DNA of 45,582 nucleotides, from positions 1-45,582 of the forward strand of contig PXRZ01000069.1 in the NCBI GenBank assembly GCA_003022945.1, given 5' to 3'. Position 1 is the first letter of the stretch. Every line of letters starts with the position of its first letter. The notes beneath the pieces are model-generated. The model saw only the letters and a list, made by a program, of their open reading frames with translations, was not told the origin of the DNA and did no database searches. Below are positions 1-45,582 of the stretch, in pieces. The DNA comes from Halobacteriales archaeon QS_8_69_73 (GTDB lineage Archaea; Halobacteriota; Halobacteria; Halobacteriales; Haloarculaceae). Made by a program: the position numbers and the translations under genes.

Positions 1-32
1 CTACAAGCGCTCGACACGACAACAACCGGTGC

Positions 33-104
33 GGGCTCGTAGATCAGCGGCAGATCGCTTCCTTCGCAAGGAAGAGGCCCCGGGTTCAAATCCCGGCGAG
101 TCCA
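33..104 (+). tRNA. tRNA-Ala (anticodon CGC), integration target
   Basis: A full cloverleaf can be drawn. The acceptor stem pairs 33-39 with 97-103 (one G-U pair), a five-pair anticodon stem encloses the loop TTCGCAA (anticodon CGC, reading GCG alanine codons), and the T arm is CCGGG/CCCGG around TTCAAAT. A104 is the discriminator base and CCA is not encoded. The last 14 bases (91-104) are repeated exactly at 12148-12161, so the 3' end doubles as an attachment site and the intact tRNA was regenerated on the left side of the element. Confidence 0.93.
91..104 (+). other. attL core inside the tRNA-Ala 3' end
   Basis: TCCCGGCGAGTCCA at 91-104 is identical to 12148-12161 and differs by one base from 12347-12360. 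It covers half of the T stem plus the acceptor 3' strand, the usual crossover region for haloarchaeal tyrosine integrases. The left boundary of the integrative element is inferred to lie here. Confidence 0.8.
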
Positions 105-338
105 TTACGCTTCGTAACGCTTTGGATTCAACAGACGGCGGTCCACCGTATTTAAACGGGGGACGGTCCGGGCCAGAGATTTCATTACGGTTCGTAACGC
201 GGCCCATCGCAGTCTTGCGATTTATCCGATTCAAATTGGACGAGAAGGAGGCAATCAATTGGCTATTGACATTTGAGGTGATGAATAACGGCGAGGTTGT
301 TCGTAGAGTTGAGAGAGTTGCTATCAGGACTCGCTGAG
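103..338. repeat. Gene-free left end of element with two 18-base palindromic repeats
   Basis: No convincing gene lies between attL and 339. CATTACGCTTCGTAACGC at 103-120 recurs with one mismatch at 183-200. Each copy contains the inverted repeat TTACG/CGTAA. Lying right next to the crossover core they could be integrase or excisionase arm sites, but that is inference from position and symmetry only. Confidence 0.45.
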
Positions 339-1274
339 TTACAAATTCGAAACTCTTGGTTCAGATTCGTCCTGGAAGTCATCCATCGTCTCTACCCCCC
401 ACTCACTCAACTCGGTACATTGGTCAGCCGTCAATTCGGTGATCTTCCCCGGAATCTGCTTCGCCCATTTTATGCGACACGCTTGCTTTTCCGCGAGCCG
501 TGCCCACGTCAGCTCACTCCCCAAATTGTCCTGTGATTCCTTCAACAAATCAAATATCTCTTCGTTTTGCTCTTTCGACGAAGTGGATATATACAACTCA
601 ACACAGAACTCGGGACCTTGGTGAAACACCCATCCAAAACTGACCCCTGATTTTCCAGCGCTGAATGTCAGATAATTTTGAGGGCCCGGCTTCAGTTTGC
701 TCCAGCGTGGCCTTTGCTCCGAGTACGCTTCAACCAATTCACCGAAGAAGTTCCTATAGCTTTGTTCTGTTTCCGTGAGCGAGTCACCACCACCGAGTTC
801 CCGTTCCCATTCATTGGGTTCGACTACGACTTCGAACTCGAATCCACGTCTCTCAGATCCATCAATGCTCACTACTCTCGGTTTGATAGCAAAGAACTTC
901 GCATCTTTTGGCCCACTTTCGTTTAACCATTCGAGCACACTTCGGTGCTCCGGTCGAAATTCCTCAGCCAACCATATTGAGAAACCTGCATTCTTGCCGG
1001 ATGAATACGTTAGCAGTTTCCCGAGGTGGTCGTGGTCTGTCTTATTGTACTGGTTCTCGATGACGATCGTTTCCCCGGTGTTCATCTCCCGAGCAACAAT
1101 ATCTGAAGAAAAGTCTTCGACTGATTCTTCTGCGCGAGCATCCTCAATCTCGATTCCCAACGCAGACCCTAACAATTCGATGTTTTCGGTCAACCAGCGG
1201 GTGAAATCTCTCTCTTCGTTCTGCCACACGGATCGAAGGTTATGCTCTTGAATCTCAGCGATGTTTCGGTTCAT
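339..1274 (-). CDS. DUF4268-type protein with PD-(D/E)XK-like N-terminal part
   Basis: This 311-residue protein has an N-terminal region (about 55-100) with FSSDIVAR followed by IVIENQ and a HDHLGKLLTY segment. That is the D...(E)xQ arrangement of restriction-endonuclease-like folds, in which the usual Lys is Gln. The C-terminal half (about 165-280: SYRNFFGELVEAYSE, PQNYLTFSAGKSG) matches the DUF4268 pattern as I know it. The start at 1274 is preferred over GTG 1292 because a TATA-like ATATTTAAAG at 1297-1306 sits about 27 bases before ATG 1274, fitting a leaderless transcript. It lies inside the tRNA-Ala element, so a defence or DNA-processing role is plausible but unproven. Confidence 0.75.
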   Translation of the reverse strand: MNRNIAEIQEHNLRSVWQNEERDFTRWLTENIELLGSALGIEIEDARAEESVEDFSSDIVAREMNTGETIVIENQYNKTDHDHLGKLLTYSSGKNAGFSIWLAEEFRPEHRSVLEWLNESGPKDAKFFAIKPRVVSIDGSERRGFEFEVVVEPNEWERELGGGDSLTETEQSYRNFFGELVEAYSEQRPRWSKLKPGPQNYLTFSAGKSGVSFGWVFHQGPEFCVELYISTSSKEQNEEIFDLLKESQDNLGSELTWARLAEKQACRIKWAKQIPGKITELTADQCTELSEWGVETMDDFQDESEPRVSNL

Positions 1275-1296
1275 AGGTTTGATTTCAGTCACAGTT

Positions 1297-1306
1297 CTTT
1301 AAATAT
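1297..1306 (-). promoter_or_regulatory. TATA-like box for the DUF4268 gene
   Basis: On the minus strand ATATTTAAAG is centred about 27 bases upstream of ATG 1274. This is the spacing expected for a leaderless haloarchaeal transcript. Confidence 0.55.
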
Positions 1307-1418
1307 TCAGTACTGAAGTCCACTGAATATGTCATATTAGAAGACTCCCTCTTTGCCAAGGCTGAGTGTGGAGAAATCAATCTAAACTCTAAAATAGCAT
1401 ACGCACGCTGGTGGAACC

Positions 1419-1547
1419 ATGGGTCTTAACGGGGACAATGGAGAAATAGAAAAGGAGCTTTGGGAGACCGCGGAGAAACTCAGAGGCCCTGTCGAAGCAG
1501 CCGAGTATGCCCGTCAAGATATCGACTTTAAGTTCAGGTATATATAG
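1419..1547 (+). pseudogene. Fragment of a type I restriction methyltransferase (HsdM) N-terminus
   Basis: A 42-codon open frame encodes EIEKELWETAEKLRGPVEAA followed by EY. This closely resembles the N-terminal signature of HsdM subunits (L-W-x-A-A-D-K-L-R-G-x-x-x-A-A-E-Y). After AEY the match stops: the expected hydrophobic KHVVLGL-like helix is absent and the frame ends at TAG 1545-1547, followed by AT-rich sequence. No methyltransferase catalytic part (N-P-P-Y/F) and no hsdS or hsdR lie nearby. I read this as the surviving 5' stub of a deleted type I restriction system, interrupted next to the integrase gene. Confidence 0.6.
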
Positions 1548-1581
1548 AGTACTTAAACTATAGATTATATCGAACTGCATC

Positions 1582-2723
1582 TTACCGGCCTCCGTAGCTT
1601 CTATAATCCCGACGTGCGTGGTCTAACTCCCGACATCGGACTTCCATTTTACCGTGCTCGTCACGAGCGTCGTAGTGAGTGCGGAGGACGTCCTCAGATA
1701 CGTCGCAGCGGCCGCTGAGATAGGATCGATCAACACCAGACGAAAACTGGTGGCTGATATATCCGCGGCGGATCGCATGTGGAGATTCGCTCGACGGGCA
1801 TTTTGACGCTTGATTCGATTCCGTTGCATCGCAGGACTCGATATCTCGCCCGTGAGGGCATCCCTCCCCAATTTCACAGGGCCGGCTCCACCGATAGACG
1901 TACGACCGGATCGTACCCGTCGATATGCGTCCACGGGAGGTTGCGAGAAGTGGCACTCGGCCATGCTCGTCAACGACGTCCGGCCGCTGTTCATCAAGGT
2001 AATCGTCAACGACAGCACAAACGTGCTTGCTCGGTCCGATCAGGCGCTCACCGTTACTGCCGTTCTTGAGTTCAGTCCCGGTTTCGGGCCGGTGACGAAC
2101 GCGTGCATGCGAAGGTTCCTCACAGGACAATAATCGTCAATGTCCAGTGCCCTGATAGTTCCAATCCGTGCTCCAGTGTCAGCCAAAATCAACCAAGTAA
2201 CGTGCTCAAGTGACGCGTACTTGTAGTCGGAGAGCCACCGAATTACCGCCTGAGCTTGATCAGCATCAACAGTATTGGACCGAGCATCCTCTCCGTCCCT
2301 GACCGTGGGCACGCGTACCTTCGTGTATAGATTGCAGGGGACGGCATCAACCTGGCCACAATATCGGATGAACTGTCTAACAACTCTCTGCTGCGTTTGT
2401 TCGGTGGCCTTGGCCAGAACATCCGTCTTCGTTGGCGCATCCTCTCGCCGCCAGATGCGGTAGTGATGAAGCTGCCGACCGGTGAGGTCGTTCAAGTTCT
2501 CGATCTCCTGCGTGTTGAGCCACCGTTCGAAGAAGTTCAAAGCCGATCGGTGAGTCTGGAGAGAAGACTGTCGGAGGTCCTGACTTCGGTCAGCCAGGTA
2601 CATTTCGATAGCCCTCTCCGGAGTGGGTGACTTCAGATCACTCTTCTGCGGTTCGCTCTCGTCAACCGAGTTCTTCTTTGAGCTGTTCTGCGTTTCGGCC
2701 GATTGGGTTCGTTTTCGTGGCAT
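1582..2723 (-). pseudogene. Tyrosine recombinase/integrase 1, frameshifted
   Basis: Two overlapping minus frames (2723 down to 2040, and about 2130 down to 1582) join into one haloarchaeal XerC/phage-type integrase of about 380 residues. The first frame carries the SAM-like DNA-binding domain and the first catalytic Arg (TGARIGTIRALDIDDY). The second carries RHRPETGTELKN, the SPHAIRRG box (H-x-x-R) and THYDARDEHGKM with the nucleophile Tyr. The break falls around 2115-2130, after DIDDY. A paralogue at 9526-10563 keeps the corresponding RHRPETGT segment in one frame. All four catalytic positions survive, so this is either a recently broken gene or a sequencing indel. Confidence 0.8.
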
Positions 2724-2815
2724 CGGCGACTACAGATAGAGCCCAAACCGCCGATTCGGTGCTTAGCAGGTCTCTACCCTACATTTTCGCTGAATCGACC
2801 CTGAAGAGGGTATGC

Positions 2816-2823
2816 TTATAAAT
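2816..2823 (+). promoter_or_regulatory. TATA-like box for the 2848 gene
   Basis: TTATAAAT is centred 28 bases before ATG 2848 and supports that codon as a leaderless start rather than ATG 2812, which it overlaps. Confidence 0.55.
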
Positions 2824-2847
2824 GGCGTCAGTCGAAATCCACATGAG

Positions 2848-3201
2848 ATGGAAAACTCGGACACGCGAGGAATTCTGACGGAAACTGACCGGAAATGGCT
2901 GAAGGGCGAGGTCGAGTATGAGCAGCGTCAGACAGCAGCAAAGCGGCGAGCGCAAATTCGAGAACGCGTTGCTCTTGCTCTGCAGGACTTCAAGATGCTC
3001 GCTGACCACTGGCCACAGGAGGAATCTCAGAAGGTGTTGGAAGAACTGGACGACCCTGAACGGTCCGCTTCAGAAATCATCGAGTTCTTGTATTTATTCT
3101 TGAATGAACCCGCTACCGATGCCGAACAGATGATCGATGAGGGTGCGACCGACCAAGCAGTAGCATTTCGACAGGCGCTACGTCGGGGAATCCAAAACTG
3201 A
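2848..3201 (+). CDS. Small acidic haloarchaeal protein of unknown function
   Basis: This 117-residue, charged, mostly helical protein begins MENSDTRGILTETDRKWLKG. The opening RGILTxxDRxxL is a pattern I recognise from a widespread uncharacterised haloarchaeal family with a conserved N-terminus, often on plasmids and islands. The start is chosen from the TATA-like box at 2816-2823. The frame ends in TGA at 3199-3201, but the same frame stays open to 3522, so this could be the first half of one longer gene. No function can be assigned. Confidence 0.6.
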   Translation: MENSDTRGILTETDRKWLKGEVEYEQRQTAAKRRAQIRERVALALQDFKMLADHWPQEESQKVLEELDDPERSASEIIEFLYLFLNEPATDAEQMIDEGATDQAVAFRQALRRGIQN

Positions 3202-3522
3202 AAAGAGCACTTCGATGACGCGCCTGGAGAAGTCTTGATTGACGCAAATACAGAGCTATTCCAACTCCCCTCTGTAGATGAACTCAAGCGCGCAATGGAC
3301 ACCAATCAGTGGAGAGATGCCAACGACCACGTGCGCGGGGCCTTTGATAAGTCGGATGATACTGTAGTAGATCAGGAGAAAGCAGCACAGAATCACCATA
3401 TGGAACTGCATTTGGAAATCGAAGAAGAACTCTACTCCCGTAGACAGCGGTCTGATACTGAAATCAACCGCCATGATGAGTTGGTTCGATCACCGGGTTT
3501 CAGAGGAAAGAGAGAGGACTAA
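3202..3522 (+). CDS. Continuation or companion of the 2848 gene, start uncertain
   Basis: Directly after TGA 3199-3201, and in the same frame, a charged sequence runs to 3522 (KEHFDDAPGEVLIDANTELF, later LHLEIEEELYSRRQRSDTEI). There is no ATG at the beginning; the first usable codon is TTG 3235. The character of the protein does not change across the stop, so I suspect one gene of about 224 residues interrupted by a single stop codon, but an independent small gene starting at TTG 3235 is possible. It is followed by ATG 3526 with a three-base gap, consistent with an operon. Confidence 0.45.
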   Translation, partial: KEHFDDAPGEVLIDANTELFQLPSVDELKRAMDTNQWRDANDHVRGAFDKSDDTVVDQEKAAQNHHMELHLEIEEELYSRRQRSDTEINRHDELVRSPGFRGKRED

Positions 3523-3525
3523 CGG

Positions 3526-3876
3526 ATGGCTAATGACCTAACAGGCGATTCTGAGGAATATCTCAGAGCAGCTGTGGTCACGAGTGAGCACCCTGGGAAA
3601 CCGTTGGAAGGGACCGTCGTGGCGATGAGTACCCCACATGAGATTTCTGTTGAGGAACCTTACTTTGGAGAAGTTATTAAACAGGCGAATGAACGGTTTG
3701 ATATCGATAGTTATGCGAGCGATCTACGCTTAGGAACCGTTTATTTTGATGCTTCCACCCGAGATTTAGTTGGTGTGTCATGGGAGGAGTCCTCTCGTCT
3801 CTATGATCACGGTGATCTCGATGATGTGATTAGTGAGCTTCCCGGGAATATGTTGTCTGCGAAGGAATTATTGTAG
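3526..3876 (+). CDS. Hypothetical acidic protein, third gene of the 2848 cluster
   Basis: This 116-residue protein starts with ATG 3526, three bases after the preceding stop, suggesting co-transcription. It is soluble and acidic with no membrane segment, no cysteine pair and no motif I can name. GTVYFDASTRDLVGVSW and the regular hydrophobic alternation suggest a small alpha/beta fold. It lies between two unrecognised genes and a nuclease-like gene in the integrative element. Confidence 0.6.
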   Translation: MANDLTGDSEEYLRAAVVTSEHPGKPLEGTVVAMSTPHEISVEEPYFGEVIKQANERFDIDSYASDLRLGTVYFDASTRDLVGVSWEESSRLYDHGDLDDVISELPGNMLSAKELL

Positions 3877-3981
3877 AAAGATGCTTGACTCAGCCCAAAA
3901 GCTGTGATCGGACTTCGGTGAGGTTCGATGGTATAAATTGAAGCTGAATGTGACGATGCTGACTCGTGGTGGGATGATTAC

Positions 3982-4809
3982 GTGCAGAGTCAGGAGAGCG
4001 GCCTAATAGAACTCCGTGAGCTGTTGAAACAGCTCAATCAGATGTGGGAACGAAGCGGTGATCAGTTCGACAAAGATCCGTTGGTCGTCGATTGGACCGA
4101 GACAAGTCCTCAGGCCGGGCCGCTGCGGACGAATCGAGAGGAAAACTGGTCTCAATGGCTTGCTCATCTGATACGCGATTTATCAGGTGGGTACACAGCT
4201 GAACTGTTTGATCCTCATTTTGACCGTTCTCCGACGCACGTTCGCTGTGAGCGCGCGTTCCACGACGATGAACTCCATGACCGACGGGTAGATATCCTTG
4301 CTGAGTTTGCTAACCAAGGAATGACGATTGAGGTGAAGACTGGTGACGAACACTACGAGAAAACGCCACAGACTGCGTATCTAACCGAGAAACATCACCA
4401 GCGAGAACTTGACTGGACACATTACCTCCTCCTCCAACAAGACAAGCGAACTGCGTTACAGAGCGTATTTAGCGGCCAGATATCGAATCCGGAAAATAAT
4501 CGACCGGTGATCAGTGCAAGTGGGCCTGAAGAATGCGATATCATCGTAGTATACTGGTCAGACGTCGCTCAGGGATTACGCAGAACACTCCTTGCCGGCG
4601 TTGAATCCAGCACACACTGGACGACAAGTCCCTATCTGTTCACAACACTGATTGAGGAGCAAATTCTTCAGTTCTACGCGCTCCCATCATTGGAGAATTA
4701 TCAAGCTACATCTCTCGGCATTTCCGACATCGAACGACTGCAATCAATCGCCCCCGAAGGCCAGATCGCGCACCTCGCCACCGTACTGGAGGAAACCATC
4801 CATGGATGA
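3982..4809 (+). CDS. PD-(D/E)XK-family nuclease-like protein
   Basis: This 275-residue protein has an N-terminal helical part, then (about 92-125) DRRVDILAEF and MTIEVKTGDEHYEKTPQTAY. This is the D-x(n)-E-x-K core of the restriction-endonuclease-like superfamily with both acidic residues and the Lys present. The rest is a mixed domain with no second motif I recognise. GTG 3982 is the only plausible start: the frame is open back to a stop near 3932 but holds no ATG. The stop overlaps the start of the next gene (ATG 4802), so the two are probably translated together as a two-protein unit. A role in DNA restriction is inferred, not shown. Confidence 0.7.
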   Translation: MQSQESGLIELRELLKQLNQMWERSGDQFDKDPLVVDWTETSPQAGPLRTNREENWSQWLAHLIRDLSGGYTAELFDPHFDRSPTHVRCERAFHDDELHDRRVDILAEFANQGMTIEVKTGDEHYEKTPQTAYLTEKHHQRELDWTHYLLLQQDKRTALQSVFSGQISNPENNRPVISASGPEECDIIVVYWSDVAQGLRRTLLAGVESSTHWTTSPYLFTTLIEEQILQFYALPSLENYQATSLGISDIERLQSIAPEGQIAHLATVLEETIHG

Positions 4810-5373
4810 AGAGTTCGTTACTGATGGACTACAATCGGATAGATACCTGAGAGCGGCAAAGCTGGTTGAGGACTTCGAGTCAGAGGTCACAGAGAAAATC
4901 GATCAAGTTTGTCAAGAGATAATCAATGCTCATCATGATCTCATTGATGACGGTGTGACGTGCGAAGAGAAGATATTCCGGACAGGAGGGAGCAAGACGC
5001 TAGCAACGCTCCGCGTTGAGTTTGCGATGAATGTCAAAATGATAAAGGTAACACTCTCAAACTGAATCTGGCTTTGGGGTGGGTTGAACCGGAACAGCAG
5101 GGGCAAGAAGACATCTATGATGGGTCGCTTTGCTACGCGATGTACAAAGTCCAACACGGTTCTGATGCCCGGTTTGATGAGGTGAAACAGCGTACAGAAG
5201 CCGAAGGTGAATGGGATGAAATACAATTCGGGGAGGATCAGTGGTTCCATCCTTCCAAACACGCCCCTGGAATCGTGTACATTCCTGTCGAAGATGGGCC
5301 AGAGATCGTTGACAGACTGCAAACACTCAGTGAGCACTTTTCCGACGAATACGTCCCCGAACTAAGCGACTGA
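4802..5373 (+). pseudogene. Partner of the PD-(D/E)XK protein, frameshifted at an A run
   Basis: The first frame (4802-5065) encodes MDEEFVTDGLQSDRYLRAAK and continues to LRVEFAMNVK. The protein then continues in another frame as DKGNTLKLNLALGWVEPEQQ through to the stop at 5373. One extra A in the short A run near 5037-5040 would join the frames as VKNDKGNT, giving a protein of about 190 residues. It starts 8 bases before the upstream nuclease gene ends, a translational-coupling layout. I recognise no domain; a strand-rich C-terminal half (YAMYKVQHGS, PGIVYIPVEDG) suggests a compact binding domain. The break may be a homopolymer error, a real mutation or, less likely, programmed slippage. Confidence 0.6.
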
Positions 5374-5443
5374 ACGCGATACCAGTGCCATCATCAAATC
5401 TGCAATGATTTAATGAGCAGTCGAAATTTAATAGATCTGTTCT

Positions 5444-6592
5444 TCAAGCGTTGTAAGCAGCTAAATCTGATTGAACTCCCTTGTCTTCTTGGAATTGTTC
5501 TATTGCTTCATTTATTGCTTCAATCTCAAGAAGGAATTCGATGCTCTTCTTATCATATTCTTCAGCGATGTCATCATAGATTGATTTCGGGTTCTGTTTT
5601 CTTGACTTGAACCGATAGGACGTACTTCCATCATCAATTTGATCATTTGATGATTTGATTTCAGTTATCACTCTAAGGTGGCCCCACAATTCAAGAACTC
5701 TATCTGTTAGTTGAGATGCCTTGTGGTCCGAGTCAGAACCATGGAGCGTGTCACTGTAGTAGTTCTGGAGTTCTTGTCGTGAGAAATGAGTATTTGGTAC
5801 TTCGCTCTCTCTACGGTTACTTGCCATCACGGTAACCGTATGTTCAAGAAGAAGACTGTGATGAGAATCATAGAAGAAATCCGGTAAGACGTGAGGAGAA
5901 TCCATGATCTCTCTACCGTTATCTAGGACTCGTCCAAGCTCATCATTATGTCGCCTGTTTTGGCCGGGCGTACTTGGAAAATCTGTGTAAACCTCAATCT
6001 TCTCGCCTTCAGTTCCAGATATACGCCACACGTAGAATTCCTCTGGATCTCCATTCGATTCTTCATATTGTCCTATCGCAGTGGCGGTATCATTAGCCCT
6101 CGACGGTTCAATGGCTATGGCTGTTTGAATACGATCATTTCGGAAATCGAGACCGATGTCATCTGAAAGAGTACTGTTATTGGTTCTCACTCCTTCTAAC
6201 ATCTCAATCGCATCGCTGATTCCGGTTTCGGGACGTTTTCTTAACGGAAGTATGATTATCAAAATGATTGATCCGTCTGTTTGGTTTCCAATGAGAACAT
6301 CTACAGAATCTACATCAAGCGTTCGAAGAGGAAACAGTTTCTTGAATTCCCAGTTGGTCACTCGTTCTATTGGTCCATTTCTAAGAAATGCCGCCATGAG
6401 AGTTGTACGAAGCTTCATTTTTTGTTGTGCCTCGTCCCTCCTATTATTATACCGTTCTCCAGCTCGTTCTATTGCATCTTCGCTTTCATTTAGTTCTTCA
6501 AATTTGTCTTCCTTTATATGTCTGTAGTTGTCATTGGCCACGTTTTCCAGATAGTAATCCAGGATCTCCAGTTCCTCCTCGATGAAACTCAT
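5444..6592 (-). CDS. Unknown protein, second gene of an AT-rich two-gene operon
   Basis: This 382-residue protein starts with ATG 6592, overlapping the stop of the upstream gene by four bases (ATGA). The N-terminus (1-75) is strongly helical and charged, possibly a coiled coil (EEELEILDYYLENV, ERAGERYNNRRDEAQQKMK). The middle has alternating hydrophobic strands (VDSVDVLIG, SIILIIILPL) and a later strand pair (FYVWRISGTEGEKIEVYTDF), a layout that could hide a nuclease-like core although no clear E-x-K is visible. The C-terminus is again helical (EFLLEIEAINEAIEQFQED). Its base composition is much more AT-rich than the chromosome, pointing to transfer. I cannot name the family. Confidence 0.7.
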   Translation of the reverse strand: MSFIEEELEILDYYLENVANDNYRHIKEDKFEELNESEDAIERAGERYNNRRDEAQQKMKLRTTLMAAFLRNGPIERVTNWEFKKLFPLRTLDVDSVDVLIGNQTDGSIILIIILPLRKRPETGISDAIEMLEGVRTNNSTLSDDIGLDFRNDRIQTAIAIEPSRANDTATAIGQYEESNGDPEEFYVWRISGTEGEKIEVYTDFPSTPGQNRRHNDELGRVLDNGREIMDSPHVLPDFFYDSHHSLLLEHTVTVMASNRRESEVPNTHFSRQELQNYYSDTLHGSDSDHKASQLTDRVLELWGHLRVITEIKSSNDQIDDGSTSYRFKSRKQNPKSIYDDIAEEYDKKSIEFLLEIEAINEAIEQFQEDKGVQSDLAAYNA

Positions 6593-7698
6593 GATGATAT
6601 GGCAGGATAATCGATGGATTCGGGTTCAGCATACTCGTCAACAGTTGACTGAACTATCTCAAAGAATCGGAAAAATGCACCAATATCACGTTCATCCTTA
6701 GGAAAGACTCGGATTGCTTCCTCATTTGCTCGAACATTAAAAAACAGGTTATTCTCCTGATCATATATTTTGCTGGAGAAATAGACTGACCCTCTTTCAG
6801 TGTTGGTGTCGATAAGCGCATAATCACTATCCTGAAGACTTGTCTGGAGGGGATCAATATCCTCGTACTGCAGATTTAGATCGATTCTAGCGGGTGTAGA
6901 CTGCGAGACGACATTCCCTTCCGTGATTTCAATATCTTCAACACGAGTACTATCATACGCCTCTTTGATATCTAAACATTTATTAATACATTCATCAAGA
7001 TATTCAAACACCAGACTGAGTGACCCACTTTTCAGTTTGAATATCCCCTCTTTATCAACTCGGAAATTCAATTCAGTGGGTATGTTGATCTCAAGAATAT
7101 GAGGGAGAACCCCATATCTGTCTTCGACTTCCCTCAGGGTTCGCAGACCATCGTCACCATAGTAATTGATTGTTCTTTCCTCATCGGGCCTTTCGGCCGC
7201 AGGAATTTCTGTTCCTTCTGTTCTCTTCGCAATGAACTCGGTGACTTTTGCTGATTCATTTTGTTCAGCAATTTGCTCGGTTACTTCCTTCAAAATTCGA
7301 GGACTAATATAGAGGTAGTGCACACCCTTGATAGTCCGTAATAATGGCACAATAGCGTCATTGATTTCTTCTGTCTTTCGTTGATCTGTGTAGAAGAAGA
7401 AAAGTTGCTGATCTTCATCAAAGTGTAGATATGCTTCAGCACGGTAGTCCTGAGAGTATTGATGGCCAATTTTTTTGATTGCTCCATACTCTTGATCAAC
7501 ACTCCAACCGCGCCCCTCTAACTGACCCTCGAACTCCGCTCTGGTGAGTTCGGTGATTCCTGAAATAATATAGAGATCATTACTAGATAATCCACTGTAG
7601 TTTCGGGTGAGATAGCGATTGAACTCAGGCCCGTCTTCGAATTCATCAGAAGGAATCTCGAAGACTTCCATTATAGAAAAGTCATGTAGAACTCTCAT
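6589..7698 (-). CDS. Unknown protein, first gene of an AT-rich two-gene operon
   Basis: This 369-residue acidic soluble protein (ATG 7698) has a stretch from 40 to 150 that reads as alternating strands and helices (DLYIISGITELTRAEFEGQL, EAYLHFDEDQQLFFFYTDQR, GVHYLYISPRILKEV). That could be a sensor or ligand-binding domain. The second half has a helix around 230-260 and more strands (RGSVYFSSKIYDQENNLFFN). There are no Walker motifs, zinc ligands or membrane segments. Its stop overlaps the start of the next gene by four bases, so the pair is almost certainly co-translated. Function is unknown; the setting beside nuclease genes in an integrative element makes a defence module plausible. Confidence 0.7.
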   Translation of the reverse strand: MRVLHDFSIMEVFEIPSDEFEDGPEFNRYLTRNYSGLSSNDLYIISGITELTRAEFEGQLEGRGWSVDQEYGAIKKIGHQYSQDYRAEAYLHFDEDQQLFFFYTDQRKTEEINDAIVPLLRTIKGVHYLYISPRILKEVTEQIAEQNESAKVTEFIAKRTEGTEIPAAERPDEERTINYYGDDGLRTLREVEDRYGVLPHILEINIPTELNFRVDKEGIFKLKSGSLSLVFEYLDECINKCLDIKEAYDSTRVEDIEITEGNVVSQSTPARIDLNLQYEDIDPLQTSLQDSDYALIDTNTERGSVYFSSKIYDQENNLFFNVRANEEAIRVFPKDERDIGAFFRFFEIVQSTVDEYAEPESIDYPAISS

Positions 7699-7976
7699 AA
7701 GTTAACCGGATTAGGCGAAACTAAAATCACGGTTAGTAGGATTGAGATCGTTTATCGAGGTGGTGTGGACACCGAGGCTATCCGTGTCAACACCTGTAAG
7801 CGCAGTGCGTTAGAGCTGCGATGACCCTATTGATGTCTTTCGAGAGATTGCTTTTCAAAATATTTTGCGTGTTCAGTTCAGAGTAGAATTCTCTACAATT
7901 CCGGCAAGGTCATTATTTTTGAAATCGATGAGCCACACAAGAGAGTATAAGTGATCAAAGATATATCTCACAAAAA
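7699..7976. promoter_or_regulatory. Divergent intergenic region
   Basis: This 278-base AT-rich gap separates two divergently transcribed units. On the plus side GTATAAGT at 7945-7952 is centred 28 bases before GTG 7977 and fixes that start as leaderless. On the minus side only weak T-rich sequence precedes ATG 7698. No other gene is seen. Confidence 0.5.
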
Positions 7977-9467
7977 GTGAGCGGGTCTGAGGACCAGTGT
8001 GGATATGTGGAGGACGAAGAAAACCTCCCGGATGGTATCCCACCTATCTCTTGTGGAGAACCAACGTGGGACCATCGAGACCGGTGTCTATGGCATGCAG
8101 AGACCTCTGAGAAACCGATAGATATCCTCGCAAGGCGATGGGAAGAAGCACCAACTCGAATCGATGGTGTATATTTTGAAGATCTTCAACTAAGAGATCG
8201 GTTAGATTTTAGCGATATGACATTGTATGCTGGAAATTTTGAGCAATCTGATTTAACCGAAGCAAATTTTCAAGATGCGCAACTAGACTTTTCCAATTTT
8301 ACAAGCGCTACTCTTCGGTCAGCGAAATTCAATACTGAGCAGACAAGTCTCATCGACGTTCAATTTGAGGACGCTAAATGTGTGGATACACGCTTCCAGC
8401 ATGCGATACTACACAATTCCAAATTTCAGTCTGCGAATCTTAGTTCGGCTAAGTTACAACATTCAGATGCAGCTGACGCCATTTTTGTCAGTTCTAAATT
8501 GCATGATTCGAAACTAATTTGTGCAAATTTTCGTAGCGCTGAATTAGATTTAGCTGAATTACATGATGCCGATTGTGGCAAAGCGGTCTTTGAGAGCGCT
8601 TCATTAAAACAGGCCGATCTCCGTGGAGCATCATTCGTTGATGCTGATCTGTTTGATGCGGACATCCGAGATGCTGAGGTAGATCACGAGACTGAGTTTG
8701 GATCACAAATTTGTAGAGAATTTTCTGCTGATAGGGATGCAGAGTGGGATTGGGTGAAGTCTTGGACCAACCTTCCAGAGGAACTCTGTATTGAACGTGG
8801 ACCAAACTCCGAACCAACCGGTGATTCAGACGGTAATCCAGACGTCGAATATATTGATTCATATGAATCAGATAGGGAGAAGTATATGAATCAACGGAAA
8901 CGTAGACATCAAGTAATCGGAGCGATCAGCCGTCTAATTAATAGAAATCCTTTCATGAGGGATAGTCAACAAAACACAACAGAACTCGAAAAATCTGAAG
9001 GAATTTATTTGGATATAAAACAATTATTTAGAGAAAACCCGGTACCGGAACAGCGACGTCAGTTCAATATCCGAGAAAAAGAAACTAAGCGGAAAATCTC
9101 TTATATAAAAGGCAGTTTCTCTTGGCTTCGGTGGAGTTCACTCCGCTGGAGTATGCAGTACGGTGAAAGCGCTAAACAGGTCATAATAGCCTCTCTTGGG
9201 ATTATTCTATTGTGCAGCTTATTGTACCCGATTTGGGGACTTCGATTTGGTTCTGGCGAAGCGATTCAATACAGTTTGTCTGGTGAGATTTCAGCCGATG
9301 CTATTCTTTCTGTTGTATTTTATAGTCTTCGCAGGTTGATTAGCCCGACAGATGGATCTGTGACCCCCATAGGTCCAAGTGAGTGGATTGCCCTCGGCGA
9401 AACGGCTATCGGTGCACTTCTAATCGCTGTATTAGCATTCGTGTTAGGTCGTAGGGCTACGACTTGA
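7977..9467 (+). CDS. Pentapeptide-repeat protein with C-terminal two-helix membrane domain
   Basis: This 496-residue protein has a short Cys/His-containing N-terminus (CGYVEDEE, CGEPTWDHRDRCLWH, which could bind a metal). About 75-235 is an array of pentapeptide repeats of the A(D/N)Lxx type (SDLTEANFQDAQLDFSNF), expected to form a right-handed quadrilateral beta-helix. A charged linker follows (240-385). The end has two hydrophobic helices (about 400-420 and 470-492) with a loop between, ending VLGRR. The helix-loop-helix layout and the ending resemble haloarchaeal pentapeptide/ion-channel fusions, but the loop (SPTDGSVTPIG) lacks a T-x-G-Y-G selectivity filter. The GTG start is supported by a TATA-like box at 7945-7952. 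A membrane effector role is inference. Confidence 0.8.
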   Translation: MSGSEDQCGYVEDEENLPDGIPPISCGEPTWDHRDRCLWHAETSEKPIDILARRWEEAPTRIDGVYFEDLQLRDRLDFSDMTLYAGNFEQSDLTEANFQDAQLDFSNFTSATLRSAKFNTEQTSLIDVQFEDAKCVDTRFQHAILHNSKFQSANLSSAKLQHSDAADAIFVSSKLHDSKLICANFRSAELDLAELHDADCGKAVFESASLKQADLRGASFVDADLFDADIRDAEVDHETEFGSQICREFSADRDAEWDWVKSWTNLPEELCIERGPNSEPTGDSDGNPDVEYIDSYESDREKYMNQRKRRHQVIGAISRLINRNPFMRDSQQNTTELEKSEGIYLDIKQLFRENPVPEQRRQFNIREKETKRKISYIKGSFSWLRWSSLRWSMQYGESAKQVIIASLGIILLCSLLYPIWGLRFGSGEAIQYSLSGEISADAILSVVFYSLRRLISPTDGSVTPIGPSEWIALGETAIGALLIAVLAFVLGRRATT

Positions 9468-9525
9468 GGGCATCAAATACAAGGTATTATCCTCGCGTTT
9501 TTGAAATTATCGGGACTTTTAGTCA

Positions 9526-10563
9526 CTACGCCAAACACGCTAACCAACCGTCATACTTTGTCAAGGTATTTACGGCGCTGTTCCATTTTTTGCGCTCAGT
9601 ATGGCGGTCGTAGTGTTTATGTAAAGTATCTGATGATACGTTCGCGCGGGCACTTACGACCGGTTCTGGAATATCCGCAGAAAGCCAATTAGTGATTGCT
9701 CCTCGCCTGAGAGCGTGTGGCGATCGTGATGACGGACATTTCGACGCACCGGTTCGAACCCCCGCAGCATCACACTCGCTGATCACTCGATCGTGCGGAC
9801 ATTCGTCTGAGACCATACATGGCGTCGTCACGGAGTAAATGTAATTTTGAATCGTCGTCACGTGGAGTCGCCCCTCCGAAGACGCAAGTAGTGGTTTCCG
9901 TCCATACTCGTCTTCCGCGTCTGGTCGTTGATCAGCCAGCCAGTCATCCAACAGTGCATAAGTCTCATTGTTCAGTGCTATGAATCGTTCTCCGCCCTGT
10001 TTGTTCTTGATCGGCGTGCCTGTCTCCGGACGGTGTTGGACTTCAAGAGACATCTCTTGAGGGTCATAGTCACTCACGTCAAGCGTTCTGACCCCTCCAC
10101 GTCGTAGAAGAGCTCGCCACATCAGTTGGAAACAGAGATGACGTGCTGATGCATACTCGTAGGACGGCAGATAATCCAGAATCCCCTCAGCTACGTCAGC
10201 ATCCACCATCACGTCCTTCGTCTCATCTTCTTCGGACATGCTCGGTGAGACAACTTTGGCGTGGAGGTCGGCTGGCACAGCCTCAATAGACGTACACCAT
10301 CGGATGAACACCCGAAGGGTGTCCATCTGCGTTTTCTCGCTGATGGGCGCAAGGTCACCATCCGCACGCCGCCATAGCCTGAAGCGATGCAGGTCACGGC
10401 CGGATAGCTTGTTCATGTTGGTGATGTCCTGTTCGTCACACTAGCGGGTGAAGTGTCTGAGTCGGGACTTATGCCCGTATTGAGAGCGTTTCGAGAGTTC
10501 GCTCTCTCTGTCTTGGAGATACAATTCGACTGCGCGTTCGGGATTAATCGGTTCTAGCGACAT
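9526..10563 (-). pseudogene. Tyrosine recombinase/integrase 2, in-frame amber stop
   Basis: The reading frame from ATG 10563 runs 345 codons to 9526 with one stop, TAG at 10441-10443 (codon 41), where FTR-x-CDEQDI would be expected to carry Trp. The rest is a normal haloarchaeal integrase: LHRFRLWRRADGD (N-terminal SAM-like domain), a degenerate first-Arg region (LLRRGGVRTLDVSDYD), VQHRPETGTPIKNKQGGERF, the H-x-x-R box SPHALRRG and KHYDRHTERKKW with the nucleophile Tyr. It resembles integrase 1 in several segments. TGG to TAG is a single transition. An internal ATG at 10416 would give a protein lacking part of the arm-binding region. Confidence 0.8.
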
Positions 10564-10729
10564 GGCTTGGACTCGTGTTCCCCGACTCGGGGACACGGGA
10601 GATAATCAATCGGTGATTGCTCCAGATTTGACTCGTCACAACACCGTATATATCAGGAGTGACGCAACCTCAGTGCAGTCAGTGTGTTTTTGACATTACC
10701 TTTTTGCCAATACCACGATACCGGAGAGT
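10564..10729. promoter_or_regulatory. Divergent intergenic region with TATATAT box and hairpin
   Basis: The gap between integrase 2 and the nuclease gene contains a TATATAT sequence at 10647-10653 and a GC hairpin CCCCGA/TCGGGG at about 10580-10594. The AT box is about 80 bases from either start codon, so it is a plausible but not well-placed promoter. Confidence 0.35.
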
Positions 10730-11992
10730 ATGCAAAAAGACGGTATTCGAGATCTATCCGAGATGTTTGCGCTACTGCAGGAAGTACAGGGGACAGGAAC
10801 GAATATTTTCGAGATCCTCGATATCGAAGACCACGAAAAGCGATTGACGCGCTTCCTTGCCTGGTTACTGGACCCGGACGGTTCTCATAATGCCCGTTCG
10901 GCTTTTCTTGATGTGTTCTTGAACTGTTTCGATATCCAAGTCAGCACTCCGGACAATGTGAAGTACCTCGAAGTCTTGAATAGTACGGAACACGGGCAGG
11001 TTGAGATCGACCTCGTCATCGAAACCGATACTCAGATCATTGGAGTTAAAGTCAAGACCACCCACACCGAATCACAGACTAAATTCGAGAAGGAGGCGGT
11101 GGTGCTCAGAGAGCACGCGCAGGAGCGCCAGGAGAAAGCGGCCGAGATGCTGTATCTCCCTCACCTTGGTTCGGAAATGAAGAGCGCCCATTATGCCGAA
11201 CATATTGCCACTTGGCATCAGGTGATTGAGGCCCTGCAGGAATGCCGTGGTGAGTTGGAAGCGGGACATGATATTGCGCTATTCGATGACTTCATCACAA
11301 ACATCAACAAGCACGTTATTCGTCAGCAAGTTTCGTTTTCGAAAGAATCGGAACTATATCTCAAGTACCGGGATTACTTGGAAGACTTCGAGATAGATAT
11401 CAACGCGGACAGCTACCAGAACGATCGAAAAGACATTTACAATCATCTCTGGCAGTGGTTTGAGAAGACCTACGATACCGACCGTTGGGGCGGTCAGCTT
11501 GATCGGTCTAGAAAGTTTAGCAAGAATACAAGATACATCCGTCTCTACAAAAATGATTGGCACCTAACCGAGAATAGCAGTGGACGACCGGCGTTCACGT
11601 TGGAAATCCAGGGAATGGAGAAACGGCTGAGGTGGTACGATGACAATGAGGGCGATGATGCGTACCGGCCACCCGAACCGCATTTCGAAATGACAGTAGC
11701 CCTCAATGACAACACGGAATCACAGAAGCGGCGAGAGGCGTACCGGGAGTATCTTGCAGACGCCGACCGAGAGGCTCTCCGCGACGGTGGGTTTTGGGAC
11801 GTACGCGAACGTCTGAACGAAGTGAATTCTGAAGCACCGTACAATAAGTACCACATGTACTCGAAAATCATCCACATCGACTTTGCAGATCCAAACAAGG
11901 TGGTAACAGAGCTGAAGACTGGTTTGCGAACCTTTGTGGCTTTGGAGGAGTCAATTGATGAATTCAGTAAAGATTGGCGGAATTCTCATTAG
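10730..11992 (+). CDS. PD-(D/E)XK nuclease superfamily protein (PDDEXK_4-like), catalytic Glu replaced
   Basis: This 420-residue protein has the N-terminal layout of PDDEXK_4 proteins: NIFEILDIEDHEKRLTRFLA followed by WLLDPDGSHN, then VEIDLVIETDTQIIGVKVKT. The family normally has D-x(n)-E-x-K at this point; here D is present but the expected Glu is Lys (K-V-K, codon AAA). GAA to AAA is one transition, so the enzyme may be inactive. The C-terminal half carries family-like strands (RYIRLYKNDWHLTENSS, FTLEIQGMEKRLRWYDD) and a helical end. It lies between integrase 2 and the right attachment site and is the last full gene of the element. Confidence 0.75.
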   Translation: MQKDGIRDLSEMFALLQEVQGTGTNIFEILDIEDHEKRLTRFLAWLLDPDGSHNARSAFLDVFLNCFDIQVSTPDNVKYLEVLNSTEHGQVEIDLVIETDTQIIGVKVKTTHTESQTKFEKEAVVLREHAQERQEKAAEMLYLPHLGSEMKSAHYAEHIATWHQVIEALQECRGELEAGHDIALFDDFITNINKHVIRQQVSFSKESELYLKYRDYLEDFEIDINADSYQNDRKDIYNHLWQWFEKTYDTDRWGGQLDRSRKFSKNTRYIRLYKNDWHLTENSSGRPAFTLEIQGMEKRLRWYDDNEGDDAYRPPEPHFEMTVALNDNTESQKRREAYREYLADADREALRDGGFWDVRERLNEVNSEAPYNKYHMYSKIIHIDFADPNKVVTELKTGLRTFVALEESIDEFSKDWRNSH

Positions 11993-12161
11993 TCGTGTTG
12001 CTGTATATCTCTGGCACCAGCACGCTGATCGTACCAGTTTTTGAGAAATTCGACAATGTCCGCGGTGTCTGTACTCTCCTTCGACTCTGATGGGAACCGC
12101 CAGACAGCACGGGGATCAAATGGATTCTTTGAAACGGTGTAACGGATTCCCGGCGAGTCCA
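11989..12161 (-). CDS. Short minus-strand frame ending in the element's right end
   Basis: A minus frame enters the element across the att core (DSPGIRYTVSKNPFDPRAVW) and ends at 11989, giving about 50 residues that look protein-like (ADIVEFLKNWYDQRAGAR). No start codon exists between the core and this segment; the longer open frame to 12318 runs through palindromic non-coding DNA. In a circular form of the element the same frame would continue into 105-258. It may be a truncated gene or a chance open frame. Confidence 0.3.
12148..12161 (+). other. attR core
   Basis: Exact 14-base copy of the tRNA-Ala 3' end (91-104). Sequence to its right is GC-rich and palindromic, unlike the AT-richer element to its left, which supports this as the right boundary of an insert of about 12.06 kb. 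Confidence 0.8.
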
Positions 12162-12400
12162 CTTCCTTCGCTCGCTGCACTCGTTCGTCAGCGGACTCGC
12201 CGACCGTTCCGCGAGCGGAGCGAGCGGAACCTCGGGAGACGAGTAGCGCGAGTCTCCCGGTGTTCGCGAACGCCTTCGGCGTTCGCTCAGTCCCGAGAGA
12301 CGCCGTGGCGTCTCTCAACCCTCGCGCCGTCTCCGACGGCGCTCAGTCCCGACGAGTCCATTTCTGAACGCAGTGAAGAAATGGACGGAGCCATGACGCG
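12162..12400. repeat. Palindrome-rich block with second, imperfect att copy
   Basis: There is no gene. Several inverted repeats follow each other, for example GCGAACGCC/GGCGTTCGC with a 3-base loop, GAGAGACGCC/GGCGTCTCTC, CGGGAGAC/GTCTCCCG and CCATTTC/GAAATGG. At 12347-12360 TCCCGACGAGTCCA repeats the tRNA end with one mismatch, suggesting an older integration scar. The block resembles those at 21.96-22.44 kb and 33.5-34.35 kb. Confidence 0.6.
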
Positions 12401-12461
12401 CGCCACTACCGGCTCGGGTGTGGGAGTGGTCGGAGAAGCTAGAAAATCGGTTCTCGCTGGG

Positions 12462-12712
12462 TCAACGGTGTTCGTCCATCCACCGACACCACTCATCGAA
12501 ATCGTCGGCACCGCATTGTTCTGCAATCGACCGGAGCGTACCGATTTTGATACGTTGTGTAGCGGGACCGTCACAGTCCGAACTTCGCCGGTATCGGGAT
12601 TTCTGTACTTGAGAACGACGTGGCCACCGCGTTGGCGGTCGCGCTCGTAGCCGAAACTCCCCAGCACCTTCGTAACTTCCCGTCCGGAGAAATCCCGGCT
12701 CGGCGTCGTCAC
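12462..12712 (-). pseudogene. hicA: HicA-type toxin (mRNA interferase), frameshifted
   Basis: The first frame gives DFSGREVTKVLGSFGYERDR then QRGGHVVLKYRNPD and TVTVPLHN, the HicA double-stranded-RNA-binding fold with its G-x-H motif. The C-terminus GTLRSIAEQCGADDFDEWCR, typical of HicA, is in another frame. The break is at about 12550-12560; one missing base would restore LHN-(R)IKIGTLRS. The gene starts with GTG 12712, overlapping the end of hicB (GTGA), so toxin follows antitoxin. With the shift, the product would lose the last helix and gain a long unrelated tail. It lies outside the integrative element. Confidence 0.8.
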
Positions 12713-12912
12713 GAGTCAAACCAGGGCGCATCCGGTTCGGGAGCGTCGGAAAGCTCTTCTCGGACCTCTACGGCCAGTTCGACCGCCTCGTCGAGGTTTT
12801 CGAGCGCCTCTCGACGGGTCTCTCCCTGACTGGCGACGGCAGTTTCGACGTCCACAGCCGACCATCCACCGTCATCCTCCTCAACGAGGCGGATTTCGCG
12901 GCCCGTGCTCAT
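12709..12912 (-). CDS. hicB: HicB-type antitoxin
   Basis: This 67-residue protein starts MSTGREIRLVEEDDGGWSAV and has the short HicB fold: a strand, then DVETAVASQGETRREALENL leading into a helix (DEAVELAVEVREEL). It ends DAPEPDAPWFDS, as haloarchaeal HicB proteins commonly do. ATG 12912 is chosen; an upstream ATG at 12939 would add nine unlikely residues. It is translated just before hicA with a GTGA overlap. HicB neutralises HicA and usually represses its own operon. This one lacks an obvious extra DNA-binding domain, as in other small archaeal HicBs. Confidence 0.8.
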   Translation of the reverse strand: MSTGREIRLVEEDDGGWSAVDVETAVASQGETRREALENLDEAVELAVEVREELSDAPEPDAPWFDS

Positions 12913-12949
12913 ACATGTCAGTACGAGTGGCGATGGCATAAGAATCCGG

Positions 12950-13207
12950 TCACGATTCGTCTTCTGTCGAGATGGGTCGCATCGCCAGCCAGAGGCCGCG
13001 AACGGTGTCCGTGGTAGTATCGTAAACTCGTAGACCACATGTTGTTTCCACGAGCAACTCGCCCAGTGCCGACCCTGAGCCGACGGCCGCGTGGCTGGTT
13101 CGTCTTTTCTGGTCATTGCACTCCACGGACGAGCACGGAGTCGCCGACGCCGACCGGGACGACCCGGAGCGTTCGAGCCGCGACCGGGTGCCGCCTGCAA
13201 CAGTCAT
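12950..13207 (-). CDS. Possible small haloarchaeal protein, uncertain
   Basis: The last 45 codons of this minus frame look protein-like (LGELLVETTCGLRVYDTTTD, then RGLWLAMRP). The first 40 are low-quality Arg/Ser-rich sequence, while another frame over 13113-13170 gives RTLRVVPVGVGDSVLVRG. It may be one small gene with a frameshift near 13110. It diverges from nadE, with the starts close together. I do not recognise it. Confidence 0.3.
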   Translation of the reverse strand: MTVAGGTRSRLERSGSSRSASATPCSSVECNDQKRRTSHAAVGSGSALGELLVETTCGLRVYDTTTDTVRGLWLAMRPISTEDES

Positions 13208-13233
13208 AATATCGTGCGGGCGATATGTACGGT

Positions 13234-14815
13234 ATGCAGCGGGACCTGCCGCCCGTCGCGGTCGTCCAACACGACCCGACGGTGGGCGACGTCGCGGGCA
13301 ACCGCGAGGCGATCCTCGAGCGGTTCAACTGGGCCGCCGACGCCGGAGCGACGGTCGTCGTCACGCCGGAACTGGCGCTCCTGGGCTACCCGCCGCGGGA
13401 CCTCCTCCACCGGGAGGCGGTGCTGGACGCCGAACGGGAGGCGCTGTCGGCCCTCCGGCGGGCCACCGCCGACGGGCCGGCGCGCCAAGCGGCTGCTCCC
13501 GACGTACGACGTCTTCGACGAGCACCGCTACTTCTCGTCCGGGGAGTCGCCGACGACGGTCGAAATCGGCGGCGCGACGATCGGGCTCACGGTCTGTGAG
13601 GACGCCTGGTACGACCAGGCGGTGACGGGCCAGCGGCGCCACGCGGCCAACCCGATCGCGCCGTACGAGGGCGTCGACGTGCTCCTGAACCTGTCGGCGA
13701 GCCCGTTCCACGTCGGCAAGCCGGCCGACCGGATCGAGCGGTTCGGCGGCCACGCGGCGGCAATCGACGCGCCGGTGGTGTTCGCCAACCAGGTCGGCGG
13801 CAACGACGACATCCTGTTCGACGGCGTCTCGTTCGTCGTCGACCCCTCGGGCGAGGTCACCGCGATGGGGGCGCTCGGCGAGGCCGACGTCGTCGTCGAG
13901 CGGTGGGACGGCGACGACGCGACGCCGGCGCTCCCGAAGAGGGAGGGGGTCGGGGGGCTCAGGCGGATGCTGGCCGTCGGGGTTCGCGACTACCTCGACA
14001 AGACCGGCTTCGAGGACGTCGTCATCGGGCTGTCGGGCGGAATCGACTCGTCGGTCGCCGCAGCTATCGCCGTCGACGCGGTCGGCCCGAGACACGTCTA
14101 CGGCGTGACGCTGCCGAGTCACGTCACCGCCGAGGCAAACCGCAGCGATGCCGAGCGGGTGGCCCGAGGCCTCGGTATCGAGTTCGGCGAGCGGGACATC
14201 GAGGAGGTCGCCGCCGACTCCGTCGCGGCCATCGACGGGTTGACCGACGGCGACGTCGCCGGGCTCACCCGCGAGAACGTCCAGGCCCGCGCCCGGGGGC
14301 TGCTCCTGATGGGGGTGGCCAACGACCGTGGAGCGCTCGTGTTGACGCCGGACAACAAAAGCGAAGCGGCGGTCGGTTACTGCACGCTGTACGGCGACGC
14401 GGTCGGCGCGCTGGCACCGCTGGGCGACTGCACGAAACGGCGGGTGTACGCCCTCGCCCGCGCGTTCAACGACGACCCGCCGGTCGGCGACGACGCCCCG
14501 ATTCCGCGATCCGTGCTGGAAAAAGAGCCGACGGCGGAGCTGGCCGAGGGCCAGACCGACGCCGACGAGATCCCGCCGTACGAGGTGATCGACCCGGTGG
14601 TGCGGGCGTACGTCGGCGGAAAGCGCCGGGTCGACGAAATCGTCGCGACGACCGGCGCCGACCGCGAGCAGGTCGAGACGGTGATCCGGCGGCTGACCCG
14701 CTCGGAGTTCAAACGCGAGCAGTCGCCGCCGGCGCTCCGCGTCACGACAAAGGCCTTCGACAGCGGGTGGCGCTACCCGATCGCGGCGTCCTACGAGCCG
14801 CTGTTCGGGGAGTGA
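13234..14815 (+). pseudogene. nadE: Glutamine-dependent NAD+ synthetase with internal deletion and frameshift
   Basis: The frame from ATG 13234 encodes VAVVQHDPTVGDVAGNREAI and TPELALLGYPPRDLL (nitrilase-domain Glu). It then shifts at about 13480-13490 into the frame of RAKRLLPTYDVFDEHRYF (Lys) and VCEDAWYD (Cys). The C-terminal synthetase domain is intact: GLSGGIDSSVAAAIAVDAVG (ATP-binding SGGIDS loop), TPDNKSEAAVGYCTLYGD, LGDCTKRRVYALA. At the break about 25-30 residues of the nitrilase domain are missing compared with the usual family sequence, so this is more than a one-base error. The enzyme converts deamido-NAD to NAD using glutamine and is normally essential. A TATA-like AATAT at about 13209 suits a leaderless start at 13234. 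Confidence 0.85.
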
Positions 14816-14914
14816 CGCGGGCCCGGTCATACCGCCCGCGGAGCCGCCGTCCACGGGGCCGCGAACCGACGCGGTCCTACCACTTACCAGCCTGGCCCGC
14901 CAAGGGCACGCAAG

Positions 14915-15325
14915 ATGAGAGAACCCACATTTCGGCCGCCGGAGGCGGTCGACCAGCACTCGGTCGGGTGCGCCGCCTGCGAGGCCGCGCTCCGATCGCC
15001 CAGCAGGGACAGCCTCTCGTTTCTCGTTCTCGGGCGCTTCACCGTCCCGCTGGTCGGCTGCGACGACCACGCGGAGCGGTTCGGCTCGGTCTGCAACCTC
15101 GCGGCCGACGGCGACGTCTCGCTGCTCACCCACCGACCGGCCGGCGGGATCACCTGCCCGGGGTGTCGCCGGGCCCCACAGCGGGTACAGCAGCCGGTCG
15201 TCCCGGTCGGCGACGGGCAGCTGGCGGTGCTGGCCTGTCCGGACCACCGGTCGGAGCTCGTCGGCCAGTTCGGCGCCGGACTACGGGCGCGACATCACCT
15301 CGACGCCTCGCTCGACGCGTTCTGA
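14915..15325 (+). CDS. Conserved haloarchaeal zinc-binding-type protein
   Basis: This 136-residue protein has paired cysteines and histidines spread along its length: QHSVGCAACEAALRSP, VGCDDHAERFGSVCNLA, ITCPGCRRAP and VLACPDHRSELV. Such C-x-x-C and C-x-x-H knuckles suggest one or more structural zinc sites. There is no catalytic motif or membrane segment. ATG 14915 follows a 99-base gap after nadE. Its 3' end overlaps the convergent isomerase gene by about 30 bases. I do not know a function. Confidence 0.6.
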   Translation: MREPTFRPPEAVDQHSVGCAACEAALRSPSRDSLSFLVLGRFTVPLVGCDDHAERFGSVCNLAADGDVSLLTHRPAGGITCPGCRRAPQRVQQPVVPVGDGQLAVLACPDHRSELVGQFGAGLRARHHLDASLDAF

Positions 15326-15888
15326 CGCGCCGATCGGAGCGGCGGGCACGGCCGTCCGGGCGGCACTCGCGCCGTCTCGCCGTCGGGGCGTGAGACCCGG
15401 GACCGTCGGCGGCCGGAAGGGACGTCAGCTGACTCGACGATCTCGAACTCGAACTCCATCGTCTCGCCGGCGAGTTCGGGGTCGAAGTCGATCCGGACGA
15501 CCGCCTCGTCGACGTGGACGATCTCGCCCTGCTGACCGTTCCGTGTCTCGAGATGGGCACCCTCCTCGGGCGTCCGTCCGTCGATCATCCCCCGGATTCG
15601 GTCGGTCTCGTACTTCCGGACATTCTCGTCGGTCCGCTCGGCGTAGGCTCTCTCGGGAATCGTTAGCGTCGTCGTCTCGCCGACCTCGGGGCCGACCGGC
15701 CCCTCCTCCGTCCCCTCGAGGACCCGCCCGGCGCCGACCCCGACGGTCAGCGGGGTGTATTCGCGGTCGGGCTACGTCTCGGCCAACCCCGCCTCCTCGG
15801 CGACGGGCGCCCGGGAGGTGTCGAAGACCGTCCCGTCGGTCAGTCGGCTGGCGTACTTCGGCGTGACGGAGTCGCCGTCGGCGATCAT
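15295..15888 (-). pseudogene. FKBP-type (SlyD-like) peptidyl-prolyl isomerase with in-frame amber stop
   Basis: From ATG 15888 the frame reads DSVTPKYASRLTDGTVFDTS, then RAPVAEEAGLAET, then TAG (about 15772-15774). It continues without shift as PDREYTPLTVGVGAGRVLEG, EVGETTTLTIPERAY, an insert-in-flap segment (NGQQGEIVHVDEAVVRIDFD) and PELAGETMEFEFEIVE. This is a full archaeal FKBP/SlyD. The stop is most likely CAG to TAG. The tail past EIVE is about 40 Arg-rich codons and may reflect loss of the native stop; it overlaps the convergent gene. The intact protein would be a cytosolic proline isomerase/chaperone. Confidence 0.8.
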
Positions 15889-16155
15889 CGTGCGCACTTG
15901 AGGGATGACAGTCGGGGAGGCCGTCCTATCGAGGGGTCGGTCCGGCCGACCTACTGGGGTGAAGACGCGGACGGTCGTCGCCGAGCGGGCGCCTCTCGGC
16001 CGTCGAACTGCCGAGCTTCGGCAGGACGGCGGGCCTCTGTGCGGGTGAGCCCGGCCGTCGGCGTCGACCGGGAATCGTCGGCGATTTCGAAGGGCGAAAA
16101 AACCCACAACCCCTTATTTGTCCGGACCCGAACGTAGTAACGAGATGGCTTCGTC
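15889..16155. promoter_or_regulatory. Divergent intergenic region with TATA-like element
   Basis: No gene is supported in this 267-base gap. CTTATTT at 16113-16119 lies about 40 bases before ATG 16156 and could drive the response regulator with a short leader. Nothing else stands out. Confidence 0.35.
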
Positions 16156-16641
16156 ATGAGCGAGGATACACCGACGATACTGGTCGTCGACGACGAGCGC
16201 GACCTCGCGGACCTCTATACGGCGTGGCTCTCCGAGAAGTACGACGTGCGGACGGCGTACGGGGGAGAGGAGGCCATCGAGATGGTCGACGGGTCGGTCG
16301 ACGTCGCGCTCGTCGACCGGCTGATGCCGCAGACGTCGGGGGGCGACGTCGTCGAGTACATCCGCCGGGAGGGGTACGACTGTGGCGTCTCGATGGTCAC
16401 GGCCGTCGAGACGCTGCTGTCGCGGTCGGCGTACGACGACAAGTTGCGGGAGATGTTCTCCGTCGCCTCGAAGGTGGCCGCCCTGAAGACACAGAAAACG
16501 CCCCAGGAACTCGAACAGAGCGACTCCTACCAGGAGCTGACCGCCCGGCTCAACGAGCTCCGCGAGGAGGTCGACCGGACCGCCGACCGGCTGACCGAAC
16601 GCGACTTCGAGGTCGAACTGCGGCAGTTGAACGTCGACTGA
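16156..16641 (+). CDS. HalX-type response regulator with shortened receiver domain
   Basis: The 161-residue protein opens with a receiver domain (TILVVDDERDLADLY acidic pair; VALVDRLMPQTSGGDVVEYI with the phosphorylatable Asp). It ends with the HalX domain (TLLSRSAYDDKLREMFSVAS, KVAALKTQKTPQELEQSD), a haloarchaeal output domain. Between MVTAVE and TLLSRS about 28-30 residues usual in this family are missing. This is the segment with the conserved switch Lys (D-Y-L-x-K-P-V). The frame is preserved. Without that Lys and the last strand-helix unit the receiver is unlikely to switch normally. The deletion ends share GTCGAG (Val-Glu), so recombination or assembly collapse at a short repeat is a likely cause. 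Confidence 0.8.
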   Translation: MSEDTPTILVVDDERDLADLYTAWLSEKYDVRTAYGGEEAIEMVDGSVDVALVDRLMPQTSGGDVVEYIRREGYDCGVSMVTAVETLLSRSAYDDKLREMFSVASKVAALKTQKTPQELEQSDSYQELTARLNELREEVDRTADRLTERDFEVELRQLNVD

Positions 16642-16698
16642 GACCGGACGCGAGGGGTTCTCAGCGAGTGCGAGTCGCACCCCGAGCGCCGCGGCCGT

Positions 16699-17043
16699 TC
16701 AGCCGATCGCGGCCCCGAGCGCGCGCCCGAACAGGACGGCGGCGACGGCCAGCCCGAGCGTGCCGACGGCGTTCGCGGCGGCGGCACGACGACGACCCTC
16801 GGCGGCGAGCCCGACGGTTTCGACGGCGAACGACGAGAACGTCGTGAATGCGCCGCAGAAACCGGTCCCGGCGGCGAGCGCCGCGGGGCCGCCGACGGAC
16901 GCGCCGAGGACGACCCCCAGTAACAGGCTCCCGGCGACGTTGACGACGAGCGTGTCGAGGGCGCGCCGCTCGAGCCGCTCGCTCACCCCGTGGCGGGCGA
17001 CGGCGCCGGCCGACCCCCCGAGCCCGACCGCGAGCGCGGTCAC
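16699..17043 (-). CDS. crcB: Fluoride channel Fluc/CrcB, second copy
   Basis: About 115 residues with four hydrophobic helices. The first carries GLGGSAGAVARHG, then TLVVNVAGSLLLGVVLG, GTGFCGAFTTFSSFAVETVG (the Fluc F/T/S track) and a last helix with NAVGTLGLAVAAVLFG. Fluc subunits form dual-topology dimers that export fluoride. It starts at GTG 17043, overlapping the stop of the upstream crcB (GTGA), or at GTG 17052. Two adjacent crcB genes are common and may form an antiparallel heterodimer. The end is followed by a 57-base gap to the response regulator's convergent 3' end. Confidence 0.85.
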   Translation of the reverse strand: MTALAVGLGGSAGAVARHGVSERLERRALDTLVVNVAGSLLLGVVLGASVGGPAALAAGTGFCGAFTTFSSFAVETVGLAAEGRRRAAAANAVGTLGLAVAAVLFGRALGAAIG

Positions 17044-17390
17044 GAGCGCCACGACGACACCCCCATCGCGGCGACCACGGCGGCGAACCCGAGCAGGTAT
17101 GTGGCGGCGACGTTGACCGCCGCGAGCACCGGCGGGAGGGCGGCCGTCTCGGCGGCGAAGGTGCTGTAGGTGGTGAACGACGAGAGAAAGCCGGCCGAGA
17201 CGGCGAGCCGGGCCGCCCGGGAACGGCCGCCCGATTCGGCGACGAACAGCCCGAGTAGGAACGCACCGACGACGTTGACCGCGAGCGTGCCCCACGGGAA
17301 CGCCGCCGGCAGCGAAATGGCGACCGCGTGGCGGCTGCCGGCGCCCGCGAAGCCGCCGACCCCGACCAGCACGACGGTTCGTACGTCCAT
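17040..17390 (-). CDS. crcB: Fluoride channel Fluc/CrcB, first copy
   Basis: This 116-residue, four-helix protein starts MDVRTVVLVGVGGFAGAGSR and contains WGTLAVNVVGAFLLGLFVAE and SAGFLSSFTTYSTFAAETAA, the pore signature. ATG 17390 is chosen because upstream in-frame sequence is not protein-like. Its stop overlaps the start of the second crcB by four bases, giving a tight two-gene fluoride-export operon. It diverges from the membrane-anchored protein at 17467. Confidence 0.85.
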   Translation of the reverse strand: MDVRTVVLVGVGGFAGAGSRHAVAISLPAAFPWGTLAVNVVGAFLLGLFVAESGGRSRAARLAVSAGFLSSFTTYSTFAAETAALPPVLAAVNVAATYLLGFAAVVAAMGVSSWRS

Positions 17391-17466
17391 GGTCGAGCGT
17401 CCACCGGCGGCCGGAGGTAGCTTGCGGTTCCTCGAGTTTATGTACGAAAGTGGGACCACTACCTCC

Positions 17467-17916
17467 ATGCGTCAACGCGAGCGATTCCGCGGCGACGAAC
17501 GGGCGATCGAGGGACTGCCGGTCCGGCTCGTCATCGCCTTGGTCGTCGGCGTCGCCAGCCTCTCGGTGATGATGAGCATGCTGTCGGGCATCTCGGGGCT
17601 GGCAGTAACGGAGTTGGACGTGCGGCCGACGCCGGAGGTGGTGTCGCCCGGCAACCACACCGTCGAGGTGACGGTCGTCGATCCGGACGGGGCTGGCGTC
17701 GCCGACGCGACGGTCGTCGCCCGTGGCGGCTCGGCGCGGCTGGACGGCGTCCGGACGAACACCACGGACGCGAACGGGACCGCGACGCTGGAGCTGTCGC
17801 CGGAACTCGGCGCCAACCAGCGGGACGGCACCGTCGAGTTCGGCGTCAAGCCGCCGGCCGGCAGCGAGTACGCCGACGAGCGGGAGAACACCGCACTGTT
17901 GGTGGTCCGCGACTAG
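17467..17916 (+). CDS. Membrane-anchored protein with pilin-like N-terminus and Ig-like domain
   Basis: This 149-residue protein starts MRQRERFRGDERAIEGLPVR followed by one hydrophobic helix (LVIALVVGVASLSVMMSML). The charged-then-hydrophobic N-terminus ending in a Gly before the helix resembles archaeal type IV prepilin leaders, but a processing site cannot be proven by eye. Residues about 50-149 (VSPGNHTVEVTVVDPDGAGV, TNTTDANGTATLELSP) look like a carboxypeptidase-regulatory/Ig-like beta-sandwich exposed outside the cell. It converges with the methyltransferase gene, overlapping it by four bases. Confidence 0.65.
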   Translation: MRQRERFRGDERAIEGLPVRLVIALVVGVASLSVMMSMLSGISGLAVTELDVRPTPEVVSPGNHTVEVTVVDPDGAGVADATVVARGGSARLDGVRTNTTDANGTATLELSPELGANQRDGTVEFGVKPPAGSEYADERENTALLVVRD

Positions 17917-18653
17917 ATGCGCTCGTCCCAGTCGATCCAGGACTGCTCCCAGCCCTTCCGGCGCTCGGCGTCCCGGCGGGCCCGCTGGCGGTCCTCGCGG
18001 TGTGTCCGGTTGCGTTCGACGCCGTGGGGCTGTTCGCCCTCGACCAGCATCGGCTGGTAGGCGACGGTGCCGAACTCCGCGACCGGCTCGCCGTCCTCGA
18101 CGGCGACGAGCTCCTGTGCGGTCGTGCCGAGCGGCATCACGAGCCGGCCGCCGGGTGCCAGTTGGTCGACGAGCGCCGCCGGCGGCTCGACGGCGGCCGC
18201 CTCCAGCAGGATGCGGTCGTAGGGAGCGTACTCGTCGAACCCGCAGGCGCCGTCCCGGCGGTCGACCAGCACGCCCGGATAGCCCGCCCGCTCGAGGTTC
18301 GAGCGGGCATCGTGGACGAGTTGGCGGGCGATGTCGACGCCCTGGACGTTGGCCTCGCCGGCGATCTCGGCGGCGACCGCGGCGGTGTAGCCGACGCCGA
18401 CGCCGACGACGAGGACGTCGTCGTCGGGCCGGACGGCCAGCGCCTCGAACAGCCGGCCGGCGGCGCTCGGCGACAGCACCCGGGTGCCGAGCCGCTCGAA
18501 GGAGCGGTCGGCGTAGGCGGCGGACTCCTCCTCGACGAACGGTTCCCGGGGGACCGTCCGCATCGCGACGTCGACCGACTCGGAGCCGACGACGGCCTTC
18601 GACTCGTGTCGCAGGCTGTCGACCATGTCGTCTCGGAGCACCGCCGGATCCAT
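17913..18653 (-). CDS. Protein-L-isoaspartate O-methyltransferase-like protein, divergent paralogue
   Basis: This 246-residue methyltransferase of the PIMT family reads MDPAVLRDDMVDSLRHESKA, AMRTVPREPFVEEESAAYAD, a modified AdoMet loop VVGVGVGYTAAVAAEIAG and RILLEAAAVEPPAALVDQLA. The canonical G-x-G-Q-T-I-S active-site stretch is replaced by LGTRVLSPSAAG, so isoaspartate repair may not be its role. The C-terminus is long and charged (HREDRQRARRDAERRKGWEQ). ATG 18653 is chosen by alignment to the family start. A canonical paralogue lies at 19127-19774 on the same strand. Confidence 0.75.
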   Translation of the reverse strand: MDPAVLRDDMVDSLRHESKAVVGSESVDVAMRTVPREPFVEEESAAYADRSFERLGTRVLSPSAAGRLFEALAVRPDDDVLVVGVGVGYTAAVAAEIAGEANVQGVDIARQLVHDARSNLERAGYPGVLVDRRDGACGFDEYAPYDRILLEAAAVEPPAALVDQLAPGGRLVMPLGTTAQELVAVEDGEPVAEFGTVAYQPMLVEGEQPHGVERNRTHREDRQRARRDAERRKGWEQSWIDWDERI

Positions 18654-18675
18654 GCCGTCGATTCGGTTCCGGAGC

Positions 18676-19020
18676 CTATTCAATCGCGCGACCGACCGCG
18701 GGGTTCCGGGCGCCGACTCGACGGCTGCCGACGAGGGCCGACCCGGGCCACGACCGAACCGTCTCGGCGTCGTGGACCCAGCCTGCGCCGGCCGCCAGCG
18801 CCCCGACGCCGCGCAACTCGGCGTCGGCCGTCTCCCCGCCGAGGGCCTCGAGGAAGACGCCGACCACGGGGCCGCACGCCGGGAGGTCAGTCGTGTCGCC
18901 GGACCGAACGTCGACGGCCGTCGACCGCAGCAGCGGGGCGACGACCTCGGCGCGTTCGGCGGGCACCGGTGGGACGATCGCCCAGCCGCGGGCGGCGAAC
19001 TTCCGGGCATGGTAGTCGCC
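18676..19020 (-). CDS. Conserved-looking short protein, N-terminus missing or uncertain
   Basis: A minus frame between the two methyltransferase genes gives HARKFAARGWAIVPPVPAER, then VVGVFLEALGGETADAELRG and AGWVHDAETVRSWPGSALVG, stopping at 18676. The sequence is clearly protein-like, but the frame is open only to a stop near 19078 and contains no ATG; GTG 18966 is the only internal start and would cut the conserved part. The gene probably lost its 5' end or uses an unusual start. I do not recognise the family. Confidence 0.45.
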   Translation of the reverse strand, partial: GDYHARKFAARGWAIVPPVPAERAEVVAPLLRSTAVDVRSGDTTDLPACGPVVGVFLEALGGETADAELRGVGALAAGAGWVHDAETVRSWPGSALVGSRRVGARNPAVGRAIE

Positions 19021-19126
19021 GGACCGTCTCGGGGGTGCTCTATCGTCGTCGATGCCTCCAGGGCGCCGCAGCGCCAGGCGGGCCTACGGCAGCGCCAGCT
19101 CGCGTCACGGCGGCGTCTCGGACGCG

Positions 19127-19774
19127 TCAGTCGCCCCCCTGCATCCGGACGAACCGGACGGCGCCGTGGTCCTCGCGGTCGAGGCCGTCGGCGGTCCGGG
19201 TCGCCGCCACCAGCCGCTGGTCGTCGGTGCCGACCGGGGCGACAAGGCGGCCGCCCGCCCGGAGCTGGTCGACGACCGCATCCGGCAGCGATGGTGCCGC
19301 ACAGGTGAGGTAGGCGGCGTCGTACGGCGCGTGCGTCGGCCAGCCGTGGCGGCCGTCGCCGACGCGGATGTCGACGGCGTCGTAACCGAGCGATTGCAGC
19401 CGGCGGCGGGCGCGCTCGGCCAGCCGGTCGACGTACTCGACGCTGTAGACGTCGTCGGCGAGTTCGGCGGTGACGGCGGCGTGGTAGCCGCAGCCGGTGC
19501 CGACCTCCAGCACGCGGTCGTCGGCGCCGACGTCGAGGAGGTCGCAGACGACGGCGACCATGTGCGGCGCCGAGATGGTCTGGCCGGCGCCGATGTGTAG
19601 CGGCCGGTCGGCGTAGGCAGCGTCGCGGCGCTCCTCGGAGACGAACTCGTGGCGCGGGACGGATCGCATGGCCTCGGCGGTGGCGTCGCCCTCGATGTGG
19701 CCGGCCTCGGCGAGCCGATCGACCAGCTCCTCGCGCCGCCGTTCCGGGTCGTCGGCGCGGTCGCGATTGAACAT
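19127..19774 (-). CDS. pcm: Protein-L-isoaspartate O-methyltransferase
   Basis: This 215-residue canonical PIMT has AMRSVPRHEFVSEERRDAAY, then GAGQTISAPHMVAVVCDLLD (active-site loop), VLEVGTGCGYHAAVTAELAD (AdoMet motif I), YVDRLAERARRRLQSLGYDA and RVGDGRHGWPTHAPYDAAYL (motif II). It transfers a methyl group from AdoMet to isoaspartyl residues in damaged proteins and acts in the cytosol. ATG 19774 follows the zinc-finger gene by four bases, suggesting one transcript. Unlike many neighbours it shows no break. Confidence 0.9.
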   Translation of the reverse strand: MFNRDRADDPERRREELVDRLAEAGHIEGDATAEAMRSVPRHEFVSEERRDAAYADRPLHIGAGQTISAPHMVAVVCDLLDVGADDRVLEVGTGCGYHAAVTAELADDVYSVEYVDRLAERARRRLQSLGYDAVDIRVGDGRHGWPTHAPYDAAYLTCAAPSLPDAVVDQLRAGGRLVAPVGTDDQRLVAATRTADGLDREDHGAVRFVRMQGGD

Positions 19775-19778
19775 CCGC

Positions 19779-20429
19779 TTACCAGCCCGACCAGGCCCGG
19801 CTCCGGGCGTCCTCGTCGCGGGCGTACACCCGCTTGAGGTCCTTCGCGGGGGCGCCGTCGCCGGGGTGGTCGTAGCCGGTCCGGTCGTAGCCGGTTGCGT
19901 CCTCGCGGACGAGCAGCCGCTCAACGGTGAACTCCTCGCCGCCGAACTCGTGGGTCTCGCCGACGACGAACGACTCGTCGCCGGGCACCTGGATCTCCAC
20001 GCTCCGGGTCTCGTCGTGGCCGCCGTCCTTCGGGTGCAGCGTCAGGTTCACCGCGACGTTGCCGACCGCGCGGGTCCACAGCGTCTTGAGGTCGGCGGCG
20101 ACGGCCGTCTCGACGCGGGCGCCGCCGGTCGTTTCCAGCGACGTGACCCGGGCGGTGAGCAGCGCCGTCTCGGTCTCGACGAGGAACTCGTCGCCGGTCG
20201 ACAGCTCCTCGTCGGGCGGAATCTCGACGAACGCCTCCTCGGAGTCGCCTTCCTGGGAGACGATGACCCGTCGCTCGACGGTCGCCTCCGTCTCGATCGT
20301 CGTCTTGTGGACGCGGCCGCAGTCGCCGCACCGAACGGTCGTCTGGCCTCCGCGGTTGAGCACCTCGTGGGCCGTCTCCGACCCCGGCGAACAGGCGGGA
20401 CAGTGAACCGCGACGCGTTGGTGACTCAT
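19779..20429 (-). CDS. HVO_0476-type zinc-finger protein
   Basis: This 216-residue protein starts MSHQRVAVHCPACSPGSETA and has a second knuckle VRCGDCGRVHKTTIETE, together a four-Cys zinc ribbon. The rest is strand-rich (VERRVIVSQEGDSEEAFVEI, TGDEFLVETETALLTARVTS), like an OB or RNA-binding fold, ending in a basic stretch (VYARDEDARSRAWSGW). I recognise it as the conserved haloarchaeal protein commonly named after H. volcanii HVO_0476; its function is not known to me. ATG 20429 immediately precedes the Cys cluster. It is probably co-transcribed with pcm. Confidence 0.75.
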   Translation of the reverse strand: MSHQRVAVHCPACSPGSETAHEVLNRGGQTTVRCGDCGRVHKTTIETEATVERRVIVSQEGDSEEAFVEIPPDEELSTGDEFLVETETALLTARVTSLETTGGARVETAVAADLKTLWTRAVGNVAVNLTLHPKDGGHDETRSVEIQVPGDESFVVGETHEFGGEEFTVERLLVREDATGYDRTGYDHPGDGAPAKDLKRVYARDEDARSRAWSGW

Positions 20430-20469
20430 TGCCGGCCATACCGGGTCTGCGTACAAAAGCGCGTGGGAC

Positions 20470-20716
20470 CGGGCCGGTCGGCGGGCATCGCCGCTGCCCG
20501 CGTCGGCGTTCGCGGCGGCGTCCGTGTCCGCGGCCGCGTCCGTGTCGGCATCAGCATTGGCCTTCGCAGCGGCCTCGGAGTCGGCGCCGACATCGGCGTC
20601 GGCCGCCGCGTCCATGCCGGCCGCGGCGTCCGTTTCGGCGTCCGCCCCTGGGGTCGGGTCGGCGGCCGCGTCGGGCGCCTCTGCCGGCGCGTCGTCGGCG
20701 CCGTCGACGGCGGAAG
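20470..20716. repeat. Degenerate GCSTCS hexamer tract
   Basis: About 250 bases of imperfect hexanucleotide repetition. Read on the plus strand it gives Ala/Ser (SAAASVSASALAFAAASE), on the minus strand Ala/Asp (ADADTDAAADTDAAANADAG). All frames nearby stay open because of the composition. I treat it as a low-complexity spacer between divergent genes rather than coding sequence, although the Ala/Asp reading resembles haloarchaeal acidic linkers. Confidence 0.5.
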
Positions 20717-20748
20717 CTTTTTTACGGGTCCCACGTCGGAATCCGGTA

Positions 20749-20976
20749 GTGGGGGTTGCCGTCCGAAGCATCGCCGTTGTGCTCGTCGTCGTCGGGGTTT
20801 GGGTGGGGGTCGACTTCTCGCGGCTCCAAACGCCGCTGGCCCGGACGAGCCGCCAGGCCGTCGAGTTCGCCGCCACCTACCCCGTCCTGTCGGGGCTCCT
20901 GGTCGCCGCCTCGCTCGTCGTCGTCGCCGTGCCGTTCGGCATCGCCACCGTCGCGTACGCGCGGCAGCAGACGTGA
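20749..20976 (+). CDS. Small two-helix membrane protein
   Basis: This 75-residue protein from GTG 20749 has one hydrophobic helix near the start (SIAVVLVVVGVWVGVDF) and a second after a short loop (SGLLVAASLVVVAVPFGIAT). The GTG is favoured because a T-rich TATA-like CTTTTTTACG at 20717-20725 lies about 27 bases before it and the frame upstream is only the hexamer tract. It converges with the aminopeptidase gene. No function is evident. Confidence 0.6.
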   Translation: MGVAVRSIAVVLVVVGVWVGVDFSRLQTPLARTSRQAVEFAATYPVLSGLLVAASLVVVAVPFGIATVAYARQQT

Positions 20977-20985
20977 CCGGGGCCG

Positions 20986-21881
20986 CTACCGGACCTCGGG
21001 AAGCTCGACGGTCGCTCCGTCGGCGTGGACCGTCGGTTCCCGGAGGATGCCGTCCATGTGGATCGGCGCCCGACGAGGTCGGTGACGCCGACGTTGGTGC
21101 CGATGCCGAGCTCCGCGAGGTTGTAGGCGTCGCGGCCGGCCTCGGCGGCGGCTTCCTCGAGTTCGCCGCGGACGGCGTCGTCGTCGACGTCGGTGACCTG
21201 GCCGTTTTCGACCTCGAAGGTGACCGTCCGGCTCTCCGCGAGCAGTCCGTGCGGGCGGATGGTCCCGTCGACGACGTAGGTGCCGTCGGCCGACTCGGGG
21301 CTGACGAACACCTCGCCGGCCGGCAGGTTCGAGAACGCCCCCGGTTCGTGGACGACGCCGGTGTCGCCGTTCCAGGGTCGCTCGCCGGGCCGGAAGGTGA
21401 TGTCGGTACCCTGCGGCGAGGTGACGCGGATCTCGTCGGCGTCGCCGACCGCCTCGAGGATGTCGGCGCACTCGGCGGCGATGGCGTCGTAGTCGGCGTC
21501 CAGCCCGGCCGTGAACACCTCCTCGGTGATGCCGGGGAGGGTGGCGCCGCGGGCGCCGCCGTCGGTGGCGTCCGAGCGGGCGCGGGTGTGGCTGAGGCTC
21601 TTCGTCGTCGGCGCGAGAAAGGCGTCGGCCTCCGCCAGCGCGGCGGCGACCGGCGCCGGCGGTTCGGCGCCGTGCTGCGGTCCCGGCGGGTACCGGACGA
21701 CGACCGCCTCCTCGGTGGCGTCGAGGGCGGCGTCGTACAGCGCCTCTCCGATGGGTTCGCCCCCGTCGTCGGTAACGACGACGCAGGTCTCGCCGGGCTC
21801 GACGCCGAGACACTGTTCGACGGCGGTCTCGGCGGCCGCGGCGACCGCCTCCCGATCGACGATGTCGAGGGTCTCCGTCAT
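20986..21881 (-). pseudogene. M29-like metallo-aminopeptidase with internal deletion and frameshift
   Basis: From ATG 21881 the frame encodes an aminopeptidase of the leucyl aminopeptidase (M29-like) type: ECADILEAVGDADEIRVTSP, GERPWNGDTGVVHEPGAFSN, LPAGEVFVSPESADGTYVVD, NLAELGIGTNVGVTDLVG. After DLVG (about 21067-21075) the protein continues in another frame as APIHMDGILREPTVHADGAT to the stop at 20986. The family normally has about 25 residues between these points, including metal-binding His/Asp positions, so a stretch is lost and the frame changed. A two-metal exopeptidase acting on peptides is the expected activity of an intact copy. Confidence 0.75.
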
Positions 21882-21959
21882 GACCATCCGTTCGGGCGGC
21901 CGCCGGATATGCGTTCCTCCCGGGGCCGGTCATCGTCGTCCGGTCGGTAGTCGAGTGTA

Positions 21960-22440
21960 TGATACGGGTGGTTCAGTGTGGAATGAACCGCGACAACCTC
22001 GAAAGCCCTCGCGGCGCTCGGAGCGCCGCGGCTCGCTGTCGTTCGAGAGAGCGACGCTCTCTCGTGATGTCGTCAGAACGCGGAGCGTTCTGACTGCAAG
22101 CGGGAAATCTTCGATTTCCCGCACTGACGAAAGACGCGTCGCGTCTTTCGAACCACGCGCTTCGGTCGCTCCGCTCCCTCAGTGCTTGCGTCGCCGGGGC
22201 ACCGCCGAGCGCCGCTCGCCGTTTCAGTCCGCCAGGGACAGCCCGCCGAAAAGCCGGGGCCTGGCGGACTGAAAGGGCGAGGTCGGGTCCGGGAAGCACG
22301 GCGACGGTGAGCCGAACGGAGTGAGGCGAACGTCGGACGGCGACCGAAGGGAGTCGTCCGGAACAAGCACGCGAGCAAAGCGAGCGCGCGCAGCGAGCCG
22401 CGCGACCGGAGCCGGCCGAGGGCTTTCGAGGTCTATATGT
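21960..22440. repeat. Array of perfect short hairpins, no gene
   Basis: This 480-base region separates the aminopeptidase and ubaA genes. Consecutive perfect inverted repeats have 8-10 base arms and 3-base loops: GAGAGAGC/GCTCTCTC (loop gac), GTCAGAACGC/GCGTTCTGAC (gga), GCGGGAAATC/GATTTCCCGC (ttc), CGAAAGACGC/GCGTCTTTCG (gtc). A wider inverted repeat TTTCAGTCCGCCAGG/CCTGGCGGACTGAAA is at about 22223-22275. No frame looks like protein. Confidence 0.7.
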
Positions 22441-22545
22441 CAAGTCAAACGTTCACTCGTGCGTTCGTTCTATACACCCTGTATCGAGCGGTCCAGCACG
22501 GCCAGAAGGCATGCAAGCGGCCTGTGGTCACCCAAACCAGCGGTA

Positions 22546-23358
22546 TCAGACGCCACAGGTCGACTCGTAGTCGACCTCGTGGACCGACTCGACGCCGTCC
22601 GGTCCGCAAACGGGACAGTCGGGTCGCGGCTCGACGGCGACCGTCTCGAAGCTCATGTCGGCGGCGTCGTAGAACAGCATCCGGCCGTCCAGCGTCTCGC
22701 CGTAGTCGAGGACGAGCTTCACGGCCTCGGTCGCCTGGATGCAGCCGACGGTCCCCGGGAGGACGCCGAGAACGCCGGCGGTCGCACAGTCCGGCACCGT
22801 CCCGGGCTCGGGCGCCTCGGGGAAGAGACACCGGTAGCAGGGGCCGCCGTCGCGGGCCTCGAAGGTGGTCACCTGGCCCTCGAACCGGAGGATGGCGCCG
22901 TGGGCGAACGGGACGCCCGCGAGCGTACACGCGTCGTTGACGAGATAGCGGGTCGGGAAGTTGTCCGAGGCGTCGACGACGAGGTCGTAGTCGTCGAGGA
23001 ACCGCCCGACGTTGTCGGCCGTCAGCCGCGTCTCGTGGGCCTCGACGGCGACGTCGGGATTCTGTGCGGCGACGAACTCCCGGGCGGAGTCGACCTTCGG
23101 GCGGCCGACGTCGGCGTCGCCGTGGATCACCTGCCGCTGGAGGTTCGACCGCTCGACGACATCGTCGTCGACGACGCCCAGCGTCCCGACGCCGGCCGCC
23201 GCCAGGTACTGGACGACCGGCGAGCCGAGCCCGCCGGCGCCGACGACCAGAACCTCGGCGTCCAGCAGCCGCTTCTGGCCCTCCGGGCCGACGTCGTCCA
23301 TGATGATGTGCCGGGAGTACCGGTCGAGTTGGTCGGCGTCGAGCGAGAGGTCGCTCAT
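22546..23358 (-). CDS. ubaA: SAMP-activating E1 enzyme (ThiF/MoeB family)
   Basis: This 270-residue protein reads LDRYSRHIIMDDVGPEGQKR, AEVLVVGAGGLGSPVVQYLA (Rossmann ATP site), VVERSNLQRQVIHGDADVGR, DLVVDASDNFPTRYLVND and PDCATAGVLGVLPGTVGCIQ with the candidate active-site Cys. Zinc pairs are CYRC and CPVC. UbaA adenylates small archaeal modifier proteins and links them to protein targets (sampylation) and to sulfur transfer for tRNA thiolation and molybdopterin. ATG 23358 begins MSDLSLDADQLDRYSRH, the usual family start. The gene is intact and appears monocistronic. Confidence 0.9.
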   Translation of the reverse strand: MSDLSLDADQLDRYSRHIIMDDVGPEGQKRLLDAEVLVVGAGGLGSPVVQYLAAAGVGTLGVVDDDVVERSNLQRQVIHGDADVGRPKVDSAREFVAAQNPDVAVEAHETRLTADNVGRFLDDYDLVVDASDNFPTRYLVNDACTLAGVPFAHGAILRFEGQVTTFEARDGGPCYRCLFPEAPEPGTVPDCATAGVLGVLPGTVGCIQATEAVKLVLDYGETLDGRMLFYDAADMSFETVAVEPRPDCPVCGPDGVESVHEVDYESTCGV

Positions 23359-23510
23359 GGCCCGCGTTGTGCGGCCGCGGAGATAAGCGTCCGGCCGGCC
23401 GTGCTGACGCCCGTCGAACTGAGATATCGAGGTCGTGCGACACCGCTCGCCGGGTGGGTCGCCGGCAGGCCCCCCGCAAGCGCAAAGAGGCCGCCGACGA
23501 AGGTGCGGGT

Positions 23511-23690
23511 ATGCGAACCGAAGCGGAGATTCGCGAGCGCATCGCGGCGCTGGAGAACAGATACGACGACTTCGACCCGCCGTCCTCGGAGTTCGAGGAC
23601 ACCGCCGAGGTGGCGATCCTCCGGGCCATCGAGGAGCTGGAGTGGGTACTCGAGGAGTACGACGAGTCGGCGGAGTTCACCACCTCGTGA
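23511..23690 (+). CDS. Small helical acidic protein
   Basis: A 59-residue protein from ATG 23511 (MRTEAEIRERIAALENRYDD, later VAILRAIEELEWVLEEYDES) is almost entirely helical and probably coiled-coil forming. Similar very short haloarchaeal proteins are common, but I cannot assign a function. It is transcribed divergently from ubaA. Confidence 0.6.
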   Translation: MRTEAEIRERIAALENRYDDFDPPSSEFEDTAEVAILRAIEELEWVLEEYDESAEFTTS

Positions 23691-23920
23691 CCGAAACTCG
23701 TCCGCGGGGCCGACGTCGTCGACGCGCCGTTCGGGACGGCCGACGGAACCGGCGCGACGACCGTCACCGTCGCCCGGGAGGGAAGACCGGGTCGGGCGGT
23801 TACTCTTCGGCGACACGTCGCTCCGTCTCGTGACCGAGGTGGCCGTCCCGGTCGCCGGTGAACTCTCCCTGGCCAGGGATATCTTCAAGCCGGTCGGCCG
23901 GTACGGTACCGTCACCCACG
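23691..23920. other. Gene-free stretch with protein-like patches
   Basis: In 230 bases I find no complete gene. Short plus-strand patches look coding-like in different frames (VRGADVVDAPFGTADGTGAT; DTSLRLVTEVAVPVAGELSL) and may be remnants of a decayed gene or just open GC-rich frames. Confidence 0.3.
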
Positions 23921-25390
23921 ATGCCGGCCGACGACTACAAGCTGATCGACGAACAGGTCGGGCTTTGGGGCGCCGTCGCCCTGCTGGTCGGGACCGCGGT
24001 CGGGATGAGCATCTTCGTCGTGCCGACCCAGATGGCCGCCGCTGCCGGCCCGAGCGTCGTGCTCGCCATCCTCGCGTCGGTGGTCCCGATGCTGCTCGGC
24101 GTGCTCCTGCTGCTGCAGCTGGGCGGCGCCATCCCCGTGGCCGGCGGCATCTACGTCTACGGATCGCGGCTCGTCGGGCCGTTCTGGGGGATGGTCGGGG
24201 TCTCGGTGCCCGTCCTCGCGGTGTGGTCGTACCTGCTGTTCGCGGCGCTGGGGTTCACGCAGTACCTCAACGGCCTCCTCGAGACGCTGGGCGTCTCGCC
24301 GGTGCCGACGCTTCTGGCCGTCTGGGCCCTGCTGGGGCTGTTCCTCGCGCTGAACTACGTCGGTATCCGGGTCGTCACGAGAATCCAGATCGGGATGGTG
24401 TTGACCTTCCTCGCGGCGCTGGTGGTCTTCATCATTGGCGCCGTCCCCGCCGCCGACCCGGGCAACTTCACGCCGGTGTTCCCCCGGGAGCTGTTCGCGG
24501 AGGGCCTGGCGCCGTTCTTTCTCGCGGTCGTCCTGCTGTACATCCCGTTCCAGGGGTTCGGCATGATCGTCGAGATCGGCGAGGAACTGGAAAACCCCGT
24601 CGAGAACATCCCGCGGGTGCTGGCGGTCGGGATGGGTGTCGTCACCATCGTCACCGTCGGGCTCGTCGTCGCACTGGTCGCGGCGGTGCCGTGGCGGCAG
24701 ACGGTCGATCCGGCGACGGGCGAGGCCTACGAGGCGGGGCTGGTCGCCGTCGCCGGTGAGCAGGGGGCGGGCTTCCTTCCCGAACCCTTGCTGCTGTTCG
24801 TCGCCCTGGGGGCGCTCGTCGCCGCGGCGACCACCGTGAACACGCTGTACACCTCCTACTCACGGACGATCATGCGGGCGGCCCGCGACGAGGTCATCCC
24901 CGAGGCGTTCGCGGCGGTCCACGGCCGCTTCGACACGCCACACCGGGGGATCGTCCTGCTCGGCGCCGGCCCCATCCTCGCGGCGCCGGCCGTCTCCGTC
25001 GTCAACGGCACGCTGCTGGCACACATCGACGTTCTCGACTGGCTGGTGGTCGTCGTCGTCACCGGCATCTTCGTCGCGTTCACCATCGGCGGCGTCGCGC
25101 TGTGGAACCTGCCGACGGTGTTCCCGAAGCGCTACGAGCACTCGGTCTACAAGCTCCCGATGCCGGTGCTGCGGGTCGTCGCCGTCGGCAACGTCGCCGT
25201 CTCGGCGCTGTTCACGCTGCTGGTCGCCCGGAGCGCCCCCTCGGCGCTGGCGGTCGTCCTGGCGTGGCTGGCGCTGTCGGCCGTCCTCTACGTCTACCGG
25301 ATCCGGGCCTACGAGAAGGAGGGTGTCGACCTCAGAGAGCGGATGGCGCTGCTCCACAAACACGAGCAGGTCGGCGGGTCGGACGACTGA
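23921..25390 (+). CDS. APC-superfamily amino-acid permease
   Basis: This 489-residue membrane protein has about 12 hydrophobic segments. The first has the APC signature [20 protein letters not shown]; others include [60 protein letters not shown] (conserved E-E-x-x-N-P loop) and [20 protein letters not shown]. The short C-terminus is cytoplasmic and charged. Its likely role is amino-acid or polyamine import by cation symport or exchange. ATG 23921 precedes a polar lead ([14 protein letters not shown]) then helix 1. It converges with msrA, three bases apart. Confidence 0.85.
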
Positions 25391-25393
25391 GCG

Positions 25394-25924
25394 TCAGGCC
25401 TCGACCTTCTCGCGGAACCGCTCCCGGACCTTCTCGATCTTCGGCTGGGCGTGCATCCGGCAGTAGGCGTCGCTGGGGTTCTCCTCGAAATAGTCCTGGT
25501 GTTTCGGCTCGGCGCGGTAGAACCGTTCCAGCGGCTCGAGTTCGGTGACGACGGGGTCGTCGTAGTCGCCGGCTTCCTCGAGAGCCTCGACGTACGACTC
25601 CGCGAGCCCGCGCTGGTCGTCGTCGTGGTACAGGACGATCGAGCGGTACTGCGAGCCGACGTCGGGGCCCTGGCGGTCGAGCTGGGTCGGGTCGTGGACG
25701 GCGAAGAACACCTCCAGCAGCTCGTCGTAGCCGATGACGGTCGGGTCGTACTCGATTTGGACCACCTCGGCGTGGCCGGTGGTGCCGCTGCACACCTCGC
25801 GGTAGGTGGGGTCGTCGGTCTCGCCGCCGGCGTAGCCCGAGACGGCCGCCTCGACGCCGTCGAGCTCCTTGAACGCCGCCTCGATGCACCAGAAACAGCC
25901 GCCGCCGAACGTCGCCTTTGCCAT
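25394..25924 (-). CDS. msrA: Peptide-methionine (S)-S-oxide reductase
   Basis: This 176-residue full-length MsrA has [20 protein letters not shown] with the catalytic Cys in GCFWC, then [40 protein letters not shown] and [20 protein letters not shown]. It reduces methionine-S-sulfoxide in proteins using thioredoxin-type reductants and repairs oxidative damage in the cytosol. ATG 25924 places GGGCFWC at the usual position. It diverges from the stress protein at 26020. Confidence 0.93.
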
Positions 25925-26019
25925 ACCTGTGGTACGGCCGCGAGGCGTATGTACCTGACGAGGCCGCGGCGGGAGACGTCGCCGGTGGACGTTTGTACGA
26001 CCGGAGCGTTCGACCGGAT

Positions 26020-26514
26020 ATGTACGACCGGATCCTGCTGCCGAGCGACGCGGGCGACGCGGGCGGACGGGCGGTCGACCAGGCCGTCGGGCTCGCCCGC
26101 GAGACGGGCGCGGAGCTGCATCTCCTCTTCGTCGTCGAGGAGGTGCCGCACGCCCCGGAGATGATCGAGCAGTCCGTCGAGAAGCAACTCCGGTCGGTCG
26201 GCGAGAGCGTCCTCGCGGGGATCCGGGACCGGGCCGAGGGGGCGGGGCTGTCCGTCGAGACCACCGTCCGGGAGGGCGTCCCGCACGTCGCCATCGTCGA
26301 TTACGCCGACGAGGTCGGCGCCGACGTGATCGTGATGGGCACCCACGGCCGCAGCGGCCTGAACCGGTACCTGCTCGGCAGCGTCACCGAGCGGGTCGTC
26401 AGGACGGCCGACGTGCCGGTGCTGACGGTCCGCATCGCCGGCGGCGACGGCAAGGGCGCTGGCGAGGGCGAGAGCAGCGAGGGTGACGCGGGCGACGACG
26501 AGCCGGCTACGTGA
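26020..26514 (+). CDS. Universal stress protein A family, ATP-binding type
   Basis: This 164-residue UspA domain starts [20 protein letters not shown] and includes [37 protein letters not shown] and [20 protein letters not shown], with the G-x2-G-x9-G-S ATP-binding motif intact. A short acidic tail ([17 protein letters not shown]) follows. ATG 26020 is chosen because the upstream in-frame ORF is not conserved-looking. The end overlaps the convergent small membrane protein by eight bases. Confidence 0.85.
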
Positions 26515-26737
26515 GGCCGAACGACCGCATCGAGCCGTAGCCGGCGGCGGCCGACAGGAGGGCGGCGCCGGCCGCGACGGCGGCGTAGATCGGCGCGGTC
26601 CGGGCGGCGTACACCGACGCCTGTAGCGCCCCGAAGGCGGCCATGGCGGCCAGCCACAGCAGCGCGACGCCGAAGATGGCACCCCGGACAGTCACCAGGC
26701 CGTCGGGCGGCTCCTCGTCCCCGCTCTGTCCGTTCAT
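26507..26737 (-). CDS. Small two-helix membrane protein
   Basis: This 76-residue protein has a polar lead ([20 protein letters not shown]) and two hydrophobic segments, [20 protein letters not shown] and [20 protein letters not shown]. It has the size and layout of many uncharacterised haloarchaeal membrane proteins. ATG 26737 is the natural start. It converges with the Usp gene and diverges from azf. Confidence 0.65.
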
Positions 26738-26840
26738 ACCGGGGTATCGGCCGCCGGCGTAGTAAGCCCTCGCCTCGGCGGCCGACGGCCGGCGGACGAA
26801 CCGGACGTTTCATACTCGGCTGTCGCCTTCGTTCGTGCAA

Positions 26841-27608
26841 ATGGACGACACCGTATTGCTCACCGGGGCGAAGGGCGCCGTCGGAACGGCGATACGGGAG
26901 GGTCTCGCCGACGAGTACGACTGGCGCTATCTGTTCCACAACCCGCCGCCGTTCGACCCGGACCACCCGTATCTCGTCGGCGACGTCGAGGACGAGACGG
27001 TCGCCGCCGAGGCCTGCGAGGACGTCGGCGCCGTCGTCCACCTCGCCGGCGATCCGCGCCGGGACGCGCCGTGGGACTCGGTGCTGGAGACCAACATCCA
27101 CGGGACGAAGGTGCTGTACGAGGCCGCCGTCGCGGCCGGCGTCGAGCGGTTCGTCTTCGCCTCTTCGAACCACGCCGTCGGCCACTTCGAGACCGAGCGG
27201 GCGCCCGACCTCTACCGGGCCGACGACGAGTTCCGACTGGACGGCACCGAACGCCCCCGGCCGGGCAACTTCTACGGGATCTCGAAGGCGACCGGCGAGC
27301 TCATCGGCCGCTACTACCACGACGAGTACGGCATCGACGTCTGCAACATCCGCATCGGCAACCTGACCCGCGACCACCCGCCCGAGGAGTACGAACGCGG
27401 CCAGGCGATGTGGCTCTCCTACCGCGACTGCGCGCACATCCACGACCGCGCGCTGCAAGCCGACTACGACTTCGAGGTCGTCTACGGCATCTCCGACAAC
27501 GACCGGAAGTTCCACTCGCTGGAGCGGGCCCGGGAAGCCCTGGGCTACGAGCCGCGGGACGACTCCGCGGAGTACACCTTCGAGGGCGACCCCATCGACG
27601 GCGCGTAA
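26841..27608 (+). CDS. azf: NAD-dependent glucose-6-phosphate dehydrogenase (Azf-like extended SDR)
   Basis: This 255-residue extended short-chain dehydrogenase has VLLTGAKGAVGTAIREGLAD (G-x-x-G-x-x-G), GAVVHLAGDPRRDAPWDSVL, FVFASSNHAVGHFETER, NFYGISKATGELIGRYYHDE (Y-x-x-x-K catalytic pair) and ERGQAMWLSYRDCAHIHDRA. The blocks DPR-x-x-APWDSVL, ASSNHAVG and QAMWLSYRDC match the haloarchaeal Azf enzyme as I know it, which replaces classical G6PDH in the oxidative pentose phosphate pathway. ATG 26841 is preferred to GTG 26835 because a TATA-like TTTCATAC lies about 28 bases upstream. The assignment is strong for the family and less certain for the substrate. Confidence 0.8.
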   Translation: MDDTVLLTGAKGAVGTAIREGLADEYDWRYLFHNPPPFDPDHPYLVGDVEDETVAAEACEDVGAVVHLAGDPRRDAPWDSVLETNIHGTKVLYEAAVAAGVERFVFASSNHAVGHFETERAPDLYRADDEFRLDGTERPRPGNFYGISKATGELIGRYYHDEYGIDVCNIRIGNLTRDHPPEEYERGQAMWLSYRDCAHIHDRALQADYDFEVVYGISDNDRKFHSLERAREALGYEPRDDSAEYTFEGDPIDGA

Positions 27609-28120
27609 ACTACCCCGCCCTACTCGCCGCCTTCGGCGGCTGCTTGAGGGCGGGGCATTCCCACGGTGGTTTCGGCCCTGGCCCCCGTGCATGGACGAGG
27701 CGCGACCTTCGTTGCAGTCGCGTCATCCCGCCCGAACAGCGCACGTAGAGTTACTACGCCGCCTTGGACTGATTCGGCCGGTCCGCGACACTCCCGCTTT
27801 AATTGTCGGTGGCCACGATGTGGCCCCGACATCAGGGGACGGTTTACTCGCGCCCCACCTTGGCAAGACGTGCGCCCGCCGAGGCTCGTACGGGTGGCTA
27901 TGGGTGGTGTTGGCAAAAAGGTATGGCCTCAACCCCGGCGCCAGCACTACGCACACCGAGAACTTCCGTTCGTGTTGGGTTCCTCCTCACCCGACTCACT
28001 CGCTCCGCTCGTTTCTTGAGGGTGAGGCATCCACCTTGGTTTTCTGGTGATTGTGTGCCGGCAGTTCGGATGGATGCAATGACGGCGGTGGGACATCCAC
28101 CTTGGTCTTCTGGTGATACT
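27609..28120 (-). mobile_element. IS200/IS605-type (IS1341) end remnants without transposase
   Basis: About 600 bases between azf and the next gene hold no convincing gene. Two structures resemble the right ends of the two tnpB elements in this window, read on the minus strand. At 27612-27655 CCCCGCCCT pairs with AGGGCGGGG around an inner CGCC/GGCG hairpin; at 28000-28030 a CCTCACCC/GGGTGAGG hairpin follows the same plan. CATCCACCTTGG is present at about 28028-28039 and again at about 28094-28105, followed by TTTTCTGG or TCTTCTGG. I read this as degenerate IS ends or a non-autonomous relic; an RNA gene is possible but cannot be shown. Confidence 0.4.
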
Positions 28121-28231
28121 GATTATCGCGGTGATCTCCGGCACGGTAGCGAAACCGAGGCTGCTTCGGCGTTCGAAACCCGACTTTCGACAGTCGGCGG
28201 TAACGGCTCGCGATAACTATGAGCCGCCCGA

Positions 28232-28786
28232 CTACTCCGGCCGCCACCGGCCGCCGACCTCCTCGCGCGGGTAGTCCTGGTAGGTGCCGTCGAGGAACGT
28301 CGTCACGCGGCCGTCCTCTTCGCTGAGGGTGATCGCCCAGAGGACGTCGTCCCGGAGCGACGTTTCGAGGGCGCTCATGTGTTTGGTCCCCATCCAGTCG
28401 GCGTAGTTGAGGTCGTCGATCTCGGCGATCTCCTCCGCGGAGGGGCTCCGGACGCGGACCATCTGCTTCTGGATGGTGCCGTCGCCGGTGACGACGACGG
28501 CGCCGTCCTGACTGAACGCCACGTCGCGTGTGACCTTGGTGAACGCCTCCGGCGACTCGGTGGCGACCCGACAGCGGTCGACGGGCCACTCGTTTTCCCC
28601 CAGCGGGTCGGTGTAGGCGCCGAAGTTCACCTCGGCGACGATCAGCACGTAGAGGCTCGGCCCGCTGACGTACTGCTCGTCCCACTGGTCGAACGACAGG
28701 CTCAGCGACTCGGCCGTGTACCGGATCTGGTCCATGAGCTCCTGGCTCGTCGCGTACTTCTCCAGGACTCGATTGAGCGTTGCCAT
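28232..28786 (-). CDS. dacZ: Diadenylate cyclase-like protein (DisA_N / DacZ type)
   Basis: This 184-residue protein has the plan of the DAC domain: strands at YVLIVAEVNFGAYTDPLGEN, VAFSQDGAVVVTGDGTIQKQ containing the D-G-A motif, and GTKHMSALETSLRDDVLWAI in the position of the R-H-R helix, followed by TLSEEDGRVTTFLDGTYQDY. Haloarchaeal DacZ makes cyclic di-AMP from two ATP and acts in the cytosol. Here the usual R-H-R reads K-H-M, so activity is not certain. No accessory membrane or DNA-binding domain is present. ATG 28786 starts MATLNRVLEKYATSQELMDQ. Confidence 0.6.
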   Translation of the reverse strand: MATLNRVLEKYATSQELMDQIRYTAESLSLSFDQWDEQYVSGPSLYVLIVAEVNFGAYTDPLGENEWPVDRCRVATESPEAFTKVTRDVAFSQDGAVVVTGDGTIQKQMVRVRSPSAEEIAEIDDLNYADWMGTKHMSALETSLRDDVLWAITLSEEDGRVTTFLDGTYQDYPREEVGGRWRPE

Positions 28787-28874
28787 CCCATCTATTCGGA
28801 GACCGCCCAGCCGGTTAAGTCCCGGTACGCACCGCCCGCCGGAGCCGTCGTCGGCCCGACCGGTACGGCCCGGT

Positions 28875-29459
28875 TCAGCCGGGGTCGAACAGCCCCTCGA
28901 CGTCGGCGTCTCGCGCCCGCCGGCGCCGGACGTGGTCGGCGAGCCGTCGGCGGACCGCCGGAGAGCCGTCCCGGAGATACGACAGCGTCAGCGTCACGAA
29001 CGGGCTGGTCTCGTCGCCGTCGGCGACGTCGGCCCGGGCGTAATCGACGGCCCGCTCGGCGAACTCGTCGCCGCGGGTCGCCGCCAGCGCCTCGGCGGCG
29101 ACGGCCGCCGCCGGAAACCGCAGGTCCTCGACGGTGACGACCGCGCCGTCGACCGACAGCGACGGCGGCCGTTCCCGCTCGGCCAGCTCCGGGTCGGCGG
29201 CCAGCCGCCGGAGCCACCGCCGGAGCGACCCGTGGCCGTACCCCTCCAGGTAGCCGACGGCGCCGTCGGCCAGCCCGACCGCGCCGGCCCAGTCGCCGGT
29301 CCGGGCCTTGTGGATCGCCGCCGTCGCCTGGACGAGCCCCTGGAGGCGGTCATCGCGGGCGCCGCGCGGTGCCTCGAGCCACCGCTCCTCCCACGGCTCG
29401 TGGGCCGCCAGGTGGTGACCGGCGTTGAACAGCGCCGCCCCGGCCCGGAGGTGGTCCAT
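28875..29459 (-). CDS. DUF309 domain protein
   Basis: This 194-residue protein has the DUF309 signature at the N-terminus: FNAGHHLAAHEPWEERWLEA, followed by DRLQGLVQATAAIHKARTGD and a helical layout to about 110. This HExxW-like helical-bundle family is widespread in archaea and bacteria; no biochemical role is known to me. ATG 29459 is the natural start. The C-terminus (SPAVRRRLADHVRRRRARDA) is basic. It may be transcribed after the beta-helix gene on the same strand, 66 bases apart. Confidence 0.8.
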   Translation of the reverse strand: MDHLRAGAALFNAGHHLAAHEPWEERWLEAPRGARDDRLQGLVQATAAIHKARTGDWAGAVGLADGAVGYLEGYGHGSLRRWLRRLAADPELAERERPPSLSVDGAVVTVEDLRFPAAAVAAEALAATRGDEFAERAVDYARADVADGDETSPFVTLTLSYLRDGSPAVRRRLADHVRRRRARDADVEGLFDPG

Positions 29460-29525
29460 GCGTTGGCTACCGGTCCGCCGCAGAAAAGTCGACGGGCAAG
29501 GGGGTCGGGTCAGGCCGGGGAACGG

Positions 29526-32500
29526 CTACCCGGACCGGGCCGCGGTCGCGGTCGCATTCGCGCTCGGGGCGTCGGACGGCGGCGACTCGAGGAACGGATC
29601 GAAGCGGACGTTCGAGACGCCGGGGGCGACACCCGCGCTGACGGCGTCGCCGCTCCCGTCGGCGAGCGCGCCGGTCTCGGGGTCGGCGAGCGGGTCCGCG
29701 GTCCGCGAGGACGGCCCGTCGGCGGCGCCCCAGTAGTTGTTCGTCGCGTCGACCACGTCGTCGGACCGCTCGTTATCGACGCCGTAGGCGTCGTTGCCCG
29801 AGATGCGGTTGAGGGTGATCTCGTACCGCGGCGACTCGGTGCCGTCACTGAAGAAGATCCGTTCGATCTCGATGCCGACGCGGTTGTCCACGATCGCGTT
29901 CCGTCGAACGACGACCTCTCCGTCGTCGATGTTGAGTTCGATCCCCACGCTGTTGTCCGCGAGGACGTTGCCCTCGACCGTGGCGACGTTCGTGTTCACC
30001 TCTCCGGTGAAACAGCAGTCGATCTCGATGCCGTCGAAGCTGTTCCGGACCGTGTTCCCGCGGATCGACGCGCGGACGGTCTCGTCGGCCTCGATGCCGG
30101 TGAACGCGCCCGTGATCGTGTTGTTGGTCACGGTGACGTCCGTAGTTTCGTCGAGTTCGATTCCGTCGGAGAACCGGCCGCTCACCCGGTTGCCGCGGAC
30201 CGTGTTGCCCGCGCTGTCGGCGGGCGTGTCCGTCGTTCGGACGCAACTGAAACACTGCTCGACCGCGATGCCGGTAGACCCGAAGCGGCCGGAGGTGACG
30301 CGGCTGTTCCGGACCTCGCTGTTCTTCGTGTTGATCAGCCTGATGCCGTCGTCACCCTGCACGGTCACATCGGTGACGGTGACGTCGGTGCTTCCGACGA
30401 CGGGGAGGCTACCGACGCCGGTGAGGGTAACGTCCCGGACCGTGACGCCGGCGCTGTCGACGACCGCCAGGTATCCGGGGTCGGTGTCGGGGTCGACGGT
30501 CGTGCCCGTCTCCCCGCGCAGGTAGTACACCGGCTTCCCGTCCACCGTGTTCGACCGGTCGATGTCGTGGTCGTACCCGCCCGTGATGTCGAGGCCGATC
30601 TGATTATCACGCATCTCGTTATCCCGGAGCGTTGCCTCGCTCGCCCCGAACATGTCGATACCGTTGACGTTGCCGACGATGTCGTTCCCGCGGAGCGTCG
30701 TCGCCGTGCTGGACAGGCCGATACCGTCGTCGTTGTCGACGAGGGTGTTGTTCGCCACGGTGTCGTCGGTGCTGTCGTCGACCGAGATGCCGGTGTCGAA
30801 CCCGCGAACCTCGTTGTCGCGGATCTCGTTGCCGGCGCTCTCGGCGGACGTCGTCGGACCCGTCGTGCAGGCGCGGCAGGTGTCGACGTGACCAGCCTGA
30901 GGCCGCCCGAGGAGTTCCGCACCGTCACGTCGGCGACGGTGACGTCGGTGCTACCGGCGACCGGGAGGCCGCCGATGCCGGTGAGGGTGAGGTCCCGGAT
31001 CGTGACGTCGGTGCTGTCGACGACCGCCAGGTATCCGGGGTCGACGTCGGCGCCGATCGTCGTCCCCGTCTCGTCGCGCAGGTAGTACACCGGCTTCCCG
31101 TTCACCGTGTTCGACCGGTCGATGTCGTGGTCGTACCCGCTCACGACCTCCATGCCGACTTGGTTGTCCCGCATCTCATTATTCCGGAGGACGTGGTTCT
31201 GCGAGCGGGCGAGTGAGAGGCCGAGGTTGCTGTCCACGAAGCAGTTGCTCTCGATGTCGACCGATCCGTCCGAGGAGATGCTGATAAGCCCGAAGCCGGT
31301 GTCACGGACGGTGTTGTCCGAGACCGTCGCCGGGCCCGACTCCTCGTCGATTCCGGCCAGCACGATACCGGAGCCCGACAGCCGGTTGTCGGCGACCTCG
31401 ATGCTGCTGCCCAGGTTGAAGACGCCGATGAAGCCGCCGTCGATGTCGTTGCCGACGACCCGGTCGGTCCTCGGGACGTCCGACCCGCCGAAATGCAGGG
31501 TCCCGATGGCGTTGCCGGAGATGTCATTGTCGGCGACGGTGGTCCCCGGCAGGGGCGTCCCGGTCGACTGCGCGGGGTTGTTCAGCTCGAGCGAAACGAC
31601 GCCGATGAGGTTGTCGTCCAGCCGGTTGGCGCCGACGAAGACGCCGCTGGCGTCCCGCGTCAGCACGCCGACGATGTTGTTCCGCGCGGTGACCCGCTTC
31701 ACCGTGACGTCGTCGACGGCCTGCATCCGGATGCCCTCGAAGTTGTCCGTCAGGGTGACGTCGTCGACGAGGCCGCCGTCGACGTTGCTCAGGTGGATTC
31801 CGTTGCCCTGGTTGCTGACGGTGACGTTCCGCACCGTCACGTTCTCGGCGTTGACGATGCCGATGTAGCCGTAGTCGGTCGGGCCCTCCAGCACGAAGTC
31901 CTCGACGCCGTTGCGGTACAGCACCGGGTCGCCGTTGACCGTGTTCGACTCGTCGATGTCGTGGTCGTAGCTCCCGGTGACGTCGAAGTTGTACGCGTTG
32001 TTCGCCATCACGTTGTCCCGGAGCAGCGCCCGGTCGGTGTCGAGCAGCAGCACGCCCTGCCCGGTGTCGGTGACGCGATTGCCACGGACGGTCGGGGTGC
32101 CGCCGCCGGCGACGACCAGCCCGGTGGAGCCGCCGGCGATGGTGTTGTCCGCGATCGTCTCATTGACCCCGCCGAACAGCAACGCGTTCCCGCCGAAGAA
32201 GGCGCCGTTGTTCGACAGCGCGTTCCCGCGGATGACGTTGTCCGAGGCGGTGACGCCCGCGGCCTCGGGGGTGCGTCTGACCGTCCGGTTGTCGGGCAGT
32301 GCGAGCGTGCTCCAGCGGTTCGAGAGACTGGCATTCACCTCCTTCGAGAGCGCCCTGTCGGTGGCGTTGGCGGCGAGCTTGACGCCGCGCGAGGTCGAAG
32401 CCGCGTTCCGCTCCGTCCGCCGCTCGTCGCGCTCCGTCCGTCGCTCGTCGAGCTGCTCGAGACGGCCGGGCCGGTCGGCGTCCGTCCGCTCGGGCGGTCG

Positions 32501-33404
32501 AACGGGGGCGTCCCGGCGGTCCGACCGGCGCGGCCCGTCGAGCGACCGACCGGCGGCCGTCGTGGCGCTCGGCAGCTCCGACTCGCCCAGCCGGCGCTCG
32601 AGGCGGCGCGTTTCCGACCGGAAGTCCTCGACGTCGGAGATGGCGAGCACTCCGAGGTAGCCGTTCTCCCGGACGGTGTTCCGGGCCACGGTGGAACCGC
32701 TCGACCCGATCAGCCACACGCCGGAGCCGCTGTCGGTCACGCGGTTGTCCGTCACGCGGGCCGAGCGCGCGTCCTCGAGCTGGATTGCCGACGAAAACGC
32801 CGGCCTCAGTGTAGTTCCGGATGGTAAAGCCGTCGACGTCGACCCGGTCGGCCTGAACGCGGACGCCGGCGTCGAGCGCCTGCCCGCCGTCCAGTACGAC
32901 GCCGCTGTCGTTGACGGCCCGCAGTGACAGTCCCGGCGTCGTGACGGTCACGTTCCCGTCGTAGGTCCCCTTACAGACGGCGACCGTGTCGCCGGGACCG
33001 CTCGCCGCGACCGCCGCCTCGACGCTCTCGTACGTCGCGTCCGGGCAGTCGGCACCGTCGTCGTCGACGACGACCCGCTCGCCGGCGGCCGACGTAGCTG
33101 TCTCGCCGGCCGACGTGGCCGTCCCGCCGGTGCCGTCGTCCGCGACGTCGGCGTCGGTGTCGACATCGGTGTCGGCGTCGGCGTCATCGGCGCCGGCGTC
33201 GGGGGCCTGCTGGGTGGCCGCGGTCGTCTCGTTGAGTTCCTGTGCGGCCACGGACGACGACCCGGCGGCGTTCGGTTGGATGCCGGCGGCCGGAACCGAG
33301 AGGGCGACCAGCACCGTGAGGAGTACCACGCCTATCGGGCGTAACTGTGCAATTGCCGGGGGGAGGGATCGTCGGTCGTTCCCTTGTCGGGCGGCGTCTG
33401 ACAT
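29526..33404 (-). pseudogene. Giant secreted NosD-like right-handed beta-helix protein, in three frames
   Basis: From ATG 33404 a Sec-type signal (IGVVLLTVLVALSVPAAG) leads into an acidic low-complexity linker and the start of a NosD/CASH beta-helix (YESVEAAVAASGPGDTVAVC). The frame changes near 32790 (after GVFVG) and again near 30888 (after GGLRLV). Joined, the protein exceeds 1,250 residues of parallel beta-helix rungs (VSDNTVRDTGFGLISISSDG). A charged insert lies at about 32395-32600. A long unit (YDHDIDRSNTVNGKPVYYLR, then PGYLAVVDS) occurs three times with DNA-level similarity. Comparing copies, about 24 residues seem lost at the second break. It is probably a cell-surface or extracellular polysaccharide-binding or -degrading protein. 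TATA-like GTATAAGT lies at 33431-33438 (plus strand). Confidence 0.75.
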
Positions 33405-33424
33405 AGGGTAGTTTGCCCGTCTCA

Positions 33425-33440
33425 CTGGGGGTATAAGTAT
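33425..33440 (-). promoter_or_regulatory. TATA-like box for the beta-helix gene
   Basis: On the minus strand ACTTATAC (33431-33438 on the plus strand) is centred about 31 bases before ATG 33404, giving a leader of only a few bases. Confidence 0.45.
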
Positions 33441-33489
33441 CTTCCACTGCCGACTAATTTTAAGATCTGATTTTCCGATACCGCGTCAG

Positions 33490-34350
33490 AACGGCTTCTT
33501 CCCTCGACTCGCCGGTCGGTCCGGCAACCAGAAATCTCGCCGTCGCTGGGCGGTGCGCCGTCGGCAGGACCGTCCGAACGGCGTCCGACGCGAGCGGTAG
33601 CGAGCGTCGGGGTCGTCGGGGCAGAAACGAAGTGGGCGTTCGGACGGCGGGTCAGGCGAGCGCAGCGAGCGTGACCCTCGTCCGGACGCGACCGAAGGGA
33701 GCATCCGGACGGCGATTTGAACGCGCCGAGACGGTCCGGGTCGCTCACTTCGTTCGCCTCCCGGGCTGCGACTCGTCTACTCAAACCGCCTATGGACGTT
33801 TTCGGGACGCTGACAGCTCCTGTCGCTCGTCGCGTGGTACTGCAGAGAGACGTCCGGACGGCGTCCGACGCGAGCGGTAGCGAGCGTCGGGCTCGTCCGA
33901 GCGCGACCGAAGGGAGCGTCCGGACGGCGATTTGAACGCGCCGAGACGGTCCGGGTCGCTCACTCCGTTCGCTTCCCGGGCTGCGACTCGTCTGCTCAAA
34001 TCGCCTGTAGACGTTTTCGGGACGCTGACCGCTCGCTGCGCTCGCGGTGTTGCGTCCCGAAAACGTCCGGACGGCGATTTGAACGCCGGTCCCTGGCTCC
34101 GCAAGCCAGGGCACCGTTCAAATAAGCGAAGGCGGCCGACAAGCCCGATTTCGGGCGGGAATTCCGAGGGCCGATCGCTCGCCGGTGGAGACGACGCAAG
34201 CAGCGAGGCGCAACTGCAGAGAGCGCCTCGAAGCGAACGGGGTCCTCGCGAGTGAAACGAGCGAGGGCTCGGCAGAGCGTCGCTCTGCCGGTGAGCGAAA
34301 CGACTCGTGAGCCTCCACCGGCGAGCGGGAGGGGGCTTCGGTGGATGACC
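33490..34350. repeat. Palindrome-rich repeat block with tRNA T-arm-like motifs
   Basis: There is no gene. A unit of about 215 bases is repeated: GGACGGCGATTTGAACGC occurs around 33707, 33922 and, slightly shortened at its end, 34069, and TCCGACGCGAGCGGTAGCGA near 33576 and 33857. Hairpins include a 15-base arm ACGTTTTCGGGACGC with its complement (about 34009-34065), CCCTGGCT/AGCCAGGG and GGCAGAGC/GCTCTGCC with a 3-base loop. On the minus strand the third copy reads CGGCG-TTCAAAT-CGCCG, a perfect tRNA T-arm shape without the rest of a tRNA. Confidence 0.65.
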
Positions 34351-34428
34351 GAGTACCTTGGCATATACTGAGTACTGCCCGCGCGAGCCCCCAGAATTTA
34401 TTACACAACAACACGAATAAGGATTAGC

Positions 34429-35046
34429 ATGGATACGGGGGAATCCACCGGAGCGCTGATCGAGCGGCCAGGTGAGCGGGAGCTCGACGGGGTCTCGAAC
34501 GTGCTCGTGCTCGCGCCGACGCTGTCCGACGATGCCCGAGAGTCGTACTACAGCACGCTGTTTCCGGACGACACGTCGACGGTCGACCTCCTGGCGGTGG
34601 ACTACCGGCGGCCCCCCGACCAGTACCTCGACGAGCTGCGCCGGTTCGCCGACGGTCCCCCGGACCGATGCGGCATCGTCTGCGTCGGCGAGACCACCCG
34701 GTCATCGGGCGGCGGCGGCACGAGCTCGGGGGCGATCGCTTGCGTCGACGATCCGATGGACCTGACCGGCGTCGGCCTGAAGATGGGGCGGTACCTCGAG
34801 ACACACGGCCGTACGGAGACGATCGTCAGCTTCGACTCGGTGACCGTGCTGTTGCAGTACGTCGACACCCGGCGTGCGTTCCGGTTCCTCCACGCCATCG
34901 GCAACCGCGTCCGGGCCGTCGAGGCGACCGGCCACTACCACGTCGATCCCAACGCCCACGAGGACCGGATGCTCGCGACGCTGTCGTCGCTGTTCGACGC
35001 CGTCGCGAGGTTCGACGACGGCGAGTGGGACGTTCGGCACCGCTGA
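34429..35046 (+). CDS. Haloarchaeal DUF7504-like protein
   Basis: This 205-residue soluble protein has the layout of a degenerate RecA/KaiC-like domain without a Walker A loop: LDGVSNVLVLAPTLSDDARE, DRCGIVCVGETTRSS, GVGLKMGRYLETHGRTETIV, SFDSVTVLLQYVDTRRAFRF, then LHAIGNRVRAVEATGHYHVD. This pattern recurs in a haloarchaeal family I believe is DUF7504; its function is unknown to me, although members sit near signalling genes. ATG 34429 starts MDTGESTGALIERPGERELD. It is followed by the RPA gene in the same direction after 120 bases. Confidence 0.65.
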   Translation: MDTGESTGALIERPGERELDGVSNVLVLAPTLSDDARESYYSTLFPDDTSTVDLLAVDYRRPPDQYLDELRRFADGPPDRCGIVCVGETTRSSGGGGTSSGAIACVDDPMDLTGVGLKMGRYLETHGRTETIVSFDSVTVLLQYVDTRRAFRFLHAIGNRVRAVEATGHYHVDPNAHEDRMLATLSSLFDAVARFDDGEWDVRHR

Positions 35047-35166
35047 CGACCGAGAGCTTTTGTAGGAGGCCGCGGCCACCGGCCCCATGCCGGACCGACT
35101 CGAGCACGGCGGCCCACGCCGACAACGACAATCCTTTTCGGGAGGCCGTCCATGCCTTCTGTAGCT

Positions 35167-36564
35167 ATGAGTGCCATCGAGGATATCTATGCGGAGCTCG
35201 ACGCCGACGTCTCCGAGGAGGAGTTTCGGGAGGCGGTCGAGGAGAAGGTCGAGCAGATGGGCGGGCTGGCGGACGAGGAGACCGCCGCGATGCTCATCGC
35301 CCACGACCTCGACGGCGGCGAGGTCGAAACCATCGCCGACGTCGAGCCCGGGCTCGAGGAGGCGAAGTTCCTCGGGAAGGTAACCAGCGTCGGCGAACTA
35401 CGGACCTTCGAGCGGGACGGCGACGACGACGCGGGCCACGTTCTCAACCTCGAGGTGGCCGACGAGTCCGGCAGCGTCCGGGTCGCGCTATGGGACGACG
35501 ACGCCGTCGCGGCGGTCGACGAACTCGACGCCGGCCAGGTGCTCCGGGTAAAAGGTCGCCCGAAGGACGGCTACGACGGCGTCGAGGTCAGCGCCGACCG
35601 GGTCGAGCCCGACCAGGACGCCAACATCGACGTCGATCTCAGCGGCGACGGCACCGTCGAGTCGCTGTCGCTCGGGCAGTCCGACGTGAACCTCCGCGGC
35701 GCCGTGCTCGACACCGACGAGATACGGACCTTCGACCGCGACGACGGCAGTGAGGGGCGAGTATCGAACCTGACGGTCGGCGACGAGACCGGCCGCGTCC
35801 GGGTGACGCTGTGGGACGAGCGGGCCGACCGCGCGACGGAGCTGGAGACCGGCCAGAGCGTCGAGATCGTCGACGGCTACGTCCGCGAGCGGGAGGGCGA
35901 CCTCGAGTTGCACGTCGGCGAGCGCGGCGCCGTCGAGGAGCTGGACGAGACCGTCGAGTTCGACCCGGAGGCGATGCCCGTCGCCGACCTCGAGCTCGAG
36001 GAGACGGCCGACATCGCCGGCGTGATCCGGTCGGCGGACCCCAAGCGGACGTTCGACCGCGACGACGGCAGCGAGGGCCAGGTGCGGAACGTCCGGCTGC
36101 AGGACCGGACGGGCGACATCCGGGTCGCGCTGTGGGGGCCGAAGGCCGACCTCGACGTCGGGCCCGGCGACGAGGTGTTCTGCGCCGACGTCGAGATACA
36201 GGACGGCTGGCAGGACGACCTCGAGGCGTCGGCCGGCTGGCGGTCGACGGTGGTCGTCCTCGACGGCGCCGAGCCGGACCGCGGCGGCGACTCCGCCGGG
36301 CTCGACGAATTCGAGGACGGCACCCCGGCCACGGCCGGTGACGACGCCGGCGACGGCAGTACGGACGACGGCGACGCGGACGCAGACGACGGCGGCCACG
36401 AGACGTTCACCGGCACGGTCGTCCAGCCGGGGGACCCGGTGATACTCGACGACGGCGAGGAGACGCTCCGGGTGGAGACGGACGTCGACGTCCACTTGGG
36501 TCAGGAGGTCACCGTCCGCGGCCGCCACGAGGACGACACCTTCGTCGCCGAGGAGCTCCGGTGA
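35167..36564 (+). CDS. rpa2: RPA-family single-stranded DNA-binding protein
   Basis: This 465-residue protein has an N-terminal helical part (MSAIEDIYAELDADVSEEEF), three OB folds at roughly 65-150, 175-255 and 285-365 (LRTFERDGDDDAGHVLNLEV; IRTFDRDDGSEGRVSNLTVG; KRTFDRDDGSEGQVRNVRLQ), a low-complexity acidic linker and a small strand-rich C-terminal domain (ETFTGTVVQPGDPVILDDGE). OB folds 2 and 3 share RTFDRDDGSEG, suggesting internal duplication. It binds single-stranded DNA in replication and repair. It has no zinc finger and no RPA-associated partner gene alongside, as for the monocistronic haloarchaeal Rpa2. ATG 35167 is the family-like start. Confidence 0.85.
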   Translation: MSAIEDIYAELDADVSEEEFREAVEEKVEQMGGLADEETAAMLIAHDLDGGEVETIADVEPGLEEAKFLGKVTSVGELRTFERDGDDDAGHVLNLEVADESGSVRVALWDDDAVAAVDELDAGQVLRVKGRPKDGYDGVEVSADRVEPDQDANIDVDLSGDGTVESLSLGQSDVNLRGAVLDTDEIRTFDRDDGSEGRVSNLTVGDETGRVRVTLWDERADRATELETGQSVEIVDGYVREREGDLELHVGERGAVEELDETVEFDPEAMPVADLELEETADIAGVIRSADPKRTFDRDDGSEGQVRNVRLQDRTGDIRVALWGPKADLDVGPGDEVFCADVEIQDGWQDDLEASAGWRSTVVVLDGAEPDRGGDSAGLDEFEDGTPATAGDDAGDGSTDDGDADADDGGHETFTGTVVQPGDPVILDDGEETLRVETDVDVHLGQEVTVRGRHEDDTFVAEELR

Positions 36565-36599
36565 CCGGCCGTCCGCCCGCCCTGCATTACAGAGTTTCG

Positions 36600-38232
36600 A
36601 GGCGAAAGCCCATGGCTTCAGCCGCGGAATGAAGCCGATAATTAAGTGTCTATCCACCAAGTGTTGGCTACCAGCAATCCCACTAATTTAAGCCACAACC
36701 GGCCGACACGGTCTCTGTGAGCGGCCAGCGGCGCACAAACGAGTACACTGCGGAACCCATCAGCGACCGGTATCGATACTGTTTGTTCGACTGGCTGGCC
36801 GCCCACGCCCCACTGTGGAATCAACTCACCTACCGCCGTCCCCAGAACGAAGTTCTGGTGGGCCATCCAGACGCTCCGCGTCTGGAGACGCCGACAGCAG
36901 TATTTCCAGCGACGACGGCGACATCTGGGAGGCCGACTTCGACGATCTCTACGACGACTACGCACCCATCCTTGGGAAAGCAACCTGCCAACAGGTCGCC
37001 CGCAAGAACAGCGACGCCTGGCGGTCGTTCTTCCAACTCCTCGAGAAGTACCACGACGATGGTGATTCGACGGTCACGGAAAAGCCGAGTCCACCAGGCT
37101 ACTGGGGCACCCGCGACGGTGGCTACGAACTTCACGGCCTCGTCCGCAACGACCTCTACACCTTCGACTGGGACGAAACGCGGAGCACATTAGAGTTCGG
37201 CGTCGGCGACGTGCTGGAAGACCGCTACGACTTCGACCACCGGGAACGACTCACACTCGAAGTCCGCGGCGATCCACAATGGAACGGTGACGACGGCAGG
37301 GTGGAACTCGTCTACGACGAGACCGCCGACCGGATTCGCGTCACGCATCCCGTCCGTATACAGCCAGCCCACCTCCAAGAACAGCGGCGGGATGCCTTCA
37401 CTCACACACTCGACTCCGAGAACGCGACTCAGGCGGCGGCCATCGACGTCGGCGCGAACAACACCCTCGCCATTGTTACCGACCACGGTGAAACCGCGGT
37501 GTACCATGCTCGGCCGGAGTTCGACCGATTCCGACGCCTGTCCGAACGCATCGCTGATCTCCAATCTCAGTTGCCCGATGGCCGGTACAGTAGCCGCCGA
37601 ATCGAACGACTCTACGACGAACGCGGACGGAAGCGCGACCACGCCCGCGATGCTGCCATCAAGCACGCCGCGGAGTGGCTGCTGGCGCGGAACATCGATA
37701 CCGTCTACGTGGGCGATCTCACCGGCGTCCTTGATGCTCACTGGTCGACTTCGGTGAACGAGAAGACACACAGCTTCTGGTCGCATCGACAGCTCCTCGA
37801 CCGCCTCGGACTCACATTCGGTGATGTCGGGATCGACATCGTCGAGGTAAGCAAGGCCGACTCGAGCAGTTCGTGTCCGGCCTGTGGGAGCGAGGCGGTG
37901 CGGCGGCGAGGCGACGAATTCCGGTGTCAGGACTGTGAGTTAGAAGCGCACAGCGATGTCGTCGGGGCGTAGAATGTACTGCAAGCTGAGGAGGGGCCGA
38001 TGGCGCGGCCCGCCGCCCTGCGTGCTGGACGCCGCAGGGACGCACCCCAAGCAGGGGCGTACTGGGAGTGGAACGGCCACGAGTGGACACCCGCCGCCTT
38101 GGGGAACGCTCGCGGCCGAGTGACCAAACCAGCGTCGGCAAACCCGCACGTTCACAGCCGGGGTAATCAGGCTGGCTGGATTATCCACGGAGGAATTCCA
38201 TCCCGTCAGGGGTGGGAGGACGTCAAAGTTAA
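36600..38232 (+). mobile_element. IS1341-type (IS200/IS605 family) element, copy 1
   Basis: The left end shows an imperfect hairpin AAAGCCCATGGCTTCAGCCG followed by CGGAATGAAGCCG (about 36604-36635). The matching position left of copy 2's tnpB reads similarly (AAAGTCCCGCTCTTCAGGGC, minus strand). The right end is GGAATTCCATCCC then AGGGGTGGGAGGACGTCAAA (about 38193-38229), matching the right end of copy 2. There is no tnpA, only a broken tnpB, so the element could move only in trans. Its right end lies about 25 bases before the histone start codon. Confidence 0.7.
36717..38200 (+). pseudogene. tnpB: TnpB (RNA-guided nuclease family), frameshift plus amber stop
   Basis: The first frame from GTG 36717 (SDRYRYCLFDWLAAHAPLWN, QLTYRRPQNE) shifts at about 36870-36900 into the frame starting DIWEADFDDLYDDYAPILGK. 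This continues through the RuvC parts (AAIDVGANNTLAIVTDHGET with the first Asp; DTVYVGDLTGVLDAHWSTSV; the zinc ribbon SCPACG...FRCQDC and HSDVVGA with the last Asp). Where relatives have GAWNxLQ, TAG (37970-37972) replaces Trp. The frame goes on with NVLQAEEGPMARPAALRAGR. Beyond about 38200 the same frame runs without a stop into the histone gene. One shift and one transition separate it from an intact gene. Confidence 0.85.
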
Positions 38233-38257
38233 CAACGGCTCGGACTCGTTGTGGTGT

Positions 38258-38695
38258 ATGACCGTCGAACTCCCGTTCGCCCCGGTGGACAGCGTCATCC
38301 GCCGGAACGCGGGGCAGCTGCGCGTCAGCGCCGAGGCCGCCGAGGAGCTCGCCCGTCGCATCCAGCGACGGGGGGCGTCGCTGGCGGCCGAGGCCGCCGA
38401 GACGGCCACGGCGGACGGGCGGAAGACACTGATGGCGGCGGACTTCGGCGCCCCCGTCGTCGACAAGGACCTGCTCGAGCTGCCGGTCGCGCCCGTCGAC
38501 CGCATCGCCCGGCTCGATATCGACGACCGTTACCGCGTGTCGATGGACGCTCGTATCGCGCTGGCGGGCGAACTGGAGTCGTACGCCGACACCGTGGCAG
38601 CGGCGGCGGCCATCCTCGCTCGTCACGCCGACCGCCGGACGATCACGGCCGACGACGTCGAGATCTACTTCCAGCTCGAGCCGTACTTCGAATGA
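38258..38695 (+). CDS. hpyA: Fused double-histone-fold archaeal histone
   Basis: This 145-residue protein consists of two histone folds. The first (about 1-65) is ELPFAPVDSVIRRNAGQLRV, SAEAAEELARRIQRRGASLA, DGRKTLMAADFG. The second (about 74-145) is ELPVAPVDRIARLDIDDRYR, VSMDARIALAGELESYADTV, ADRRTITADDVEIYF. It is a pseudo-dimer typical of haloarchaea that can bind DNA as chromatin or act as a transcription regulator. ATG 38258 begins MTVELPFAPVD as in relatives. IS copy 1 ends about 25 bases upstream, leaving almost no native promoter. The stop overlaps the deacetylase start (ATGA). Confidence 0.92.
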   Translation: MTVELPFAPVDSVIRRNAGQLRVSAEAAEELARRIQRRGASLAAEAAETATADGRKTLMAADFGAPVVDKDLLELPVAPVDRIARLDIDDRYRVSMDARIALAGELESYADTVAAAAAILARHADRRTITADDVEIYFQLEPYFE

Positions 38696-39696
38696 GGTTC
38701 GGCTACTGCGAGATCTGTCTCGACCACGACACCGGCGCCCGGCACCCGGAGACGGCCGACCGGCTGCGGGCCATCCGGCGGGGGCTATCGAAGCGCCACG
38801 CCGTCGCCTACGAGTCGGGACGGCTCGCGGACACCGCGGCACTGGAGGCGGTCCACGATCCGGGATACGTGGCCGCCGTCGAGGAGTTCTGCGCCGACGG
38901 CGGCGGCACCTGGGACGCCGACACCGTCGCCGTCGAGGCGACGTGGGACGCCGCCCGGGCGGCCGCCGGACTGGCCTGCTGGGCCGCCGAGGCCGCCCTC
39001 GACGGCGCCGACGGCCGCGACACGCCATTCGCGATCGGCCGCCCGCCCGGCCACCACGCCGAGGGCGACGAGGCGATGGGGTTTTGCTTCTTCAACAACG
39101 CCGCCGTCGCCGCCGGGCGGGCCTTGGAGCGGGACGACGTCGACCGGGTCGCCGTCTTCGACTGGGACGTCCACCACGGCAACGGCACCCAGGAGATCTG
39201 CTATGACCGATCGGACTGCTTCTACGCCTCGGTCCACGAGCGGGGGCTGTATCCAGGGACGGGCGACGCTCTCGAAACTGGTGGCCCGGACGCCGGACGG
39301 ACTACGCTCAACGTTCCGCTGCCCGGCGGCAGCGGCGACGCGGCGTACGCGACGGTCGTCGAGGAACTCGTCGGCCCCGCCCTAAAGCGGTTCAACCCTG
39401 ATCTATTGCTCGTCAGCGCCGGCTTCGACGCCCACCGCCACGACCCCATCTCGCGGATGCGCGTCTCGACGGAGGGGTACGGCCGTCTGACCGAACTCGT
39501 CCGCGGGGTCGCCGCCGACTGCGGCGCCGCCCTGGCGTTCGTGCTCGAGGGCGGCTACGGGCTGGACGCGCTGGCCGACTCCGTGGGAATGGTCCACGAG
39601 GTGTTCGACGGCCGCGAACCCGTCGTCCCCGACGACGAGGTCGGCGACGACGCCGAGAGCGTCATTGACGACGTCCGCGACGCCCACGACCTTTGA
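38692..39696 (+). CDS. hdaI: Histone deacetylase family protein (class II-like)
   Basis: This 334-residue arginase-fold deacetylase has GRPPGHHAEGDEAMGFCFFN (active-site His pair), AVFDWDVHHGNGTQEICYDR (Zn Asp/His), LLLVSAGFDAHRHDPISRMR (Zn Asp) and VLEGGYGLDALADSVGMV, all catalytic positions intact. It removes acetyl groups from lysines of proteins or small amines. It begins with ATG 38692 overlapping the histone stop by four bases, so histone and deacetylase are co-translated. The C-terminal DDVRDAHDL stops in TGA 39694-39696, which is also part of the right end of IS copy 2. The last residue or two and the stop may therefore be supplied by the IS. Confidence 0.9.
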   Translation: MRFGYCEICLDHDTGARHPETADRLRAIRRGLSKRHAVAYESGRLADTAALEAVHDPGYVAAVEEFCADGGGTWDADTVAVEATWDAARAAAGLACWAAEAALDGADGRDTPFAIGRPPGHHAEGDEAMGFCFFNNAAVAAGRALERDDVDRVAVFDWDVHHGNGTQEICYDRSDCFYASVHERGLYPGTGDALETGGPDAGRTTLNVPLPGGSGDAAYATVVEELVGPALKRFNPDLLLVSAGFDAHRHDPISRMRVSTEGYGRLTELVRGVAADCGAALAFVLEGGYGLDALADSVGMVHEVFDGREPVVPDDEVGDDAESVIDDVRDAHDL

Positions 39697-39765
39697 CATC
39701 TTCCCCGCCCTGAAGGGCGAGGATTCCCGACCGCAGTTGGGATATTAGGGTTTGCAGTCCGTGAC

Positions 39766-41092
39766 CTATTCTCGCGGGGCGAACCGGCCCTCGCTACGGT
39801 CGAACAGGCGGACCACTGGCTGTGCCAACCAGCCGTTATCCCTATCTCCCCCGTCGCAGGCGAGATTCGGGAGTACCTTTCGTCTGATATTCTCCGCGCC
39901 GTTGCAGTCCGCGTTCCCGACAAATCCACAGTCGCAGACGTACAACCCGCGCTCGACACGCTGGCGGTCGGCCGACCGCCCGCACCCCGAACACGTTTTT
40001 GAGGTGTCGCGTTCGGATACGTACTCAACATTGATGCCTTCGGCTTCCGCTTTGTAGTCGAGCATCGTCGTGAAGCGGTCGAACGCCCACCCGTGGAGGT
40101 CGAGATTGCCGTGGTCGCCCCAGTCGCGGGCCCCACCGCTTTCATCGTCCTCGCGGATACCACCGAGGTCACCCACGACGATGGTGCCGACGCCACGTTC
40201 AACGCACTCTGCCACGATGTCTTTTGACAGGGTGTGCAGGAAGTGCGTCCGGCGGGCGGTCCGCTTGCGGTCAAGGCGGCGGGCTTCGCGTGACGCCGAA
40301 CTGTCGCAGTTGGCCCGCTCGTTTTGAAACCAGAATTCGTCTTCTTTGAGCGCACCGCCGGGGTACAGCACGGCTTCGTCACCGAACGAGACGGCGGCGA
40401 GGTTGCAGATGCCGAGGTCGATGCCCGCCACACCGTCGCCGGGTGCGTTGCGGGCGTCGATCTCGACGCGACAGACGACGTGCAACCGCCAGACACCGTG
40501 TTCGTACACCGCACGGACCTGCTGGACGTTCTCGACGGTGTGACTGGCTGGGCCGATGACGTCGTACTCGCAGAGAACGAAATCGGCCCAGCCGTCTTTG
40601 AGGTTCGCGCCTTTCGAGAGGCGAATGCGGTTGTTCGTGGCGTCGTGTTTGAATCCTGCTTGTTTGAACGTGACCGTCGAGCGCGGGTGGTCGCCGTTGT
40701 GTTTGCGGTAGCCGGGCGGATTCGCGTTCGTGTCCCCGTTTCCGCGCTTGCCGTACCAACTGGTGAACGCCTCACCGAGTTCTTGGACGAAGTCTTTCGA
40801 ACGAACTCGACTGTGAATGCAGGTCAGCGTAGCGTTCGTGATTCTTGAGGTAGGCTGTGAGCGCGTTGGCGCCGGGAATCTGGCCGCAAGCGCCCCAGAT
40901 GCGTTGAGCCGTCCACCGGCCAACGTTTCAGAGTTTGCTGGCGTTCACAAAAGCGTAGCTTTTGTGCAGCCCATCAGAAATCGAAGATTTCTGAGGACGG
41001 CGAATCCGAGCGAATCGAGGTCGTCGCGCACCTGCGAGTAATTGCAGATGCGGGCGCGATAGGTGCGCGTAACGACCTGATTCGCCATACGT
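39766..41092 (-). pseudogene. tnpB: TnpB (RNA-guided nuclease family), multiply interrupted
   Basis: ATG 41092 begins MANQVVTRTYRARICNYSQV, then RDDLDSLGFA. A 59-base hairpin insert follows (40944-41002) and shifts the frame. Removing it gives ASKL-stop(TGA)-NVGRWTAQRIWG, where the stop replaces Trp. A further shift near 40800 joins LKNHERYADLHSQS to DFVQELGEAFTSWYGKRGNG. From there the frame is intact: GVAGIDLGICNLAAVSFGDE (RuvC Asp), VGTIVVGDLGGIRED (Glu), TCSGCGRSADRQ...CDCG (zinc ribbon), NADCNGAENIRRKVLP (last Asp). It belongs to a different tnpB subfamily from copy 1. The gene is dead unless the breaks are assembly errors. Confidence 0.85.
40944..41002 (-). repeat. 59-base double-hairpin insert in tnpB copy 2
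   Basis: Removing 59 bases restores the tnpB family sequence across the site. The insert is flanked by GGCG (40940-40943 and 40999-41002) and holds two perfect hairpins with 3-base loops, CACAAAAGC/GCTTTTGTG and CAGAAATC/GATTTCTG. The core AAATCTTCGATTT also occurs in the hairpin array at about 22.1 kb. Confidence 0.6.
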
Positions 41093-41283
41093 AACCTATG
41101 TCGCTACGCCGATTTAATACCGACCCATCTGGAGTGAAAGTGAACGTGGAATATCCGGCCATGTCAGCGTCGGCAGCTATTCAATGCCATGGCGGATTCA
41201 TCCCCGCCCTGAAGAGCGGGACTTTCTTCTCAAATCTACGTAACCGACACGCTTTCTTCCGCCGCGGCCGACTCGCCGTCGAC

Positions 41284-41454
41284 ATGACGGACCTCGATGA
41301 CCAGTTTGCCGCCCTGCTGTCGGTCGGGATAGGCCTGTTCGCCATCTCGCTGGTCGTCCTTGACGGCGGGGTGACGACGTACGCCGGCCTCTTGATGGGG
41401 CTCGGCCTCGTCGCGGCGGCCGGACTGCTCCGGTACCGCGAGACCGCGGCGTAA
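41284..41454 (+). CDS. Small two-helix membrane protein
   Basis: This 56-residue protein from ATG 41284 (MTDLDDQFAALLSVGIGLFA) has two hydrophobic helices, ALLSVGIGLFAISLVVL and AGLLMGLGLVAAAGLL, and a short charged end (RYRETAA). The longer in-frame ORF back to 41098 runs through IS sequence and is not real. It converges with cca, seven bases apart. No function is known to me. Confidence 0.6.
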   Translation: MTDLDDQFAALLSVGIGLFAISLVVLDGGVTTYAGLLMGLGLVAAAGLLRYRETAA

Positions 41455-41460
41455 GCCCGG

Positions 41461-42700
41461 CTACGGCCGCGGCGAGAGGTACTGCGCCAGCTCGGCGCCG
41501 AACTCGTTGGCCAGCTCGGCGACCGCCTCACCGGCGAGCAGGTCGTAGCCGTCTTCCAGCGCCGACTCGACGTGCGGCCCCAGCGAAACGTCGAACAGCT
41601 CGGCCTCCAGCAGCGCCGCGGGCGTCCGAGCCGCCCGCGGCCGCTCGACGACGTAGTGGCCGTCCGCGTCGATGAACGGTCCGGTCACGCCGGGATCGTC
41701 GTCGTACGCCTCGAAGAAGCCCTCGGCGTGATCTCTGACGCCGACGGGCGGCCCTCGGTGGCGCTCGACGACCGGTAGTTCCGCGACAGCGCACTCGACC
41801 AGCAGGACCGCGGTGTCGTCGGCGAAGCGGTCGCTCCGGAGCGGCGCGAACCCCGCCCGCTCCAGCAGCCCCTCGACGCCGTCCAGCGACTTCTCCAGCT
41901 GGGGGTAGAGTTGGTCGTCGACGATATCGGGCGCCGCGAACCGGACCGCGACGGGCGTCGTCCCGCGGGCGGCGACGGCCGCCCGGACGTCCTCGGCCGA
42001 CGCCGGCGCCGGGTCGCGCGGCTCGAAGACGTCGACCCGCGGCTCGGCCAACAAGTCGCGGGCGTAGTGGACGAGCCGGGCGACGTTGCGGGCCGAGCAG
42101 ACCGCCGCGACGTCGCGCTCGGGGTCCGTCGGGTCAACGACCACCAATGGATCGTCAAATGAGGCCTCGGCGTGGTCGGCGGGGTCCAGCCGGACCGGGG
42201 GCGACCAGTCGGCGGCCGCCTCCAGCAGCGGTTGGAAGCCGCCGTACTCCAGGACGAGCAGCTCCGTCAGGTAGCCGGAGAAGCCCCGTGTCCGGAGGTC
42301 GCTGCCGTAGGCGTCGACGCCGTCGAGGAACGCCTTCGCCAGCCGGACGTCGTCGGCCAGCGGCTCGACGCGGCCCTCGAGGTAATCGGTGTGGAACGGC
42401 GTCCGGTCGACCGCCGAGCGGATGTCCGTCGCCGACGCGACGGCGTAACAGGGTACGCAATCGACGTCGAAGCCCCGGAACTCGTCCTTGACGTAGGGGT
42501 GTTCGGCGAACTCCTCGTGGCCGTCCGGCAACACCTCGTGGCCGACCGTCAGACCGTACCGCTCGAGGTCCTCCCGAGGGAGGTCCGGCGGAAACTGCAC
42601 GAAAAGGTCGACGTCGCGGTCGCCGGCGAGCCACGTCCCGCGGGCCGTCGACCCGACGAGCCGGGTGTCGGCCTCGACCGACGACCGACTCGAACGACAT
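41461..42700 (-). pseudogene. cca: CCA-adding tRNA nucleotidyltransferase with N-terminal deletion and frameshift
   Basis: The main frame encodes a class I archaeal CCA enzyme: RLVGSTARGTWLAGDRDVDL (nucleotidyltransferase G-S and D-x-D), HEVLPDGHEEFAEHPYVKDE, GFDVDCVPCYAVASA, TRGFSGYLTELLVLEYGGFQ, CSARNVARLVHYARDLLAEP and FEAYDDDPGVTGPFIDADGH. The only suitable start is ATG 42700 (MSFESVV) in another frame. Between MSFESVV and VEADTRLVGS about 35 residues of the usual N-terminal helices are absent; the join is near 42678. The enzyme adds CCA to tRNA 3' ends and should be essential, since no tRNA gene here encodes CCA. A true null is hard to accept. Confidence 0.85.
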
Positions 42701-42792
42701 ACGCGCGGTTGCGTCGTCCGTCGCTAAAGGATGTCGGTGCCGAGACGAAGCGAAAGCCATATTTACCGAATCGGAGTACACGGACATGTCGA

Positions 42793-42865
42793 GCCGCCGT
42801 AGCTCAGTTGGTAGAGCACCTGGTTGTTACCCAGGTTGTCCCAGGTTCGAGACCTGGCGGCGGCG
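42793..42865 (+). tRNA. tRNA-Asn (anticodon GTT)
   Basis: The cloverleaf is complete: acceptor GCCGCCG/CGGCGGC, D arm GCTC/GAGC, anticodon stem CCTGG/CCAGG around TTGTTAC (anticodon GTT), T arm CCAGG/CCTGG around TTCGAGA, discriminator G865. CCA is not encoded. A TATA-like ATATTTACC about 30 bases upstream may be its promoter. The 3' end is duplicated downstream. Confidence 0.95.
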
Positions 42866-43020
42866 CTTCTCGCGCGACCGAGCGAGCAGCGACAGCTGCG
42901 AGCGACCGGCGCGAGAAGCGACGGTCGGGGTCTCGGGCCGGCGAGACGCAGCCAAACGGGCACCGCGAGTGAGGACCGTCTCGACTCGTTCGAGACCTGG
43001 CGGCGGCGCTTCTCGCGCGA
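42845..43020 (+). repeat. Duplicated tRNA-Asn 3' end flanking a 110-base insert
   Basis: A 33-base sequence starting GTTCGAGACCTGGCGGCGGC at 42845-42877 is repeated exactly at 42988-43020, and weaker similarity continues beyond (AGCGAC-x-GCTGCGAGCG). The copies are 143 bases apart. This is the layout of attL/attR around a tRNA, but the interval holds no gene, so it is probably a scar of an excised or collapsed element. Confidence 0.7.
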
Positions 43021-43055
43021 ACAAGTGACCAGCGACGGCTGCGAGCGGAACTCCG

Positions 43056-44234
43056 TCACCACGCCTCCCGCAGCACCGTCTCCAGCTCCTCGACGGTCGG
43101 GTCCAGCCCCGGCGGGCAGTTGGACACGAAGCCGTCGGCGCGGACGTCCGCCGCCACCGCCGGGAGGTCCGATTTCGACATGTCGTCGATCTCGCGGAGC
43201 CGCGCCGGCAGCCCGAGGGCGTCGCGTATCTCGGCGACCCGCTCGACGACGGCGGTCGCCGTCGCCGCCGGGGTCGCGGCTTCGACGCCCAGCCCCTCCG
43301 CAAGCAGGTCGCGGCCGGCGTCGACGCGGTCGAACAGGTACCGGAGCGCATGCGGCGCGACGACGGCGTGGGCGCCGCCCTGCTGGATCTCGTAGCCGCG
43401 GGCGACGCCGTGGCCGAAGGCGTGGATCAGCGACAGCGTCAGCCCGTCGGCCCGCGAACAGCCGTACTGCGCCAGCACCGTCCCGACGACGGCGTCGTGT
43501 ATCGTCTTCTCGTCGCGGTCGCCGGCGCCGAGGCCGGGCAGGCCCCGCGACAGCAGCCGTAGCGCCCGGACGGCGGTCGCGTCGGTCACCGGCGTCGCCG
43601 TCGCCGCGTAGGTCGTCTCGACGGCCTTGTCGAAGCCGTTCATCGCCGAGGCACACAGCACGTCGTGCGGCGTCGTCCGGAGCAGCTCGGGGTCGTACAG
43701 CAGCGCCGCTGGCATCAGCCGCCGGTCGTGGGCGCCGCCACGGACGAGCCCGTCCCGGCGGGAGGTGATGCCGGCGATCGTCGACAGGTCCGCGCCGGCC
43801 AGCGTCGTCGGGGCCGCGACCACCGGCCGGAGGTCGCCGTCCGGGACCGCGACCGCACCGGTCGCCTCGAACTCGTCGCGGAGCGTCGCCGGCTCCCCGG
43901 CGGCCGCCAGCGCGACCATCACCTTCGCGACGTCGAGGCTGCTGCCGCCGCCGACCGCGACGACCGCGTCGGCGCCGGTCACCGCGAGCCGCTCGGCGCC
44001 GGCGACGGCCGTCTCGAAGCGCTTCTCCGGGGTCGTCTCGGCGAACTCGCCGGCCAGCCGGTCGCCGAGACCCGCCCGGACCGGCTCCATCACCGCTGCC
44101 GTCTCGCCGACCGTCCGGCCGGTGACGATCAACGCGTCGTCGGCACCCAGCGCCGCGAGTTCGTCGCCGAGGGCGTCGATGCGGCCCGCACCGTACCGGA
44201 TCGTCCCCGGTCGGTAGTCGAAGCGGAACTCCAT
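43056..44234 (-). CDS. Iron-containing alcohol dehydrogenase
   Basis: This 392-residue group III (iron-dependent) dehydrogenase has FDYRPGTIRYGAGRIDALGD, GADAVVAVGGGSSLDVAKVM (NAD(P)-binding G-G-G-S), APTTLAGADLSTIAGITSRR, SAMNGFDKAVETTYAATATP and LSLIHAFGHGVARGYEIQQG with the metal-ligand His residues. The substrate is not predictable from sequence alone; haloarchaeal members act on short alcohols, aldehydes or sugar derivatives. ATG 44234 starts MEFRFDYRPGTIRYGAG. The gene is intact and lies between two tRNA genes. Confidence 0.85.
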   Translation of the reverse strand: MEFRFDYRPGTIRYGAGRIDALGDELAALGADDALIVTGRTVGETAAVMEPVRAGLGDRLAGEFAETTPEKRFETAVAGAERLAVTGADAVVAVGGGSSLDVAKVMVALAAAGEPATLRDEFEATGAVAVPDGDLRPVVAAPTTLAGADLSTIAGITSRRDGLVRGGAHDRRLMPAALLYDPELLRTTPHDVLCASAMNGFDKAVETTYAATATPVTDATAVRALRLLSRGLPGLGAGDRDEKTIHDAVVGTVLAQYGCSRADGLTLSLIHAFGHGVARGYEIQQGGAHAVVAPHALRYLFDRVDAGRDLLAEGLGVEAATPAATATAVVERVAEIRDALGLPARLREIDDMSKSDLPAVAADVRADGFVSNCPPGLDPTVEELETVLREAW

Positions 44235-44406
44235 GCCGCGTCGTCGGGCCCGCCGGGCTTGTCGCTTGTGCGCCGCGACGGTCGGGGCGTGTCGCGAGGG
44301 TGCCGGCCAGGCGACCGTCCGTCGTCTGGACCATACCCCGGGAGGACGCGGGCCGGCCGCGTCCTCCCGGCAAAGTAAAGAGGGCCGACGGAATAGCCAC
44401 GAACGA

Positions 44407-44482
44407 GGGCCCTTAGCTTAGTCCGGCTCAAAGCGATCCGCTCATAACGGATTGAGCGCTGGTTCAAATCCGGCAGGGCCCA
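44407..44482 (+). tRNA. tRNA with CAT anticodon, probably tRNA-Ile2
   Basis: The cloverleaf has acceptor GGGCCCT/AGGGCCC, anticodon stem ATCCG/CGGAT around CTCATAA (anticodon CAT), T arm GCTGG/CCGGC around TTCAAAT and discriminator A482. The GGGCCC acceptor and overall sequence resemble tRNA-Ile2, whose C34 is modified (agmatidine in archaea) to read AUA, more than elongator tRNA-Met. Elongator Met cannot be excluded by eye; initiator Met is unlikely. Confidence 0.85.
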
Positions 44483-44677
44483 TCCGCTGCGACGGTGGAA
44501 GCGGAAAGCGAGGCGATTCTCCGCGGATTCGAACCCTGCCACGGGCGAGATCGCTCCGGGGCAGGCCCGGCGGAATTGACCCGCCCGCGCGATTGGCCGA
44601 CCGAACCGGTACCACCGGCCGTCATGACATGAACCTCCGCCGGGCGAGATGCTGGCAGTCGCCCCTCGACCCAGCGG
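44483..44677. other. Gene-free stretch after the CAT tRNA
   Basis: I see no gene, hairpin or repeat in this 195-base gap that I can support. Confidence 0.4.
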
Positions 44678-45127
44678 TCAGTCGGCGGTGCGGACGATAT
44701 GGACGTCGTAGTCCGCGTCGCCGGCGATGGGTGTACCGACGCTGTCGGCTGGCGCCGGCACCTGTGCGGCGTTCTCGCTGCCGATGAATAGGACCGTCGC
44801 GTCGACGTCGGCGGCGACGCGTCTGATCGTGCGGGTGACGTCGTTACGGGTGGTCGCGCCGCGGGCGGCCGGTTCGGTCGGTCGTTCCGTCCGGACGGTC
44901 GCCGTCGGCGCGATTCCGTCCAGCTTCGACCGGAACTGCCGTTCGACGGCGTCGGGGTCGTACGACTCGCCCGCCTCGAGCCAGCCGCGCCGCTCGGCGA
45001 ACGCCGGGTCGTCGGGGACGACCGTCAGCACGACCACCGCCTCGTCGCGGTACTCCCCGAAGCCGACGGCCCGCTTGACGGCAGTCTCCGACAGCGACGA
45101 GCCGTCGTACGGTGCTAGGACGGTCAC
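44678..45127 (-). CDS. Universal stress protein family, non-ATP-binding type
   Basis: This 149-residue protein starts (GTG 45127) with TVLAPYDGSSLSETAVKRAV and has VVVLTVVPDDPAFAERRGWL, VTRTIRRVAADVDATVLFIG and a short end. It is a UspA fold, but the G-x2-G-x9-G-S/T ATP loop is replaced by SENAAQVPAPADSVGTPIAG, so nucleotide binding is doubtful. Its GTG overlaps the stop of the upstream dehydrogenase gene (GTGA), so they form an operon. Confidence 0.75.
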   Translation of the reverse strand: MTVLAPYDGSSLSETAVKRAVGFGEYRDEAVVVLTVVPDDPAFAERRGWLEAGESYDPDAVERQFRSKLDGIAPTATVRTERPTEPAARGATTRNDVTRTIRRVAADVDATVLFIGSENAAQVPAPADSVGTPIAGDADYDVHIVRTAD

Positions 45128-45582
45128 TCCCGGTCACCCCGTTCTGGGCGGCCCCAGGCCTTGTACAGTGTTCGTTGTCCCACATCGCCTGATGGGCGTC
45201 GGGAAGATCCGCCCAGTCGACGACGAGCGGGTCGGTGACGTCCAGCGCCCCCGCGTCGATGTCCGCGTTGAGCTGCTGGACTTCGTAGGCGTTCGAGAGG
45301 TGCGTCCCGAGAATCGACGCCGTCGGCATGTGGATCTCCCGCTGGCGCATCCACACCTGCGGCGCGTAGAAGGAGTACCGCCGGCCGCCGAGGTCCTCGC
45401 TGTAGACGACCCGACCGGTGTGCGGGCGCACGAGCATCGTCGAGACGCCGAGAGCGTCGTGGCCGGCCCGGTCGAACACGACGTCCGGGTAGCCGCGGGG
45501 GTTCTCCGGCGTCCGCAGGTGCTCGCCGACGGCCCTGCCCAGCGGCTTGAACGCCGTGTCGGTGTACTCCTGGACGGCCCGG
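45124..45582 (-). pseudogene. Crotonyl-CoA reductase-like MDR dehydrogenase, C-terminal part, frameshifted
   Basis: The gene enters from beyond the window. The visible part reads PDVVFDRAGHDALGVSTMLV, TGRVVYSEDLGGRRYSFYAP and QVWMRQREIHMPTASILGTH, then LPDAHQAMWDNEH, resembling the C-terminal domain of crotonyl-CoA carboxylase/reductase-type medium-chain dehydrogenases (Y-x-WMRQ-x-x-I-x-G-S/T-H block). Around 45175-45185 the frame changes and the natural end is TLYKAWGRPERGDRE in another frame, whose TGA overlaps the stress-protein GTG. The coupling of that end to the next gene shows which frame is right. Substrate cannot be fixed without the rest of the gene. Confidence 0.65.

Follow-up and report, generated by a model that had tools for sequence, protein, structure and literature searches.

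A conserved haloarchaeal gene pair, comprising a predicted TBP-like protein and a nuclease-like partner, with a divergent membrane gene as a candidate mobile conflict module

The window, i.e., the whole 45,582-nt stretch of DNA that was analysed, contains a three-gene unit spanning positions 5444–9467, in which the overlapping genes A and B are accompanied by the divergent gene c4 (Table 1). The A-B pairing was conserved in each of the 64 haloarchaeal loci, window included, whose A was near-complete, and wherever the surroundings could be assessed, loci whose B has lost the E-x-K residues also had a membrane gene next to the pair. Our reading of c4-A-B is that of a mobile module for genetic conflict, with defence against viruses or their exclusion as its most likely role; a pseudo-nuclease would relay the signal of A to a membrane effector, and we put the probability of this reading at about one half.

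The original prediction named an undescribed, intact, overlapping gene pair within a nuclease-rich integrated element, and this description held: both full-length frames (369 and 382 residues) and their four-base ATGA overlap were confirmed. The pair was also AT-rich relative to the chromosome, as claimed, with a GC content of 0.41–0.44 across A and B against about 0.7 beyond 13 kb. Since the last 14 bases of the tRNA-Ala recur at 12148–12161, where the GC content climbs from about 0.5 to >0.6, A and B probably sit within a 12-kb tRNA-integrated element. The last 13 bases of the tRNA, with at most one mismatch, matched three places in the window compared with 0.24 expected by chance: the tRNA's own 3′ end, a perfect repeat at 12149, and a repeat with one mismatch at 12348. 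The integrase frames of the element were broken or short. In nine aligned relatives, even the longest reading of A opens at the window's Met10, as does the annotated A gene on the Haloarcula sp. JP-L23 plasmid, and the true start is probably this codon.

Table 1 Positions of the unit, its predicted domains, and the probable borders of the host element in the window
Feature	Position	Strand	Remarks
Gene A	6589..7698	-	369 aa; Met10 start at 7671 gives 360 aa; predicted tandem TBP-like domains, candidate sensor
A residues 42–122, first predicted TBP-like beta-alpha-beta4-alpha unit	7333..7575	-	Predicted secondary structure and Foldseek
A residues 252–352, last predicted TBP-like unit	6643..6945	-	Predicted secondary structure
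Gene B	5444..6592	-	382 aa; predicted N-terminal helices, PD-(D/E)XK-like core, winged helix, long C-terminal helix
B residues 81–161, predicted PD-(D/E)XK-like core, Asp98 kept	6110..6352	-	Alignments and model
B residues 113–115 (Ile-Ile-Leu) at the Glu-x-Lys columns of relatives; catalytic residues lost	6248..6256	-	Alignment
B residues 245–328, predicted winged helix	5609..5860	-	Model and Foldseek
ATGA overlap, A stop/B start	6589..6592	-	Sequence
Gene c4, candidate membrane effector, divergent from A	7977..9467	+	496 aa
Divergent A/c4 intergenic region	7699..7976	.	278 bp; sequence
tRNA-Ala; 3′ end (91–104) a probable left att site	33..104	+	tRNA and repeat search
14-bp copy of tRNA 3′ end, a probable right att site, near GC rise	12148..12161	+	Repeat search, GC profile

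Relatives of A were found in 59 of the 391 genomes of the class, the window's own counted, and every A place listed was taken, giving a first set of 39 loci (window included) and a second set of 27. In 39/39 loci of the first set, the next frame after A, on its strand and −25 to +6 bp away, belonged to one BLASTP-linked B family, and 25 of the 27 second-set loci had a near-complete A, each with an adjoining B; the remaining two held remnants of A (127 and 113 aa) and no B. With relatives in so many genomes and B after A in 39/39 and 25/25 further loci, chance was excluded as the origin of the two frames, and the neighbourhood check bore out their paired occurrence in other genomes. The proposed two-component system thus stands as regards conserved pairing, but it is not a two-gene system in the window, because the divergent pentapeptide-repeat membrane gene c4 belongs to the unit. 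Several copies were imperfect. B is short in L114, where it reaches 176 aa close to the end of its contig, and is fragmented in L117 and L126; L059 has a reduced A of 295 aa, and the A frame of L077 is split close to its start. When the window was compared with three relatives, the amino-acid-changing differences per site were 0.08–0.16 for A, 0.13–0.22 for B, and 0.18–0.29 for c4, compared with 0.76–0.89 silent differences per site, which are saturated. This pattern in the sequences indicates purifying selection on A, B, and c4, and because amino-acid-changing differences are few against saturated silent ones, the degenerate B is maintained. A search of the phylum gave two further weak A matches. 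One of them, L182, is a possible very diverged A-B pair, and the other, L181, was dropped because it looks like a galactose-1-phosphate uridylyltransferase. Scans of viral contigs with single proteins as queries gave no match.

Gene A could be assigned to a fold and not to a family. Window A had no match above cut-off in Pfam or NCBIfam, the sole match up to E 1 being DUF3533 (E 0.15), and neither A nor B of the window matched any PADLOC 2.0 model up to E 1. In PHROGs, A fell into phrog_24372, a family of unknown function (E 7e-99); families of unknown function also covered c4, the viral B, and the viral c2. A sequence search of the PDB named no family for A (best E 0.15). The Pfam scan of 39 A members likewise named none and gave scattered weak single-member matches, the strongest of which was the replication-related model PSF1_C in one member (E 2e-4). 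The RnlA and RdgC family profiles of Pfam matched neither window A nor the 39 members. AlphaFold2 models were built on 39-row alignments and reached mean pLDDT values of 89.8 for A and 88.8 for B. The A model contains repeated beta-alpha-beta4-alpha units, with this element order seen in residues 42–122 and 252–352. In Foldseek comparisons with the PDB, the first matches were RnlA, RdgC, S-adenosylmethionine decarboxylase, and chain L of the human inner kinetochore complex, with TBP at rank 18; the better E-values were 3e-4 to 1e-2, with low whole-chain TM-scores. Among viral models, the matches included an unnamed 137-aa protein (E 4e-6) and phage RdgC, RnlA-like, and TBP proteins. A is thus predicted to consist of tandem TBP-like domains, the fold of RdgC, RnlA, CENP-L, and TBP, and the earlier description of A as sensor-like has this predicted fold as its sole basis.

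For gene B, no Pfam or NCBIfam model reached cut-off with the window protein, nor was there any match up to E 1. The Pfam scan of 39 B members named neither PD-(D/E)XK nor any other family (strongest match DUF7654, one member, E 0.004), and no PD-(D/E)XK match appeared in six further E-x-K relatives. PADLOC gave just two weak single matches among the 39 members (E 0.012 and 0.043), PHROGs gave two weak matches for window B (E 0.046 and 0.1), and a sequence search of the PDB named no family, its best match being a SNARE motif aligned to the helical part (E 0.0052). Accordingly, the absence of a nameable motif from either protein was upheld in Pfam, NCBIfam, and PADLOC at cut-off. Clear homology to replication or housekeeping families, which would have spoken against the original prediction, was not found for window A or B in Pfam, NCBIfam, PADLOC, or PHROGs, though one of the 39 A relatives had the weak PSF1_C match.

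The AlphaFold2 model of B comprises N-terminal helices, a PD-(D/E)XK-like core, a winged helix, and a 46-residue C-terminal helix, in agreement with the helical ends around a strand core described earlier. The modelled core consists of strands 81–86, 99–103, and 108–114, helix 121–137, and strand 155–161; Asp98 precedes strand 2, and columns 113–115 close strand 3. As modelled, the B family would have the PD-(D/E)XK core topology of three strands, helix, and strand, with D at strand 2 and E-x-K at strand 3. In the alignment, many B relatives carry E-P-L or D-P-L, then D, then E-C-K or E-A-K, and the motif columns of window B read F, D, and I-I-L. From the conserved residues and the predicted topology, we infer that the B family is a PD-(D/E)XK-type nuclease in the E-x-K form. 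Window B itself is not called a nuclease, because its E-x-K columns read I-I-L, and its candidacy as a direct nuclease was dropped for the same reason; in the model, it looks like the nuclease fold minus the catalytic residues.

Foldseek found no match of B in the PDB at 1e-3. The best match was the C-terminal winged-helix domain of Cdt1 (E 7e-3), with MCM6 at rank 16 (E 0.36), and the best PD-(D/E)XK match was the Shedu nuclease domain at rank 12 (E 0.32). The hhalign comparison used 23 rows. L126 was excluded from the E-x-K profile and L114 and L116 from its degenerate counterpart, and of two identical outer rows, L176 was omitted. Comparison of B with Mrr_cat gave E 0.05–0.4, which is not significant, and a control pair of accepted nuclease families was likewise undetected. 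The two printed alignments, themselves non-significant, place the D and E-x-K of B over the D and Q-x-K of Mrr. Comparison of B with one Shedu-type protein was also not significant. Five weak B matches in frames of 928–1478 aa were rejected as winged-helix or chance similarity; the one inspected (L050) lies in what we take to be a large helicase.

Two kinds of membrane gene adjoin A. The c4 kind encodes about 500 aa and is divergent from A, with an intergenic gap of 81–279 bp in 8/8 c4 loci, and the c2 kind encodes about 180 aa and lies upstream on A's strand. Window c4 has a Cys/His-containing N terminus, pentapeptide repeats, a charged linker, and two C-terminal hydrophobic helices. None of its six Pfam matches was a channel family, and the usual K+ selectivity signature was not seen in the sequence. 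As a rule, c2 has one hydrophobic helix, the segment being below threshold in 3 of 23 c2 proteins. Some c4 match occurred in 182 of 391 genomes of the class; the eight best places (window included) all adjoin A-B, and the ninth is a contig start in G286. For c2, some match occurred in 93 of 361 genomes, and all 21 places scoring better than 1e-40 adjoin A, the next match being at 5e-25; of the 18 genomes with these places, 13 supplied the 15-row c2 model and a fourteenth shares a provirus with a model row. We regard c4 as a candidate membrane effector belonging to the A-B unit.

The state of B was then set against the presence of c2 or c4, counted as a partner when within 400 bp upstream of A (n = 64 loci). 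None of the 29 loci with an E-x-K B and none of the three with E-x-E had a partner. Degenerate B was found in 31 loci, window included, of which 22 had c2, eight had c4, and one had neither, and the single broken B was accompanied by c2. The one exception, L079, lies on a contig that stops 64 bases beyond A, and another contig of its genome opens with a c4 relative. No relative of c2 or c4 occurred anywhere in the fetched stretches of the 29 E-x-K loci; some frame with a hydrophobic segment lay within 700 bp in nine of them, none in a recurring cluster. The coupling rule was fixed from the first 39 loci (12 E-x-K and 2 E-x-E without partner; 16 degenerate with c2, 8 with c4, and 1 without) ahead of fetching the last 25. 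These comprised 17 E-x-K and 1 E-x-E without partner, and 6 degenerate and 1 broken with c2, with c4 in none; three are copies of L074, and the rows fall in clades already seen. Two plasmid loci carry a degenerate B with c4. Outside the class, E-x-K was read by eye in 6/6 loci of other archaea, with c2 and c4 absent from the fetched stretches, one of which is a contig of only 4.3 kb. Because these outer archaea have E-x-K, the data point to E-x-K as the older state of B. Near-identical E-A-K A-B pairs sit in unlike neighbourhoods, which suggests that A-B with E-x-K suffices alone.

In the module proposed here, the TBP-like domains of A would recognise a nucleic-acid or protein sign of the invader. 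Nucleic acid is a fair guess for the target, because RNase HIII uses its TBP-like domain to bind DNA-RNA hybrids (PMC3710099). B would bind A via its helical ends and DNA via its winged helix. In the older form, B itself would be the effector as a PD-(D/E)XK-type nuclease, and in the window lineage, the pseudo-nuclease would hand the signal to c4, the pentapeptide-repeat protein, and c4 would then damage the membrane or depolarise it. Alternatively, though we hold this to be unlikely, the genes may form an addiction or toxin-antitoxin-like system serving element maintenance, in which c4 or c2 is a toxin checked or repressed by A-B and the winged helix of B acts on a shared promoter. The divergence of c4 from A over a short intergenic region in all eight c4 loci would suit such control, and so would the copies on a virus, plasmids, and integrated elements. 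However, c2 lies on A's strand and is not divergent, and since 29/29 E-x-K forms have neither membrane gene, A-B are not solely restrainers of one.

The surroundings of A-B were rich in defence genes. At 1e-8, 167 PADLOC models were matched for 100 neighbour proteins versus 21 for 100 control proteins, these being counts of models, many of them overlapping, and not of proteins, with mechanical frame picking and a few spurious frames in both sets. The neighbours were 100 frames of at least 200 aa from 20 loci, minus A, B, c2, and c4, and the controls were the first 100 of 158 frames from 20 random stretches, these 100 covering 13 stretches and thus 13 of the same 20 genomes. Among the 25 neighbour models listed of the 167 were DrmMI, PglX, type IIG, DRT, Gabija helicase, and PDC-S11, and the control matches include type I restriction enzyme, IetA, and viperin models. 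Other neighbours of A-B were resolvases, integrases, Cdc6, and McrBC, with Cdc6-lid proteins accounting for 3 of the 100. The neighbourhood fits mobile defence islands, and mere cargo company could explain its richness in defence genes.

A virus carries the genes as well. Harhisp1 (MW344767), discovered as a provirus that was induced in Haloarcula hispanica, where it sits at a tRNA-Ala (PMC7911831), encodes c2, A, and a degenerate B that abuts an Orc1-type rep gene; a weak c4 relative (E 1.5e-21) lies further off. L071 is the same provirus (100% identity), and the related provirus L078 aligns with it piecewise, mostly at 87–97% DNA identity, with two short pieces at 70–74%. The slot 7725–11988 of L071 contains B, A, c2, a CopG/ParE pair, and a 194-aa frame, and the matching slot 8371–12362 of L078 contains c4, A, and B alone among the frames picked; the two A proteins are 29% identical. 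The occupation of a single slot by c2-A-B in one of these related proviruses and by exactly c4-A-B in the other marks c4-A-B as a discrete cassette that moves as a unit. In L067 (E-x-E) and L086 (E-x-K), A-B is accompanied by relatives of at least two structural or NTPase proteins of Harhisp1, so that, counting Harhisp1/L071 and L078, every form is represented on at least one pleolipovirus-like element. Plasmid pHLAC01 of Halorubrum lacusprofundi, by position the same stretch as L137, carries the E-x-K form as the gene pair HLAC_RS16615/HLAC_RS16610. Both Haloarcula hispanica and Halorubrum lacusprofundi are genetically workable.

B adjoins the replication gene in L078 as in Harhisp1, and relatives of the Harhisp1 rep protein occurred in 11 of the 77 loci scanned, L071 and L172 being one provirus. 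With the Cdc6-lid neighbours, the single PSF1_C match, and the resemblance of A's fold to RdgC and CENP-L, these genes raise the notion, rather improbable in our judgement, of a replication, recombination, or partition helper of integrating elements, with A as an RdgC- or CENP-like DNA binder and B as its partner. Most scanned A-B loci, however, are without such a rep gene nearby, the RdgC profile was unmatched, near-identical E-A-K pairs occupy unlike surroundings, and the loss of the nuclease with the gain of a membrane gene would be left unexplained.

The coupling of E-x-K loss to a membrane gene rests on two or three independent switches, as the tree of A allows so few changes. The c4 rows form one clade (support 100/99) among E-x-K rows, and the c2 rows need two changes, one of them forced by well-supported forks; in the enlarged set, either trait needs three. 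The first tree omits L115–L117 (copies of L074, one genome), and the enlarged one also omits nine near-identical rows (L080, L081, L124–L126, L128, L129, L132, L136). An independent-pairs test on the tree gave two pairs and was not significant (p = 0.5). That figure would allow the membrane genes to be chance companions frozen in two clades, unrelated to the residue loss of B in a pair that does something else, but this is the least credible account, as the association was true of every judgeable locus, c4-A-B forms one exact provirus insert, the c4 and c2 proteins adjoining A are the top scorers of larger families, and the degenerate B is conserved.

Beyond the module itself, we tentatively raise a wider picture, which is possible though not the likelier outcome: an archaeal immune chassis spread by viruses, in which a TBP-like recogniser plus nuclease was at least twice made into a dead relay, a different membrane effector was recruited each time, and pleolipoviruses swap the versions as allelic cassettes excluding rivals. 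If true, archaea would gain a modular conflict system without any family of known function, carried also by an archaeal virus, and an effector would have been replaced inside one system with the old nuclease kept as a scaffold.

No description of the A-B(-c2/c4) unit was found in the open-licence literature, including parts of PMC4158269, a scope that lies apart from most subscription papers and all bioRxiv preprints. Among known systems, RNase LS/RnlA of the RnlAB antiphage toxin-antitoxin pair is similar to A as its best Foldseek match in the PDB (6y2p, E 3.3e-4), and TBP-like domains occur in some members of the RnlA family (PMC3710099). Unlike RnlA, A gave no RnlA profile match, superposed with a TM-score of 0.21, and has a PD-(D/E)XK-like winged-helix protein as its partner. 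RdgC, CENP-L/CENP-N, and TBP share the predicted TBP-like architecture, RdgC being among the best PDB and phage matches, and Chl4/Iml3, the orthologs of CENP-N/CENP-L, were reported to be similar to RdgC and TBP (PMC4080450); A nevertheless has no sequence match to this group and superposed poorly on solved RdgC (TM ≤ 0.37). B resembles Shedu and other PD-(D/E)XK defence nucleases in its weak structural match to the Shedu domain and in the D...E-x-K order of its active-looking relatives, but differs in the lack of a family-level match, in its winged helix and long terminal helices, and in the loss of the catalytic residues from the window protein. The repeat region of c4 weakly matched the Hailong effector HalA (NCBIfam NF051894; E 0.0069, 15.6 bits versus a cut-off of 250 bits). 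CBASS, Pycsar, and Thoeris combine a constant core with interchangeable nuclease or membrane effectors. A-B, which had no PADLOC match, differs from them in that the effector was apparently once part of the core protein and has been kept as a pseudo-nuclease.

The c2-A unit, in which a gene for a small membrane protein (c2) precedes gene A, was present in four copies in genome G305 (L074, L115, L116, and L117). All four had the same match scores and resembled one another in the genes upstream, and gene B was broken in one of them. The c2-A copies of this genome are a multicopy mobile element. The A proteins of the E-A-K type, designated by the putative catalytic residues of B, were nearly identical across genera in L123-L137 and plasmid pHLAC01 (L211) and had differing surroundings, which points to recent spread. 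A recurrent cluster (L080, L081, L082, and L084) contained A-B with the E-x-K residues, two further proteins that are conserved (about 586 and 423 aa), and a large methyltransferase-like protein, presumably of the DUF1156 type in view of the PADLOC matches. L182:5653-7885 (G036; same genus) encoded a weak A relative (410 aa) and, next after it, a protein of 331 aa that contains PDF...VEVK; the two may be a highly diverged pair of the A-B type.

The features of the tRNA-linked element and the adjacent genes are listed in the table. The near copy of the tRNA 3′ end may stem from an earlier integration or from one in tandem, or it may be a chance match. The N-terminal part of the NAD synthetase-like gene apparently lay in a different frame (13225-13599), which seems to indicate a pseudogene or an assembly error.

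Features of the element and the genes just beyond it
Feature	Position	Strand	Remark
DUF4268 protein	339-1292	-	One end of element; PDC-S11 match, E 1e-96
Tyrosine-integrase frame(s), broken or shortened	1582-2723	-	In element
275-aa frame	3982-4809	+	PD-(D/E)XK-looking stretch VDILAEFANQGMTIEVKTG
Tyrosine-integrase frame(s), broken or shortened	9526-10416	-	In element
PDDEXK_4 nuclease	10730-11992	+	Other end of element; PDC-S26 match, E 2e-15
Presumed HicA/HicB-like toxin-antitoxin frames	12287-13200	-	Just outside element; judged by signature
Near copy of tRNA 3′ end	12348-12360		Second copy, 1 mismatch; just past probable att site
Presumed NAD synthetase-like gene	13091-14815	+	Beyond element

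The 275-aa frame, which matched DruK/HEC-02B weakly (E about 0.015) and nothing more strongly, may encode one more nuclease. The DUF4268 protein and the PDDEXK_4 nuclease are candidates for further defence proteins.
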